Shown piece by piece: positions 1-64,000 of a stretch of 64,000 nt of DNA. The notes under the pieces are model-generated. The model ran no database searches. It was not told the origin of the DNA and saw nothing but the letters and a program-made list of their open reading frames with translations. Position 1 is the stretch's first letter; every line of letters starts with the position of its first letter. The position numbers were made by a program, and so were the translations under genes. The DNA is taken from NCBI GenBank assembly GCA_023205875.1, contig CP060757.1, forward strand, positions 496,001-560,000. The letters are read 5' to 3'. This DNA is from Chloropicon primus (taxonomy: Eukaryota; Chlorophyta; Chloropicophyceae; Chloropicales; Chloropicaceae).

Positions 1-1005
1 GACCCGGCAGTAGTTCCAAAGACGCCTCGACTTGTCCCTCGGGATTTGGACCTGCCTCCTTTCCCCCGGGATCCAGGGCTGGGCGCCTTTCCTCGAATGC
101 AGCACAGTCCAGTCCAGTCCGTTCTCGCTGCACTTGAGCGCCCAGCTGGTCGGCCCGCCGAAGACGGCGCCGCCCAAAGCCGCGAGATTCACCTGGCCGT
201 CCTCGCCCTCCGACGAGCCGCGGGGGGGGGGCGAAGCGGGGTACGACGACAAGCTGTAGCCCCTGACGGGCCTCGGCTCCTGGAAGCTGTACTCGATCCA
301 CTGGGGCTTCCCCTCCTCCGCTGTCCAGGGCCGGCTCATCCACACCGTGGAGACATCCCCGTCGAACGCGAAGGATGGCCTGTGCTCCTCGTAGCTCTTG
401 GTCGTGCTCGCCGAGGCGTACGAGAGGTGCGACGAGAGGTCGGCCTCGCCCTGCTGCTCCCTCTGCTTGCGCCTAAGAAGATCCTCGAGGTCGAGCGTCT
501 TCAGCTGGGCGTTGGTGACGCCGTACGAGGGCGACGACCCCTTCGGATCGCCGACCACGGCGGGCCCGATCCCGATCCCCTGCTGCCCGCCATCATCGTC
601 CGGGGAGGCGTCCTGGAGCAGCAGGGGGAGAACGTCCCTGCTCAGCGTGATCGCGTCTCCGGGCGCGCTCTCGGCCCTCGCGAGCTGGCCCCCAGCGAGG
701 GCCCCCAGGAGCTTGTCGCCCAGCGCGCTCCTCAAGTCGGAGACTCTGGGCGTTACGGAGACGTCCTCGCCAGTAACGGCCTCGATCTCGTCCACCCAAA
801 TGACTTTCTTGATGTACTTTGCCTTGCCCGTGCCGTTCGAGTCCAGCAGACCGGTCTGGGGCTCGAGGGGCACGTTCCAGCCCAGGGACCTCTCCCCACC
901 CCGGGTCGGCGCTCCACCGTCCTCCTGGGCCAGGCACCACGACGACGAGAGCAACGAGGAGATCGCCGCGATCAGCGCCACGACGGCGAAGAAGTGGTCC
1001 GACAT
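1..1005 (-). CDS. Secreted discoidin (F5/8 type C)-like protein, cut by window edge
   Basis: An open frame runs on the minus strand from an ATG at 1005 to the left edge without a stop, so only the first 335 residues are seen. Residues about 5-25 form a hydrophobic signal peptide ending near the string WCLAQ. Residues about 190-335 look like a galactose-binding/discoidin domain: SFAFDGDVSTVWMS, then IEYSF, then SWALKCSENGLDWTVL and IPRDKSRRLWNY are typical of its strands. Family knowledge suggests an extracellular or lumenal carbohydrate- or lipid-binding role; the ligand cannot be told. The next gene is divergent, with 343 bp between. The secreted nature is clear; the domain name is moderately sure. 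Confidence 0.7.
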   Translation of the reverse strand, partial: MSDHFFAVVALIAAISSLLSSSWCLAQEDGGAPTRGGERSLGWNVPLEPQTGLLDSNGTGKAKYIKKVIWVDEIEAVTGEDVSVTPRVSDLRSALGDKLLGALAGGQLARAESAPGDAITLSRDVLPLLLQDASPDDDGGQQGIGIGPAVVGDPKGSSPSYGVTNAQLKTLDLEDLLRRKQREQQGEADLSSHLSYASASTTKSYEEHRPSFAFDGDVSTVWMSRPWTAEEGKPQWIEYSFQEPRPVRGYSLSSYPASPPPRGSSEGEDGQVNLAALGGAVFGGPTSWALKCSENGLDWTVLHSRKGAQPWIPGERRQVQIPRDKSRRLWNYCRV

Positions 1006-1348
1006 CGAGAGATGCCGCCGCGTCAGGGGTACCACGCGACCACCAACCAGTAAAATGCGTTCGCGAATCGCGTTTGCGATTCTGTTGTGTTGTGCGCTCC
1101 TCCTGCTCGGGTTCGTTCCCCTCCTCCTCCATCGCAGATCTCGAGATCAGAAAATCGCAGATGTCAAGGGGAAGCGGCCGTCGCATGAAAATGAATGAAT
1201 TGAGAGGGAGGAGGGAAGAGAAACGGTTTGAGGCCGACGACCATTCATCGCACTCGGAGAGTGAGAAGAGGACAAAGAGGCAGGCGCCTTCCCCCCAAGC
1301 CGAAGTTGTTCATCTGCGAATCGAATCACGGGACGACGACGTTACGAG
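1006..1348. other. Divergent intergenic region
   Basis: This 343-bp stretch separates two divergent genes for secreted proteins and must hold both promoters. I see no RNA gene, no TATA box and no convincing extra coding region. Confidence 0.5.
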
Positions 1349-1993
1349 ATGGTGGCGAGAAGAAGGAGTACATGGGTGATGACCATGCCATCGGTCGTGG
1401 TGATGCTGGCCCTGCTGGCGGTGATGTGCGGATCCGCCGTCGAAGCGAAGAGAGGCGCCGTGCCCGGGAAGAGGGTCGCTTGGGAGTACTGCGATCCGAA
1501 CGCGACGTACCCGGCCAACGTCACGAGCGTGAGAATGAACCGCTACCCACCAAGGGCGGGGGACCGAGTCAAGCTCAGCGTGAGGGGCTTCCACAGTAAG
1601 TATTTAGGTTCGAAGGCGAGGCGCGTGACGCGCGCGGCCCTCTCGCGAGAAAAAATTGAGCTGAGCTGAGCTGAGCTGAACTGGAAAAACGACGGCCTGA
1701 CCTTGCCCTCTGCTGACTCCTTCTCCCCAGGCGAGCCGGTCACGGGCGGGACGATTGACTTTGGAGCTTCCTTCAAGGGCATGAGCCTCTACAAGGGCAG
1801 CGAGGACCTGTGCAGGAGGAGCAAGTGCCCCGTCCTGCCCTCCGGAGAGTACCGCTACAGGGCCTCGGAGCGGTTGCCGAGGTTCACTCCCCCCGGCGTC
1901 TACGGCTTGGACGTGAACGTCCACGATCAGGACGGCAAGGAGATTCTTTGCCTCAAAGCGAAGCTCCCGGTCATGCCCGCGGTGCCGCAGTGA
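1349..1993 (+). CDS. Secreted ML-domain (MD-2/NPC2-like) lipid-binding protein
   Basis: Two exons, 1349..1595 and 1731..1993, encode 170 residues; the GT-AG intron falls in phase 1. The N-terminus has a hydrophobic segment (VVVMLALLAVMCGSAVEA), a signal peptide. The mature part has the ML pattern of paired cysteines (EYCDPN, DLCRRSKCP, ILCLKAKLP), an N-glycosylation site (NVTS), and the strands TGGTIDFGASFKG and PPGVYGLDVNVHDQDG. ML proteins bind sterols or other lipids outside the cytosol or in lysosome-like compartments. ATGs at 1349 and 1379 are both possible starts; the first gives a longer n-region. A CTGAC branch site lies about 15 nt before the acceptor. Confidence 0.8.
1596..1730 (+). 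other. Intron of the ML-domain gene with tandem CTGAG pentamers
   Basis: The intron starts GTAAGT and ends CCCCAG. About 1660-1680 holds a tandem run of GAGCT/CTGAG pentamers. Similar pentamer runs occur at 20163-20204 (ACTCA) and 31475-31494 (GCTCA). Confidence 0.7.
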
Positions 1994-2387
1994 CCACCAC
2001 CACCAAGCGAGGCCGAGCATTTTGCATGATACAATACAAGTAACAAGAAAGAATTTTTCGCTTTTCAATTGGATGGATCCTTCCCTGAACTTGTTCCTCC
2101 TTTGGGGGCATGAACCAGGCCAAACAAAAGAGGCAGCCAAAACACACACACACAACAAACACACACACACACACAGAGGGAGAGGTTCCATCGGCATTGT
2201 CCCTTCCACCATCGGCATTGTCCCTTCCACCATCCCCGTCATCCCCTAAGCCACGTGGTGGTGGCCAGTCTGGCAAACCTTTTTTCGCTTTTTTTTATAG
2301 CAGAAGAAGAGGATAAGAAACCAAGACCAAGACCAAGACCAAGACTGCCTCCCGCGAAAAACAAGAGGAAGAAGAGACAGAAGCACG
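1994..2387. other. Intergenic region with AC microsatellite and duplicated 21-mer
   Basis: Between two genes on the plus strand. It contains an AC-rich run at about 2138-2176 and a perfect tandem pair of a 21-bp unit (2190-2210 and 2211-2231). A sequence matching an E2F-like site on the minus strand (TTTTCGCGGGA) lies at about 2350-2360, shortly before the next start codon. No further gene seen. Confidence 0.6.
2190..2231 (+). repeat. Tandem duplication of a 21-bp unit
   Basis: Two identical adjacent copies of a unit beginning ATCGGCATTG and ending TTCCACC. It lies in the 5' flank of the next gene and looks like a recent slippage product. Confidence 0.9.
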
Positions 2388-2809
2388 ATGTCGCACGGAG
2401 CACCAAGCTTGATCAAGAACGGATCGCCCTGCATTCACATGAGTTGGGTTGTCCCGGAGGAGAAGGAGGCCGAGTTGGACGCGTTCTGGAAGTCGCACGA
2501 AGCTTGGATGAGAAAGACTCATACCATTGGCTGCGTTTTCGACGACGAGACCAAGCCCAGGCTCCTGCACTACTACATCGCCAAGGGAAAGCAGATGACC
2601 GACCCGATGGACCCCACCAAGGGCACGACTGGCAACGTTGTGTACCAGATGTCGGAGACGTACGTCGCCGACGAGGACATCCAGAGGCACATGAAGGTCG
2701 CCTCGGAGTGGGAGCCCTTCAAGAGCGGAACGATGGCCAAGTACATCCAGGAGTACGGAAACCACACCACGCTCGGAACGGACAAGATCTTCTGCGGAAT
2801 GGCCGACTA

Positions 2810-2810
<1 letters not shown>
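2388..2810 (+). CDS. Small hypothetical protein, dimeric alpha/beta-barrel-like
   Basis: A single exon of 140 residues. The layout (IHMSWVVPEEKEAELDAFW, then LLHYYIAKGKQM, then VVYQMSETYVADEDIQRHM) alternates strand and helix like the ferredoxin-like dimeric alpha/beta barrels (ABM or EthD type), in which a strand is followed by a helix with acidic residues. No signal peptide or membrane segment is visible, so it is probably cytosolic. Codon use matches the neighbours. No specific reaction can be assigned. A GA microsatellite follows the stop directly. Confidence 0.72.

Positions 2811-2811
<1 letters not shown>

Positions 2812-2841
<30 letters not shown>
2812..2841 (+). repeat. GA microsatellite
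   Basis: A run of about 15 GA units just after the stop codon of the preceding gene, in its 3' untranslated region. Confidence 0.9.
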
Positions 2842-2843
<2 letters not shown>

Positions 2844-2965
2844 TGTGGAGGAGGGCGTGCTTGCCCGAACACGAGTGGGTGAGCTAGTCTACAAGAACTA
2901 TTTTACAGCCCTTTGTTATCGAATTAGTAATAACAAGATATATCGTCCTCCGCGACCCCTTTCTG

Positions 2966-5163
2966 TCACTTGTGGTGGTGCTTGTTCCAGTGGATGTTCA
3001 TGCTTCCTATCGGCGGCAGCACCGCGCTCTGACCTTGGTGGCTGTTGCTCGAAGCGTAGCTGCTCCCGTGGCCGTGGTGGTGGCTACCCTCGTGCTGCTG
3101 CATGTTGTGGTAAGCGTGCGACTTCTTCGCGTGAATCTTGTTCAGGGCCCGCTGCTGGACCCCGTAAACCAAGGAGGCGCGGTTCCGAGAGCTGTATTGG
3201 CTGCTGCTATTGGACTCGTAACTGTTGCTGTGGCCGTGGTGGTGCTGCTGGCTCGGTGGGATGTGGGACAAGGACTTGCCGTACGTCTGAGTGAGGTGCT
3301 CGTGGCTGCTCTTGAGGTACGACATGTAAGGCTTGGACGAGTGGTGCTTGTGCTTCCCGTACGGACTCCTTTTCGCGCCCTCCGAGTTCCTGTAGTTCCT
3401 GTAGGAGGACATCGTCATGTGACCCTCCTGGATCCACTTGTGCTGCATGGCTTCCTCGGGGGTGAAGCGCTTCTCGATGTCCCACTTCAGGCAGCCCTCC
3501 AGGAACGAGATGAAGAGCTGGTCCGTGCACCTCAGGGCGTCGGAGAGGGTCTTGTTCCCCGGCCTTCGCCTCTTGTTGCGAGAGTTCACCACAAGCTTGG
3601 GGTGGTCATCCTCGTCGAAAAAGAGCTTCTTCCTCGTGGCGAGGTCCAGCATGCGCTTTGGCGGCAGGCCGAGGATCTCCATGATGCAAGCCAGCTGCTC
3701 GCTCTCGTTCTCCCCCGCGAACAGGGGGTACCCCGTGTACAGCTCGGCCAAGATGCACCCGAAGCTCCATATGTCAATCGAGACGTCGTAAGGCAAGCCC
3801 AAGATCACTTCAGGCGCCCTGTAGAACCTGGACTGGATGTAGGTGTACACGCGCTCATCCTCGAAGCAGGAGGACCCGAAGTCGATCACTTTTATTGCTG
3901 ACTTGCTGGGCTGCTTCAGCAGGATGTTCTCCGGCTTCAGATCACAGTGAATCACGCGCTCCTTTTTCAGGAACTTCAAGGCCACCAAGATCTGGGAAGC
4001 AAACCTTCGAATCAGGCTCAGGCTCAAGCCCTGAAAGTTATTGCTTCGGATGAACTCGTACAAGTTGATCGAAAGAAGCTCGAACGAGATGCACAGGTGG
4101 TTCCTGAAGTAAAAGTACTCGAAGGTGTGCACAATGTTCACCTCGTCGTTCACGTCCTTGTGCCGGAGGTGCTCTAAAATCTTCACCTCAATCAAGGCCT
4201 GGTGATGGAAGCGCTTCTTGTTTCGAATCACCTTGACAGCCTTCACGGTATTCGTCTTGTGGTCCAAGCACTTCATGACTTGCCCGAAGGAGCCCTTGCC
4301 CAGCAGCCCCTGGACCTCGTACCTGTACCCCACGTGGTCCCGCACGATCACCTGATAGTCTCCGTTCTCGTCATCAAAACCGTGATTGTTCTTGCCGGTT
4401 ATTGGGGACCCTTTGATCTTCTTCACGTTCTCCCCCAAGTAGTAGATCTTCGGGTACTCGAGCACCTCGCTCTGCTCGAAGTCAGTAAGCTTGTCCGAGT
4501 GGTGCTTCAGTGCCCCGTACGGAGTGATTGGGAACTGCACGGCTTGCTGGATCTTGGTTGCTTCCTTGTTGAAGCGGTGCTTGAGTCCTGGCTCGTACGA
4601 TTGGCGCAAGGTCGTCCGGGAAGTCGATGTCTGCCGAGCGTCGCTGTACTTCTGACCGTAACGATGGCTCCTGCGTCACAACAGCAAAGGGAGAGAGAGA
4701 CAGAGACAGAGAGAAATCAGAGATGAGTCAGCGAGGAGAAGGATAGGAATAGAATATTTGAAGTCTTTCGAGGCACGGGGTCTCCGGAGGGCACCTCGGA
4801 TCGACGTCGACTCTGCGGCTCGGTCCCCGGTGATGCCACGGCGTGTAGCACTTACCTTGCAGGGAAGATCTCGTCGGTGGAGTCCTCGCTCGTTAGCGTC
4901 CCCGGGCTATCGTACTTGTCCTGGTACTTCTTGTGGTTCCCTTTCCTCTTCTCCGGTTTCTCGTAGTGCGGCGCGAGGCCGTTGTTCTTTCGCGTGAATT
5001 CCTGCTGACTCGGCGGCAACCTGCTGGACGAGTTGTCCCTGCTGTCCCAGCCCTCGCCACTCTTCTCTGGAACCAACTTTGCCTTGGCATTAGCCAGAAA
5101 AGGAAGTCCCTTGGATAGCTTCCCACCGTGGGAAGACACTCCGTGCAGGGACCCAAGCTCCAT
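2966..5163 (-). CDS. Class II DYRK dual-specificity kinase
   Basis: Two exons (5163..4856 and 4670..2966) encode 670 residues. The intron has GTAAGT, a CTGAC branch site and CAG. The catalytic domain starts near residue 222: glycine loop GKGSFGQ (226-233), lysine in AVKVI (about 249), HCDLKPEN (344-351), DFG (366-368), and the activation-loop YTYIQSRFYRAPE (378 on), whose second tyrosine is the autophosphorylation site of DYRKs. Upstream, DFEQSEVLEYPKIYYLG and DENGDYQVIVRDHVGYRYEV match the NAPA/DYRK-homology region of DYRK2/4/Pom1 kinases, so class II rather than class I. The C-terminal 140 residues are rich in His, Ser and Tyr. Roles in the family include growth, polarity and cilium control. 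TTACA (TGTAA on this strand) at 2903 is a likely poly(A) signal. Confidence 0.93.
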
Positions 5164-5647
5164 TTTTTAGCGCCCCCTCCCTCCCGCTATGCACGGAGTA
5201 TTCCTGGCCCTCCCCTTCTTGCCTTGTGCTTCCTTTGGCCCCCGCCACCCTCGTCTGACTCACACCTCGTTCCCTCGTTCCAAGCGTTTCGGTTCACTCG
5301 AGACGACTTTTTGCCATTTCTGCAACGCGGGGTCTCTCAATGCGGTGAACCGTCCTTCCACCGAACTCGTGGGAACACGCCTGGTCACTCTGTACTGTCC
5401 CGTGGCCTTCCAAGGTCGTGAACTTGGGGCTCGGCGGTGTACTCTGCAAGGCGCGACGTTTTGCCGCCTTTGCCTTTGTCTGGATAGACTGAAAGAAACT
5501 CCTCGTCTGATTCCATTTGACCTTCGTTTCCTGGAGGGCAGACAAACTCAGGATGATGAAGGAAGTGAGCCAGAGGGTGACGGGTAAGCTCCGATAATGG
5601 GGGGGGTGCATATATTACAAGAGGAAGGGGTGGTGATACAGCCTATC
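5164..5647. other. Intergenic region between DYRK start and methionine aminopeptidase end
   Basis: 484 bp. It holds the 3' untranslated region of the aminopeptidase gene, with a TGTAA signal on the minus strand at 5615-5619, and the promoter of the DYRK gene. Minus-strand reading 5611-5294 is open for 105 residues but has no recognisable domain; I treat it as leader sequence. Confidence 0.5.
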
Positions 5648-6746
5648 TTAAAGGTTGGTGAGGATTTCCACTCCGGTTTCAGTGATAAGCAGGGTGTGCT
5701 CGAACTGGGCGGACAAGCTGCCGTCTGCGGTCACTGCGGTCCAGTTGTCCTTCCATATCTTCGGCTTGATCGAACCAAGCGTGAGCATAGGCTCTATCGT
5801 GAACGTTTGCCCGACCTCCATAACGCCGGGCTCCCTGTTTGGGTAGTGCAGGACGACGGGACTGCTGTGAAACACGGTGCCCACACCGTGACCCACGAAA
5901 CTCTTCACGACGTTCATCTTGTAGGAGTTTGCGACCTTTTGGATCTCTTGCCCGATCCTGTTGAAGCGGACCCCTGGGGCGCATATCGCTATGGAGGCGT
6001 CCAGGGACTCTTTGGTGGCTTGAACGAGCCTCTTGGCCTCGTCCGTGACGCTCTCGCCCACGAAGAACATCCTGCTCGTGTCCCCGTGGTGGCCGTCCAG
6101 AAAGACCGTCACATCGATGTTGACAATGTCCCCGTCCTCAAGAGGTCGGGAGTCTGGGATGCCGTGGCAAATGCACTCGTTGATGGAGGTGCAAACACTC
6201 TTCGGGAACCCCCCGTACCTGAGTGGCGATGGATACGCCCCCCTCTCTATGACCATCTGGTGCACCGCCTTGTCGATGTCGTCCGTTTTCACCCCGGGCC
6301 GAACCATCTTGCCAGCCATCTCCAACACCTCCGCCGCAAACCTTCCAGAAGCTCTCATCCTCTCGATGCCCTCCTTGTTGTGTACCTGGTAGTTATCGTC
6401 CCACGGGGGATTCTCCTGCGTTTCCGCGTAAGGTGGCCTGTTGATGTTGGCCGGAACCGGAAGCGGCGGCGAAATAACTCCTGGCATGAGCCGGTTCCTG
6501 TTCTTTCCCCTGTCGCAGAGGCACGACAGTTGACCACGAGGTTGCGAAAGCGAAAGTCAACACAGTTCTGGAGACGACGGAAGCAGGAGAGGGGTTGCCT
6601 CGGTTGCGCCATACTCACCCTTTCTTCTCCGCGAACCCTTTCTTCCTGGACATGATCTCAGAAAAACCTCTCCTCGCTTGTATCCACAGGCTGCTCGACC
6701 TCCCCACCCCGCAACTCATGGCCACGGCACCCCTCATTCTCAACAT
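5648..6746 (-). CDS. Organellar type I methionine aminopeptidase (MAP1B/1D type)
   Basis: Exon 1 is 6746..6619, exon 2 is taken as 6509..5648; 329 residues. An acceptor 12 nt further in (exon from 6497) also keeps the frame. The enzyme removes initiator methionine from organelle-made proteins. Metal ligands are visible: IDVTVFLDGHHGD supplies two aspartates, GHGVGTVFH a histidine, TIEPM a glutamate, and QFEHT the last glutamate. The N-terminal zinc fingers of cytosolic MAP1 are absent. Exon 1 gives an arginine-rich, acid-free presequence with RRGFS, typical of mitochondrial (or dual) import; the start was chosen because it restores this leader. VSPxLPVP-like string GVISPPLPVP is a hallmark of plant MAP1B. 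The next gene is divergent. Confidence 0.9.
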
Positions 6747-7842
6747 GTTGTGAGTCTAGAGTTCCAGAGTATCCCTCGTGCTGGTGCTGGTTTCGCGCAC
6801 CTAAGGAATCCAATTACAGCCTTCAAGCGAAACTTGGCGAGGTAAAAGTATCGATCGAAAGGTCGCGAGACGTACGTGTTATTCGTCCGAGAACTCAAAA
6901 CCCCTACCCCTACCCTCTCCTTTCTCCTCCTCGTCCTCCTCCTTGGGAGCTCTTCTCCTTGGTGAGTGGACTATTGTATAGCAAGACAAACCTCGAGCGT
7001 AAGCGCCTCCAATCCTCACCAAATCCTTCGAGTGAGGGATCCAGAGAGAGATCACGAGATGAAGAACCCTCTAATAGTCTTCCCTGGTACCTCCCTTCCC
7101 TCTTCCTCGACCGAAAGCGCCCCCAACTTACCTCCTTACCTTGGGACTCTTGGGCCCTTCCTCGTTTTGTTTTTGGATAAGTTTTGTTTTTGTCCAAATG
7201 CATGGGTTGTTTTTTTTTTTGGACGAGAGGGAGAGCGAGGGCCTAGGGCGGAAAGGGGCCAAGGCGTAGGCGTCCAACAACGAGGAGGTGAGGAATCGAA
7301 GACAGGGTGGCGTGAGAGCACGGGGGGGGACTCCAACGCGAAGGGAATGACGAACCTTTGCCTGAAGTGATAGAGGAAACGGAAGAGGGGGGGGGACGTT
7401 ACCGCGTTTGTTGTTGTGGGGAACGAGTGACGTTTGAGTTGGGTGTGTTTGAGTTGGGTGTGTGTGTGTGTGTGTGTGTGTATTTCATCGACGCGTGGCT
7501 CCCGAGCGAACGTGGAGGAGTGGTACCGAGGTTTCGTGGGCAGGGATGCGCCGCCCTCGCATCGCATCGCAACGCAACGCAACGTCTCGTGGGATCTCTA
7601 TCTCTTGGGGGACGAGTTTTTTTTGCTGACACGACACTGCTCCATCGCTTGGATATATATGTATATATCGTCCTCCTCGGCTTGCGAACCCTCTTCTGCT
7701 CTTGCTGCTCCCGCCCTGTAGAGTCTTGTTGAATCGATAACCTCTTTGTCTCTCTCAAGATTTGGGTTCCGCTTTGCGTCTGGACTCCATATCTCGCGGA
7801 GCGCGTGGGTTTGGTGAAGAGAAGAGAGAGGAGTTTGCAGCC
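6747..7842. other. 1.1-kb divergent intergenic region
   Basis: Between the aminopeptidase gene and the UEV gene. It contains a GT microsatellite (7458-7481) and short homopolymers. Several frames are open for 100-150 codons but are low-complexity and without domains. On the minus strand at about 6999-7020 there is a GGTGAGGATT string resembling the promoter motif described at 33559 and 47968. No RNA gene seen. Confidence 0.5.
7458..7481 (+). repeat. GT microsatellite
   Basis: About 12 GT units in the divergent intergenic region upstream of the UEV gene. Confidence 0.85.
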
Positions 7843-8205
7843 ATGGCGAATATACCTCGCAGTTTCAGGCTCTTGGAGGAGCTAGAGAGGGCCGAGAAGG
7901 GGCAAGTAGACGGAACGATTAGCTATGGCCTGGATCAAGAGGACGACGTGAACCTCGTTCACTGGGTTGCTAGTATCATGGACCGCAACGGGGACCTGCA
8001 TAGTCTGAAGCTCGAGTGCTCCCCAGAGTACCCCAACAAGCCTCCAAAGGTTTACTTCACGCCAAGGATAGACAACAAACACGTCCTGCCAGACGGTCAG
8101 GTGAACACCAACTTCTGGATGATCAAGGACTGGAACTCGAGCTACTCCATAGAAAAGCTTCTCAAGGCCATAAGGGACAACATCATTCTTGGGAGGAGAA
8201 TGTGA
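7843..8205 (+). CDS. Ubiquitin E2 variant (UEV1/MMS2)
   Basis: One exon, 120 residues. It matches UEV proteins along its length: IPRSFRLLEELERAEKG, DGTISYGL, LHSLKLECSPEYPNKPPKVYF, then VNTNFWMIKDWNSSYSI. The segment that carries the catalytic cysteine in true E2 enzymes has none, as expected for a UEV. UEVs pair with Ubc13 to build K63-linked ubiquitin chains used in post-replication repair. Compared with the usual 140 or so residues, the loop around residue 45 is shorter and the C-terminal tail ends at ILGRRM. The start is the ATG in the GCAGCCATGG context; an earlier in-frame reading lacks an ATG. Confidence 0.9.
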   Translation: MANIPRSFRLLEELERAEKGQVDGTISYGLDQEDDVNLVHWVASIMDRNGDLHSLKLECSPEYPNKPPKVYFTPRIDNKHVLPDGQVNTNFWMIKDWNSSYSIEKLLKAIRDNIILGRRM

Positions 8206-8419
8206 GCCAGAGGTGAAGCTTCGATTGGAGTTGCGCGCGAGGATTCCCTGCCCCCCCCTCTAAGCTCTAAGCAAAGTAAAGATGAAATTCAATCCTCTTT
8301 TCTTTTTGCCGTGTCCTTGGCCCGTCTCTCTCTCTCTCTCTGCTTCGCGCGCGCCCATCCATCCTCTCTGTCAATTGATGAATTTTCTGGCTCCCCTCGC
8401 CTCACCTTCCAGAGAGGAG

Positions 8420-8758
8420 ATGGCGCGCGTGGTGATCGAGAACGTGGACGGGGAGGGACTGCGGAGGTCGAAGGCCCGCGCCCTGTCGCGGAAGCTTTGC
8501 GTCGCCGGGCTCTTCGGCGTTCCTTTCTTCTGGGTCGTGCACCTGTGGTACTTTTGGCCCGAAGTCAGGAAGCCGCGAGGCGATGCGTACATAAAGAGGA
8601 ACGCGGTGGGGACCATGGCTGCCTTCTCGGTCGTCATGCTCGCTCTCGTGGTGTGGATGTTCGTGTACCACGTGGGAGGAAAGGGTTTGCTGGGAGACGC
8701 CTTCGAGAGGCTGAACATCTCCAACGTCGACCTTGACGCCCTTCTCCAGGGGGGGTAG
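8420..8758 (+). CDS. PSENEN: PEN-2, gamma-secretase subunit
   Basis: One exon, 112 residues from the ATG at 8420. LSRKLCVAGLFGVPFFWVVH followed by LWYFWPEV matches the first hydrophobic segment of PEN-2 with its Trp-rich border. IKRNAVGTMAAFSVVML is the second membrane segment, where PEN-2 has a conserved RxxVG. PEN-2 is the smallest gamma-secretase subunit and triggers presenilin cleavage in the ER/Golgi membrane; plants and some algae keep it. An in-frame ATG at 8282 would add 46 low-complexity residues; I judge it untranslated leader because the core family starts near residue 15 of the short form. TGTAA lies at 8808-8812. Confidence 0.85.
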   Translation: MARVVIENVDGEGLRRSKARALSRKLCVAGLFGVPFFWVVHLWYFWPEVRKPRGDAYIKRNAVGTMAAFSVVMLALVVWMFVYHVGGKGLLGDAFERLNISNVDLDALLQGG

Positions 8759-8944
8759 TGTTAGCCCCGCCAATTCCATCTGACGCAACGACGAATCAGG
8801 AAGTGTGTGTAACCGTTTTAGCTGTACTCTAATCGCACAGGACAAGTGGGGCTCGTTGAAGTCCTCCAGGAAGTGCTCTATCTTACATTATTTACAAGCG
8901 CTTTTTTTGTATTGGTTTTTTTTTGTGTGTGCGTGTGTGTGTTC

Positions 8945-10042
8945 CTAGCCATCGTCCTCACCTGCTAGGATGATCCTCCTGCACGCGTCTGACTTGGCGC
9001 TGTACGGCATGAGCTCGCAGAGCTGCTCGAGGCTGACCAGCTTGCTGTGAAAGAAATCCCCCCGGGCTTTCTCGATGGAGACTTTTTCTCTCAGCTTGTC
9101 AAAAGCTTTCAGCCTCAGCACGAGGGTCTCCTCGATCTCGAGAAGGACGTCCTCGATCTTCTGGAGCTCGTTCCTCTTCTCCTCTTCCTCTGGGGTCAGG
9201 CCGCCCGCCGCGTCGTCCGCCCCGGCGCTCCTATCGAAGGACTGGTGGAGCGACCTTTGCGGGTATTGGTATTGCCTGTCCTCCCCCGGGCCACGGCGGC
9301 GATAGTCCTGGCCACCGTAGTCCGAGAGGTCGGACCCCGTCCCCGAGTCCAAGGTCAACTCTCCTCCACCCCTTTCACTGTTCGGCGAAGACCCGGCGAT
9401 CTCGTGGGGGCTAGGGGTCAGCTTTGCGCGAAGCAGCGCTATCTCGGCATCCCTGATGGCCTCGGCCGCGCCATCCCCGGTCTTGGACTCCGTGCCGCTG
9501 CTGTCCCCCTCGTTGGGAGACTCGCCGAAGAGCAAGGACATTCCAACCTCGCTCGGAATCAGCCGGTTGGTCAGGGCCTCCAGCGAGCTAGAGGCCTTGG
9601 AAGAGGGCGAGTACTTCTGCCTCTTCATCGCAGCCACGCGCTTCTCCAGGGCCTTGTAGGTGGTCACGACGTGAGGGCAGTTCCTCTGCACCATGGCGTA
9701 GCACCACTGGAGCATCTCGTTGTTCTCCTGGAAGTTCCCACTCGCCAGGGCCATGACGTCTAGGGCCTTGCTCAGCTTCTCCTTCGCGAGCGCCCTGTCC
9801 AATACCTTCAGGTTCCGTATCTTCTCCTCCTTGCTGCTCGGGTGGAAAGCGAGCTTGTGCAGCGGCACGCTGTCCGGGATCAAAGCGTCAACGACCTGGC
9901 AGTACGCGATCCCGTCCGAAAACTCCTCCACCTTGGTGTAGTCTATCCTGAGAAACGAGTTGATCCAGGACATCAGCTCGTACCTCCCCAGCCTCCTCTC
10001 GAGCCTGGCGAGCTTGAACCTGTGCGAAGCCTGGCCGGCCAT
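8945..10042 (-). CDS. EB1 microtubule plus-end binding protein
   Basis: One exon, 365 residues from the ATG at 10042; the reading upstream of it lacks an ATG. Residues about 10-120 are an EB1-type calponin-homology domain: YELMSWINSFLRIDYTKVEE, GIAYCQVVDALIPDSVPLHK, NLKVLDRALAK, NNEMLQWCYAMV. A Ser/Gly-rich acidic linker follows. Residues about 295-355 are the coiled coil and EB-homology motif (RGDFFHSKLVSLEQLCE). EB1 tracks growing plus ends and loads cargo there. The C-terminus ends in GEDDG, without the EEY/F tail that binds CAP-Gly proteins in animals and fungi. TGTAA signals on the minus strand lie at 8883 and 8892. Confidence 0.92.
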   Translation of the reverse strand: MAGQASHRFKLARLERRLGRYELMSWINSFLRIDYTKVEEFSDGIAYCQVVDALIPDSVPLHKLAFHPSSKEEKIRNLKVLDRALAKEKLSKALDVMALASGNFQENNEMLQWCYAMVQRNCPHVVTTYKALEKRVAAMKRQKYSPSSKASSSLEALTNRLIPSEVGMSLLFGESPNEGDSSGTESKTGDGAAEAIRDAEIALLRAKLTPSPHEIAGSSPNSERGGGELTLDSGTGSDLSDYGGQDYRRRGPGEDRQYQYPQRSLHQSFDRSAGADDAAGGLTPEEEEKRNELQKIEDVLLEIEETLVLRLKAFDKLREKVSIEKARGDFFHSKLVSLEQLCELMPYSAKSDACRRIILAGEDDG

Positions 10043-10471
10043 ACCTCCTCGGAGTGGGGGCGACTGCACTGGGAACGAGGAGACCAAAAGCAGGGTCTGA
10101 GGTCCCAGGCCAAACCCCTATCCTTCCCTTCCTTCCAACAAAGAAGACTTTGGATCGACCTAGCGCCGTGCGTGTCTCCAACCCGGCCTGAACCTCCCTT
10201 CCTCCTCGACCAGACCACTCTCCCCTCCCCCACCACAGAGAGAGACAGAGACAGAGACAGACAGAGACAGAGACACAGAGAGAGAGAGAGAGAGACGGAG
10301 TTCCTTGACCAGTAAAGAGGGCTTTGGATCGACCGAGCCGCGCGCGCGTGTCTCCCAAACCTCCTCCCCTTCCCCTTCCCCTTGCTGCAGAGCCAAGATC
10401 TTGGGTGGTCTCCAAGGTCTGGCCTTTGGAGGAATTCTGGTTCCCGCCATCCAGCGGCGGATTCAAAGCGC

Positions 10472-10512
<41 letters not shown>

Positions 10513-10520
10513 GCTTGGCG
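10043..10520. other. Divergent intergenic region with a direct repeat and GA runs
   Basis: Holds the promoters of EB1 (minus) and the MT-A70 gene (plus). A roughly 35-bp imperfect direct repeat (TTTGGATCGACC followed by GC-rich GTGTCTCC) occurs at about 10149-10180 and 10323-10353. GA microsatellites lie at about 10224-10293 and 10473-10510, the last running almost into the start codon. Confidence 0.65.
10473..10510 (+). repeat. GA microsatellite in 5' leader
   Basis: About 19 GA units ending 10 nt before the ATG at 10521. Confidence 0.9.
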
Positions 10521-11879
10521 ATGGTGGGAGAGAGCGAAATGGGGAGGCCGAGGAGGGGGGCGGCGCGGAGGTCGCGGCTCGGGGGGTCGGCGGGCCTCCC
10601 GAGCGCGGTTCACTACGTGGGCTACGTGGAGGACGATGAGACGCCGGAGATGATCATGAAGAAGTTCGAGGCTCTCGAGAGGGTGAAGCAGGCGGTGTTG
10701 GACAAGAGGTTGGACACCACTGAGAAGGGGGTGGAGTCCCCGGCGGAGGAGGACGAGGGGGACGGGATGCGGCGGCCTGGGGCGACGGAGGAGGGCGCCA
10801 AAGACCCGTCCAGTCCCTCCGGCTTGGACGAGATCGACGCGAGTCGTGGGAAGGGCGACAACGACCTGGACGAGAGCGACTTGCTGGAGGTGTTCAAGCA
10901 GACGAGCCTGTTCAGCGTGAAGAGCGCCCAGACGAGCAACGAGCTCCTGATGGACTACGAGGGGCACGAGGACATGTGGGACGACGACCTCAACGCCTCC
11001 GACTTTGAGCTGGACGAGGACGAGTTCTGGGGGGGCCTGACTTTCAGGAAGAAGCGGAGAGGAACCGGCTCGTCGAGAGGGAGCCGGGGGGGAGTCCCCT
11101 ACTTGAGGAGAACTGTGACTGTGTTGAACAAGGACACAGGGGTCTACGTGCAGAAGAAGGTGAGGGTCGTGGACCACACCCTGCCCCAGCTGATGAGAAT
11201 CCCTCCGCCCCCGGTGCCCCTGTCGTGGTGCAGGAGCGTCAAGCCCTACAGGAAGCGAGTCATGGCGCCGGAACCGGACTGCCGCGTGGTTCGCGAGGGG
11301 TGCATCGCGGAGATGAACTTCAACGCGCTCAGGAGGGAGGAGACCTACGTTGCGGTTCTCATAAACCCGGACTGGGTGGTGGAGGAGAGCGACGACGAGA
11401 CCATGACCGACAGGCTCCACTGCCTGAAGAGGGTTCCGCTGACCAAGCTGTGCCCGACCGGCTTTGTCTTCATCTGGATCGACAAGGGGGACGTGCAAAA
11501 GGTCTGCGAGCTGATGCACAGGCAGAACTACGTTTACGTGGAGAACTTGACCTGGGTCCAGATGCTCCCCAACAACAAGATGATCCACGGCGAGTGCAAG
11601 TACACGAGGAAGTGCCACTCGACCCTGTACATCTTCCGCAGGCACAACGAGGGGAAAGACATCGAGCTGAGGCACCAGAGGAACCCCGACGTGGTGCTGG
11701 ACTGCCTGCGGACCTCGATCGACGGCCACAAGAAAACTCCTGACGAGACCTACAAGGCCATCGAGACCCTCCTTCCGAGCTTTGAGGGCAGGGCGCTCGA
11801 GCTGTGGTCCTCCCCGGACGGTCCCCGGAAGGGCTGGACCCACGTCGTGGAGAACCTGGAAGAGCCTGGTGATTGCTGA
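10521..11879 (+). CDS. MT-A70 family protein with degenerate catalytic motif
   Basis: One exon, 452 residues. The C-terminal half matches MT-A70 methyltransferases: YVYVENLTWVQ, GECKYTRKCHSTLYIFRR, RHQRNPDVVLDCLR (384 on), KTPDETYKAIETLLPS, ALELWSSPDGPRKGW. The SAM/catalytic motif, DPPW in METTL3 and METTL4, reads NPDW here (residues 282-285, after VAVLI). Family knowledge: partners such as METTL14 and the ciliate MTA9 subunits have lost this motif and act as RNA/DNA-binding scaffolds for an active subunit. I therefore infer a non-catalytic partner in an m6A or DNA 6mA complex. The N-terminal 200 residues are acidic with a basic patch, unlike METTL14. Start: first ATG after the GA run. Confidence 0.85.
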   Translation: MVGESEMGRPRRGAARRSRLGGSAGLPSAVHYVGYVEDDETPEMIMKKFEALERVKQAVLDKRLDTTEKGVESPAEEDEGDGMRRPGATEEGAKDPSSPSGLDEIDASRGKGDNDLDESDLLEVFKQTSLFSVKSAQTSNELLMDYEGHEDMWDDDLNASDFELDEDEFWGGLTFRKKRRGTGSSRGSRGGVPYLRRTVTVLNKDTGVYVQKKVRVVDHTLPQLMRIPPPPVPLSWCRSVKPYRKRVMAPEPDCRVVREGCIAEMNFNALRREETYVAVLINPDWVVEESDDETMTDRLHCLKRVPLTKLCPTGFVFIWIDKGDVQKVCELMHRQNYVYVENLTWVQMLPNNKMIHGECKYTRKCHSTLYIFRRHNEGKDIELRHQRNPDVVLDCLRTSIDGHKKTPDETYKAIETLLPSFEGRALELWSSPDGPRKGWTHVVENLEEPGDC

Positions 11880-12255
11880 GGAGGCCCCCTGAAGCAGGAG
11901 CTGGCTGAGGAGGAGGCCACACGACAACGATCCGTCCGTTGCGATTCCAAAAGAAAGGAAGAAAGAAAGAAACTCTATGAAGCAGTATCAGTATTAAACA
12001 TTCGTTTTGACTTGCGGGTCGGCCATGACCCGCCTCGCCCATCCCTCCTCATTCCAAAATCAAAATTTTCTTCGTCCTTCCTCTCCATCCAAATCAAAAT
12101 TTTCGGAGGTTACGATAAGGCGCTCCGGCCGGCGAGAGCCCCGAGGATGAGGGGAGGGAGAGAGACAGAGTAACGGCTGCGGGAGAGACCGACCGCGCCG
12201 CTTTCGTGCGTCGTGAAGAGGAGGAGGCGGGTGCTCCTGGGGAGTTGCGCACAAG
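11880..12255. other. Intergenic region
   Basis: 3' flank of the MT-A70 gene and 5' flank of the next. It has a direct repeat of AAATCAAAATTTTC (about 12057-12070 and 12090-12103) and a GAAA run near 11955. Nothing else seen. Confidence 0.5.
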
Positions 12256-13247
12256 ATGGCGACCACGTCGAGCAACCTCATCGCGAGGAAGAAGAGCACC
12301 GACGCCAAGGGGTTTCAAAACTCGTCGTCGTCGAGGGTGTTGGGCCGGAGGAGGAGCGTCGGGAGCGGGGTGGCCGATGCATCGAGGAAGAGGATCGGGA
12401 GGACGGTCTCGCGGAACAGGTCTTCGACGGGGAAGGACCTCGCGAGGGCCGCGGCGGTTGCGGACTTGGGCGCCCTGGAGAGGGAGGTGTTCTCCTTCGA
12501 GCGCCTCGGCTTGCGGGACGAGCAAGCCGCGCCCGCCCCCCCAAACGAGTTGCCGATCATAAGCATAGGGGATTCCGTCGTTTGCCTTGCGCGCGACGAG
12601 CGCCTCATCGGGGAAATGAAGCGGCAAAAGACCCTGAAACGGATTCAGCTGGCCGAGGCGTTCTCCAAGGACCACTACAAGTACTCCCTCTTTGCGGGCG
12701 AGGATCCCGTCGACGAGGGGGTCCCGCAGCACCTCGAGCTGACGCCGACCGATCACGTCCAGATCGCGAGGGCGAGCATCCAGCAGAGCAAGCTGGGCAT
12801 CGTCGGGGACTCCGCCTTGAGCGACGGGAGCGTTGGCGCCTTCTCCGAGGGGGGGCCGAACGAATCGGGCTCAAAGCTCGACAAGGTGAGTGAGCACTCG
12901 CCGCGATAGATCATCGGGGTGTCGTTTCCCCTTGTGACTGACCCACTCCTCGTCTCTTGCCTCGTCCGCCTTCCTCTCTGCCTCACTCTCTCTCTTTCTG
13001 TCTCCCTCCGCAGCAAAAGTCCAGGCGTTACGATTCGGAGGACAGCACGATCCTGGTGTACGGCGACAGGTCTCCGATCGTGATCCCCAAGCTCGACTTC
13101 AGCGTCCTGCCAAACTTCAGAAAGCCTCGCATGTACAACCAGAAGGTCGCCAAGGGGCACCTAAAGAAGTACCACGGCGGTGGCAAGAACAAGGCCGGGG
13201 GCAACAAGGGCGTCATCGGCTTCCTTAACCTTAAGTTTTGGCATTGA
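12256..13247 (+). CDS. Hypothetical protein, two exons
   Basis: Exons 12256..12885 and 13014..13247 encode 287 residues; the intron is phase 0 with GTGAGT, a CTGAC branch site and CGCAG. I do not recognise the family. The N-terminus is basic and Ser-rich (RKKSTDAKGFQNSSSSRV), residues about 60-160 are more ordered, and the C-terminus is basic and Gly-rich (VAKGHLKKYHGGGKNKAGGNKG). The stretch SPIVIPKLDFSVLPNFRKPRMYN looks like a linear binding motif. No signal peptide or membrane segment. Codon use is that of the host and the frame is kept across the splice, so the gene is very likely real. Confidence 0.75.
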
Positions 13248-13552
13248 TACATCACTCCCCCATCCTTCCTCCTGGCCAGGGCCACACCCACGAGTGCCCC
13301 ACGGATGCACCGAACCCTTAAGCCTGTCTCTCGACGTTCCTCGAAACGTGGCATGAAGCTTGCTCCCCTTCCCCTTGACAGCTGGCCATGATCATCTTCT
13401 CTTCATTTTTTTTTTTTCGCGGGCTCTCTCTCGATTCGAGGAAGAGCAAAAGCGAGGAGAGGAGCGGAGCGGAGCGAGGGAGGAGCGCGAGGCTTGTTCC
13501 TCGGTCGAGGACGTGGGAGTTACCGAGAACGTGGAGGAAGGGCGCTGCGGTG
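13248..13552. other. Intergenic region with poly-T/E2F-like string
   Basis: 305 bp between two plus-strand genes. A T-run leading into TTTCGCGGG (about 13409-13422) resembles an E2F site. An ATG at 13388 is in frame with the next gene but would add 55 residues of low-complexity sequence. Confidence 0.4.
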
Positions 13553-14830
13553 ATGAGCGGGGACGCGGGGGTTGTCGCGCCGGATGGCGAAGGGGGGGAC
13601 GCTGTTGTGGGCGAGGCGATCCGTGAGGTTGTGGAGAGGGAAACGGGAAGGGATGAGGAACAGAGGGAAAGGATCGAGCAGAGGTACTTGGCGTTGAATC
13701 AGCTCCAAGGGACGCCGGATCCCTTCGCGACGGCGCTTTGGAGGTTTTGGGTCTCTCAGCACGGCCCGGGGTGGCAGGACCACAAGGTCCTCAAGTGCCC
13801 GCTGTCGATCGCGAAGAAGCCCCTGGACCTCGAGCTCCTGTGGTGCGAGGTGAACAAGAGGGGTGGATGGGAGAAGGTGAACGCCACCAAGATGTGGTCC
13901 AAGATCGGAAAGCTCTTCAACCCTCCGCCGACGTGCACGAACCTGTCGTTCATCACGAAGAAGTGCTACACGGAGGTGCTCCTTCCTCTCGAGATTGTGA
14001 CGCGACACGAGCAGGTGGCTGTGCCAGGGATAACGTTGCCTGCCACGGAGGCCGCTCTGCTTCCTGAGCCTCGGACGTACGGGTCGTACAAGAGGCACAA
14101 GTCCACTGGTGCCGTGTACGGGGCGGTGCCCAAGGGGGCGAGGGATTACGGCGAGGAGATCGTGGGCCGTCAGGTCAAGGTCTTTTTCAAGAACCTCCAC
14201 AAGTCGTTTGCCGGCGAGGTTGTCAAGTACGACGAGGAGAAGAGCCTCCATCTGATCAGATACGCCGACGGGGAGGAGAAGTGGACAGACTTCAAGAAGG
14301 AGAGGAAGTGGTCCTTTGTGTCTGAAAGGCTGACGAGGCACGCCTTGACGGCGGAGAGAGAGGGGCCGGCCGCGGCGGAGGCCGCGGCAGCGGCGCAAGC
14401 CACGGCTCAAGCAGCGCTGAAGGACGCGGACCTTCTGGGGAGTCCTTACGGAGAGGCTGTGAGGGTAGAAAAGACAACGCACCAGGTGCCGCTCGTCGAC
14501 GAGTCTCACAACCACACGGGCGTCACGATCAAAGTCACAAACAGGAGCCAGCCGCAGATGTGTGGGATCACGCAAGTGGAGCAGGCCGAGGACGGTTTCG
14601 AGATCTACGCCCTGCTGCCGGGCCTCACCCTGGACGACGTGAGCGTCTCGTGCAGCTCGGACGGCAAAGTTGTCATCGAGGGGAACCCCAAGGACTCGTA
14701 CACAAGTGATGAGGTTGGACTCCAACCCGTGCACCAGACCTTGCAGCTTCCGACGAAGCTGCAAGTCGACAAGACCGTGGCCATCTTGACGCTCCACGGC
14801 CTTCTCTACGTCAAGGTCCACACATTGTAA
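13553..14830 (+). CDS. ARID - Tudor-like - alpha-crystallin domain protein
   Basis: One exon, 425 residues. Residues about 57-145 are an ARID/BRIGHT DNA-binding domain (PFATALWRFWVSQHGPGWQD, LDLELLWCEVNKRGGWEKVN, MWSKIGKLFNPPPTCTN, YTEVLLPLE). Residues about 205-250 (VKVFFKNLHKSFAGEVVKYD, LIRYADGEEKWTDF) look like a Tudor/chromo-barrel of the sort that reads histone tails. Residues about 345-425 (GFEIYALLPGLTLDDVSVSC, GKVVIEG, LQLPTKLQVDKTVAILTLHGLLYVKV) form an alpha-crystallin/HSP20-like domain. ARID joined to an alpha-crystallin domain is known in land plants; the Tudor-like middle is extra. Likely a nuclear chromatin protein. TGTAA at 14842. Confidence 0.87.
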   Translation: MSGDAGVVAPDGEGGDAVVGEAIREVVERETGRDEEQRERIEQRYLALNQLQGTPDPFATALWRFWVSQHGPGWQDHKVLKCPLSIAKKPLDLELLWCEVNKRGGWEKVNATKMWSKIGKLFNPPPTCTNLSFITKKCYTEVLLPLEIVTRHEQVAVPGITLPATEAALLPEPRTYGSYKRHKSTGAVYGAVPKGARDYGEEIVGRQVKVFFKNLHKSFAGEVVKYDEEKSLHLIRYADGEEKWTDFKKERKWSFVSERLTRHALTAEREGPAAAEAAAAAQATAQAALKDADLLGSPYGEAVRVEKTTHQVPLVDESHNHTGVTIKVTNRSQPQMCGITQVEQAEDGFEIYALLPGLTLDDVSVSCSSDGKVVIEGNPKDSYTSDEVGLQPVHQTLQLPTKLQVDKTVAILTLHGLLYVKVHTL

Positions 14831-14983
14831 CAAGTCTGTCATGTAACTGAACTTTTGCTTTCCATTCATTCTGACTTCCTCCTCCTCGCACCCCTCCCAC
14901 CCCATCGCCCGTCCTTGGCAGAGAGCCAGAGAGACCGAGGAGAGGGAGAGAGAGAGAGCGGCACACACGCACGAAGGTTTGCA

Positions 14984-15805
14984 ATGACGGACAAGGGATA
15001 CACGTACAAGGATGAGGGCTCCGAGTTGACGATCGTGATGCCCATCGGATCGACGATCAAGGGCAAGGATATCGACTACCAGCTGAAGACCAAGACGTTG
15101 AGGCTTGGGGTGAAGGGGTCCGAGCCGACGATCGACGAGGCGCTGTGGGGCTCGTCCAAGCCTGACGACTCGTACTGGCAGATCGACACGGTCGACGGGA
15201 AGAGGTCGGTCGTCGTCACGATTGAGAAGGCGCAGGGCATGCCGTGGGAGTACCTCTTGAAGAGCGAGGACTTGCCACCAGACACGACGATCACGCAAAA
15301 GTGCTATTTCGATGTGAAAATAGGCGACGAGGACGCTGAGAGGGTCGTGTTCGGGCTTTACGGGAACACCGTTCCCAAGACTGCCAAGAACTTCGCTTGC
15401 CTGTGCTCGGGGTCAGAGGGGACAGGCAAGAGCGGCAAACCCCTCCACTACAAGGACAGTGTTTTCCACCGAATCATTCCTGGGTTCATGTGCCAGGGAG
15501 GAGACTTCACCAACGGGAACGGGACTGGCGGCGAGTCCATCTACGGCGAGAAGTTCGAGGACGAGAACTTCAAGATCAAGCACACCAAGGTGGGACTCTT
15601 GTCCATGGCGAACGCCGGACCAAACACGAACGGCTCTCAGTTCTTCATCACGACGTCGGAGACCCCTCACTTGGATGGAAAGCACTGCGTCTTCGGCGAG
15701 GTTATGGACGATACCTACAAGGTCGTGAAGAAGATGGAAGCTGTGGGCTCGGGCGGCGGCGAGACGAGCAAGCCGGTCACGATCACGGACTGCGGATTGC
15801 TGTGA
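14984..15805 (+). CDS. CS domain - cyclophilin fusion (peptidyl-prolyl isomerase)
   Basis: One exon, 273 residues. Residues 1-100 are a CS/NudC-type p23-like domain ([56 protein letters not shown]), a fold used to contact HSP90 and clients. Residues about 106-273 are a full cyclophilin: [32 protein letters not shown] (catalytic Arg in FHRI), [13 protein letters not shown]. At the position of the cyclosporin-contact tryptophan (WLDGKH in human CypA) the string is HLDGKH (His about 229), which in other cyclophilins weakens drug binding. A cytosolic co-chaperone isomerase is likely. It follows the ARID gene by 153 bp on the same strand. Confidence 0.92.
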
Positions 15806-15870
15806 AGAGGGATAACAAGATTCGACAACAATAATAATGAACAACGTAGAGGAGTTACTAGCTACTAACG

Positions 15871-16908
15871 CTAAGGTGATAGAGAGTCTTTGATGCCTTG
15901 CCCGGAGATTCCATCGTAGTGCAAGGGGAAGGTGTAACCCACGAAAATCTCTTTCGTGCCCTCTGCATTGGTGCTGGCGTCCATGTCCTTTGGCCAGTAT
16001 TGAAGAAACCAGTTGCTCGACTCGCTCGTGATCACGTTGATGACGCACTCGAAGGCGTTTGCCGCGCCGCAGAGCGTCATTTCGTCCCCCCACGTCTTGT
16101 CGAGCCTCATGTTGTAGATGTACCTCTTGAAATCCTTCCGGCCCCCAAAGAAGTCCTGGTACCCTTCCTCCTGCTCCTCCAAGTAGGACACCGAGCGCTC
16201 CCTCACCATTTCGTACAAGTCTTCCGTTCCAAAGAGTTGGAAGCTTATTGCCCTGAACTGGCAGTTCCCGTCACCTTGCGTCGACCTCAGCTGCAAGTTC
16301 AGCCTCTCCAACCGCCGGCTGAGCCTCGCCTTCGCATTCTCCAGGTAGCCTCTCGCTCCGACGGGCGTGTTGCACCTTTTCAACTCCTTGTCGATTCCAT
16401 TCTGCAGCTTCTTCCTGTTCGGCGTCCAGGATTTCCTGCTGGTTGCTGGCTCCTCAGGCTTGCCGCCCGAAAGGGCCTGCCTCACGCTCTCCAACTCGGT
16501 TACGTTCTTACTGGAAAGAAAGTCAAAGTTGATGAAGAGCTCTTCGGTTGGAGTGTGCAGAGGCAACGGGCTCCTCGGCGTCTTTGCGCCCCGCAGAATG
16601 TCCACAGAGGTTTTCTCAATGCCTTCGGGCTCGCTGCTGTCGCTCTCAGCGGCCTCCAACTCCCTCAAGTAAGACTGCGTGACTCTCCTCGGCGTTGGCG
16701 TCAGGTTCGACCGTATCGAGGGCTCCTCCTTGAGAGCCACTCGCTTTCTCAGCGAGCTTCCGATGAAGCTCTCAAAGTTCTCCTGGAGGTTCTCTATCAT
16801 CGATGCGGTCTTCCTGTGGTGCCCAGAGCCCGAAGCACCACCGTCAACAGAACCTCCCCCTTCCTCCCCCCGCCGCACTTTCCCCACGAAGCACCCCAAG
16901 CACAGCAT
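15871..16908 (-). CDS. OTU-family deubiquitinase
   Basis: One exon, 345 residues from the first ATG (16908). The catalytic region sits at the C-terminal end: DGNCQFRAISFQLFG gives Asp 213 and the nucleophile Cys 216, and LHYDGI gives the His at about 330. RSVSYLEEQEEGYQDFF, WGDEMTLCGAANAFECVINVI and YWPK complete the OTU pattern. The first 200 residues are basic, Ser/Pro-rich and probably disordered. The N-terminus starts MLCLGCFVGK, two cysteines near the start that might be lipidated; this is inference. Tail to tail with the CS-cyclophilin gene, 65 bp apart. Confidence 0.88.
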   Translation of the reverse strand: MLCLGCFVGKVRRGEEGGGSVDGGASGSGHHRKTASMIENLQENFESFIGSSLRKRVALKEEPSIRSNLTPTPRRVTQSYLRELEAAESDSSEPEGIEKTSVDILRGAKTPRSPLPLHTPTEELFINFDFLSSKNVTELESVRQALSGGKPEEPATSRKSWTPNRKKLQNGIDKELKRCNTPVGARGYLENAKARLSRRLERLNLQLRSTQGDGNCQFRAISFQLFGTEDLYEMVRERSVSYLEEQEEGYQDFFGGRKDFKRYIYNMRLDKTWGDEMTLCGAANAFECVINVITSESSNWFLQYWPKDMDASTNAEGTKEIFVGYTFPLHYDGISGQGIKDSLSP

Positions 16909-17365
16909 CAATCCCGTCCAAAACCACAAAAACTCTCCTTCCTTTCCCTTCCCGTCTTCGGCACAAGACTCCGGATTGTCGTGCTGGCCTTCGAGCGCCC
17001 TCTACGGAACCACTCGCCCCCTCCGCACTTTCGCCACCACTCTCACTGTCACTGTCGCCCCCAACGCCCCGAGCGTTACGTTACGCTCCAACCTCCTCCT
17101 GGGGATTGTCGCCTTCTCTCTCTCCTTCTATTCCTTTTGCTCGCGGGGCGGGAGTTGCCGCTGGCTTTGGCTTTGGCACCGCGCAGTGCGAGGCGAGGGA
17201 CCGGGACGCGCGAGGTGGAGGCGTGTCGTTACGAAACGACTTCAGAACAGCTTTCGATTCCGTCGGGTCGCCGTCGTAAATCAAGTACTTTAAGCTTTGG
17301 AGGTGTCAACGTCATCGTCATCGTCAACGTCAACGTCAACGTCGTCGTCATCGTTCGGGCTGTCC
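16909..17365. other. Divergent intergenic region
   Basis: 457 bp between the OTU and SirB genes. Just before the SirB start a run of GTCAAC/GTCATC hexamers (about 17305-17353) is seen; it is open in the SirB frame as a Ser/Thr-rich string but lacks an ATG. Nothing else supported. Confidence 0.5.
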
Positions 17366-17911
17366 ATGGTGTTGCGTGGTGTTGTGGTGCGAGGGAAGGG
17401 GCGGTGGTTGGGCCAGCAGGGGTGCGGGGGTGCGGGGTGTGGTCGAGGGGGCCCTGCGAGAGGAGAGAAGAGGCGGGGCACCCTTGCCTGCGTGAGAGCG
17501 GGTGGAGGGCCTGATTCGACGACGACGTCGACGAAGGACGCGACGACGGGCTTCGGGGTTGTGCTCGTGGACCACGGGTCGAAGAAGGAGGAGTCGAATG
17601 CCATGCTGGAGGAGTTTGCGGAGCTGTACAGGGAGACGAGCGGTCGCGCCCTCGTGGAAGTGGCCCACATGGAGATAGCGGAGCCCTCCATCCCCACGGC
17701 TCTGGAGAAGTGCGTGGAGAAGGGGGCCAAGGAAATCGTAGTCGCGCCGTACTTTCTGTCCCCCGGGAGGCACATCCAGAAAGACATCCCTAGGATCGTC
17801 GAGGAGGCTGCCAAGAACTTTCCTGGCGTCAGCATTGAGATCGCGAAGCCGATCGGGCTCCACCCGCTGGTGGCGCAGGTCATCGAGCAGAGGGTCAAGG
17901 AGACAGAGTAA
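17366..17911 (+). CDS. SIRB: Plastid sirohydrochlorin ferrochelatase (SirB)
   Basis: One exon, 181 residues. Residues 1 to about 60 are rich in Arg, Gly and Ser without acids, a chloroplast transit peptide. The catalytic part matches plant SirB: VVLVDHGSKKEESNAMLEEF (metal-binding His about 70), VEVAHMEIAEPSI (second His), VAPYFLSPGRHIQKDIPRI and IGLHPLVAQVIEQRV. SirB inserts iron into sirohydrochlorin to make siroheme, the cofactor of nitrite and sulfite reductases in the plastid. Arabidopsis SirB carries a C-terminal cysteine pair that holds an iron-sulfur cluster; this protein stops at RVKETE before that region. Tail to tail with the TPH gene. Confidence 0.92.
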   Translation: MVLRGVVVRGKGRWLGQQGCGGAGCGRGGPARGEKRRGTLACVRAGGGPDSTTTSTKDATTGFGVVLVDHGSKKEESNAMLEEFAELYRETSGRALVEVAHMEIAEPSIPTALEKCVEKGAKEIVVAPYFLSPGRHIQKDIPRIVEEAAKNFPGVSIEIAKPIGLHPLVAQVIEQRVKETE

Positions 17912-18049
17912 CGGGCGAGCAAAAGCGAGTTGGGTGGGGGCCTTGGGTAAATATTTATGTATGTACAACACGAGCTAGAATTAGGCCGGGGACAAAGAAT
18001 TGCCCAACGACCCACTTTTCCGGGTCAACCGGGCTAGACCTCAGATCTT

Positions 18050-19525
18050 TCAGATCTTTACCGAGTTCACCAGGAGCTCTGGATTCTCCTCGTATCCCAC
18101 CATGAGTTTGGCTTGCTCCAGGAGGTCGGCGTTCATGCGCTTCTCTGGCTCGGAGATCAGGACGTCGTCCACAATCATGCGCTGCTCCGCCTCCTTCATC
18201 TGCTTGGAGAGGAAGTGCCTGTTGTGCACGTTGTCCTCCCTTCTCCTCTGCTGCCTCCTAATCTCCTCCTGGTTCTCGTGCTCGTCCTTGAGCCTCACGG
18301 ACTCGAAGTACTTTTCGATTTCTCGCCTCTCCGCCAGCATGGCGGCTTCCTGCTCCCTCATTTGCCTCTCCCTGGTGCTCTTCACCTCCTCGATCATCTC
18401 CTCCCTTCGCTTCTTGTCGAACCTCTCGGCCTCGTCAAGCTCTCTCTCGTGCTGCTCTCTGATCTTCTGCAGCATGGCGTTCTCGGCGTCCTCCCTGGCT
18501 TTATTCATTTTCGTCACCTGCTCCCCAACAACCTCGGCCCTTCCTTGGGACTTCTCGTACATGGCCTGAAGGGCTGCCTCCCTGGCTCTGTCCTGGTCCT
18601 CAAGCATCTTCACGTAAGCCAACCGCATCTTCTCGTCCTCCTCCTTCTGCAAGATCTCCGCCTGGCTCTTGGCCTTCGCCCTCGACTCGTTGTCGGCGAT
18701 GAACGCCATCATCTCCTTCCTGAAGGTGACCTTCTTGTTGTGAGCGTTCATCTTGTCCTCCTCGAGCTTGGCCTTGACCTCCGCAATCTCCTTGGCCTCC
18801 TCGGCTCTTCTCCGCTCCTCTTCTTCCTTCTTGCGGGACCTGTGGGCCTGGACCTGGGCCTCCCGCTCCAGCTTGATCTGAGACAAGTAAAGGCGCTTCT
18901 TCTCCGCGCCCGCTGCTTCCTCGTGCTTGAACTTCTGCACCTCTTTCGCAACGCTCTCGGCCTCCACCTTCCTCGCCCGAGAGAGCTCCTCGTTGTAAGC
19001 ATCCTTCTCCTCCATTTGCACGTCGAGGTACTTCCTCTGCTCCTTGACGGACTTGAGCTTAGCGAGCTTCTCGGCCTTCACTTGGAGGGAGTACATGTCC
19101 TGTTCGAACTGGGCAATCTTGGCCCAGGCGCTCTTCTCCTTGGCGTTCTTCATCGCCACCGCCGTCTTCGAGGGCCTCTTCCCCTGGAACGCGCTCTGGT
19201 ATCCGTCAGGCGCATCGAAGAGGAGGGACTTGACCGTCTCCATCTTCTTGTTCCTCTTCTTGTTCTCTGCAGAGGCCACGACCCTCTTCATGCTCGTTGG
19301 AGTGCCCGCCTTCCTGGTGGACGGCTTCGTCTTGGTCGCCTTCAAGTCATCCGTGGAGCCTATCGTGCGGTTGCTCGTGCTCAGGAGAAGCTTCCTGTAT
19401 TGAGCAGGAGTGTGCTTCACCAGCATCTTGTTCTCCAGTCGGTCTTTCTCCTTCTCCTTCTCGAGAATGAGCTCCAAGCGCTCGCGCTTGCTCAGCTTTC
19501 CCGTGCTCCCAGCCTCTGAAACCAT
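18050..19525 (-). CDS. TPH-domain (trichohyalin/plectin-like) coiled-coil protein, probably ciliary
   Basis: One exon, 491 residues. From residue about 130 to 460 it is nearly unbroken charged helix (KKEEEERRRAEEAKEIAEVK, MLEDQDRAREAALQAMYEKS, FDKKRREEMIEEVKSTRERQ), the pattern of the TPH family that includes trichoplein and the microtubule-inner or inter-microtubule proteins CFAP45, CFAP53 and CFAP141 relatives. The N-terminal 120 residues are basic and Thr/Ser-rich. No membrane segment. I infer an axonemal or basal-body structural role; the exact member cannot be fixed by eye. A second gene of this type lies at 57373. Confidence 0.8.
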   Translation of the reverse strand: MVSEAGSTGKLSKRERLELILEKEKEKDRLENKMLVKHTPAQYRKLLLSTSNRTIGSTDDLKATKTKPSTRKAGTPTSMKRVVASAENKKRNKKMETVKSLLFDAPDGYQSAFQGKRPSKTAVAMKNAKEKSAWAKIAQFEQDMYSLQVKAEKLAKLKSVKEQRKYLDVQMEEKDAYNEELSRARKVEAESVAKEVQKFKHEEAAGAEKKRLYLSQIKLEREAQVQAHRSRKKEEEERRRAEEAKEIAEVKAKLEEDKMNAHNKKVTFRKEMMAFIADNESRAKAKSQAEILQKEEDEKMRLAYVKMLEDQDRAREAALQAMYEKSQGRAEVVGEQVTKMNKAREDAENAMLQKIREQHERELDEAERFDKKRREEMIEEVKSTRERQMREQEAAMLAERREIEKYFESVRLKDEHENQEEIRRQQRRREDNVHNRHFLSKQMKEAEQRMIVDDVLISEPEKRMNADLLEQAKLMVGYEENPELLVNSVKI

Positions 19526-20162
19526 CTCGAACCACCCAGATCCTCAACGGCAATTCAATTCCTTTCCCTAAGGCCGAACCTCAGCGTCTCTTCCAGGCCA
19601 ATTCCCCAAACCAAAAGCAACCTCGACAGCCTCTCCTCTCGACAGTTCAAGGCAAGGTCACACCACAAAACAACCACAAAGCCTTGTTGGGGGGTCTAAG
19701 CTCCTTCCACACGCAACAAAGAGCAAAGAGCCTCTCCTGTCCCAAGAAAGACAACCACTTCCAATGCAAGACAACACTTCCAAAGGCCCCAAGGTCCCAC
19801 CTTTCCGTCCAGAACCTCGCTCAAATCCTCTCTCTCTCTCCCTCTCTCTCTCTCTCTCTCGTTCCTCCGAATTTCTCCAATCCGTTGACCCCCTACTTTA
19901 CCCCCCAATGTGATCTGTACACCCAAAAAAGATGAATAAAATCCATTCGTTGAAAAGTCGGTGAATTTCCTTTTTTTTTCTTCTTCGCTCGAGTAGATTT
20001 CCCACCTTGAGCCTTTGCATCTCTTGAACTTTGCTTCTTTTTTTGACAAGCTCTCATCTCCTCATCTTGGACTGGAGAGACCAGCAGGGGGCCAAGGCCT
20101 GGACGAAAACGAAAACGAAACGAAACGAAAACGAACGCTGGGCTGGGGAAGGAGGCGGAGGG

Positions 20163-20204
20163 AACTCAACTCAACTCAACTCAACTCAACTCAACTCAAC
20201 TCAA
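20163..20204 (+). repeat. ACTCA pentanucleotide array
   Basis: Eight tandem copies of a five-base unit upstream of the 1088-residue coiled-coil gene. Confidence 0.9.
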
Positions 20205-20225
20205 GTCGGTGTTGTTTGTTGCCTC

Positions 20226-20266
20226 GCTTCTTCTTCTTCTTCTTCTTCTTCTTCTTCTTCTTCTTC
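20226..20266 (+). repeat. CTT trinucleotide array
   Basis: About 13 CTT units, 22 bp after the pentanucleotide array. Confidence 0.9.
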
Positions 20267-20538
20267 GGCAGCAGGAAGGAGGAAGGAGGTGCTGGGAGGA
20301 ACACCCTGAAGAGGGACCGTGGACGGCGAAGGGGAACGAAAACAGTTTTCTCTCAAAGGCGACCGCCTTGGAGGAAATTCTGGTAGAGGAAGCCGGTGGA
20401 AGGTCGACTGAAAGGTGCTGGGGTCCCGCAAGGTGGCTTTCTGGGGTCCAAGGCGGTCACATTTGGTGAAGAACGACGGAACATTCTCGTTTTGTTGGCC
20501 TCGAGTCGGTCCATGGATAGTACGACATTTGGTGAGAC

Positions 20539-23500
20539 ATGAGCGCCGATTACTTGAAGCGTCCTGGAACTGTCGCGCACGGTGAGAGGCCAGGGACGAC
20601 GTCCAAGCCGACGCGAGCGAGCCTGGACGCGCTTATGGAGGACAGGGCGGGAGCGAGCCCTTCCCCCGGCGAGGGCAGGAGGAAAAGCCTGAGCATTGAA
20701 GAAATGCTCGCTGGAGGGGGCACAGACTTCCCGGAGGTGGGGAAAACCTCGTCCACGGGCGAGAGGGGGTCCCCGTTGAAGACGAAGAAGTCGCAGGATT
20801 TTGGTGGCTTCCCTTCCTCGAGGAAGCTTCACACGAGCTCAGGAGCGTTCGCGACTCAGAGGTCGCAAGGAATGAGCCCGGAGCTCGGCAGCTCGATGCA
20901 CTCGGAGCGGCTGGGACTGTCCACGGCTTTCAGCCAGTCGACCACGAATCGAAGGGCGAAGACTGCGGGGAGTGTGACCTCGCCCAAGTCAAAACCAAAT
21001 CGAACGAGCAGGACAAGAGGGATGAATATGAACATGCTTTTCGACAGCCCGGACGTATCTTACCGCAAGGAGAGGGCAACGATGTCCACCGCAGGTGCGA
21101 GCAAGCGCGTCGGGACTGCTTTGGAAGGGAAAGGCATGAGCCTGGACTTCCTGTTGCCCAAGACGATGATCCCAGAGAAGCACGAAGTCGCAGAGCGCTG
21201 GCCGATCGTTCCAAATTTGCTCAGGGCGAGAAACCTCTCCTCCTTCAAGTCCCTCAAGGACGAGGGCGTCTATTACGATGCCGAGAACAAGCAGTGGTGC
21301 AAAACTGTCTTCCCGTCATGGCAGCCGGGATCGAGGGCTGACGCCATGATGCTTCGGAAGTGGGCGAACGAAGCGATAGAAAGCTTCAACATGAGTACCC
21401 CGAAATCAAACGTCCTGGAGGATATGAAAAGAGCTCAAAAGATTCTCTCCACGGCGTTTCACGAGCTGACCAGGCAGGTCCTCATCAGCTGCAGGGAAAG
21501 GGGCGAGCTAATGGCGGAGCTATGGAACTCTCAGACCGTGCTATTCGCGAGGGCCATGGAGATATCCGAATTGGAGCTCAACCGGACGCACCTCAAGCTT
21601 GAAGAGGCTGAGAACAAGGTGGAGGAAGCCAAGCAGGCTGCTTTGGACGAGAAAATCAACCAGGTTCTCAAGAGCAGGCAAATCGCGGACGAGAACGAGT
21701 CGATGAAGAAGGAGCTCAAGGAACTCAGGAGGAAAGTCGATCGGCGGGTCGTGGAATCCAGCAACAGCCCTGATGCATCTATTACCTCTGTTGCGAGGCG
21801 AAGGTCCAGGTTTGCGTCCCAGAAGATGGAAGTCCAACGCGTCGCTGCGAGCAGGGAGCCACAAAAGGAAGACGCGGACCACGCTGAGGACGAAGCCAGC
21901 AAGATCGCGAGGGCGAAGAGAGCGAAGGGCGGGAGGAGGGCGTCCACTCGCACGTCCATAGTATTGCACAAGCTTGATGAGAAGGCGGACCTCATAGCCA
22001 ACTTCCAGAAGAGAGAGGACAGCCTTGCCGAAGAGAACACGATGTTGAGGGAGATGCTTGCCTCGGTCAAATCCGAGTTTGTGGATCTGCAGAGAGAACT
22101 GATTCGGTTGGAGCAGGTCGAGTTCAACGTCTTGGAGCTCACAGGACGCGCCGAGTACGCAGAGAGCAGGTTCGAGGATATCTCTGACCAGATGAGGTCC
22201 ATGACGCCAAGGCCAGAAAGGAACTTCGGAGCTGTGGGCGTTGACAGCGACGAGATTGATACCCAGGACCTGATGGATATCCTGAACGATGCGCTGGACG
22301 AGCCCAAGTACAGGGACATGCCTGCGGAGTCTCTCACGAGCATGCTTTTGGGTCAGACAGACAACGGCGTCCCTCTGCAACCTTACATGTCCTTTAGGGG
22401 TTGCCTCGAGCCGATCGTGTCGTCCTCCGCGAACAAGATGTCCCGCAAGAAGTTGGAGGACGCTCTCAAGTGTGGAGACATCCAGAACCTGGAGGATGTC
22501 TGCCCGCACGAGGTGATCCTTCTGATGCAGCGTGCGCTGAGAGACAAATTCGAGGTCGTGAGCTTCTGCAACTTCTTGTGCGGCATCGATGCGTGCAGCA
22601 ACCCAATAGACCCTGATTACTTCGGCAGCATTTCTCACATGGGGGTCCCAAGGCACGAGCTCCTGTCGATGATCAAGAACGGAAGCATGCCAACCGCGGA
22701 GCGCGTCAACGTTCTGAACGAGGACAAGAGGAAGATGAGGAGGGAGATCCAAGATGCGAAGGACACCTTGAACCGGTTCATGCAGACGGAGCAAAGGAAA
22801 GAGATGGCCAGGAAGAAGAGAGAGCAGCAGCAGAGGAAGATGAAGCCAATCGACTTGTTCCTGGCGGACTTGGAGTCGAGCGACCTGTCAAAGTACAAGA
22901 GCTTCATTGGGTTGGGCAATGGGTCTGACGTCCCAAGCTTCCTCAGGTTCCATGGCAAGGTCCCTGTGAAGAAGATGAGCAAGAGGGAGACGGAAAAGAT
23001 GACCAAGGAGATCTGGAAGGCCAAGTTGGAATGGGAAGCGAAGACCGGGGACCAGTTCTACCTGATCGATTTCGTGTACATCTATCTCAAGGACGCCGTC
23101 GGCATTCAGTCCTCGATCGCCATGGAGGGCTACAACTTTGTGTTCTCGCTGAAGAAGCACTCTTACGATGTGGACTGCGAGCTGTTTTTGAAGATTCTCA
23201 CGGGAGAGGTCATGGAGGAGGTTTACCTCGAGCAGCTGGAGCTGCAGACTGGCATCGAGAAGCTCATGGTGACCCTGGACAGGGTATCGAACAAGAAGGA
23301 GACGGGGTTCGTGGACAAAACTGAGCTGAAGAGCGCGCTCCTGTCTTACTTCTGCGTGGGGCAGCCCAACGGCAAGCAGACCACCAGGTTCGAGGAGCTC
23401 CTGGAGAAGCTGAACACGGAGCAGCCCCTGGCCAAGGTCGACTACAAGAAGCTGCTCAAGGAGGACGAGGACTTCAACCAGGGCCCTTTCATGGAGTGCG

Positions 23501-23805
23501 CGAGGGAGCAGATGCTCGTCGAGAGGATCGAGTACTTCAAGGAGCTGGAGAACTTGATCTACGAGGAGACGGGCTTCGACGAGAAGTGCGACGAGGAGCA
23601 GGTGAGGAGCGCCCTGCAGAACCTCAACCCGGACCTGTCCAAGCTGGAGCTGCGAAAGAAGCTCCAATCGTGCTTCCCCAAGGGCGTCGAGGTCACGACG
23701 GTGGCCCTGGCCCTCGCCACGCTCAAGAGGGGGGCCACGAAGATCTCCGCGACCAGGGGGGGGAAGAAGGGCAAGCGGAATGCGAGGGCGTCCATCATCG
23801 GATGA
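20539..23805 (+). CDS. Large coiled-coil protein with EF-hand-like C-terminal half
   Basis: One exon, 1088 residues, the longest gene in the window. Residues 1-200 are Ser/Arg-rich and disordered. Residues about 330-400 and 490-560 are coiled coil (LNRTHLKLEEAENKVEEAKQ, DSLAEENTMLREMLASVKSE). Residues about 580-1070 are helical modules with helix-loop-helix repeats (VDKTELKSALLSYF, CDEEQVRSALQNLNPDLSKL) that resemble degenerate EF-hands without a full set of calcium ligands. The tail is Lys/Arg/Gly-rich (KKGKRNARASIIG). I do not recognise the family; a cytoskeletal or ciliary scaffold is the best guess given the neighbouring genes. TGTAA at 23859. Confidence 0.85.
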   Translation: MSADYLKRPGTVAHGERPGTTSKPTRASLDALMEDRAGASPSPGEGRRKSLSIEEMLAGGGTDFPEVGKTSSTGERGSPLKTKKSQDFGGFPSSRKLHTSSGAFATQRSQGMSPELGSSMHSERLGLSTAFSQSTTNRRAKTAGSVTSPKSKPNRTSRTRGMNMNMLFDSPDVSYRKERATMSTAGASKRVGTALEGKGMSLDFLLPKTMIPEKHEVAERWPIVPNLLRARNLSSFKSLKDEGVYYDAENKQWCKTVFPSWQPGSRADAMMLRKWANEAIESFNMSTPKSNVLEDMKRAQKILSTAFHELTRQVLISCRERGELMAELWNSQTVLFARAMEISELELNRTHLKLEEAENKVEEAKQAALDEKINQVLKSRQIADENESMKKELKELRRKVDRRVVESSNSPDASITSVARRRSRFASQKMEVQRVAASREPQKEDADHAEDEASKIARAKRAKGGRRASTRTSIVLHKLDEKADLIANFQKREDSLAEENTMLREMLASVKSEFVDLQRELIRLEQVEFNVLELTGRAEYAESRFEDISDQMRSMTPRPERNFGAVGVDSDEIDTQDLMDILNDALDEPKYRDMPAESLTSMLLGQTDNGVPLQPYMSFRGCLEPIVSSSANKMSRKKLEDALKCGDIQNLEDVCPHEVILLMQRALRDKFEVVSFCNFLCGIDACSNPIDPDYFGSISHMGVPRHELLSMIKNGSMPTAERVNVLNEDKRKMRREIQDAKDTLNRFMQTEQRKEMARKKREQQQRKMKPIDLFLADLESSDLSKYKSFIGLGNGSDVPSFLRFHGKVPVKKMSKRETEKMTKEIWKAKLEWEAKTGDQFYLIDFVYIYLKDAVGIQSSIAMEGYNFVFSLKKHSYDVDCELFLKILTGEVMEEVYLEQLELQTGIEKLMVTLDRVSNKKETGFVDKTELKSALLSYFCVGQPNGKQTTRFEELLEKLNTEQPLAKVDYKKLLKEDEDFNQGPFMECAREQMLVERIEYFKELENLIYEETGFDEKCDEEQVRSALQNLNPDLSKLELRKKLQSCFPKGVEVTTVALALATLKRGATKISATRGGKKGKRNARASIIG

Positions 23806-23933
23806 GTAAAAGTAAAGCTGCTTTACAAACAACAGCCCGCATGCGTGTTTTTTTTTAATGTAAACCAACAACGACAACGACGACGAGTGAAAAGTTGCTC
23901 ATCGCGGAGAACCCGCCACCACCACCGCCCTTT

Positions 23934-24266
23934 TCAACTCCCCTTTCCCTTTTCACCGCCACCGCCCTCGCTGGAGAGCGCGGCCAACGACGACGCGACC
24001 CGGTCTCTCAGCTCGATGCAGTCCGCGATCGAAATCCAGGTCTCCACCACGGGAAGCGGCTCGATCGCGACAGCTCTCGCGCCCACGACATTCTCCGCGT
24101 AGTACCTCTGCAGGTACTCCCGGAGTCTCTCGCTACGCTCCCTCGACCCGTACCCGCCATACGTCGCGGCCTTGGTCGCAACCCCGCCGCCTCCCCTCCT
24201 CCCGACGGCACTCGCGGGCCCCACCCTCTTCTCGAACCCGAACGTCTTGTACGCGTACGTCGCCAT
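23934..24266 (-). CDS. Small hypothetical protein
   Basis: One exon, 110 residues, tail to tail with the large coiled-coil gene and divergent from the RMDN-like gene 249 bp away. The N-terminus is Gly/Arg-rich; residues about 42-95 (RSERLREYLQRYYAENVVGA, IEPLPVVETWISIADCIEL) look like two helices flanking a short strand. Codon use fits the host. No family recognised. It could also be noncoding, but position, codon use and the clean start make a gene more likely. Confidence 0.5.
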   Translation of the reverse strand: MATYAYKTFGFEKRVGPASAVGRRGGGGVATKAATYGGYGSRERSERLREYLQRYYAENVVGARAVAIEPLPVVETWISIADCIELRDRVASSLAALSSEGGGGEKGKGS

Positions 24267-24515
24267 CGTCGTCGTCCGTGGCTGTCTCGTTCCCCCTCTG
24301 AGGTGAGGTCACACTCCCATCGATTTTGAAATTGATGTGCCAGTCCGCCGTTACTCGATTACACTTATTATTAGCCCAGCCGTTACAAATCGATTTTCGT
24401 AAATCACGAGGTGCTTGATGGAGGGCGTCGTCATTGAGTCGTCGGTCGTCGTGACACAAGCGGCTGAGTAGTTAGTTCCCCTTCCTTTTGCCGTCGGTTT
24501 GAGAGGGGGACATTG

Positions 24516-25712
24516 ATGGTGATGGGAGAGAGCAAGGATAAGGTCTGGCTGCAAACAATCGTCCCGACATCACTCGGCTTTGTCCTGGTGAACCGCACCC
24601 CGGCTTACTGGTCATTCATTTGGGAGAACCCCGGCGCCTCGGAAGACGTGTCGTGTGAGAAGGAAAGGGAACGGGTCTTGAGGTTGCTTTCGCTGCCCCT
24701 GCTTGCGCTCGCCTACTTGGTGTCGCTCCTGCTGCTGTACCTGAGGGACTCGAGTCTCGAGGAGAAGAAGACGACGAAGACGAAGAGCTACGAGGCGTTG
24801 CGAGGCACGATGCCGCCCCAAGCGAAGACCCTGACACTCGACGGGCGGGAGCCCGTGAGCGTGAGCATCGCGCTCAAGCCGAGGCCGCCGACCGCGGCCC
24901 CCGGGGGCGCGGCCTTCGGCGACCTCGTGAAGGCGGCCGCCCGGGCCGAGAGGGACCTCAACGTCCGGGAGGCGTTGGCGCTGTACGAGAGGGCGCTGGT
25001 GGCGAACCCCTCGGACAGGGAGACCATGCTGCAGGCGTGCAAGGTGAGGTGCGACTTGGGCTTCCTCATCTTCGACGTGATCCACGACGGGCCCATGAAG
25101 CAGTTCTTCACCTGCCGCGAGGAGGAGACGGAGGAGGCGGCGACGGCCCTGGTGAGGCAGGCCCTGGAGGGCGCCCGGCAGCTCACGGAGCAGCACGAAG
25201 ACGACTACAAAGCGTTCACCCTGCTTGCCCTGTGCATCGGGAGGTCGATCCTGCTGGAGTCCCAGAACAAGGCCAAGGTCCGGATGGCGGGGGAGATGCA
25301 CGACGCCGCGCAGCGGGCCGTGGCCCTCAATCCCAAGGACGACGCCGCCCACTTCATGCTGGCCCGGTGGAACAACGACATCGCGAGCCTTCCCAGGGTG
25401 CTGAAGACCTTGGTCAGGTTCATTTACGGGTCCTCGCTCAGGGGCTCCTTCCAGAACGCGGTGCAGTCCTCCCTGACAGCCATCGAGCTCAATCCAACGA
25501 ACCTCGTCAACAAGGTCGAGTTGGGGAGGGCGTACACCGGTCTCGGTGACCTCGCGAGGGCCAAGGCCGTGTACGAGGACGTCCTGGGCCTGCAAGTCGT
25601 GGACGTGAACTCTGCCCTCTACAAGCAGATCGCGTTGGACGACATCGAGAGGATGGACCAGGGCAAGCCCGTCGGCAGCCTCGCCAGGCCGTGGTGGGCC
25701 ATCGGTGGATAA
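24516..25712 (+). CDS. RMDN-like TPR protein with membrane anchor
   Basis: One exon, 398 residues. A membrane segment lies at about 55-78 (LLSLPLLALAYLVSLLLLYL). Residues about 130-390 match regulators of microtubule dynamics (RMDN/FAM82): HFMLARWNNDIASLPRVLKT, SSLTAIELNPTNLVNKVELG, ALYKQIALDDIERMDQ, a TPR-like superhelix. In animals RMDN3/PTPIP51 tethers ER to mitochondria and RMDN1 binds microtubules. ATGs at 24516 and 24522 are both possible; the region before the membrane segment is not conserved in the family. TGTAA at 25745. Confidence 0.8.
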   Translation: MVMGESKDKVWLQTIVPTSLGFVLVNRTPAYWSFIWENPGASEDVSCEKERERVLRLLSLPLLALAYLVSLLLLYLRDSSLEEKKTTKTKSYEALRGTMPPQAKTLTLDGREPVSVSIALKPRPPTAAPGGAAFGDLVKAAARAERDLNVREALALYERALVANPSDRETMLQACKVRCDLGFLIFDVIHDGPMKQFFTCREEETEEAATALVRQALEGARQLTEQHEDDYKAFTLLALCIGRSILLESQNKAKVRMAGEMHDAAQRAVALNPKDDAAHFMLARWNNDIASLPRVLKTLVRFIYGSSLRGSFQNAVQSSLTAIELNPTNLVNKVELGRAYTGLGDLARAKAVYEDVLGLQVVDVNSALYKQIALDDIERMDQGKPVGSLARPWWAIGG

Positions 25713-25724
25713 ACCTTATCGCTA

Positions 25725-26290
25725 TTATTTCAAGAGTCTTTGCATGTAAACAAGGGAATCTAACACAACGCACCACGAGGAGTCTCCGAGCGGAGCTGAA
25801 CACACACTCTCTCTAACCCCTCGCCATGAAACGAATTCTGGGTCCCTGCTGCTGTTCTTCTCCTTCTCCTTCTCGCTCTGGGTGGTCACGTCCGCCATGA
25901 ACTTCGCGCTCTCCGGGTTGTCGAGCCTATACACGAGCATGTGCATGTAGGGCGAGGTCCACGTTCAGCCATCTCTGTAGCCCAGGTTGCAGTGGGGGAG
26001 GCGGAGGCTGAGGGTCAAGGTCGTGCGGCCCAACGACGAGTGGATTGACAAGCAGAGGCTGGTGCCTCCGGCCGTAAGGTCCGTGGTCAAGGGGGTGGAC
26101 AGAGTCTTTCATAGCATCTTCGGAGGGTAGTGGGCAGGGGTCCACGCTGTGTATTGTATGGATCAATCATGATCGCCAGTTCACTAGGGGCTCCATCGGC
26201 GAGCCGTGGACCATGGCGATGGCGTGCAGCACGAGCCACCTCTCCGCGCCGTGGAGGGAGGGGAAGCAAAGGTGGACTCTCCCGAGCCTG
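25725..26290 (-). pseudogene. Possible gene relic(s)
   Basis: This stretch has host-like codon patches without a complete gene. On the minus strand 25950-25800 reads TWTSPYMHMLVYRLDNPESA and onward in a plausible protein style, preceded by other open patches up to 26290 (RVHLCFPSLHGAERWLVLHA). On the plus strand 25986-26130 reads RLRVKVVRPNDEWIDKQRLV to a stop. No start, domain or continuous frame ties them together. I read it as decayed host coding sequence next to the foreign-looking gene at 26471; ordinary noncoding sequence is the alternative. Confidence 0.3.
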
Positions 26291-26470
26291 AGAAAATAAG
26301 AGCGGCAACAAAAGGGGAGTTTATAAATACTACAAAAGCTGTGTTTTTTCCAAAAGTGATCCCATGGCTTTTGGCGGGAATTTTGAAAAATCGTGGGAGG
26401 AGAAGCGAACCGAAAAACTAAAAGTAACGGACGGGCGTCGAGGCCGAGGGACAGAAGACGGAGCGAGACC
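26291..26470 (+). promoter_or_regulatory. Likely promoter of the PD-(D/E)XK-like gene: TATA box and E2F-like site
   Basis: TATAAATA lies at 26322-26329, about 145 bp before the start codon; most host genes here lack such a box. TTTTGGCGGGAA at 26369-26380 fits the E2F consensus and recurs exactly at 60408-60419. The stretch is more AT-rich than its surroundings. Confidence 0.5.
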
Positions 26471-27616
26471 ATGCCCAAGGGGGTGTTCAATAACAAGCGC
26501 CGCAAGAAGAAGCCGTACGGAGTGCGTATCGGTCGCAGCTCGCCATACTACGCCACCGTGGCGGAGGCCGTCGCCGCCCTCGAGGCGTACCGCGCGGGCA
26601 AACTCAAGAAGAGGAAGACCGACCGAGCCGCGCTCGCGGTGAAGCGCGCCCGCGACCTGGCGATCTACGGCCGGAGCTCCGCCACGGAGCGCGAAGTGGC
26701 GCTCGCCCTCGACGCCGCATGGCGGGCGACCTTCCCCGGGAGAACGGCGCTCGTGCTAAACGACGGCACGAAAGCCGACGTGCTCCTCCGCCTGAGCGAG
26801 GAGGACGCGTGGCTGCCGGTGCAGCTCAAGACGACGGGGGGCGCCAAGAAGGGTGAACCGAATACGTGGCGCTTCCACAACGTCACCGGCTACTCGGGGA
26901 TGTGTGTGGTGTGCTGGCGGTGCGACGTCGGCGATGCGTGGGTGTACAACGGCAACGCGCTGAACGAGCGCGGCAAGCTGGACCTGAGCGTCACCCCCCG
27001 CCGCAAGAACTGTGAGCTCGCGCTCGCGCGTGACCTCAACCTCGACGCGCTCGTGCAATGGCTGAGCGAGCAGGCCCAGGCCCAGGCCCAGGCCCATCTG
27101 TGTCGGTGGACGACCGTCACCGAGCACGCCGCGCGGCACGACTTCGCGTCCGCGGCCCAAGCGCTCGAGATGCGCGGCATCGACGCGTTCAAGGCGAGCT
27201 TCCCAAAGCACCGCTACGCCTTCCCCGAGGGACAGAACACCCAAGTCGACCTGCTCAAGGATGCGACGACGCGCCAGCAGTTCAAGACGGCGCGCGCGGC
27301 GTCTAACGGCGTCGCCGGGTTTATGTGCGACCTGCACACCTACGCCGGGCGTGACGAGGCGGGCAAGCAGCTGAAAGATCCTTACCCGGCAGGGGCGTTC
27401 GACGAGCTAGTGGCGGTGGCGTGGGTGGAAGGCAAAGCATACTTTTGGATCATCCCCGCGGCAGAGCTGGAGGCGAATGGGTACCTGCGATCGGAGTCGC
27501 AGCCTGGGAAGACGTGCCTGAAGCTGCACGCGTCGCAGATTGGCGTGCAGCCGAACCCGCACGCGTGTAAGAAGGTAGACACGTGGACCGACAAGTACTT
27601 CCATTCCGCAGCTTAG
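26471..27616 (+). CDS. Two-module PD-(D/E)XK nuclease-like protein, probably horizontally acquired
   Basis: One exon, 381 residues, looks whole. After a short basic leader (KGVFNNKRRKKKPYGVRIG), residues about 75-185 form a nuclease-like module: a glutamate in SATEREVALALDAAW, Asp about 103 in ADVLL, then VQLKTT (117-121), the D...QxK version of the PD-(D/E)XK core. Residues about 225-350 repeat the layout with VDLL (258 on) and QQFKTA (268-273), so the protein seems to be an internal duplication with the second copy degenerate. Arginine is written mainly CGC/CGT/CGG and alanine GCG, unlike the AGG-rich neighbours. Restriction-like proteins of this kind occur in bacteria and in large algal viruses; origin and target are unknown. 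Confidence 0.75.
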   Translation: MPKGVFNNKRRKKKPYGVRIGRSSPYYATVAEAVAALEAYRAGKLKKRKTDRAALAVKRARDLAIYGRSSATEREVALALDAAWRATFPGRTALVLNDGTKADVLLRLSEEDAWLPVQLKTTGGAKKGEPNTWRFHNVTGYSGMCVVCWRCDVGDAWVYNGNALNERGKLDLSVTPRRKNCELALARDLNLDALVQWLSEQAQAQAQAHLCRWTTVTEHAARHDFASAAQALEMRGIDAFKASFPKHRYAFPEGQNTQVDLLKDATTRQQFKTARAASNGVAGFMCDLHTYAGRDEAGKQLKDPYPAGAFDELVAVAWVEGKAYFWIIPAAELEANGYLRSESQPGKTCLKLHASQIGVQPNPHACKKVDTWTDKYFHSAA

Positions 27617-28997
27617 CTTTCATCATGCTTTTTTTTTCTCGTCTTCTTCATCTTCTCCTCGAGCAACCGATGTCTCTCTCTGTCTCTCTCCCAATCATAT
27701 ATTTCATATCTTTTTTATATATAGAAACAATACATATATAACACGCCCCCCTCTCTCTCTCCTTGTTTAGATGAGGTCGCCCCCCGCGCTGATAAAGCCT
27801 CTGGAGCCCTAATTGTGGACAGCAGTCAGTCGTTGCTGCGAGAGTCACCTCCTTGGCATCACGGCCTTCGTCGACAAAGGCGAACAACCACACACACAGA
27901 GAGAGTCAGAGTCAGAGTCAGAGACAGAGACAGAGAGACAGAGAGACAGACAGAGAGAGATTACCTTGGCAAGGAGAAGGATACGATCCAAGACTCGCGA
28001 ACGTAACGCGAGGTGGTCGAGGTTGTGGACCAGAGTTTTCCTTTTCTCTCTCTCTCTCTCTCTTACGAATGCGAATGAGAGAACGGAATGAGGCAAGCGA
28101 GTAGCGCTGGGAAAGGTCGGGAGGTCGGGAGGCAACGCTTATCGTCGTGTTGTGTTGCTCGCTTCCCTCGTCCTCAACCTCCCTTGCGCGCCGCTGTTTC
28201 GGTTTCCGATCAAAGCAAACCGCCGGCAAACGCGATCGATCGATCGATCTGATCTGATCGTGCAGAGAGGGAGGTGGGTGGTGAAAATATGGACAGAGCA
28301 CAACTCTGCAGGGGATGCGACGGATGAATGGAGAAGGGGACGAGGGAAAGAGGGAAAGAGGGGAAGAGGGGAAGGACTTGATTGCTCTCTCCATTGCTTT
28401 CGATGGATCAAGAAATGAATGGATCAGCCGCTTGCTTGCTTTGGAACGTACGGATTTGGAATTTCGATCTCGCTTCCTTCCTCGCTCCTCCTCCCAGGAT
28501 AATGAACGTCTCTCATAGAATATTTTATCGCGCGGAGCAAGAAGAGCCGTCTGACGACACCTCTCACAACCCCTTCCAGGTCCGCGAGGGCGGGAGACGA
28601 GGTCTCCGTTCCCGCAGGAGAGATCCCGGAGAAGGCCTTGCATTTAGCGCTGGCTGCTCTTGTGAGGAGGCCGCGAGGGACTTCAGCTCATGCGAGGGTG
28701 TTTGGGTTCATCCTCCGGCTTGAGAAAATTTGTCTATTCTAGAGAATACAGAATAGGGGAAACAACTATAGAACAAATCCTGTTCGAGTATAGTCGTGCT
28801 TGTGGATTCCGCCGCGACGGTTCTTGTAGGCCACGTCAACTTGCAACGCGAATTGCTGGCGGAGCCCGAGAGCCGAGCGCGGGCAGAGCCGAGGCCCACG
28901 ACGACGAGGACGACGAGGACGACGAGGACGACGAGGGCGATCCGAGGTTGCTCGTGTCTCGGTTTAGGTTTTAGGTCTATACCGCACCGCACCGATT
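27617..28997. other. 1.4-kb intergenic region without a recognised gene
   Basis: Flanked by the foreign-looking gene and NFU. It contains GA/CT simple repeats (about 27897-27960 and 28046-28064), a GATC tetramer run (about 28236-28252), and GAC repeats near 28905-28935. Several long frames are open on both strands only because of low complexity. I found no tRNA or other RNA gene. Confidence 0.5.
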
Positions 28998-29816
28998 ATG
29001 GCGACGACGTCGTTGTGGAGAGGGGGGTTGAGTTTGAGGAGGGGTTTGGTGGCCCTCCTGTCGGCGAGGGGTTTGGTGGCGTCGTCAACTCCAGCTCCAT
29101 ATCCCTCGTCGTCGCTGGGTCGCTCCCTGGTCTTCGCCGAGGCTCGGAGGGACTTCCCTGCTCTTCGCCCGTGCTTCAGCAGCAGCGCGTCGCCCGGCAC
29201 CCCGCTGTTCATTCAGACGCAGGAGACGCCGAACCCCCTGAGCCTTATGTTCGTTCCCGGGAGGGACGTCCTCGCGTCTGACGGGGGCGGCTCGCGCGAC
29301 TTCGCGGACGCCAAGGCCGCGAAGAGGTCCCCGCTGGCCCAGCGCCTGTTCAGGATAGAGGGGGTTCGCGGGGTCTTCTTCGGGACGGACTTCATCACGG
29401 TGACCAAGGCCGAGGACGTGGAGTGGTCCGTGATGAAGCCAGAGATATTCGCGACGATTACGGACTTTTTCGCGTCGGGGAGGGAGATCCTGAACGAGGA
29501 AGTCGCCGCGGAGGAGGACGAGGGCGACGAGGACGACGAGGACGAGGACGAGGTGGTTCTGATGATCAAGGAGCTCCTCGACACCAGGATAAGGCCCGCG
29601 GTGCAGGATGACGGCGGGGACATAAGGTTCGTAAGGTTTGAGCAAGACACTGGGGTCGTCTTCCTGGAACTTCAGGGCGCTTGCGCGGGCTGCCCCTCCT
29701 CCTCGGTCACCCTGAAGAGTGGGATAGAGAACATGCTGATGCACTACATTCCGGAGGTCCGGGAGGTCGTGGAGTACGACCCGATGGACGAGCGGGGCAT
29801 GCCCCTGTCCTTCTGA
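28998..29816 (+). CDS. Mitochondrial NFU iron-sulfur scaffold protein
   Basis: One exon, 272 residues. An Arg/Ser/Ala leader of about 65 residues ([18 protein letters not shown]) is a mitochondrial presequence. [20 protein letters not shown] starts the Nfu N-terminal domain. An acidic linker ([14 protein letters not shown]) leads to the NifU-like C-terminal domain: [17 protein letters not shown], then [20 protein letters not shown] with the cluster-binding Cys 229 and Cys 232. NFU hands [4Fe-4S] clusters to enzymes such as lipoate synthase and complex I. A plastid NFU would have a different N-terminal layout, so mitochondrial is preferred. Its 3' end is partly copied downstream. Confidence 0.93.
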
Positions 29817-30222
29817 GAGAGAGAGAGAGTTTCTCTCTCTGTCTCTCCGCTCGCCGGTCGTCGCGTAACGGACCAGAGTCTTCTATTACATAAACATACA
29901 TTCACAAACGCGAAAGAAACGAGCGCCCTTCCCTCTCTCCCTTGCTCCCCCCTACAAGTAGTAGTCGCACACATCGATCGCGGATGAGGCCCTTCCTCTC
30001 GATGAGCGGCCAGCCCCCCTCCCCCCCTCTTCTCATCCCGCAGTCCACCACCAACCTGTCTTCGCACTACATTCCGGAGGTCAGGGAGGAGGCTGTGGAG
30101 TACGACCCGATGGACGAGCGGGGCATGCCCCTGTCCTTCTGAGAGAGAGAGAGAGTTTCTCTCTCTCTCTCTTCCTCTCCCCCTCCCACCCCTCCCCTCT
30201 CTCTCTCTCTCCACTCTCCTCC
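29817..30222. repeat. Tandem duplication of the NFU / F-box gene junction
   Basis: The region between the two convergent genes is a chimera of their own 3' ends. 29955-30063 copies the end of the F-box gene (compare 30223-30433), with about 100 bp missing inside. 30064-30165 copies the last 75 bp or so of NFU with its stop and the following GA/CT run (compare 29741-29842). The copied NFU tail has three extra bases. So the unit [NFU tail + F-box tail] exists twice in a row, and each gene kept one full copy. Confidence 0.9.
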
Positions 30223-31431
30223 CTAGTAGTAGTCGCACACATCGATCACGGAGGCTTTCGAGTCCTGCAGCAGGAGCACCAAGTAGCACCTCACCTCCCC
30301 ACGCTGGGCGACCCCCCCCTCCCTCCGGTCCCCCAGGAGGAGGTCTCGAATGAGGCCCTTCCTCTCGATGAGCGGGCAGCCCCCCTCCTTTCTCATCCCG
30401 CAGTCCAGCACCAACCTGTCTTCGCTCATGCTGAACATCGCCCTCCAGTAGGTCGGCGTCACGACGTCGCCGAAACCGTGCCACCGGAACATCTCCACCC
30501 TCGTGGCGAAGCCCCCAGCGCCGAGGTTGGTCTCCGTCACCGGTGCGTCCGTCCCGTCGGTGTTGAACATCCAAAGCAGCCTCCTGCCTGGAACTTCAGC
30601 GGCCATCCCTATTGCGTTCACGGCGTCCGGGCTCAGCCTGTTCATGCTCACCGTCCACCTCCCCCCGCCCCTGAGGAGGGAAGGGAAGGCGCGCACGACG
30701 TACCTCCACCTCTCCCTCCGGAGCGACCCTCCGGAGGGACCCTCGTCCGTGTCCATCATACTCGTTGCCGTGACCAAGGGGTAAAGCTTCGTGCCCGAGG
30801 AGGACACGAGGACCACCTTCTTCTTGTTCTGGAACTCGACCAGGGTGGCACGTGAACCGATGTTATCACTCCTGGAGGGGGGCCCGAAGGACTTGTCGAT
30901 GGCGTACTTGTTCCTGAACTCCTCGTGGTGGTCGTCCCACTTTCCGCTGCCTCTGTACAGCATGTACCGCAGCTTGCACGGTATCCCGGGGCGCTCGCCA
31001 GGCCTCCCCTCCTCAATGAAGTTCGACAAGGGAAGCTTCCTCAGCAGGGAGGCCCACACCTCATCCGTCGACGCGACTCGGTACCAGAGCTTGCACACGC
31101 TCGCCGCGCGGCACAAGTCCTCGCAGTCCAAGTTGTGGAAGCACAGCGTGAGCAAGTGCGCGTTCAGCTTGTCGTTTATGACGCCAGAGTGCTTGGGGCA
31201 GAGAAGTCTGGAATACTCGGTCTCCTCGCTGTCCCTGAGCGCGAGGGAGACTCGTTCGCAGTGGCTTCGCAGCGGCTGGGCGATCGACGGAGGGATCCCA
31301 TCGCACCCTCTGAGCCTCTTCGCGGAGGTCAGCAGCTCGTGGAGACAGTCCAAGCAAGGACCTCCCCACCCTCGGCTCAAGGGCCGCTTCACTCCCTTCC
31401 CCTTCCTGTGGTCACATGAAGCGCCCCCCAT
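30223..31431 (-). CDS. F-box-like protein
   Basis: One exon, 402 residues from the ATG at 31431. Residues about 88-125 (LTLCFHNLDCEDLCRAASVC, KLWYRVASTDEVWASLL) form an F-box, the Skp1-binding motif of SCF ubiquitin ligases. The N-terminus has possible metal-binding residues (CDHRKG, GPCLDCLHELL). The rest (RWRYVVRAFPSLLRGGGRWT, MAAEVPGRRLLWMFNTDGTD, RLVLDCGMRKEGG) is beta-rich and unassigned, the likely substrate-binding part. The start is only 60 bp from the end of the MCM10 gene upstream. Part of its 3' end is duplicated in the intergenic region. Confidence 0.78.
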   Translation of the reverse strand: MGGASCDHRKGKGVKRPLSRGWGGPCLDCLHELLTSAKRLRGCDGIPPSIAQPLRSHCERVSLALRDSEETEYSRLLCPKHSGVINDKLNAHLLTLCFHNLDCEDLCRAASVCKLWYRVASTDEVWASLLRKLPLSNFIEEGRPGERPGIPCKLRYMLYRGSGKWDDHHEEFRNKYAIDKSFGPPSRSDNIGSRATLVEFQNKKKVVLVSSSGTKLYPLVTATSMMDTDEGPSGGSLRRERWRYVVRAFPSLLRGGGRWTVSMNRLSPDAVNAIGMAAEVPGRRLLWMFNTDGTDAPVTETNLGAGGFATRVEMFRWHGFGDVVTPTYWRAMFSMSEDRLVLDCGMRKEGGCPLIERKGLIRDLLLGDRREGGVAQRGEVRCYLVLLLQDSKASVIDVCDYY

Positions 31432-31491
31432 GGCGCTCAAAAAATAAATGGAAAATCTCGTTTATGTCAACGAAGCTCAGCTCAGCTCAGC

Positions 31492-33192
31492 TCAACGCAT
31501 GCTCTGCAAGAATTTGCCGTGCTCTTTGCCTCGGACGAGGAGCTCGTCCCGGGGAGTGACGACCTTTGGTGCTCTGATCATTCCAGCCTTCTTGAAGGTG
31601 GTGCCCCTGCAGGTGGTGCGAGGGCAAGTTCCCGTGGGGTATTTGACTCCCACCGTTGTCAACCTCTGCCCGCACGTGCTGCACTCCCAAAACCTCTTGT
31701 ACCCGCCTTTCACCTTCACCTTGTGCGTGGAGGTGAGCTGCTCGGTGAGCTCCTCCTTCTGAATCATCGGCTTCAACCGGCCTTGCCTGTCCTGGAAGTC
31801 CTGCTCATCGGCCTCGCTCTGGTACAAGCTCGTTAATTTGACTTGCTTGCTCGCTTGCTGCCTCGCCTTTCCGAACTTCTCCAGGAACTTCCCCTGCTTC
31901 GCGGCCCTCTTCTTCTGCCTCTCGACGAGGAAGTCCGGCCCATCGCGGAGATTGGCCTTGCTGGACGGTTCCCCCTTCCTCTTGCCGCTGTAGCCAATGT
32001 CCGCCGTTCTGTTCGGGTCGGGAGCCGGCAAGCCACCCATTGACTTGACAATCTCCAGAGCCTTGGCGTAGGCGTCCTTGGGGCTCCCCAAAGTGCTCGA
32101 CTGCTTGCCGAGATTCACCATCCTCTCCGCGGCCGTTCCCGTCGCGACTCTCTTTATGGCCCCGACTCCCCTGCCCGCGTAGTTCTGCGCGGAGTCCAAG
32201 TACCTGTCCGTGAATCTCTGGAGCTCCTTTCCCGTCAAGCTCTTGACCGACTTCTTGCCCCTCGCCCTCATCAGAGCCTCCGTCCTCATCCTTTCCTGCT
32301 TGCTGATCTCCTTGGCCTGGTGAGCATAGTAGTTGCTGCCCCCCATCTGGGGTCGGATGTTCATTTTTTGAGCCTTGAGCTTCTTCAAAGCCGTCGAGGC
32401 GTGGTATTTGCAGTACTCCGAGTGCCGGAGGTTCACCACCATGGTGCAGGGCTGGCCGTCCCTCCTCGTCCCCTTGCAGATACCAAAATCCCTCGCCGTG
32501 CCAATCTTGGCAATCTGGGAGCCTTCCGCCACGCTGAAGGAGAGTGGGTGGCCACGACCGCTCGCTTCCTTCTTCTTCTCGTCCCTCTTCGCCTTGGCGC
32601 ACTGCAGCATGATCAGGGCCCCGCAATCGAGCTTGAGAGCGTGCTCGCCGTACGCTTCGCCAAAGAGGAACACGGAGAACGTCGTCTCCTCGAGGTCGCC
32701 CACTTTCAGGATAACGTACTTGCCTCCGTTCGACCCTTCTCTGGGGAGGCTCTTCTCCACCACGACCCCTATCGTCGACCAAGGCCCCGAGAAAGTCCCG
32801 ACGCTCGTCTTTCCCAGGTTCTCGAGTCGAATGTACGGGTACATGGTAGCTCTCTCTCTTACAACAAGGCCACCCATGACGGGGCGCGAGACTCGGATCC
32901 TGCTCAAAGCCTCGGCGTGATGCCCGTTTCCACTCTCTTGCCTAGCCGTGGCCCTCGGCGCCGCTTCAGCGAAAGCTCCCGCGCCTCCAACCCCCCGGCT
33001 TCCCATGGACACCACCTGGGCCACCGACTTTGCCGCCGTCGGCTCTCTCTTCACCTCCCTCTTCACCTCCCTCTTCACCTCCCTCTTCACCTCCTGGCCT
33101 TCTTCCCGTTGCCCTTCGTTCCCATCCTCAGTCTGGAGCGTCAGAAGCAGCGCGAGGTCATCGTCGTCCATCTCCCCTTCCATGCCCGCCAT
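31492..33192 (-). CDS. MCM10: MCM10 replication factor
   Basis: One exon, 566 residues. Residues about 115-230 are the OB fold (TMYPYIRLENLGKTSVGTFS, VILKVGDLEETTFSVFLFGE, GALIMLQCAKAK). It is followed by the MCM10 zinc finger: GICKGTRRDGQPCTMVVNL and SEYCKYH (three Cys, one His, residues about 238-265). Near the C-terminus WECSTCG and GTCPRTTC give a second zinc ribbon, as in animal MCM10. MCM10 activates the CMG helicase and binds DNA polymerase alpha at origins. Residues about 35-50 are a fourfold EVKR repeat from a 12-bp tandem repeat. Divergent from WDR83. Confidence 0.95.
   Translation of the reverse strand: MAGMEGEMDDDDLALLLTLQTEDGNEGQREEGQEVKREVKREVKREVKREPTAAKSVAQVVSMGSRGVGGAGAFAEAAPRATARQESGNGHHAEALSRIRVSRPVMGGLVVRERATMYPYIRLENLGKTSVGTFSGPWSTIGVVVEKSLPREGSNGGKYVILKVGDLEETTFSVFLFGEAYGEHALKLDCGALIMLQCAKAKRDEKKKEASGRGHPLSFSVAEGSQIAKIGTARDFGICKGTRRDGQPCTMVVNLRHSEYCKYHASTALKKLKAQKMNIRPQMGGSNYYAHQAKEISKQERMRTEALMRARGKKSVKSLTGKELQRFTDRYLDSAQNYAGRGVGAIKRVATGTAAERMVNLGKQSSTLGSPKDAYAKALEIVKSMGGLPAPDPNRTADIGYSGKRKGEPSSKANLRDGPDFLVERQKKRAAKQGKFLEKFGKARQQASKQVKLTSLYQSEADEQDFQDRQGRLKPMIQKEELTEQLTSTHKVKVKGGYKRFWECSTCGQRLTTVGVKYPTGTCPRTTCRGTTFKKAGMIRAPKVVTPRDELLVRGKEHGKFLQSMR
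33047..33094 (-). repeat. 12-bp tandem repeat inside MCM10
   Basis: About four copies of a 12-bp unit (CTCTTCACCTCC on the plus strand) encode the EVKR repeats near the MCM10 N-terminus. Confidence 0.9.
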
Positions 33193-33612
33193 CCTGTCCC
33201 CCTCCTAGAGCCTTCCTCCCGGCGTCCAGGGCAACCGCGGTATCAATGGAAAGCCCAAGAGAAACCCTCGCGTATGGTGTGCCGCCCCTTCGAGCCCTTC
33301 TCCACTCCAACTCACGCAACCGTCCCGTCCCGTCCGCGTCTCCTCTAATCGATCGATCGATCGCAGCTCTCTCTCCTTCCTCTGTCTGTCGAAAAAAGCC
33401 CGCGAAGAAAGCAAAAGCGAGGGCGACCTTGGACAGCGTCCATCAAGGAGGGGAAGGGAGGGCGAAAGCGGGGCGTGGGAAGGGGGGAGGATGAGGTAGG
33501 CAGAAGGAACGTCTCTTGGTCTTTCGAACGAGTGTTCGCTGGAAGGAAACGACGCTCTGGTGAGGATTTGAGGCGCTTTGTCTTTGAGTTCCTTTTGGAT
33601 GAGAGGCCGACC
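33193..33612. promoter_or_regulatory. Bidirectional MCM10/WDR83 promoter with two-part motif
   Basis: CTTTCGAACGAG at 33521-33532 and GGTGAGGATTTGAGG at 33559-33573 are both found, with the same spacing, at 47930 and 47968 in another divergent promoter. A GATCGATCGATCG run lies at 33350-33362. Nothing else is seen in this 420-bp stretch. Confidence 0.55.
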
Positions 33613-34557
33613 ATGGGAAGTGCAAGGATAGTGGCGGAGGAGAGGGGGCCTCGGTATAGCCTGATAGGGCACGAGGGTGCGGTGAGGTGCATAGAGTTCA
33701 ACGAGGGGGGGACGTACTGCCTGACGGGAGGGAGCGACCGAAGCGTGAGGCTATGGAACCCGAAGAGGGGTGCTCTGGTGAACACGTACATGGGAGCGCA
33801 CGCGCACGAAGTGAGGGGGGTGGCGTGCACGAGCAGCAACGACAGGTTCGCGAGCTGCGGGGGGGACAGGCAAGTGTTCTTGCACGACGTGGGCACGGGT
33901 GCGGTGGTCAGGAAGTTTCGCGGGCACGAGGCGAAGAACGTCAACGCGGTCAGCTTCTCGAGGCAAGCCGGGGACCAAGTCCTGTTCTCTGGAGGTTTCG
34001 ACGCCACCTGCAGGGCTTGGGACTGCCGCTCCAACAGCGTGGAGCCGATCCAAGTTCTGCGTGACTTCAGGGACAGCGTGACTTCCCTCGCAGCCAGTGG
34101 CTACGACGTCATCGCGGGGAGTGTGGACGGCACGGTGCGGAGTTACGACGTGAGAACTGGAAAGGCTGTCACCGACACTTTTAGTGGGGCGAGCTCGCCG
34201 CCAGTGACGTCGGTGTCCCTCTCAAGCGACTCGCAGTGCATCTTGGTCGGGGTTCTCAACAGCAGGGTCGGGCTCCTGGACCGCGCATCGGGCGAGCTCC
34301 TCGCGCAGTATCACGGGCACAAGAACGAGGAGTTTAAAGTGGACTCCATGCTCACGAACGACGACGCTTACGTGGTTTCAGGGTCGGAGGACGGCAAGGT
34401 CTACTTTTGGGACTTGGTGGAGGCCGAAGTCGTGCAAACCTTTGAAGTGAATAGGAACGGAGCCGCCTTGGCTGCGTTGGCCTGGCACCCCGAGGGGGAG
34501 GTCTTGCTCACCGCGGCGACCAAGGGGGAGATCCACGTTTGGGCTTGTGTACAGTAG
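33613..34557 (+). CDS. WDR83: WDR83/MORG1 WD-repeat protein
   Basis: One exon, 314 residues, the usual length of WDR83. Seven WD repeats are visible: LIGHEGAVRCIEFNEGGTYC with VRLWNPKRG, AHAHEVRGVACTSSNDRFAS, VRKFRGHEAKNVNAVSFS, RDFRDSVTSLAASGYDVIAG, SGASSPPVTSVSLSSDSQC, YHGHKNEEFKVDSMLTNDDA, and the closing AALAWHPEGEVLLTAATKG. WDR83 is a spliceosome-associated protein and a scaffold for ERK signalling in animals. The start ATG sits in a GACCATGG context. TGTAA at 34582. Confidence 0.9.
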   Translation: MGSARIVAEERGPRYSLIGHEGAVRCIEFNEGGTYCLTGGSDRSVRLWNPKRGALVNTYMGAHAHEVRGVACTSSNDRFASCGGDRQVFLHDVGTGAVVRKFRGHEAKNVNAVSFSRQAGDQVLFSGGFDATCRAWDCRSNSVEPIQVLRDFRDSVTSLAASGYDVIAGSVDGTVRSYDVRTGKAVTDTFSGASSPPVTSVSLSSDSQCILVGVLNSRVGLLDRASGELLAQYHGHKNEEFKVDSMLTNDDAYVVSGSEDGKVYFWDLVEAEVVQTFEVNRNGAALAALAWHPEGEVLLTAATKGEIHVWACVQ

Positions 34558-34629
34558 GGGAAAGGCGTAGGATAAAGTATTTGTAATATTTCAAATAAAG
34601 GGGGGTTGAATCTTCGTGCGTCCGAAGAG

Positions 34630-36650
34630 TTATGCGTATCCAGATGGTGTGATCACGTCGTCGATCTTCAGGATCATCTTCACGACCTGCGTTGCGAGCA
34701 TCATCTGCTGCTTCTTCCCAATGAGCGTCTCAAACACGTTTTGCTTCTTCATGTCGTTCGTTCCCTCGTCCTTGCAGTCAATTCCCAGCCTCTGGTTTCC
34801 TTCCTGCACCTGCTGGGCCTTGACAGCGGTCAGCGACTCAATTGGAGCCAAACCCGAGTTCTCTGCAAGGGCCAGAGGAATGGCATCCAGCGCCTCAGCA
34901 AAAGCCCTCATGGCGTACTGCTCGACCCCCTTGACCTTGTCCGAGGCTGCCTCAACGGCCAACGAGCAAGCGATCTCGGCGGACCCTCCGCCGTACACGA
35001 TGGAGTTATCCTTGACCAGGTTTCTCGCGACGCACAAGGCATCGTGCAAACTCCTCTTCGTCTCCTCGAGGATCATTCTGTTGCCTCCCCTCACGAGAAT
35101 GGTCACGGCCTTGCTGTTCGCGCAGTCTTCGATCACGATCATGTTGTCCTTGGTCGTTCCAAAAGAAACCTCCTTGACCTTTCCGGCCTTTCCGAGCTTG
35201 TCCTCACTGAGCTCCACGAACCTTGGCACAATCCTGCCTCCGGTGGCCATGGCGATCAGTTCGATCTCGACACCGCCCACCCATCTGATGGCCGGCAGCT
35301 CATTCTTGTAAAGCAAGTGATTGGCCTCGTCATCGAATCCCCACTGACAGATGATCAAGTTGGCGCCGGAATCCTTGCACTGCTTGATCATATCCGCAAA
35401 GTACTTTTGCTCTGTCTCGTGGAGTTTCTCGTATTTCTCTACCGTGTCGATGTCCACCTTGTGCTTTGTCTTTGGCTTTGGTGGCTCGAAGGGGCACGTC
35501 AAGATGGCGATCTTCGCGTCCTCAATCACCTTGGGCATCTGAGGGTGCGACATGTCCTTGTCCACGACGATGCCGTACACCAAAGAGGTATCCTCGATGC
35601 TTCCACCGACCTTGCCTTCGACCTTGATCAGGTCGAGGTTCACGTCCTTCCTCTCCAAGTCAGCCACGGCCATGACGGCCTTGACGCAGTACTCGGCCAT
35701 ATCGCGCTTACAGCGGTTCACGCTAACCACGGGAGTTCATGAAAAGAAGGAGAAAAAGGCTTCTCGTCAGTAAACGTGGAAGAGAGGCGCGCCCCCGTCC
35801 CCGGGCAGTCTCACTTACATTTTGGAGGAGAGCGTGGTCATGCAAGTGTTGATGAGAGGCTCCAAGTTCTCGGCGCTGAAGTCGAACTTTTCAGAGATGG
35901 AGTCCAAGGTCTCGTGGGCCACCTTGGCGGCCATCTCAAAACCTTCTGCGACCCTGATTGGGTGCATGCCCCTGTCCAGGAGGACCTCGGCCTGCTCAAG
36001 AAGAGATCCAGCGAGGACGACCACCCCCGTTGTCCCGTCACCGATCTCGTGGTCCTGACTTCGGCTCAACTCCACCAGCAGCTTGCCTATCTGGTTCTCC
36101 ACCTCCATCTGCTCCAAGATCGTTGCCCCGTCGTTCGATATCGTCAAGTCGCCGTCCGGGCTCTGAAGCATCTTGTCCATACCCTTGGGTCCCAAGCTCG
36201 AGCGAAGGATCCTGGCCACCGTCCTGGCCGCCAGAATGTTCGCCTTCTGGGCCTCGAGGCCCTTCACGCGCTTCTTCGACTCCGCGTCTGGCAAGCAAAC
36301 CACACGAGATCACACAAAAGAAAGAAGAAAACCGGTTTTTTTTCCCGGCGGCGTGGAAAGACGCAACGAAAAGAAAAGAAATACCCGTCAGCGTCCGTCG
36401 CAACTTCCGCGGGGTCGGGCTACGGCATGTTCCACGCCCACCCGCGCCCTCCCCTCCCCCTCCACCGCCCTTCCCCTCCTCCACCATGCCTTGATCTTGG
36501 CAACCCACGAAAACCAAAGACAAGACAAAAGAAAACTCGGACAACTCGAGCCTTCCCTCTCCATCCTCGTCGCCCTCGTCTTGGCTCCAGCCAAGCCTTA
36601 CCTTTAATGACGATAAAAGGCCTTCCATATTCATCAAAAGCTAGCGACAT
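34630..36650 (-). CDS. CCT5: CCT5, epsilon subunit of the TRiC/CCT chaperonin
   Basis: Three exons (36650..36602, 36287..35819, 35722..34630) encode 536 residues. [15 protein letters not shown] is the CCT-epsilon signature start. ATP-site strings [10 protein letters not shown] and [12 protein letters not shown] are intact. Apical domain: [20 protein letters not shown], then [14 protein letters not shown] and GGRIVPRF, which identify epsilon. The C-terminal part has [28 protein letters not shown] and [20 protein letters not shown]. The splice joints restore the conserved KD and [14 protein letters not shown] folds actin and tubulin in the cytosol. It is tail to tail with WDR83, 72 bp apart. 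Confidence 0.96.
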
Positions 36651-36974
36651 CCTCGTCCGTGTGTGTGTGTGTGTGTGCCTTCGTGCGTTCTCTCTCTCCT
36701 CTCCTCTCCTCTCCTCTCCTCGCTCCGCTCCGCTCTGTTTTGAATCGGGCGCGAAGGGCGGAGATCTTCAACCCCAGGGGGAGGAGGCATTGAGGCGAGT
36801 CGTCGGGGGGTGTGGAGGTCGAGGGACGGATTTTGAGGCGGGTTTGGAGCCGGGGAGTCGACTCCACGTCTCTCGATCTTTCGAACGAGCGCGCACTCGA
36901 AAAGAGTGGTGGACCAGAGACTGAGATTTGTTCTCTCAACAGTCGATCAGTGACGAGTGGCCCCGGAGGAATGG
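36651..36974. promoter_or_regulatory. Divergent promoter region with TTTCGAA motif
   Basis: Contains a TG run (about 36659-36678), CTCCT pentamers (36697-36720) and CTTTCGAACGAG at 36878-36889, followed about 43 bp later by CTGAGATTTG, a loose match to the second half of the two-part motif. Confidence 0.45.
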
Positions 36975-37436
36975 ATGGGAGGCTCGAGCGAAAGGGGGAG
37001 GGGGACGTACGAGGCGTTGAGCGGGAGACTGGGCTGCTTGAGGCGCGTGGAGCGAAGGCGGGACGCCGAGGGAGAGGAGCCTAGGCTCGTGCTGGCGCCA
37101 GAGTCCAAGGGTGTGTGGTCCAAGGAGAGAAGCAAGTGCGAGGGGACCCTCGTTGAAGGGTGCGTGGAGGAGAACAGAACACGATGCGCGATAAGAAGCA
37201 GGAAGGTGTGCACGGCGGTGAGGAAGGGTGCTGAGGGAGGCGCCCGCACGATCCTGGGCAAGCTCCTCGGCCAGAGGAGGAGGCCGCTGGAGACCGAAGC
37301 GAGCGACGCCGCGAAGGCCGAGGGGAATTGCGAGGACAAGGTCTTCGGAGCCTGCGTCGTGGACCTCGAGAGAGTCTGCTCAGAAAAGGCGAGGACGGCC
37401 TGCGGCAGAGCTTTCGAGCCGCACATCCCGTTGTGA
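36975..37436 (+). CDS. Possible small Cys-rich hypothetical protein
   Basis: An open frame of 153 residues from an ATG at about 36975. It starts MGGSSERGRG, a possible N-myristoylation signal, and has a dozen cysteines spread through it (KCEGTLVEGC, RCAIRSRKVCTAV, NCEDKVFGACVVDLERVCSE). Codons in the second half fit the host. It ends 18 bp before the start of the Gemin5-like gene on the same strand, so it could instead be that gene's leader. No family recognised. Confidence 0.4.
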   Translation: MGGSSERGRGTYEALSGRLGCLRRVERRRDAEGEEPRLVLAPESKGVWSKERSKCEGTLVEGCVEENRTRCAIRSRKVCTAVRKGAEGGARTILGKLLGQRRRPLETEASDAAKAEGNCEDKVFGACVVDLERVCSEKARTACGRAFEPHIPL

Positions 37437-37454
37437 ATTTTCCTCGCGCTGACC

Positions 37455-39731
37455 ATGAGCTCCACCTCCAAGGTAGCCGTCCCACCGTCCCCGAACTGGT
37501 ACTCTTCCCAAATCAGCGACGTGAGCAGGGACGGGGAGCTCTATGCTTACGCATCGCACAGCTACGTCGTGGTGGTCAGGCCCGGGACTGGCGAGGTGCT
37601 GCACCAGCTGGCTGGCCACAAGGGAAGAGTCACGAGCTTGACCTTTCTGAGGGGCAGGGGGAAGTACGCGAGGCATTTTTTGGTTACTGGTTCGAGGGAC
37701 AAGACGCTCATCGTGTGGGACGCTTACTCTGGCAAGCCAATACGTGCCATGAGCGGGCACAGAAGCGAGATCGGGGCCTTAGAGAGCTTCCACGAGGGAG
37801 AAGGCGCCTCGGAATCTCGCTTCTTCGTCGGCGACTTTGTGTCCGTCGACAGCTCCGGATGGGCCTTTCACTGGGACGTGTGCAGCCCTGAGAAGCCTTT
37901 GCACAAAATCCAGTTGCCCCAGACATTCTCGGGAGCTCTTTGCACCTTTGACTGTGGGACTGTCTCCAGCAGCGAGCATCTCTTGCGAGGCAGGGAGGGC
38001 CGGGACCTGCACCTAATTCGGAACCTTTTGTGTTACGGCACGGTCAGCGGGGAGGTTTGTTTGGTCGACGTGGAGAGCCAGGATGTGGTGCAGACATGGC
38101 GGCCCCATTCGGGATCAGTGTGCCAGGTGAGGTCACAGGTTGAAGGGCCGAACCTCCTGATCATGTCAACTTGCAAAAGTGGGGAAATCAAGGTGTACGC
38201 GGGGAGGAGCGAAGGCGGTGTCCTGCTGGATGACGTCTCCGCAGCAATCGTCTTGACGCCTGATCAGAGGCTCACCGCAAATGAGCGGGCCAGGAATTGG
38301 GCCAGCAGTGTGTACATAAGCGGGGGAGAAAACGATAAGAGCGCGAGATCGATACTCGTGACGGATCTAAAGGGGCAGATCTGGAAATGGAATATGGCAG
38401 AAGGCGTATCGAAAGGTGTTGGAGCAGCGCCCTTCATCGCACATCACAACAGACCCATCTTTCGAATGGATGCCATGCCAGGTGGAGGCCTCTTATCGTG
38501 TAGCATGGACCGGCAGGTAGCTTGCTTCAGTGCTAATGGGTCGGCGCAATGGGCCGTTCGGGGATTCGGTGGTCATGCTCAGTGCGTTTGTGCATCTGGA
38601 TCACAGGGGAAGCTTGCTGTTGCCTGCGGCGACAGCACGATCAGAGTGTACGGGGACTCCTTGACTGCGGAGGCAGAGCAATCCAGAGGCTTGAAGGAGG
38701 TGCAGTTCCTTTGGAATGGTTTGCAAAATGTGAGCTTCTCCTGGATGTCTTTCCACCCGAAGCAAGATGATTTGCTTGTTTTCTCCACTGAGGGAGGGGA
38801 CGGCATTGGCGTTTACAATCTTTTCCTGGGCAGGGTCACTTATATGTCCACACGCATGGGAATACAGCACGCGGAGCTAAGGAAGGAGCAAACCGCGTCT
38901 TTTGGAGAAATTCTCCTTAGCCCTCCAACTCTGTACACGCTTCAATCAGGCAAGTTGCTGGCGTGGCACAAGGATGTTCGGCAATGGGGTGAAATGCACA
39001 CCAGCAAGGTGCGACAAGAAGTTGATTTTTCGGTCTGCACGAGAAGGACTGAAGGTGGTGGCGGCAGCGACACCGAGGTGAGGGCGTTCAGTTTCTCTTC
39101 CTCGGGGAAGTACCTCGTTCTAGCCACGGAATCCAATGACATCCACATATTCCACGATCAAGAGGAGCTGCAATCTGCAAACGGTGGCGAGAGAAACGAA
39201 CAGAAGGCGTCGTTGTTCAAGCCCCTTTCGGCCAAGTGGTACCACCTGGTATCCGTTTCGAGAGAAGGCCTCAGCATCGACAGTGACATCAGCTGTGTGA
39301 GCGCCGGGCATGAAACAAAAACAGACGATGGTGGCGAACGCCTGGACATCTTTGCCGGTTATCAGGATGGGAGTGTACTGTATGAAAGAGTAGTCACATC
39401 TGCCGGGAATCACCAGTGCAAAAAGATTCTTATAGTCCTACCGCAAGCCCACAAGGCCAGAGTGAGGAGCATTGTTTTCAATTCCCACTTGGGTGATCAC
39501 TGGGCTTCTGTGGCTCAAGGCGAACCGAGTATCAAGGTCTGGTGCGGGCCCAACGAGGAGTCTGGCAGCGAAGGGGCGGGCGCTACGCTTGGATCCATAA
39601 CCCTTGAGGGACACCACGCAAGCGTGCTCTCGTTGTGTTGGAGCTCCGTGAGCCCCCGCTGCCTGTACAGCGCGTCTGAAGATCAATCGCTGAGGTTGTG
39701 GGAGTGCTGGTCTGGAGTTGGAGAGCACTAG
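37455..39731 (+). CDS. Gemin5-like WD-repeat protein
   Basis: One exon, 758 residues, two WD40 propellers. VPPSPNWYSSQISDVSRDGE is close to the opening of Gemin5 (LPPSPNWYCS). Other matching points: LAGHKGRVTSLTF, GTVSGEVCLVDVES, LLSCSMDRQVACFS, LAVACGDSTIRVYG, VQFLWNGLQNVSFSWMSFHP, then LEGHHASVLSLCWSSVSPRC at the end. Gemin5 recognises the Sm site and cap of snRNAs and delivers them to the SMN complex. The TPR-like and C-terminal dimer regions of animal Gemin5 are missing, so this is the propeller part only, with insertions between blades. Rapid change is visible mid-protein. Confidence 0.75.
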   Translation: MSSTSKVAVPPSPNWYSSQISDVSRDGELYAYASHSYVVVVRPGTGEVLHQLAGHKGRVTSLTFLRGRGKYARHFLVTGSRDKTLIVWDAYSGKPIRAMSGHRSEIGALESFHEGEGASESRFFVGDFVSVDSSGWAFHWDVCSPEKPLHKIQLPQTFSGALCTFDCGTVSSSEHLLRGREGRDLHLIRNLLCYGTVSGEVCLVDVESQDVVQTWRPHSGSVCQVRSQVEGPNLLIMSTCKSGEIKVYAGRSEGGVLLDDVSAAIVLTPDQRLTANERARNWASSVYISGGENDKSARSILVTDLKGQIWKWNMAEGVSKGVGAAPFIAHHNRPIFRMDAMPGGGLLSCSMDRQVACFSANGSAQWAVRGFGGHAQCVCASGSQGKLAVACGDSTIRVYGDSLTAEAEQSRGLKEVQFLWNGLQNVSFSWMSFHPKQDDLLVFSTEGGDGIGVYNLFLGRVTYMSTRMGIQHAELRKEQTASFGEILLSPPTLYTLQSGKLLAWHKDVRQWGEMHTSKVRQEVDFSVCTRRTEGGGGSDTEVRAFSFSSSGKYLVLATESNDIHIFHDQEELQSANGGERNEQKASLFKPLSAKWYHLVSVSREGLSIDSDISCVSAGHETKTDDGGERLDIFAGYQDGSVLYERVVTSAGNHQCKKILIVLPQAHKARVRSIVFNSHLGDHWASVAQGEPSIKVWCGPNEESGSEGAGATLGSITLEGHHASVLSLCWSSVSPRCLYSASEDQSLRLWECWSGVGEH

Positions 39732-39781
39732 CCCTCAAAAGTGTGTAAAAAGTATAATTAATGTATAATCAAAATGATTTT

Positions 39782-41877
39782 TCAAAAAACGTTTTTCGTG
39801 AACAAACAAGCAGAGGAGTCTTGGATCTCTTCATTCATGAACTCGTATAGCCTTGCCCTTTCCATGAACCTTCTGTGCTGCCTTGCAATGGAGTCGATGT
39901 TTGCTTTATCTCTGCCCTTCACCTGCAAGTCCGTCTTTGCCACGCGGTCCGCATGGAGCGTGTTCCATTTCTTCTTGGTCTTGAGCTTGTACTGCTGGTT
40001 CAGCCTCTTCTCCTCCCTGTCCCCGTCCTGCATGTCCAGGATCCACTTGTTCCTGCTCTCGCCATACAGTTTTGACGTGCTCAGGTGCCCCGGGAAGCCA
40101 GAAGGGGGGATGATGAGCTTGAAGGTGTTGGCGTGATCGGGCCTGCTAGCGAAGCGACCAAACTTCTGGTTCGGATCCGACCCAATGTATCGCTGGACAG
40201 GTGGTTTCTCCCTGGCAAGTTTCTGCTTCTCCTCGACTCTTTCCTTGCGCCGAAGCCTGCTCTTGGCGTGGTGCTCATGCAATTCATCAGTCGAGGACTG
40301 CAGGTATTCTGCAAACTCGTCGTAAGAGAAGTAGTTGTCCTTGTTCTTGTCAAACCTCGTCAGCATTTCCTGAATCTCCCCGATTGTGCACAAGTCAGGC
40401 GCAAACCTTGTCAGGCCCTCTATGAGCTCTCCCTTTGAGATGTAACCATCTCCGTTCTTGTCGTACTTCCTAAAAAGCTCGACCCCGGTGTTCGGCGTTG
40501 CGCGCAATTTTTCCGTCAACAGCAGGATCGACCTTGGCAATGGCGGGTTCTGCCACTCTTTCTCGTCCTCCTCGACCTGCCCCCGCTGAGGGGAGGTTGC
40601 GGCTGATTCTGTGCCCTGTCTCTTGCGCCGGGTCTCCTCCTGCGGCTTCATGTCGAACCAGTTCCCCTCGTCAAAAGAAGACACGAACTCCTCGTAGTCG
40701 ATCTCTCCACTTCCGTCTGCATCAACCTCATCGAAAAGCTTGTTGAAGTAAGCATCGGGGATCCCCAAGTGCAAAGAATGAAGGCCCTGAATGTACTCGC
40801 CCCTCGAGATCTTGCCGTTCCTGTTCATGTCGTACTTGCTGAAAATCTTCTTCAGTTTCGAATCCAGCTGCATGAACTTGTCCTTGAGAATATTCGTGAG
40901 GAACCTCAAGCTCGACCTCTCCTCGTGCGTGCCGCTCTGTTGCAGCCCCTGAGAGACCCAGTGCGGCACAGATATGTCTTTCCTGTCCGCGGGGTTCCCC
41001 TTGTACTTCCCCCTCACTTTGTGCCAAGGAGCCGCGTGAACGATGTTGTCCTCGGCCTGATCGATGTCCGAGAGGCCCAAGGGGTGGTCGTTGTCAAAGA
41101 AGTTGAACAGATCGACGTACTTGACCATGCCAGAGCAGTCCACATCCAAAGTCCTGGCCACCCTCATCATCTGGTTCTTCTTCAAACCGAAGCTGAACCG
41201 GGTGAGGCACTCCTCGAGCTCCCCGTAAGTGATCTTTCCGTTCTTGTTCTGGTCGAGGTCCCAGAGGTACTGCCTGATTTGCGACATCTGCGGACCAAGA
41301 CTGTTGATCTTCAGCCGAATGCTGTCGCTCAGCAGCCTGTCGGACTTTGACTTTTGGGAGAGGACCCGAATCTCCGCGCTCTGGTCCCGCGGCCGAGAGG
41401 TGCTGGGCCTCGAAGTTGGTCTGGAAGAAGAATTCACTGGGTCAGCCAAAGTTCACATCACACAGAGAGCGAGCGAGATCAAAAGTGTGGTTGCTTGGTT
41501 GGGACCGTGGTCCGCAGAGTTACTCACCCGCTTGTTTTCGGCCGAGCGACCACGCTCGCGCTCATGGGCCGGACGCTCTTCTTCGCAATAGCTTCCTTCT
41601 CCACGACTTCCTTCCTGTTGCTCGCCCCCGTGCTGTGTATCCGAGTTCTCGCACTGAATGGCCTCCTGTTCTCCCTCTCGTTCTGTGCCCCACTCCACCT
41701 CGGGCTCGCACTCCCCGAAGCGGTGCCCGGTCTCCAAGTCGGCAGCTTCGCCAACCCCGTCCTCCTGAATGTCCCCACCTTGGCCTCCCCTCCATAGTAC
41801 CTGTTCTCCTTCTTCAACTCAAACGCCTCCGACCCACCCACGAGTCCGAACCTATTCGGTATCGTCTTCGGTGCCAT
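39782..41877 (-). CDS. Six EF-hand calcium-binding protein, probably ciliary
   Basis: Two exons (41877..41528, 41420..39782) encode 662 residues. EF-hand loops: DLDQNKNGKITYGE (from 171), DVDCSGMVKYVD (209), DMNRNGKISRGE (314), DADGSGEIDYEE (350), DKNGDGYISKGE (437), DKNKDNYFSYDE (474). The second and last lack ideal ligands. The N-terminus (PNRFGLVGGSEAFELKKENR) and C-terminus (KLIIPPSGFPGHLSTSKLYG, RRFMERARLYEFMNEEI) resemble axonemal EF-hand proteins in style. A role as a calcium sensor on the axoneme is inferred. The splice joint restores RPKTSG-PTSRPSTSRP. Confidence 0.82.
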
Positions 41878-42176
41878 CCAGTCCAGTCCTCGTCACAAGT
41901 GCTTCCAAGCCCAAACAAAACCAAACCAAAAAAAACGTCGTCTTCCCTCTCCAAAACCAGCGCAAACTTCCAAAAGAAGCGTTCCAAGATAAAATAGAAA
42001 GGACCAAAGCCTGCACCAGCACCAGCACCTCGTCCAACCGCCCGCCAAGACAACTGTTCAAGTCCAGTCAATGACCCCTTCCGCTTCAAGCCGAGCCCCC
42101 CCTTCTGAAGGTTCCCCTTGACCAAACGACAAAACAAGATTTTCCATTTCAACGGATTCATTCTTTACGACGTCAC

Positions 42177-42216
42177 TTTAGGGTTTTTAGGTTTTTAGGT
42201 TCTTAGGTTTTAGTGA
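42177..42216 (+). repeat. Interstitial telomere-like repeat
   Basis: About five degenerate units of the plant/green-algal telomere type TTTAGGG (seen as TTTAGGG, TTTTTAGG, TTCTTAGG, TTTTAG). Confidence 0.6.
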
Positions 42217-42816
42217 GTTTTCGTGACGAGAGAAAAGAGAGAAAGGTTTAGTAGTCGACGTCGTCGGTTTGCGTCGTCGTCGTGTGTTGAGGGGGGGGGC
42301 AGAGAGGGGAGTAGTGCACATGGTCTTGTTCTCTTCTTCTTCTTCACGCGCGGGGTTGTTCTGAGGCAGGAAAAGGGAGGAGTGCTTTTCGTGTAGTGTT
42401 TGCTTTGTGAGACTTCCCAAGGGGCACCTCCCCCAAAAAAAGCGCTCGGAGAGATTCCCGTGAAAGCCTCCGTCATCCTCGTTCTCGTGTTCTCGTGTTC
42501 TCGTGTTCTTGGGTTATTCAAGTCCACGGTAAAACCAACAAGGAACTCGTCTCTCTCCTCTCCCTTGGTTGTGGTTGTCGGCTTGTCACACAATTGGTGT
42601 TTCTCTTGTGACTAAATAACATAAAACCTAAAGGGGTAAAGGAGTAAAAGTGACTGAGTGGTAAGGGGGTATTGCTCGTACGAACTCCTACTCCTACTCC
42701 TACTGTAGGACGACTCTCTTGGTCTTGTTCTTTGGACCAGACCATCACAACACACCAAGGAGTTCAGTTTCTTTGCTCTCTTCTCTTCTCTTTGTCTTTT
42801 GTTTTTTTGTCGCTCG

Positions 42817-42857
42817 CTGCCTTTGCCTTTGCCTTTGCCTTTGCCTTTGCCTTTGCC
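42817..42857 (+). repeat. TTTGCC hexanucleotide array
   Basis: About seven tandem GCCTTT units upstream of the PKG gene. Confidence 0.85.
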
Positions 42858-43303
42858 TCGTGTGGTGGTTTTCATCGAGGACCTTGTTGGAGGTTGAAGG
42901 AGCCCTGTGCGACTTGGACAACAAGGGACACAAGGGAAGGCGAAAGGCTTGACCCTTACACGAGGAACTTGTGCGCAATTGCACCTCACAAGTCACGCCA
43001 AGTTGCCTGACTTGCTTGCGTTGTGCATTTGGACCTTGCGCCTCGGGGTACGCTTTGAATTCGTTGTGTTCCTTTGGGGGAAGTGACGACCAACAGCCTC
43101 TCCTGGGGTGGTGGAGCGAAGGCTTGTCTGTGTGTCGGCACCTGAGGAGTAAAGCGTGGACGGGGCCTTGCTGATAATGATGCTATCTGTATAGAACGTC
43201 GCAATAGGAAGGCAGCACACGGAACAACACGCAGCAGCACGCGCACACACGTACGACGAGAGAGAACGGAGCAAGGGACGGTGAAAGAGAGCGAGACTGA
43301 ACC

Positions 43304-46246
43304 ATGGGTTGCGCTTCGAGTAAGCCCACCGTGGTGGAGACCAAGACCAAAGTTGAGGAAGATGACCCAATAAAGGAGGAGGAGAACGACAAGGTCCCAC
43401 CGCTGAAGAGAGAGAAGAAGAAGAGTAAAAGAATTTCTTTGTATGGTCGGGCAAAGAGGCTCAGGAGAAAGGGTGTGTCTGCCGAGTCTGAGCAAAAGAG
43501 GAAGGAGAGGAAGGTCGGTAGCATAGTATTCGAAGAGGATGACGCGCCCTTGCAGACGTACGAGAAGGACGAGAGCGTCATCAAGACGATGGAGGCCGCC
43601 CTCAAGAACCATTTCCTCTTTGCCAACATGACCGACGTCCTCCTGAGGGAGCTCGTGATGTGCTTCGAGAGGGAGGAGTTCCTGTCAGGGGACGTCATCC
43701 TCGAGCAAGGGGCTGAGTCGACCAAGGAGGACAAGATGTATCTGGTCCACGAAGGAACGGTAGAGATCTTCATAGACGCAAAGAAGAACGAAATAGAGAT
43801 GCCGCAGACGTACACACTGTCCGTGGACGCCAAGGACGAGCCCGAGGATGACCCCGAAGAGAAGAAGAAGAAGGTGAAGAGGTCGAAATTCAAGTCGCAG
43901 CTCCTCGTCATCAACTCGGCCCAAGGGAAGACAAAGGTAGCAGAAAAGGGTCCAGGAGAGATATTCGGTGACATCGCTTTGCTGTTCGCCGGGCCAAGGT
44001 CGGCCTCTGTTCACGCGCAGTCCGAGGACCTGGTTCTCTTTTCTCTGAATAGGAGAGCCTTCACGAAACTCGTCGTGAAGAACTCTGGAGGCACGGAGAG
44101 CATTAGGTTCCTGAGGGAGATTCCTCTTTTGCACACCCTTTCTGACAACACCCTTGGCGAGCTCTCGAATAGAATGATCATAGAGAAGCACAACCACAGG
44201 GATGTTGTGATAGAGGCAGGCGGAGTCGGAGACAGTCTGCTCATCATAGAAAGTGGGCACGTGGTAGTGAGAAAAGACTTGCCCGATGGGTCTCAGATCG
44301 AGGTCATGCGCTACGGAAGAGGTGAATTCATCGGAGAAAGGTCGCTGATGACAGGCCAGATTAGAACGGCGGACTGCGTGGCGGAGGGCGATGTGCAGAT
44401 TCTCAAGCTCATGAAGGAGGACTTCCTGGTGATGAAGCCTTTGATTCACGACATTATGAAGGAGCACATGATCTTCACAGGCTTGAAGGACATGCCCCTC
44501 ACGACGGACTTGACTGAGGACCAGATCGAGGTCATCGTCCCACTGTTCGAGGAGGACCATTACATGGAGGGAGACGAGGTTTTGCTGACCGGAGACAAGT
44601 CAGACAAGGTGTACATTGTGGAATCCGGTGAGATAGAGGGCGTCTCCAGCAGCGGAGAAATGACAAAGAAGCTTGCGTTCGACTATTTCTCGGAAAACAG
44701 CATTCTGGACACGACGACGTCTGACATCACTTACACCGTCAAGTCGGACAACGCCGTGTGCTTTTGCTTGCATAGGGAGGACTTCGAGGACAAGCTCGGG
44801 CGACTCGAGACGGTGATCAGAAACAACTCCTTGATGGCGAAGCTGAGGAAGTCTCCTGCCCTTGCTGTCCTTTCCGAGTCAGAGCTGGAGAGTCTGCAGA
44901 CTGATTTCCAGAGAGAAGTGTACGAGGATGGAGAAGTTATTGTAAAACAAGGCGAGAAGGGTGAGAAGTTCTACATCCTGCTGGAAGGAGAGGTCGTGGT
45001 AACCAAGGAAGACAAGAAAGCGAAGACTATCACGGAGGTCGTGAGACTTAGTGAGGGAGATCAGTTTGGGGAGAGGGCTTTGCTGTTTTCGGAGACCAGG
45101 GCAGCCAATGTGATCGCATCCAAGGAGCCGACAATTGTATTAGCACTTAGTCGAGACGCTTTCGAAGCAAAATTGGGTAGTCTCAAGGAGATTATGGAGG
45201 CCGAGGTGAAGGCACAGGAAGCGAAGTCCAAGGAAGTGGCAGTCCGTTTCTGTGATCTTGAATTGGCAAAGGTATTGGGTTCTGGACAGTTTGGAAGCGT
45301 TTGCGTCTGCAAGCAGAAGTACACTGGCCATCTTTATGCTCTCAAGAAAATTCCGAAGAACATGGTCATTAGCCTGGGGCAGTTTGACCACGTGGAGAAC
45401 GAGCGAGACGTGATGACCAAGTGCCAGAGTCCCTTCCTGGTGAGGCTCTACAGAGCCTTCCACGACTACGAGAACCTTTTCATGGTCCTCGAGCTCGTGC
45501 CGGGTGGAGAGCTCTTCCATCTCTTGGACTTGGAAGGAAGGTTCACCGAGTCGGCTGTGAAGTTCTTTGCTGCCAGTGTAATCCTTGGGTTCAGGGCAAT
45601 GCACTCTCAAGGCATAGTGTACAGAGACCTGAAGCCCGAGAACTTGCTGCTTGATGCTGAGGGGTACCTGAAGATATGCGATTTTGGATTTGCGAAGCAC
45701 GTCGGAAGTGGCAAGACCTTTACTTTCTGTGGCACGCCAGATTATCAGGCGCCAGAGATCATCAAGAGGGTGGGTCACTCTTATGCGGCGGACTACTGGG
45801 CGCTTGGTGTGCTGATATATGAGCTCATGATAGGAGATGCCCCCTTTACCCCCGAGGACGATGACCCAAGGGGAACCTACAAGAACATCTTGCAAGGAAA
45901 CTTCAAGATTCCGACCTGGATCTCTAACCAAGCGGCTGACATCATTGCCAAGCTGCTGACTCAGGCTCCAGAGAAGCGCCTTGGGTGCGGAAGGAATGGA
46001 ATAAAGGAAATCATGCAGCATCCTTGGTTCCGTGGCTTTGACTGGGCCAAGCTGGAAAGGAGGAAGATGACCCCACCTATCAAACCTCAGATGGCGGATG
46101 AGTTTGACCTCTCCAACTTTGAGGAGGTGGAAGACGATTCTGAGTACACAAGGCTCGCAGTGAAAGAGGACTCGGAGATGCTTCAGAGGTGCCTCCAAGA
46201 CGAGAAGCTGTGGGAGAAATGGGACTCAATAGATGCTGAGACTTAA
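43304..46246 (+). CDS. cGMP-dependent protein kinase (PKG) with four cyclic-nucleotide domains
   Basis: One exon, 980 residues. It begins MGCASSK, a clear N-myristoylation and palmitoylation signal, so it is probably membrane-bound. Four CNB domains are marked by their phosphate-binding cassettes: FGDIALLFAGPRSASV (about 219), IGERSLMTGQIRTADC (342), FSENSILDTTTSDITY (462, degenerate, no arginine), FGERALLFSETRAANV (587). The AGC kinase domain follows: GSGQFGSVCV (658 on), YRDLKPEN (772 on), DFGFA (792 on), FCGTPDYQAPEI, and an AGC tail. Three good sites with a dead third one is the layout of apicomplexan PKG; Chlamydomonas-type PKGs act in cilia and mating signalling. Domain 1 has a Lys/Glu-rich insertion. 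Confidence 0.94.
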   Translation: MGCASSKPTVVETKTKVEEDDPIKEEENDKVPPLKREKKKSKRISLYGRAKRLRRKGVSAESEQKRKERKVGSIVFEEDDAPLQTYEKDESVIKTMEAALKNHFLFANMTDVLLRELVMCFEREEFLSGDVILEQGAESTKEDKMYLVHEGTVEIFIDAKKNEIEMPQTYTLSVDAKDEPEDDPEEKKKKVKRSKFKSQLLVINSAQGKTKVAEKGPGEIFGDIALLFAGPRSASVHAQSEDLVLFSLNRRAFTKLVVKNSGGTESIRFLREIPLLHTLSDNTLGELSNRMIIEKHNHRDVVIEAGGVGDSLLIIESGHVVVRKDLPDGSQIEVMRYGRGEFIGERSLMTGQIRTADCVAEGDVQILKLMKEDFLVMKPLIHDIMKEHMIFTGLKDMPLTTDLTEDQIEVIVPLFEEDHYMEGDEVLLTGDKSDKVYIVESGEIEGVSSSGEMTKKLAFDYFSENSILDTTTSDITYTVKSDNAVCFCLHREDFEDKLGRLETVIRNNSLMAKLRKSPALAVLSESELESLQTDFQREVYEDGEVIVKQGEKGEKFYILLEGEVVVTKEDKKAKTITEVVRLSEGDQFGERALLFSETRAANVIASKEPTIVLALSRDAFEAKLGSLKEIMEAEVKAQEAKSKEVAVRFCDLELAKVLGSGQFGSVCVCKQKYTGHLYALKKIPKNMVISLGQFDHVENERDVMTKCQSPFLVRLYRAFHDYENLFMVLELVPGGELFHLLDLEGRFTESAVKFFAASVILGFRAMHSQGIVYRDLKPENLLLDAEGYLKICDFGFAKHVGSGKTFTFCGTPDYQAPEIIKRVGHSYAADYWALGVLIYELMIGDAPFTPEDDDPRGTYKNILQGNFKIPTWISNQAADIIAKLLTQAPEKRLGCGRNGIKEIMQHPWFRGFDWAKLERRKMTPPIKPQMADEFDLSNFEEVEDDSEYTRLAVKEDSEMLQRCLQDEKLWEKWDSIDAET

Positions 46247-46303
46247 AAGAAAAAAAGTATACAAACATGGTAACAAATTATATAAAAGGGCTTTCGTGAT
46301 TCA

Positions 46304-47533
46304 TTACGAATTCTGCTTCATCATAAAAAGGGTCGCGTTCGGGACGAGGCCGGCTTCCTCCAGGGTCTTTCGCTCGTCGTTGTAGATCTGAGGTGGGAAG
46401 GCAGAGCGCAACACGTACTTGTCCTTGCCCCCCTTGTCCTGCCTGTGGCTGTTCAAGGCCTTCCTCACGTCCCGTATCGTTGCCCAGTACGGGAGCTTCA
46501 GCACGTACGTCTGCATGCCATCCTCTCTCTTGATCTGAATCACGGTCTTCGGCTCTTCCCGCCCTTCGTCCTCCTCTTCCTCGGAGAGGTCCTCGTCTAG
46601 CTTAGCCAGCGCTGCCATGTTCAGCTTCTGCGTGAAGAGCGAGTGGATCGCTGTCTTCTCGGGGACCACTTTCTCTTCGAGGTGGACGAGGGAGCCGATC
46701 TCCTCCCTCATTTGCACGATCTTGCCGTTTTGAATCACGGTTTTGGGGACTTTCTCCAAGAAGCTCTCCGTGGACGCCTCCTCCTCTTCCTTGTCGTCGA
46801 GATTGCCCAGCTGCCTAATGTTGGACCTCGGCTTGGGCTTGGGCTTCGAAACCACTGCTGGCTTTTCTTCCTGGACGGTGGACTGCTCGTAAGTCTGGTC
46901 GTCGTTGACGACCAAAAGTATCTTCACCCCTTCGGGATAATCTCCCTTGAGCTCCTGGGGGAAGTAGCCGTCAATCAGATCACGGATAACGAGCTGAGCC
47001 GTCTTGTCGCTGTATGGCCTGAAAGGCTTCCTGTTGAACGAGATCCCGTCCTTGAAAACCTTGAGAGTCACCCTTTCCCTCTTCTTTGCGCTCCTCTCCT
47101 CCCCCATCATCTCGTTAAGCTCCTTGACGCTCTTCTCCAGCAGTCGAATGTTTTCCTTCGGCAGGGTGATCTCTTTCCTGCTGCTACTGGCGCCCGCCCC
47201 GTTCGCCTGTCCGCCAGCTCGAGCGTCGCTGCTGCTGCTCCCACCCCATCCGCTACTCACTTTCTGACCCCCAATCCAGACCATGCCGTAATCGTTCAGG
47301 AAGGCTTTCATCTCTGCGATCTCCGCCCTCATCTCACTCACGTACTGCTTCATGCTATCGTCGCTCCTGGAACCAGGCGCATCCGTGCCCCTCTGCCCAT
47401 CTCGCAGTTGAGCCTTGAGCTCTCTTATTTCGTCATCCTTTCGCCTTATGCACTCCTTGGCCTGCTTCAGCTCCCTCTCCACCTTGTTCAGCCGAGACAG
47501 AACACTCGTGTTCAAGTTCGACCCATTCGCCAT
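46304..47533 (-). CDS. UBXN11-like protein (coiled coil, SEP, UBX)
   Basis: One exon, 409 residues. Residues 10-85 are coiled coil (LSRLNKVERELKQAKECIRR), then FLNDYGMVWIGG, a string shared with UBXN11/socius. Residues about 158-225 are a SEP domain (RVTLKVFKDGISFNRKPFRP, LVIRDLIDGYFPQELK). Residues about 328-409 are a UBX domain (TVIQIKREDGMQTYVLKLPY, FPPQIYNDERKTLEEAGLVP, NATLFMM), which binds p97/CDC48. In UBX proteins of the p47 type an FPR/FP loop contacts p97; here AFPPQIY fits. UBXN11 binds Rnd GTPases in mammals and is common in ciliated cells. It is tail to tail with PKG, 57 bp apart. Confidence 0.88.
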   Translation of the reverse strand: MANGSNLNTSVLSRLNKVERELKQAKECIRRKDDEIRELKAQLRDGQRGTDAPGSRSDDSMKQYVSEMRAEIAEMKAFLNDYGMVWIGGQKVSSGWGGSSSSDARAGGQANGAGASSSRKEITLPKENIRLLEKSVKELNEMMGEERSAKKRERVTLKVFKDGISFNRKPFRPYSDKTAQLVIRDLIDGYFPQELKGDYPEGVKILLVVNDDQTYEQSTVQEEKPAVVSKPKPKPRSNIRQLGNLDDKEEEEASTESFLEKVPKTVIQNGKIVQMREEIGSLVHLEEKVVPEKTAIHSLFTQKLNMAALAKLDEDLSEEEEDEGREEPKTVIQIKREDGMQTYVLKLPYWATIRDVRKALNSHRQDKGGKDKYVLRSAFPPQIYNDERKTLEEAGLVPNATLFMMKQNS

Positions 47534-48208
47534 CCTTCAACTCTTGACTCTCCTCGCACCCTCAACCTTCCATTCGCTCTCTTGTCCCACGCTCTTCCTC
47601 TTCCCTCCCTCTCTCCTCCTCCCTCGTCCAACACACGGAGTGGCCAAGGCCCTTCGCCCGTGTTCCAAAACCTCGGACGGTTGCTGATGTCGCCACGGGA
47701 CCCTGCCCTTGGTCTACCGTCCCGCTTCTGCCCGTCCTTGCCCTCCCTCTCTCGTCGCCCTCGTCCGCGTCCTCTCTCTCTCTCTCTCTCTCTACTTAAC
47801 AGAATACGACAACTCGAGTTTTGTAGGTTTTGTAGGACGCAGAGGAGGGGAGCGAACAAGGTTGGTGACGGGAAGAAGGTGGGAAGGGGACGCACGGATG
47901 GGCTACCGGTGGAAGCATCGTGTCGCGATCTTTCGAAAGAGCCGTCATTTGAAAGGAATGACGACGTGGTGAGGATTTGAGGAGTTTTTTTTGTCTGAAA
48001 CGAGTTCCTTTGCCTTGCTGATGCCAGCACTGCAGGAAGAGACAGAAGCAGAGAGGAGCTCGGAGGGAGGGAAAGGCCGTGCAAAGATGGCGTCTTGGTA
48101 CTCGGAGGTCTCGGTGATTGATACGTCTGTGCGCCAAATCTTGGGATTGTTGAGGTGAACGAGCCGCAGCAGTGCGCGGCGTGCTAGACGGATAAGTGTG
48201 AGGGACAG
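47534..48208. promoter_or_regulatory. Divergent promoter with second copy of the two-part motif
   Basis: CTTTCGAAAGAG at 47930-47941 and GGTGAGGATTTGAGG at 47968-47982 match the WDR83/MCM10 promoter in sequence and spacing. A CT run lies at about 47775-47793. No gene in the 675 bp. Confidence 0.55.
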
Positions 48209-48397
48209 ATGTGGAAACGAAGGAAAGTGTTTCCCCTGGGTCTGGTCTTCGCGGGGTTTTTAGGGATTGCTTGCATCGTGGGACTGGATACTTATCCGAA
48301 AATGAGTCAGGCTGTGAATTACTCGCCACCAAAGCAGCAGCTGTGCACCGTTTCGAACAGGGATCCATCAAGGTGCGTGAACATAGTTTCTGATGCT

Positions 48398-48433
<36 letters not shown>

Positions 48434-49262
48434 AAGTTCGCCCCCTCCTGACGGTTTTCTTTGACTTTTTGCTTGCAATGACAGGGGCTGCGTGGAGGTG
48501 TCCCTCATGTACAACCCGTATGGGGAGGCCTGCGTCTTCAAGGGTGGCGACCCGACCACCAAGCTCGAAGGAATCGAGATGACCAAGTACCTGAACAAGT
48601 ACGACGTGGGGGCGCAGCACACTTGCTACCACCCCAAGGACGACGTCAGCCGGATCACTTTCGCCCATCCTCCTCGACCCGAGGGCCTGCTGCTGTCCTT
48701 TACGATTCTCCTCCCGTTCGTCCTTCTCGTTCTCCTTGGCACCGTTATGCTTGGGCACAAGCCTCGACCAAAGATTGAGACTATGGTGAAGCGGACGGAG
48801 AAGCTGATCGCGAGACACGACAAGAAGACGAAGAATCTGAACGAGGACAACTTGAAGGAGATTGCGACCCTCAAGGGCAAGATCGAAAGAGAGCAGGAAA
48901 AGCGGCTGCAGTTTGTGACAGAACTGACACAGGAAAGGGCAGAGAGACTCCGGCAGTATGACGACCTCAAGGACGATTTGATTCGGGACTTCTCCCGGGT
49001 GGAGGAGAAGCTTGGCCTCGAGGACGGCGTCATCCGCAAGAGCAGTGGCCTCTTGCCGATCCCTTCGCAATACAAGGGCAAGGGGTCCCGGGAGGAGAGA
49101 AAGGGAAAAGGCGGGAAGAAGACAAAAAGTGATTTTGGTGGACTCCTCGACACTGCGAAGCAATCAAAGAGGCGGCAGTCCACGGCGCTCGACGCTGAGA
49201 GACAGAGGCAGGACGATATCTTCAAGAAGAAGCTCGCGGAACGGAGGAAAAACAGGCTCTAG
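48209..49262 (+). CDS. Two-TM protein with Cys-rich outer loop and coiled-coil tail
   Basis: Exons 48209..48372 and 48485..49262 encode 313 residues; the intron has a long CT run and a CTGAC branch site. Membrane segments are at about 9-29 (PLGLVFAGFLGIACIVG) and 122-145 (GLLLSFTILLPFVLLVLLGT). The loop between holds Cys 46, 57, 71 and 102 and a strand pattern (CVEVSLMYNPYGEACVF, LNKYDVGAQHTCYHPKD). The hairpin topology, four loop cysteines and the KYxxxxxxxCYxxP string recall BK-channel beta subunits (KCNMB); this is a weak, structural resemblance. The C-terminal 165 residues are charged coiled coil ending in a basic tail. Function unknown. Confidence 0.72.
48373..48484 (+). other. Intron of the two-TM gene with CT microsatellite
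   Basis: Starts GTGCGT, ends GACAG, with a CT run at about 48400-48432 and CTGAC at about 48447. Confidence 0.85.
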
Positions 49263-49343
49263 TAGTCGCGTGATGGGGTCGCAGAGAGACCTTTGGGTTG
49301 GTTGGGGGGTCGTTTGTATAAGAATAAGAATAACTATGTATTA

Positions 49344-50197
49344 TTAGCTTTTGTTGCTTGTTGTACAGATAGATTGCTGAGCGGCCACGAATTCCTTCAC
49401 CTTCTCCCGGACCTCTCTCAGGGAAGGAATGCAGTGCCCTTGAGGGTGCAGCACAAACGTGCTCTCCTCCTCACCAAAGGACTGGAGCAGCTCCCTGGAC
49501 CTTTGCTCCACCACGAGTTGGTCGTTCTGCCCCGAGTAGTGCAAGGAAGGCAAACCCAGCTTCACCGAAAGCAGAGAATCTGCCAGAACTGGGTCTCTGG
49601 GCACGAAACCCCCGAAGAGTATGGCAAACTTGAACTGCTCGTGGTTCTGCACCTTTTTGCTCTCGATGGCAGCACAGAGGAGTGCGCTGGCTGCTGCACC
49701 CATGCTGAACCCCAGAACGCCGTCGAATGGCCCATCCCTCTCCAAGGCTTCCTCCAGCAAACCAAGGCTCCTTTCCCAACCCTCTGCGGACTTGGGCCAG
49801 GCAAGAGAAGAAGCAGTGATGTGGACGACGACGGACAGACGAATAGTCACAGTCAGAGGAGGTTTTTCAAGTTAACAAAAGCAGAAGAGATCTGCGAGAG
49901 CTGATTGTGGTGTGGTCTTACCTTTGATTCCCTCGGCGGACCGCCTTCAGAAGCGATCCACCACCCGTAGTACGACTGATCTTCCCCTTCCTTCCCTCCG
50001 CAGCTCTTTATCTCGTTCCCCTGCAAGTCCACCTTGATCTCGTGCGGTGCGTCAAGAAATACAAGGTCGCAGTGTTTCTTCAGCGCCTTCCTCAACGCAC
50101 CCGTCCTGCTTCGAAACACCTCCGCGTTCTGAAGGTACCCGTGCAACGCCAGCACCCTCAGCTTTCGCGTCCCGCTCGCCGTACCCACAGGAACCAT
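49344..50197 (-). CDS. FSH1/OVCA2-type serine hydrolase
   Basis: Two exons (50197..49922 and 49790..49344) encode 240 residues, a usual length. The first exon opens the alpha/beta hydrolase fold (LRVLALHGYLQNAEVFRSRT, DLVFLDAPHEI, YYGWWIASEGG). The second gives DGVLGFSMGAA with nucleophile Ser 121, HYSGQNDQLV with Asp 182 and HPQGHCIP with His 211, the complete triad. OVCA2/FSH1 enzymes hydrolyse long-chain esters. Phase-0 splice joins ESK to SAEGWERSL. A run open upstream of 50197 lacks an ATG. No targeting signal seen. It is convergent with the two-TM gene. Confidence 0.9.
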
Positions 50198-50862
50198 CCT
50201 GCCCGTCCTCTCCACCCGACAACAAACTCAAACTCTGCACCACCCTGAATTCTCCACAACGCACACGGCAAATCCAAGCAATGCGCAATGCCGACGCTGA
50301 GCTCAAGAGATTCACTACTCGACTCCTCCTTCCCACCTCAACCCCGGCACCCTCCTCTCGCAATCTCAATCTCAATCTCAATCTCTCTCTCTCTCTGTCT
50401 GTCCTCACCACAACGCCTCTTCCCTCGAGCGACGAGTCCAACGAAAGATCACGAAACGAAGATTCCGTTCGTGTCCTCCTCTCCCCCTCCCCCTCCCCTT
50501 CACCTCCGCCCTTGGCGATCGATCGATCCCTCTCCCTCTCCTCTCTCTCTCTCTCTCTCTCTCAGCTGCTGGTTGGTTCCCTTCTAGAGAGGAGAGTCTT
50601 GTGGCGAGGTGGCGAGTAAAGAGGTGAGGTTTTCGTCCTCGATGGAGGGCGAGGGCGAGGGCGAGGGCGTTGGGAGGGCGCGCAGGCGGCTGGAGAGAAA
50701 CTTTATCTTTCGATTCGACCGCTCGCTCGCTCGAAAGGGTTTCGTTTCGTTTGGTTCTCGTTTTTGAAACTGAACGAGTTTGTTTTTGTTTTTGTTTTTC
50801 CTTTGGGTCAACAGCCATAGCCTGGACGAGTGCGAGGAGGAAGTGGAGCTGCGGAGAGAGGT
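50198..50862. other. Divergent intergenic region
   Basis: 665 bp between the hydrolase and EAF6 genes with CT runs (about 50382-50400 and 50536-50565), GAGGGC repeats (50645-50670) and TTTTTG repeats (about 50777-50800). No gene seen. Confidence 0.5.
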
Positions 50863-51456
50863 ATGGGGAAGCCTGACATTGCGTCCCTGGCGGTGGAGTA
50901 CCTGCAAGGCAGGATACAGAGTGCCAAGCTAGAAATAGGGAAGATCGAAAAGAAGATTTACGACGCAGAGGCAGAATACTTTTCGAGCGAGTCGAGCCAG
51001 ATGGGAACCCTTCTCAAGGTATGTGCGACGAGCTCGCGGGGTGGAGACGTGGGCTTGTGCCTTTGTGAGAATTTCCTGCGCGGGAAAGACACTGACGCGC
51101 CGAGGATTTTCCTGCTTTCCTTTTCTCTCTCTCTCTCTCTCTATCTATCTCCTGCTTTTCTGGGGTGCTGCTTCATCAATCAACAGGGTTACGAGGGCTT
51201 CCTGTCGTCAAAGGACAACTTAAGGAAGCGCGCGAGGACATTTAAGATCGAGGACAGACTCTTCTCTCTGTCTTCGCGCACCTCGCCGGCCGCCAAGGAG
51301 GAGGAGCGCGCGCTGGACGAGCACCAAAACTCAAAACGTGACAGAGACGAGGGTGGCTTGAGCAGAAGCAGGTCCTCGAGCAAGCTAGTAAAGAGGGCTC
51401 GCTCGAACAGAGAGTTCAAGCGCTCAAGCACGAACGATGGCATAGGCCGGTACTGA
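50863..51456 (+). CDS. EAF6: EAF6/MEAF6, histone acetyltransferase complex subunit
   Basis: Exons 50863..51018 and 51187..51456 encode 141 residues. LEIGKIEKKIYDAEAEYFSS, QMGTLLKGYEGFLSS and FKIEDRLFSLSSRTSPAAKE match the EAF6 family, where a coiled coil is followed by G-[WF]-[DE] and a DRLFS.SS motif. EAF6 is a small subunit of NuA4/TIP60 and MOZ-type acetyltransferase complexes. The C-terminal 60 residues are Ser/Arg-rich and not conserved. The 168-nt intron is phase 0, divisible by three and free of stops, so its retention would give a longer continuous protein; the family match proves that removal is the normal form. Confidence 0.88.
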   Translation: MGKPDIASLAVEYLQGRIQSAKLEIGKIEKKIYDAEAEYFSSESSQMGTLLKVCATSSRGGDVGLCLCENFLRGKDTDAPRIFLLSFSLSLSLYLSPAFLGCCFINQQGYEGFLSSKDNLRKRARTFKIEDRLFSLSSRTSPAAKEEERALDEHQNSKRDRDEGGLSRSRSSSKLVKRARSNREFKRSSTNDGIGRY

Positions 51457-52163
51457 ATAGGTCGAAAGAAGGGCGTCGCACGTCCTTCTTTCCAAGGAAA
51501 GGAAGGAAGCAAAGCAACCACAACCTTTGACCTTTGTTGACGAGTCCTTCCTAGCCTCGCAGCTCTTACCGTCTTCTGGTCGCGGTCGTTGTACACTAGA
51601 ATTATTTCAATTTGTTTGGACACGCCGGCACACTCGGCTTGGGTGTCTCCTCCTCGCTTGTTATATAGTTCCACTTGTATACTTCTCCCCTTGCTCTGCT
51701 GCTGAGATCTATCTATTTATGTCTGCCTCGCATCACCCGCGTCGTTCTCCGCACCCAACAAGCGGAACGAACCAACACGTCACTGCCACTTCGCGCATCC
51801 CCCACCGTGGTCAACCAAGCAACCATCCATTGTCCATTGTCCATCCATGAAGTCGTCTGCCCCTCCCTCTCCCTCGCTAATCTAAGAGATTGGATGGATG
51901 GCTCACAGCAAGCTCGAGCTCTGCAGCAGGCCAAGACACAGAGACGACTCGGAGCCCTGAGGCTGGGGAGAACGAGGCGGGGAAGGCAGCGAGTCCGCAA
52001 GGTTTGTGGTCGACTTGGGTGCTCGGCAGTGTCCCAGGTGGACGGGTGGTGGGCGCTTAGCGTAGCTGCACTGGTGGCTTGCAGCATCACGACATTCGCT
52101 CCTCCTACGCGTAGTGCAGCTAGGCGTGTTTCGTTGAGGGGGTGAGCAGGAGGCGGTCTCGCG
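51457..52163. other. Intergenic region with an 83-codon open frame
   Basis: An ATG at 51894 opens 83 codons ending at 52145 with a hydrophobic stretch (WALSVAALVACSITTF). It is in the same frame as the CBM20 gene, from which a single TGA at 52143 and 18 bp separate it. It may be an upstream open frame or noncoding leader. Nothing else in the 707 bp. Confidence 0.4.
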
Positions 52164-54362
52164 ATGGAGAGGGCGGCGAGGGCTCGCCGGTGGGGACCGA
52201 AGGGCGCTGTGTTGAGAGACAGGCCGGCATTGAGGGGGAATGGCTTGGCAAGAGCGAGCCAGGCAGAGGCCAAGACTTGGAAGGAGGGCTACTGGGGGAC
52301 AACTGCACGCCAGCAGAACGGAGAGGGGAGAGGTGGGAGGCCGGGAGTTGACGCGAGTGTGGGCGCGACGACGAAAGGACGGGATGCTGAGCAAGGAAGG
52401 CAAAAGGAGGGCACATCAGTCACGAAAACGGTCGTGACTGATGTTGTGGCACCAAGACAAGCTCCTGGAGGCGGTGGGCTCCGCAGCTCCCTCCTCCTTG
52501 GCGTGGCCGTCGGAGTTGCGGCATCTGTAAGTGTTCTCCACGCGGCAGGGAAAAGGAAGAGCGGGCGTTCTTCTCTGCACTCTCCCACGGCCGAAAAAAC
52601 TGACAGGCGCTCTGGTACACCTCAGTCTTTCCTCAAGCTCAAGTCCAAGGCAAAGGAGAAGCACAACAGGATGCACTACCTGAGCACGAGTCCGGGGGAC
52701 TCTGCGGTCTTGTCGGTGCCGCAACCTTCCACGCCCGCTCAGAGTGTGGAGTTTGCGCTGAACTCCAACTCTGGTGTCAGGCTCGACGAGATAGAAGAAG
52801 ACATCGACAGGCTTTACGCGGGGCTTGAGAAGATGGTCGAAGAGAGTAGGAAGACGAACCAGAGAGTGAACAGAGCAGTGGCAACGAGCAGCGGCCAGAG
52901 CGAAAAGGTGGACACCGAACGCCTCGAGCGCGACCTTTCGATTGTGAACGAGGAGCAGAGGAACAGTCGCCAACTCCTTTCGGAGCTGGAGAGGAAACTG
53001 GAAGAGGTGTCGAGGGGAGCGACCGAGCAGGAGAACAAGATGGATTCCCACGTCGAGAAGACCACAGAAGGCTTTCAAGACGCGATCGAGGCCCTTGGCA
53101 TCATGAAGGAAAAAATTGAAAACTTTGAGTCCAAGCTGGAGCAGTTGGAGCACTGGGGTAGTGGCTCCACCGACACCACCATGGACACCATTGCAGAAAG
53201 GCTGGATGAGGTGGAGAAAGAGAGGTGGGTGTACCTCGAGTCTGCTGCGGAGCAAACCAAGAGGATCGACGAGTTCGGGAGGGTGCTAGAGGACTTGTCG
53301 GACAAGAGCTCTTTTCTGTCAGATGAGGTCAAGCAGCTGAAATTATCGACGGAAGAGACCAAGGGCATTGCCAGGGAAAGCGGGGGCATTCTGCGTGACA
53401 TCCTTAGCAGGGAAGTGAGTGCGAGCGCCAGGAGAGATCCGAACTTGCCTGATCTCGGAGAAGCACCCGCGGGTGTTAATGATGCCGCAGGGCTTGGTGA
53501 TCAAGGGAAGGAGGAGACCACAGCGATGGAGCTGGAGGTGGCTTCCATCAAGGAAGCACTCGAAAGCACTCAACAGGGGATGAGAAGGTTAGAGAAGGAG
53601 CTCTCCGAGGTCAGAGGCAGCGTGCAAACCATGGTCGACACCAACAGGTTCTCGATTTTCCTTCGCAAGTTTTACATTGCTCTCCAAAAGCACCTGGAGG
53701 AGAATGCCTTGAGCCTCCAAGACGTTTTCAGCAAATACGACAGGGACAAGGACGGGTCGCTGGCAGGCGGCGAGCTGGTGCGGATGCTGGAGGACCTCCT
53801 GCCGGACTCGAGGGAGGACGAGCGCAAAAGCCTCGTCTTCTTCCTCGATCCCCTGGCCGAGGGCCGAATTCATTACGGCAAGGTGTTGCAGAACACCTCA
53901 AATGTTTCGGGAAAGAGCGGGGGCTTTCACACCGTCAAGTTCACCATGAAGTACTTCACCCCGCCAAACCAGCACATCAGGATTTGCGGGGCTCACGAGG
54001 ACCTCGGGTGGTGGAGCGTTCTCGAGGCCCCCCGCTTGTACGAAGTCGAACACGGCTCGTGGGAGGCCACTCTGTCCCTCCCTGGATCCACGCTGTATGA
54101 ATACAAGTACGTGGTCTGTGACAATGACGAGGCGTTGGAGTGGCTTCCTGGCTCCAATTTGGTGCTCGAGCTCCCGCCTGGACAGCCGTTGGAGACTCGT
54201 GTGAACGGAAACGGGAGCAGCGCAAGAAAAGAAATCGTGGTGAAAGACAAGTGGAATGCACACCCGTCAGGGGAGCCGCTCAGTTCCACCGTCAACACGC
54301 GTTCCAATATTCTGCGTATGCTCTCCGCTGTGGGAAGTCCTCAAGACCTGTCCTCCCCCTGA
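52164..54362 (+). CDS. Coiled-coil - EF-hand - CBM20 starch-binding protein, probably plastid
   Basis: One exon, 732 residues. The N-terminus is Arg/Ala-rich like a transit peptide; residues about 106-126 (SSLLLGVAVGVAASVSVLHA) are a membrane segment. Residues about 210-500 are coiled coil (VDTERLERDLSIVNEEQRNS, SKLEQLEHW). Residues about 520-545 hold one EF-hand (DRDKDGSLAGGE). Residues about 588-685 are a CBM20: VKFTMKYFTPPNQHIRICGA, DLGWWSVLEA, GSWEATLSLPG, YEYKYVV and EWLPGSN, with both sugar-contact tryptophan sites. Known starch scaffolds such as SAGA1, MRC and PTST also join coiled coil to a CBM, but I know of none with an EF-hand. I infer a calcium-responsive tether of starch to a plastid membrane. 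Confidence 0.85.
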   Translation: MERAARARRWGPKGAVLRDRPALRGNGLARASQAEAKTWKEGYWGTTARQQNGEGRGGRPGVDASVGATTKGRDAEQGRQKEGTSVTKTVVTDVVAPRQAPGGGGLRSSLLLGVAVGVAASVSVLHAAGKRKSGRSSLHSPTAEKTDRRSGTPQSFLKLKSKAKEKHNRMHYLSTSPGDSAVLSVPQPSTPAQSVEFALNSNSGVRLDEIEEDIDRLYAGLEKMVEESRKTNQRVNRAVATSSGQSEKVDTERLERDLSIVNEEQRNSRQLLSELERKLEEVSRGATEQENKMDSHVEKTTEGFQDAIEALGIMKEKIENFESKLEQLEHWGSGSTDTTMDTIAERLDEVEKERWVYLESAAEQTKRIDEFGRVLEDLSDKSSFLSDEVKQLKLSTEETKGIARESGGILRDILSREVSASARRDPNLPDLGEAPAGVNDAAGLGDQGKEETTAMELEVASIKEALESTQQGMRRLEKELSEVRGSVQTMVDTNRFSIFLRKFYIALQKHLEENALSLQDVFSKYDRDKDGSLAGGELVRMLEDLLPDSREDERKSLVFFLDPLAEGRIHYGKVLQNTSNVSGKSGGFHTVKFTMKYFTPPNQHIRICGAHEDLGWWSVLEAPRLYEVEHGSWEATLSLPGSTLYEYKYVVCDNDEALEWLPGSNLVLELPPGQPLETRVNGNGSSARKEIVVKDKWNAHPSGEPLSSTVNTRSNILRMLSAVGSPQDLSSP

Positions 54363-54546
54363 AAAAACTTGTCCGTTTGCTCTAAAGCTGATATCATGAT
54401 GTTGTGTATTATAATGTGTGTATCTCTTTTGAAAACAAAACAAAGACTATTGTTACAAACAAGTACCCCTCATATGGCAAAACTGTTCCAGGCAAGCCCG
54501 CCTGTCCCCTTCCCCCGTTCTTCCTGTTGTTCCTCTGGAAAAAAAA

Positions 54547-55661
54547 TTAAGCAAAAAACCCCTTACACGACTCGTATGTCATCCAAGAGATAGCCGCGGC
54601 TGGTACGTGAAACATGATCCTGGGGATCATCCCGCGCATCAGCGCACTGTACCCTTCGTTCTTCACGATGTTATTGAAAACAGACATGGAGGACAAGGAA
54701 GTCTTCTCTGAACTGATAAATACGCTATCTGTCTGCTGCCTGGTCTTGACAACGTCGAGTGGGTTTGTTGCCAGGGCGGCGAGACCTCCAGCGAGACCTC
54801 CGGCCGAACACTGAACCTTCAGCCCCTCGTCGTCTGCGCTGTTCCTGAGGAACTTCTTGCAGCTCTCGTACGCCGCAAAGTGGATGGTCACGAAAGGCAC
54901 GTTCATAATCAGCGTCGTGTTGTATGACCTGAAAAAGGCGTTGATGCCCTCCTGCCTCAAAGTTTTGTTCACGCAGTCCATGAGGCCTACGTATGGACTG
55001 TTCGCGAGCTGAAGCCTCTGCTTCACCACGTCAAGAGGCGTCATGAAAGCATCGGCGACAACTGTCGCAGCAGCTGCTGCGAAGCCCGTCTCGAAGGGCT
55101 TGTGCTTGTCATCGTTCGTCACACCCAAAAAGCTCTTCATGTACTCGTACACCACAAAATATAAGCCGTGGGACGGCCCTGCCCCGATGGCAACAGCACC
55201 AACGCCACTGTACAACCCCTTGATGCCTTCGGTCCTTATGATCGAGCGCATAGCTAATCGGACGGTGCTCTCCACGCCGGCGCCTGGCACGGCCAAAGCC
55301 TGCATCCTCGTCTTTATCGTGTCGACGGGAAACATCGCGACGTGCTCCGTTATTCCGGCAGCAGAGCCCGCGACCATGTACTGCTCGCGAAAGAGAGCGA
55401 AAGACCCCAAAGTCGGTTCAGTAAACAGGGGAAGAAAAGAACGACACGTGTGCCGGCGTCAAATCCCAGGGGGTCGAGCCCCTACTCCGCAAGAGCGCCG
55501 CCGATCGATCCCTTCAGACTCACCTTCGAGAACGTCAACCCATCGTACGTCCGCATCACCTTCTTCGCGATAGCGCCGATCCTCCTCTTCTCCCCCCCCT
55601 CTCCAGCCCCCCTCTTCTCCCTCCCCCCTTCCGCCGCACACACGCTCGAGGTCTCCGGCAT
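54547..55661 (-). CDS. Mitoferrin-type mitochondrial carrier
   Basis: Exons 55661..55524 and 55380..54547 encode 323 residues; splicing in phase 0 joins LTFSK to YMVAGSAAG. Three carrier repeats each show PxDxxK: FPVDTIKTRMQ, TPLDVVKQRLQ, NPLDVVKTRQQ. GAGPSHGLYFVVYEYMK and IMNVPFVTIHFAAYE are typical of the iron carriers Mrs3/4 and mitoferrin, as are the methionines that line the path (RGMIPRIMFHVPAAAISWMTYES). It moves iron across the inner mitochondrial membrane for Fe-S and heme synthesis, upstream of NFU in the same window. The basic N-terminus (EKRRIGAIAKKVMRTYD) is short. Confidence 0.9.
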
Positions 55662-56445
55662 GTTCCTTCGCCGTCAGCCTTGCCACAACAGGCCTCTTCC
55701 CTCGACACCCCAAGGGCGCCTTCACCTCAACTGAGGACCCCTGAGGACCCCTCCCCTCGTCGTCGTCGTCGTCGCCGAGCCAGGGCTCCTTCCCTCTTTC
55801 CCCTCCTCGCTTGGCCGCCGTTGTGGCCTCGCGCGAGGTTACCGATTGCATGGGTCTCGAAACAAGGCTCGAAAAAACGAGCAGCACGAGGACAAGGGGG
55901 GACAGGAGGAGGGAGGAGACGACCATTGGGTCGGGGAGGAGAGGAGAGGCAGGGCCAGGGCCAGGGCGTACATCCAGGATCGAGCGTTGCACAACTCGCT
56001 CAGCTCGCTCTTCCCGAGATCCGTGTAGTTCGACGCGATCCTGCACCCCACGACAGCTGTGTCGGCCAGGAGGAGAGGGAGAGGGGAGGGGAGGAGGCCA
56101 TTGGGGTTGGATCCAGGGGCACGAGGATGCTTCGTTCACTTTTTGCACTTCTCTGTGCGGGATCGAGCGATCGAGACGATCCCATCATCCTCAGAGCGAA
56201 GGAGGAACGAGAGTTGGTGATGGGACGTCCAAGATGACATCTTTTTTTTCTGTTCATGAGAATAATTCTCCTTGCCCAGTAAGCCTTGTGGAGACAAGAC
56301 AGCTGGTCGTCTATAGAGATGCAGCAGCTTGCGTCAACGGGAGAGCTAAGCTATGCTGAGAACGACGACGAGACAGAGGAGCATACCAACGGGTGGTCGA
56401 GAGCACGAGAGAGACGAGAGAGAGAGAGAGAGAGAAGAGAGAGAG
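55662..56445. other. Divergent intergenic region
   Basis: 784 bp between mitoferrin and the tetraspanin-like gene. Minus-strand frames here (for example around 55930, with a signal-peptide-like string) overlap the mitoferrin leader and show no domain; I do not call a gene. A GA run precedes the tetraspanin start. Confidence 0.45.
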
Positions 56446-57205
56446 ATGGGTTTCGGCGCAGGACTTTTGAAGTTGACTTCCGCGCTGTCAGTGGTGAGTG
56501 ACGGAGTTCTTTCTTTCTTTCTTCTTCTTTTCCTCGTTCTTTTTTTTTCGATCTTGTGGCCTTGCTTGTCCGTCTCGCCGGCGCTGCAGTGCGCGACGCC
56601 ACGAGGAGAAGGAAAGAACTCTGCTTCAGCAACGAGGGGACTGACTCGAACGCTTCCTTTCGTCTTTTTCCCTTCTCTTCTATTCTATTCGCCCTGCAAA
56701 GATTGTCTCGATAGTCCTTATCGGCGTTTCAGGATACGTTTACCACAAGCAGGACCCACACCTCGGGCAGATAGCCTTGGCGAGGATCGCGGTCCAGGGC
56801 TCCCTCGCTCTCGGGGTTCTCATCTTCATCCTTTCCGTCGTCGGATACGCGGGAGCGAGCTCGAAGAGCAGGTGCCTCATTTACCTATTCTTCGGCGCCT
56901 TGCAGACCGCGTTTGCAGGCATCGTGGCCATCACGGCGGCACTCTACACGGGCATGCCTTGGATCGACCAGCAGCTCGAGACCCTCTGCAAGGAGCACCC
57001 CTGGGAGAACTGCACGGACCAGGTTCCCAAAATCGAGGCGACCATGAGGGACCACCTCACCCTGGTCAGGACCATCTCCCTTAGCATCTGCGTCTTTTTG
57101 TTGGGAATCATCCACGCCTCTTTCTGGGCCGTGAGCGAGTCCAAGAGGTCCGCCTACCAGGAGCTCCCATCCTACAACAAGCCCAACACCTTTGTGGTTT
57201 CTTAA
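56446..57205 (+). CDS. Four-TM tetraspanin-like protein
   Basis: Exons 56446..56493 and 56702..57205 encode 183 residues; the intron has GTGAGT, CTGAC and AAAG. Four membrane segments: about 10-30 (IVSIVLIGVSGYVY), 44-68 (IAVQGSLALGVLIFILSVVG), 75-100 (CLIYLFFGALQTAFAGIVAI) and 142-165 (TISLSICVFLLGIIHASFWA). The loop before the last segment holds two cysteines (LCKEHPWENC). The order and the short intron after the first helix are tetraspanin-like, but the CCG motif is missing and the loop is short. Membrane protein of unknown role. TGTAA at 57256. Confidence 0.75.
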
Positions 57206-57372
57206 AGGTGTGCGCACACCAAGCCCGGGGGAAAAAAACTTTTGTACTTTGAACATGTAATACTTTTGACAAACCGCGAACAAAGGAGCCCTGCTGCCGT
57301 CGCCTGTGTCTGGGAAAGCATACATTAAATGGTAAAGTTACAAGGCAGGGAGGATCCCGCTGGGCAGGCTCT

Positions 57373-59006
57373 TCAAAAGATCTGTCTCATGCCCTTTCCT
57401 TGAAGAATGTTGGAGTTCAGAACCTTTTCGCTGTGGGGCATCTTGTCCGCGGCTGCCTCGTACCTCTTCGACGCGTCTCTCTTCATCTGGGCGATGATGT
57501 CCTGGCTGTACTGCAGGTTCTTCTCCTTGACCCTCCTCGCCTTGTCCTTTGCTTTCAGGGAGTCCTCCTCTATGCTTCGCTTGATTTCCCTGGCGTACTC
57601 TGCCCTCTCCTTCTCCTCCCTCTCCCTTGCCAGCTCGAGGCTATGGATCTGGGACTGGAGGTAGTTTTTCAGCTCCTTCTTCTGCTGGGACCGCTTCCTC
57701 GCGTTCAACTTCTCCATCTTGTTCACCTTCCTCTCGTGCTCCATTTGGTACTTCATGGCTCTCTCCTCGTCCTCCCTCTCCCTTGCCTTGAGGTCCTGCT
57801 GCAGGCTCTCGCCACCTCCCGCTCGGTACTTGGCCAAGATCTTCTCCTGATGAGCCTTGATCTCGGCTTCTCTCCTCTGGGCCCTCTCCTCTATGCTCCT
57901 CTCGTAGTCCTGCATCAGCTTGACTTCCTTCTGCTGCTCATCGAGCCTCTTGAGCTCTTTTTGCCTCAGCTTCTCGATGTTCTCCTTCTGAACCTTGGCC
58001 ATCTCGACCCGCTTGTCCTTCTGGGCCTGGGCCTTCTTCTTCTTGATCTCGTCATTTTCCAAGATGACTCTCCTCAGGAACGCCTGGTCCTCCTTGAGCT
58101 GCTTTGCCTTGTCGGAGGCCAGCTTCTTCTTCTTCTCCACCACCTGCTGGGCCCTCTCCTTCTTGGCCTTGATGGCTTTTTGGTACTCGACGACGGCTTT
58201 TTGCTCCTCTTCGATTTGATATTCCACCACCCTCTTGGCGATATCCTCGCCCTCGCGGTACTTCTCAACGAGCTCCTTCTTTCTGATCTCCCGCTTGACC
58301 GCCATCTGCTCCTCAAGCTGCTTCTTGATGGCTTTCTGCTCGAGCTTCAGCTTGGCCTTCCTGTCGATTCTCTCCTGCCTCGCGGCCTCGTCCGCCTGGA
58401 CGGCTATCATGCCGTACTCATTATTCGTGTTCTGCTTTGCGAGGAGCTCCACCCTGTGGACGGGGAGCGTCCACAGCGAAGGCTTATCGCTGACCCCGCT
58501 TGTTGTCGACAACTGGCTATCTTTCCTCGAAGGTGCTTTCGGAGTCGGAGCCTTCTTCGTTCTCTTGGGCACGCTTGCCGTGATGGCGTCCTTCACCTCC
58601 TGCTTCAACCGCTCCAAGCCCTGCTCGCTATTGTCGCAGCTGTGCAAGAAGGCATCGCACAGCGCAATTGCCTTGTAGAACTGCTTCGACAGCGCCGGGT
58701 TGGCGCTCACTCCCTTCAACTTGGAAACCAGCTGAACCTGAACACGTCCAAGAGACGGATGAAAAATCAAACACCACAAGGAAAACGCGTTAGTTTCAAA
58801 GAAAGGACTTCAATTCATCAAAAACTTCGGACAAAAACTTCTTGAGCTCCCTTCCTCAAGGACTTTCCTTCGAGTCAACCCAAACACTCCTCGGGACTTG
58901 CTCCAGGCCAAGCTTTCTGGTTTCTCCCTCGCACAGTCAGTCAGTCTGTCAGTCTTACCCTCAGCCTCTCCGCGGCGTGCCCTGCCGCTGTTCTAGGAGG
59001 TGCCAT
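57373..59006 (-). CDS. Second TPH-like charged coiled-coil protein
   Basis: Exons 59006..58959 and 58737..57373 encode 470 residues. An acceptor after the next CAG (6 nt inward) is also possible. Residues about 20-75 are a helical head (ALSKQFYKAIALCDAFLHSC). Residues about 130-455 are continuous charged helix (AIKKQLEEQMAVKREIRKKE, KKAQAQKDKRVEMAKVQKEN, EEKERAEYAREIKRS), ending in ILQGKGMRQIF. Composition and repeat style are like the TPH protein at 18050, again suggesting an axoneme or basal-body part. The intron begins GTAAGACTGAC with repeated CTGAC sites close to the donor. Confidence 0.75.
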
Positions 59007-59822
59007 TCCCACCTACGCCTCTCTCTCTCTCTCTCTCTCTCTCAACCTTCCTCTCCAATGCCCGAGAGTGTCAAGTGTTTCAAGTGTCAAAGTCTCTCTC
59101 TCTCTCGCTGACCGAAACTTTTCGGTCACAACGGTTTCGGAAATCTTTAAGCCTTGGGAGGGAAATCTTTGGGGGAAACAAGGTGGGGATCTTCTTCAAC
59201 TTTTGGGGGGGGAACGCTGGAACGCAACCCGCGAGATCAGATCCCTTCAAGTCTCTTTCTCTTTCTCTTTCTCTGTCTCTCTCTCTCTCTCTCTCCTTCA
59301 TGAATCATGATGTTGTTGCTCTTGTCTGTCTGTTGCTCTTTCGTTGGAGCATCACCAACGTGATGTTGGCAACATCAGAGCGTCTCTTTCGAAAGAGCAA
59401 GAGATGACGCTTCCCCCTCTCACTCTCCTCTCTCACTCTTTCACCTCCCTCTCTCTCCCTCTTGAAGCGACCCCCCTTTGTTCTCTTCCTCTTCGTGTTT
59501 ACGTTGAATCATAACGGCCGAGCACGAGGGCGAACGAGGAGGACGAGCACGAGACGAGAGAGAAACAAACGAGATCCCTCCCTCTGTCCTCTCGATCCAT
59601 TGCCATCTCGGCGTCAGTGTGCAGCACCGTGGACGGAGGCGCAGCGAGCTCCACCATCCCAGCCCCCAGTCTTGGCTTGGGTTGCCCCACGATCGGCTCC
59701 ATCCTCTTCAGCGGGCTACTGCTGAGCCAGAACGTACGTAGTACGCGGAGGAAAAGCGCGGCGGCAGGTGTGGTTAGTGCCTTCGCAAGGATTGGGACGA
59801 GTCCGCGTGTTATTACACGGTC
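59007..59822. other. Intergenic region with CT runs and a perfect TTTCGAAA palindrome
   Basis: CTCTTTCGAAAGAG (59385-59398) is a full palindrome. CT runs lie at about 59018-59042 and 59250-59296. Open frames are low-complexity; no gene is supported in these 816 bp. Confidence 0.5.
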
Positions 59823-60254
59823 TTATTCGCCGTTCAGGGCCTCGTTCATGTCCAGAAATTCCAGGGCCCTCCTTTGGGCGTCGGTCTCGCTCGGGTTGGT
59901 CGTGTGATTCCAGTAGGTGATGCAGGGAGAGCCTCCCACGGCCTCCCACGAGCTCTTGCTCCCTTCCTGAAAGTCTCCCCCCTCGTGGCGCTTCTCCAGC
60001 ACGACAGCAGAATAGCCTTGCGGCAAAGGGAGCTCCGTGCCCTTGAGGTGCCTCCCCCTCAGGTACGCCTCCTTGGTTCCCTCCTTCGTCGTCACCACCG
60101 AGCTTCTGAAGTGTTCCTCCATTCCTTTCGCTTCCCCGTCGTAGTCTATCCCGCAAGGCAGCCAGTGCACCTCCCTCCCCTCCCCTTCCCTCGAGCACGA
60201 AGTCAGGTCCATCTCCCTCTTCCTCCCCGCCCTCTCCTCGTACCCCGTCGCCAT
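59823..60254 (-). CDS. RNASEH2C: Ribonuclease H2 subunit C
   Basis: One exon, 143 residues. EVHWLPCGIDYDGEAKGMEE corresponds to the HLLPC...DG opening of RNase H2C; AYLRGRHLKGTELPLPQGYS is the FRGR-x-L-x-G motif; YWNHTTNPSETDAQRRALEF is the C-terminal WNHD..PS..D motif. Subunits B and C form the scaffold of the RNase H2 trimer, which removes ribonucleotides from DNA. A candidate E2F site (TTTTGGCGGGAA) lies about 155 bp upstream at 60408-60419, in keeping with S-phase expression. Confidence 0.92.
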   Translation of the reverse strand: MATGYEERAGRKREMDLTSCSREGEGREVHWLPCGIDYDGEAKGMEEHFRSSVVTTKEGTKEAYLRGRHLKGTELPLPQGYSAVVLEKRHEGGDFQEGSKSSWEAVGGSPCITYWNHTTNPSETDAQRRALEFLDMNEALNGE

Positions 60255-60447
60255 CCTCCCTCCCCTTGATCACACCTTCAAGCTCCAAGAAGAAGAAGAA
60301 AAAAAAGAAAAGAAAATAACCGGACGAGCCACTACAGTTCCAGCACGCCTTCAGGGTTGCTTCCTTCCCCTGTGCGAACAACTCCTCCCCTTCTGCCTTG
60401 CGTTTTTTTTTGGCGGGAAGATTTGGTTTGGTTTTCTCTTCGCCTTT

Positions 60448-60479
<32 letters not shown>

Positions 60480-60780
60480 GAACGGAACGGAACGGAACGA
60501 GCGCGAGGTGTGTGTTGTGTGTGACAGAAGGACTCGGTCGGTGCGAAAAGTGCGAGGCGAGTTGCGGCATCTTGGTCCCCAGCCGCCAGCACGTCAGAGG
60601 GAGAGCAAAAGGAAAAGGGAACTGGCTTTGGTGTTGGTGTTGGTGTTGGGCATCAAACAGCAAGACGTAACGACACTCGTTTGTGTGTGTGTTTGTGTGT
60701 GTGTGTGTGTTGTGTTGGTTTCCTCTCTTCTCTTCTCGGGAACTTTTTATTTGTGCGAAGGAGGAGGCTCGATCGAGAGG
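60255..60780. promoter_or_regulatory. Divergent RNASEH2C / WD-protein promoter
   Basis: Contains the E2F-like TTTTGGCGGGAA at 60408-60419, a GA run at 60449-60477, and GT repeats at about 60682-60712. Confidence 0.5.
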
Positions 60781-62085
60781 ATGGTGTCCGTGAAGCGTGA
60801 CGGGGTTGACGTGGGGTTGGCGGGAGTGCGGGGTGGCGCCAAGGCGAGTGGGAAGAAGGCGAAGACGGCTTTGGAGGATGCCGGGGTGGTGGAGGGGAGA
60901 GAGGGGGGCGGTGCTCCTGCGGGTCCCACAAGCAAGATGGTGGTGCGGACCGTGCTGAGGGAGAGCCACAACAGGGTGATCCGGAAGGTCGCTTACAACA
61001 GGACGGGCGCTCCCTTCTCGCGGGAGGCCGACCCCCTCGAGTCCTCGGCGAACCTCTTCGCGACCGTGGGCGGGAACCAGTGCACGGTGTACGACGGGAG
61101 GCACTTCGGGGAGTACATGGGTCTCGTGGTGCACTACGTTCACCAGGGGGAGGACGGGGGCGCGGGGGCGGAGCTGACCTCGTGCGCCTGGACGGACGCG
61201 CGGGGCCAGACCAACCACCCGAGGGGGGACGACCACGTCGTGGTGGGAACCAGCGACGGGGAGATCCTCGTGATAAGCGTGGTGGAGGCGGCCGTGACGC
61301 GGAAGCTGGTGGGCCACAAGCGCGAGGTCTTCCAGCTGGCGACGTCCGCGTCGTGCCCGGGCCGCCTCCTCTCCCTCTCCCGCGACGGGACCGTCAAGCT
61401 CTGGAGCACCTACGAGGAGAGGTGCCTTTGCACCTACAAGGTTGGCGCGCAGACCTCGTCCATCGCATGGAGCCCGGATGGGGCCTGGTTCCTGACCGGG
61501 TCGGCGGGCGGAGTCCTGTACAGGTGGTTCGTCGGACCCCACGGCGGCGACGAGGAGAGGGTGGTGGAGAAGAAGGCGGCGGGCAGCTTCGAGAAGCTCG
61601 CGGTGGAGGGCGTCGACCACAAGGACCAAGTCGACTCGGTGACTTTCGTGGGAGGGGACGGGGGGCTCCGCGCGATGACCAAGTCCGTGGACGGGAGGAT
61701 CTTCCTGTGGCAGGCTCCCGGCGCCGAGGACCCCGCGGACGGCGGCAGCAGGATCAAGGCCTGGAGGGTCCCCGGCTCGGTCAAGTGCTACTCCGACCTG
61801 GATGTCACCGGGGACGGCATGTACTTCACCGTGGGGAACAGCAGCGGCCAGGTCTTGGTCTTCGAGACTGGGGAGTCGGACTGCGTGGCCAAGCTCGAGC
61901 CCCACCGCGTGAGGGAGCAGGTCACGAGCTGCGCCGTGTCCGATGACCACGAGGACGTCATCGCGACCCTCGGAGACGGGTACCTGTTCCGGTACAGGCA
62001 CCTCCCCGAGGGCCTCCTCGCCCAAAAGGAGGAGCAGGAGAAGCAGCAGGAGAAGCAGGAGGAGGAGGAGGAGGAGGAGGGTTAG
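60781..62085 (+). CDS. EED/FIE-like WD-repeat protein
   Basis: One exon, 434 residues. After a basic N-terminus, VLRESHNRVIRKVAYN and NLFATVGGNQCTVYDG match the first blade of EED/FIE (PRC2 subunit; also LRWD1). Further blades: TSCAWTDARG, DHVVVGTSDGEILVISVVEA with VTRKLVGHKREVFQLAT, LLSLSRDGTVKLWSTYEERC, SSIAWSPDGAWFLTGSAGG, and MYFTVGNSSGQVLVFETGES, where EED has GNREGKIYVWEL. EED reads H3K27me3 in PRC2. The aromatic-cage residues cannot be placed by eye. The C-terminus is a Glu/Gln run. TGTAA at 62162. Confidence 0.7.
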   Translation: MVSVKRDGVDVGLAGVRGGAKASGKKAKTALEDAGVVEGREGGGAPAGPTSKMVVRTVLRESHNRVIRKVAYNRTGAPFSREADPLESSANLFATVGGNQCTVYDGRHFGEYMGLVVHYVHQGEDGGAGAELTSCAWTDARGQTNHPRGDDHVVVGTSDGEILVISVVEAAVTRKLVGHKREVFQLATSASCPGRLLSLSRDGTVKLWSTYEERCLCTYKVGAQTSSIAWSPDGAWFLTGSAGGVLYRWFVGPHGGDEERVVEKKAAGSFEKLAVEGVDHKDQVDSVTFVGGDGGLRAMTKSVDGRIFLWQAPGAEDPADGGSRIKAWRVPGSVKCYSDLDVTGDGMYFTVGNSSGQVLVFETGESDCVAKLEPHRVREQVTSCAVSDDHEDVIATLGDGYLFRYRHLPEGLLAQKEEQEKQQEKQEEEEEEEG

Positions 62086-62111
62086 GTTAGGGAGGAGGAG
62101 GAGGAGGATAG

Positions 62112-62139
62112 AGCAGCAGCAGCAGCAGCAGCAGCAGCC
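62112..62139 (+). repeat. CAG/AGC trinucleotide run
   Basis: About nine AGC units in the 3' flank of the EED-like gene, after a GGTTAGGTTAGG string at its stop codon. Confidence 0.85.
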
Positions 62140-62182
62140 TTTCTTTCTTTTTGATCTAATGTGTAATCCATATACTAAAATT

Positions 62183-62213
62183 TTTCTTCTTCTTCTTCTT
62201 CTTCTTCTTCTTG
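62183..62213 (+). repeat. CTT trinucleotide run
   Basis: About ten CTT units between the two convergent genes. Confidence 0.85.
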
Positions 62214-62243
62214 GGGAGGGAGCCCGCCTCGAGCTCAGAGAAC

Positions 62244-63326
62244 TCAATCCGAGTTCGCCTCGACGGACTCCTTCTTCTTCTCCTTCTTCCCAAAGCCCTT
62301 GGCGGCAGCGGCGCTCTGCACCAGGGGCGTGTCCTCCAGGATCCCCTTGACGTAGACCTTCCCCTTCTCGACGAACCCGGTCTCCTTGGCGAACCTCTCG
62401 ATCTCCTCCTTGTCGCACTGCAGGATGACGTCGGTCCACTTGTCGTCGTCGCTCGTCACCATCTTGACCTTGGCCTCCTCGGTCCTCGTCCCGTTGCTCA
62501 TGTAGTACGCGTAGGACCCCGGGGTGAGGAGCAGCATGGTGTACCACCAGCTGCCCACGCTGGGGTAGATCGTGGAGAGCACGAGGGCGATGGAGGCGAG
62601 GCCGAGGAACACGTAGAACGCCAGCGCAATCCCCTGGCCCCGGTTGGCCTCGTACACGCCCTGGAAGGTGATGACCTCGCCCGTCTCCGCGATCTTGTAG
62701 TTGTACTTGGTGAAGTAGGTCGCCACGACGCTCGCGACCTCGTCCAGCCCCCCCCCCTGCGCGGGGCCGGGGACCTGGAACGTCATGCTCTTCACGGAGG
62801 CCTTGGGCGCCCGCTTGACGAGGGACCACAGCCCCGGGGCCGTCAGGACGACGAGGCCGAGGGAGGCCCAGTACGAGCCCGCGTCTCCCGCGAACGTCCC
62901 CAAGTCCGGGGAGGAAGGCAGGGAGGAAGGCAGGGAGGAAGGCAGGGCGTCGGCGAGGGCCGGGTCGCTCAGCGCGGTGGCGACAGCGTCCGCCGAGGAG
63001 GAAGGCAGGGCGTCGGCGAGGGCCGGGTCGCTCAGCGCGGTGGCGACAGCGTCCGCCGAGGAGGAAGGCAGGGCGTCGGCGAGGGCCGGGTCGCTCAGCG
63101 CGGTGGCGACAGCGTCCGCCGAGGACGAAGGCAGGGCGTCCGCAGACGCCGCCTCCTCCACGAGGGCGAGCAGGAGGAGCTCCTGCACGCCGAGCGCCGA
63201 GGAGCGGCTCCTCAGCCTCCGCGGGGCTCTGAGGCGCAGCCTCGACTGCGCGAGCCTCGGCCCGCCGATTCGCGTGACCGCCGCGTCCTTCCTCGCCAGT
63301 GGCGCAGAGCCAGCACCACCAGCCAT
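62244..63326 (-). CDS. CCB1-like cytochrome b6f cofactor assembly protein
   Basis: One exon, 360 residues. A transit peptide rich in Arg, Ala and Leu (residues 1 to about 60) is followed by three copies of a 21-residue unit starting ALPSSSADAVATAL. The conserved part (about 150-335) has TM segments SYWASLGLVVLTAPGLWSLV, GIALAFYVFLGLASIALVLS and WWYTMLLLTPGSYAYYMS, with VATYFTKYNYKIAETGEVIT and FQGVYEANRG between, as I recall for CCB1 (DUF3529). CCB1 is a thylakoid protein that helps attach the covalent heme ci to cytochrome b6. The tail ends in KKEKKKESVEANSD. Family identity rests on memory and is moderately sure; plastid membrane location is firm. Confidence 0.65.
   Translation of the reverse strand: MAGGAGSAPLARKDAAVTRIGGPRLAQSRLRLRAPRRLRSRSSALGVQELLLLALVEEAASADALPSSSADAVATALSDPALADALPSSSADAVATALSDPALADALPSSSADAVATALSDPALADALPSSLPSSLPSSPDLGTFAGDAGSYWASLGLVVLTAPGLWSLVKRAPKASVKSMTFQVPGPAQGGGLDEVASVVATYFTKYNYKIAETGEVITFQGVYEANRGQGIALAFYVFLGLASIALVLSTIYPSVGSWWYTMLLLTPGSYAYYMSNGTRTEEAKVKMVTSDDDKWTDVILQCDKEEIERFAKETGFVEKGKVYVKGILEDTPLVQSAAAAKGFGKKEKKKESVEANSD
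62940..63130 (-). repeat. 63-bp minisatellite inside the CCB1-like gene
   Basis: Three near-identical 63-bp copies (marker CGTCGG at 62948, 63011 and 63074), preceded by three GGAAGGCAGGGA 12-mers. The unit keeps the reading frame and both strands stay open through it. Confidence 0.95.
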
Positions 63327-63662
63327 CGTGTGAGCGATTACCTTGCCAGTTCCTCCTGTCTTCTTGTCTTGTTGTTTTGTGGGACGCGGATTGTGGGAGT
63401 GCAGATGCTGCTGCTGCTGCTACGCGGCGCGGCGCGGCTCCTCTGTGCGTGCGGGTGTCCAAAATCCCAGACGCCTTCGCTCGCGCTCCGGTGGATGCGG
63501 GGTTCGTCGCCCTCCTCCTCGTCCCGCTTGTGGCTCACAGGAGCCCCCCCTCGGCTTGTGGATAGGGCACGGCGACGACGACGGGGGGGTCCATCTCTAT
63601 ATATTCAAGAAATTGTCGTTCATCATGTTTGTTTAAGTGTAACTTTGGTGGTACACTAAAAA
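63327..63662. other. Intergenic region between the CCB1-like gene and tRNA-Lys
   Basis: 336 bp holding the promoter of the CCB1-like gene. A GCTGCT run at 63406-63421 is the only repeat. No additional gene supported. Confidence 0.45.
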
Positions 63663-63677
63663 ACCGCGTTAGCTCAG

Positions 63678-63755
63678 GTACGTCTCAGGAAGAAAAACCT
63701 CGCCACCCGACGTTGAATCTCCCACTGACATGCGAATTTCGTCCGATCTATGTAG
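63678..63755 (+). other. D-loop intron of tRNA-Lys with spliceosomal-type signals
   Basis: The insert begins GTACGT right after TAGCTCAG and ends TATGTAG before TTTGG. It contains CTGAC at 63725-63729, about 27 nt from the 3' end, like the branch sites of protein-gene introns in this window. The 3' border plus exon (TAGTTTGGTAGAGC) imitates a complete box A. Confidence 0.65.
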
Positions 63756-63778
63756 TTTGGTAGAGCGCCAGACTTTTA

Positions 63779-63816
63779 CTCTTAGTACGGGGATCTACTC
63801 TCGAAAAAGTCCAGTT
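63779..63816 (+). other. Canonical anticodon-loop intron of tRNA-Lys
   Basis: 38 nt, one base after the anticodon, with the intron-anticodon pairing expected for substrates of the tRNA splicing endonuclease. Confidence 0.8.
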
Positions 63817-63852
63817 ATCTGGTGGTCGTGGGTTCGAGCCCCACATGCGGTG

Positions 63853-64000
63853 TCACCGCGGCGAAACAACAGTCGCCTCTCCTCTTGCTCCGTGAGACAA
63901 AGGTTCGGTGAGAGACGTTAGTTAGACGGTCGAGAGAGAAAGAGCCGCCGGCCGTAACGCCAAAGCCGCGGCCGACGAGTACGGCGACGAGAAGACCACG
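63853..64000. other. Right edge, no gene called
   Basis: Contains ACCGCG just after the tRNA (63855-63860), an echo of the acceptor strand, and GC-rich sequence to the end. No T-run terminator and no complete open frame with a domain. Confidence 0.4.

Follow-up and report, generated by a model that had tools for sequence, protein, structure and literature searches.

Ectopic D-arm introns are known in tRNA genes. In Cyanidioschyzon merolae, tRNA-Ile(UAU) carries introns with hBHBh' motifs in its D, anticodon and T arms, the D-arm intron lying at 12/13 (accessible part of PMC9602550), and the non-canonical tRNA introns of the Guillardia theta nucleomorph measure 3-24 nt and include D-arm cases (accessible part of PMC4090602); many of these non-canonical introns are without a defined bulge-helix-bulge according to the available text of a review (PMC3978253). 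Insertions in the D or T arm of eukaryotic tRNA genes mostly affect one of several synonymous genes and are taken as pseudogenes, as stated in the consulted portion of PMC4090602. Spliceosomal introns, for their part, have been described in the U6 snRNA of fungi, fission yeast among them, and also in U3 of fungi (PMC5832005 and PMC10484740, as far as their available text extends), and the available section of a 2026 review presents tRNA splicing as spliceosome-independent (PMC13149111). No report of a spliceosomal intron in a tRNA was found in the titles and abstract openings of open-licence literature, among the matches listed.

The gene examined in this study is a nuclear tRNA-Lys(UUU) of Chloropicon primus, whose genome comprises 17,584,162 bases in 20 contigs. 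By direct reading of the sequence, the gene lies at 63663-63852 on the plus strand of the window (the whole stretch of 64,000 nucleotides analysed here, contig 4, 496001-560000), and its full cloverleaf requires the removal of two segments, 63678-63755 (78 nt) in the D loop and 63779-63816 (38 nt) after position 37. An earlier note on this DNA had held that the five tRNA stems pair only without both inserts, and this is confirmed: 21 of 21 stem pairs form in the spliced tRNA, and ARAGORN called tRNA-Lys(ttt) once both inserts were deleted from 63663-63852. The same program called no tRNA on the unmodified window. With the D-loop insert alone deleted it returned Lys(ttt) with a 38-nt intron, and with the 37/38 intron alone deleted it returned Lys(ttt) with an 83-nt intron placed elsewhere (after base 28), so the D-loop borders were not located by that run itself. 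The tRNA also went undetected when the window was scanned with Rfam at gathering scores, and a genome search with RF00005 gave the locus as a partial match only (23.2 bits, E 0.151). Elsewhere in the window, a U3 snoRNA candidate on the minus strand (28544-28797) matched Rfam RF01848 with 55.2 bits against a cut-off of 55.

All parts of the gene are on the plus strand. Exon 1 (63663-63677; direct reading, ARAGORN and stem pairing) begins with the 5' strand of the acceptor stem, ends at G15 in the D loop and holds the first half of the A box, which the D-loop insert splits. Exon 2 (63756-63778) contains the remaining D arm, the 5' strand of the anticodon stem and the UUU anticodon to A37, and exon 3 (63817-63852) extends from position 38 to the discriminator base, both being supported by ARAGORN and stem pairing; the T loop or B box, GGTTCGAGCCC, was located at 63831-63841 by a B-box search. 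Between exons 2 and 3 lies the 38-nt intron at 37/38 (63779-63816), which is of the ordinary tRNA type, allows a C32:G(-3) anticodon-intron pair and resembles the 45-nt intron at 37/38 of the paralog tRNA-Lys(CUU) (contig 15, 499569-499687, minus strand). After removal of the D-loop insert the junction reads GCTCAG^TTTGGTAGAGC, and three shifted registers of the 78-nt insert yield an identical spliced product. The paralog reads GCTCAG-TTCGGTAGAGC and is without a D-loop insert, which fixes the insert of tRNA-Lys(UUU) at 78 nt; of the 78-79 nt proposed in the earlier note, the lower figure is therefore borne out and the higher one is not. A DNA search of the genome found no other copies of the insert.

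Comparison of the two lysine genes also bears on whether tRNA-Lys(UUU) is a working gene. They differ at 7 of 74 mature positions, all 21 pairs are intact in each, and two double compensatory changes separate their stems, at 5-69 and 29-43 (alignment numbering). Intact pairing together with the two compensatory changes argues that both genes have been under selection as tRNAs, and with its pairs, compensatory changes and upstream motif (see below) the tRNA-Lys(UUU) gene looks functional. As a separate observation, the 37/38 intron of tRNA-Lys(UUU) begins with CTCTTA (63779-63784), the anticodon-loop sequence of tRNA-Lys(CUU), so that the UUU loop may have formed next to a CUU loop of earlier date, since turned into intron.

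The splice signals of the genome were learned with a gene finder based on an HMM, which took its training set from long ORFs and was applied to the window plus positions 100001-300000 of contig 2 (264 kb). One run had no splice-context preference beyond GT and AG and predicted 149 introns, while a second run with a weak eukaryotic prior predicted 146; 108 were exactly common to both. The reference set consists of 81 introns, all of them HMM predictions, that occurred in both runs, measured 45-400 nt and had a 5' site above 5 bits. Intron discovery by codon scores and by motif enrichment was also tried and was dropped as confounded by coding sequence. The learned consensus comprises a 5' site AG/GTRAGT, a branch site CTGAC and a YAG tendency at the 3' end. 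Near the 3' end no other pentamer occurs as often as CTGAC, which 41 of the 81 predicted introns carry; the 3' ends are CAG in 43 predicted introns, GAG in 21, AAG in 12 and TAG in five, and just two of the 81 begin with GTACGT. The earlier statement that most GT-AG introns of the protein genes here share GTACGT, CTGAC and TAG consequently holds for CTGAC, and its wording was too strong for the other two signals.

Measured against these predicted introns, the D-loop insert scores like a median one. Its layout is CAG/GTACGT...CTGAC, 23 nt, TAG, and the GT...AG ends fall on the exact exon borders, which are set by the tRNA cloverleaf and the paralog independently of the splice signals. The 5' splice site (63675-63683) agrees with CAG/GTAAGT at 8 of 9 positions, a match equalled by 12 of the 81 predicted introns and exceeded by none, and its 9.3 bits lie within the consensus of the organism, 48 of the 81 scoring the same or lower. 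The branch-site match CTGAC (63725-63729, with the putative branch A at 63728) scores 8.8 bits as ACTGACA, a value that 71 of the 81 do not surpass. Its distance of 27 nt from the branch A to the last intron base compares with a median of 34 nt in the predicted introns (middle half 26-43 nt), and the stretch between the branch A and the final TAG is free of AG, as in 46 of the 81. The 3' site, TAG/T, is poor at 1.5 bits, as low in only four of the 81. Overall, the insert totals 19.5 bits, where the 81 predicted introns average 19.4, and ranks 41 of 81; in a wider set of predicted introns (45-600 nt), 87 of 135 score no higher, and its length of 78 nt exceeds the 5th percentile (72).

Chance is a poor explanation of these signals, judging from their rarity in shuffled and in non-intron sequence, both tests being after the fact in that the earlier reader had already pointed at GT, CTGAC and AG. 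GT..AG fell in a legal register in 2101 of 400,000 in-place shuffles of the insert; one shuffle reached an equal total, and none combined that total with the branch distance and the AG-free stretch. Non-intron 78-nt GT..AG segments attained the score of the insert in four of 1909 cases. In its predicted fold the insert has its 5' splice site paired with the branch region, which might hide both, although this fold is no better than that of shuffled sequence (z -0.03, with 94 of 200 shuffles folding at least as well). A genome search for an A box followed by a 5' splice site returned 27 places, against 40 in a backward control; of the 26 that are not tRNA-Lys(UUU), 16 were read and none is a tRNA, so that tRNA-Lys(UUU) stands as a single case among the places read. 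A self-splicing intron was considered and rejected, given that the insert has no Rfam match and that its size of 78 nt speaks against a self-splicing intron.

As to the tRNA splicing endonuclease, two places in the genome scored over the cut-off for its catalytic family (PF01974). At the anticodon loop, processing of the TSEN type seems frequent in this genome, as indicated by the 37/38 introns and by six loci with circularly permuted tRNA genes, namely Arg(ACG), Ser(UGA), two Glu(CUC), Glu(UUC) and Phe(GAA). In these loci the 3' half precedes the 5' half (L069, C1:1319340-1320040; L070, C3:655220-655920; L071 and L072, C5:490200-490900 and 492900-493600; L075, C14:98250-98950; L076, C5:62600-63500), and by our reading the joints appear to lie at 37/38. 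Neither the 37/38 introns nor the six permuted loci gave any sign of TSEN cutting away from that position. Prasinophytes and Auxenochlorella are known to have permuted tRNA genes (accessible part of PMC12633428); a literature search showed no report of them for Chloropicon, and the word "permuted" is absent from the main text of PMC12301720. A bulge-helix-bulge, for which the earlier note had proposed folding the insert borders, was not seen there: the main register scored 4.0 of 10, with 80-82% of shuffles as good, and the central helix alone was equalled by 85% of shuffles. This outcome agrees with a spliceosomal reading, but it carries little weight, since ten 37/38 introns with hand-set borders, used as controls, did not clearly beat their shuffles in the same test either (P 0.06-0.81). 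An anticodon-intron pair, counting G-U, is possible in eight of these ten introns, that of tRNA-Lys(UUU) included.

Where the A box is split, transcription may involve sequences upstream of the gene. A TATATA...AAATTG motif, TATATATTCAAGAAATTG, found by regular expression at 63598-63615 on the plus strand, is a possible external promoter and start region. A TATA-like box plus AAAWTG occurs upstream of 22 of 39 tRNA genes, tRNA-Lys(UUU) being one of them, whereas 1.2% of 4000 random windows of 120 nt contain it. The pattern for this count was written after the upstream regions had been viewed, and a few of its matches are oddly spaced and perhaps spurious. The motif stands 47 nt from tRNA-Lys(UUU), a greater distance than 18 of the other 21 matching genes show, and the U6 gene has, by eye, a similar TATAAA...GAAATTG arrangement. 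This pair of elements is a possible external polymerase III promoter, which would make split-A-box or permuted genes readable. At L056/L073 (C6, near 501966), the apparent end of a U6 snRNA gene, recognized by eye, is directly followed by a tRNA-like T-arm/B-box, perhaps an external B box. On the 3' side, no T-run terminator occurs in the 148 nt that follow tRNA-Lys(UUU) within the window, and several normal tRNA genes of this genome, Lys(CUU) and Arg(UCG) among them, are without a close T-run too. The expected place of the T-run is often occupied by a dispersed repeat, GGCGAAACAACAGYCGCC then TTGCTCCGYGAGA..., which is found 3' of many tRNA genes, in the window at 63860-63877 and downstream, and also at L069, L074, L022, L028, L031, L034, L042, L055 and L017. 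Some copies start with pieces like the tRNA-Lys(CUU) gene, so the repeat could be a mobile element that is associated with tRNAs or resembles a SINE.

The number of genes that could supply tRNA-Lys(UUU) was also surveyed. A genome-wide DNA search with the spliced gene as query did not find a second one, and a pattern for an intronless UUU tRNA had zero matches in the genome. A T-arm pattern allowing three mismatches hit 11 places, of which ten were fetched without yielding a further Lys(UUU): two are the lysine genes and eight are other tRNA genes or halves, while the unfetched place (contig 16, 222676) has a T loop without the usual A. A pattern that combined the D arm with the anticodon and tolerated two mismatches hit five places, again none of them a further Lys(UUU), comprising the two lysine genes, one contig 15 tRNA (probably Asn) and two places that are not tRNAs according to ARAGORN. 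Some of the T stems that are possible fall within these T-arm patterns, and looser B-box places were taken as the first 100 of 266. Scoring 63 of 285 candidates with RF00005, a model that selects against tRNAs with D-loop inserts, gave 33 tRNA genes, compared with a published count of 46 by tRNAscan-SE (PMC12301720, in its accessible part); the tRNA set of the genome is thus listed incompletely, and the search for another UUU gene is non-exhaustive to that extent. A tRNA-Sec gene was called by ARAGORN at L103 (C4:1183250-1183700). In gene models over the 264 kb, AAA accounts for 612 and AAG for 3747 of 4359 lysine codons. By standard decoding rules, the anticodon CUU does not decode AAA.

Several explanations of the D-loop insert can be weighed against this evidence. 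The earlier note had left open whether an endonuclease cuts an ectopic intron or two machineries mature one tRNA; the U2-type signals, matched once in 400,000 shuffles, favour the second option, and the bulge-helix-bulge result contributes weakly. If the tRNA splicing endonuclease did remove the insert, GT, CTGAC and AG would be coincidental, at a rarity of 1 in 400,000. Such an intron would have precedents in the ectopic D-arm introns of C. merolae (PMC9602550) and Guillardia (PMC4090602), many of the latter being without a defined bulge-helix-bulge in the available text of PMC3978253, and would suit a genome with two PF01974 matches in which TSEN-type disruption looks common. However, the insert borders show no bulge-helix-bulge (80-85% of shuffles are as good, in a low-powered test), the six permuted joints were read at 37/38 with no cutting seen elsewhere, and green algae are almost without ectopic tRNA introns according to the available part of that review (PMC3978253). 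Removal by the endonuclease is accordingly considered unlikely. A dead or dying copy, whose insert is never removed while mature tRNA-Lys(UUU) comes from elsewhere, is quite unlikely in our estimation, since no other UUU gene was found, 21 of 21 pairs and the upstream motif are kept and two compensatory changes have occurred. The split A box, the incomplete tRNA census and the usual treatment of D- and T-arm insertions in eukaryotic tRNA genes as pseudogenes (PMC4090602, in its consulted portion) all point towards such a copy, as does the lack of a T-run in 148 nt, although the normal genes Lys(CUU) and Arg(UCG) are likewise without a close T-run.

It is also conceivable that the insert is an intron of a polymerase II transcript overlapping the tRNA by accident, as the same signals would presumably serve a polymerase II RNA too. 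The nearest long flanking ORFs (1083 nt and 2109 nt) are both on the minus strand, although a 549-nt plus-strand ORF overlaps the upstream 1083-nt ORF, and an accidental overlap leaves unexplained why the borders restore the D loop exactly; this origin appears very improbable.

The D-loop insert is best explained as an intron of the U2 spliceosomal type that the spliceosome removes, and on the sequence evidence this explanation is probably correct; the spliceosomal introns of U6 and fungal U3 are a precedent for it. Anatomy and splice signals are solid, and the sequence also shows the exact borders, an intact and co-varying tRNA body and the upstream motif; the action of the spliceosome, the order of steps and the use of polymerase III are what we infer. 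The intron would have entered the nuclear tRNA-Lys(UUU) gene, the sole gene for this tRNA that the searches found, at a CAG/ site. RNA polymerase III probably transcribes the gene with the help of the upstream TATA-type promoter, which is proposed because the insert splits the A box. The spliceosome would first excise the D-loop intron, restoring the D arm and the cloverleaf, and TSEN and a ligase would next excise the 38-nt intron at 37/38. The balance leans slightly towards a nuclear tRNA that has to be processed by two splicing systems with no relation to each other, the D loop being the task of the spliceosome and the anticodon loop that of TSEN with the ligase.

If this explanation is true, tRNA-Lys(UUU) would be the first tRNA with a spliceosomal intron, so far as the open-licence literature searched shows, and two intron systems would meet within one molecule. 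The spliceosome would be able to process a tRNA precursor, and spliceosomal intron gain would be possible in a tRNA gene seemingly without a spare copy. Should the gene also be the sole decoder of AAA, the reading of a sense codon would fall under spliceosome control. The case is directly testable with RNA from the cultured alga, and RNA-seq reads exist for C. primus CCMP1205 (PMC12301720).

Among known systems, the canonical tRNA intron at 37/38 matches the 38-nt intron only and not the D-loop insert. The tRNA-Ile(UAU) of C. merolae is alike in being a nuclear algal tRNA that combines a D-arm intron with one at 37/38, but its introns have a bulge-helix-bulge, whereas none was seen in tRNA-Lys(UUU), which has GT, CTGAC and AG instead. 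The Guillardia nucleomorph likewise has non-canonical introns that include the D arm and often show no defined bulge-helix-bulge; these measure 3-24 nt rather than 78 nt, and splice signals are not described for them in the accessible text. The U6 and U3 introns are comparable to the proposed intron of tRNA-Lys(UUU) in being of U2 type and lying in genes for short, structured non-coding RNAs, U6 being in addition a polymerase III transcript. Their hosts, however, are not tRNAs, and tRNA-Lys(UUU) adds a TSEN-type intron in the same molecule.
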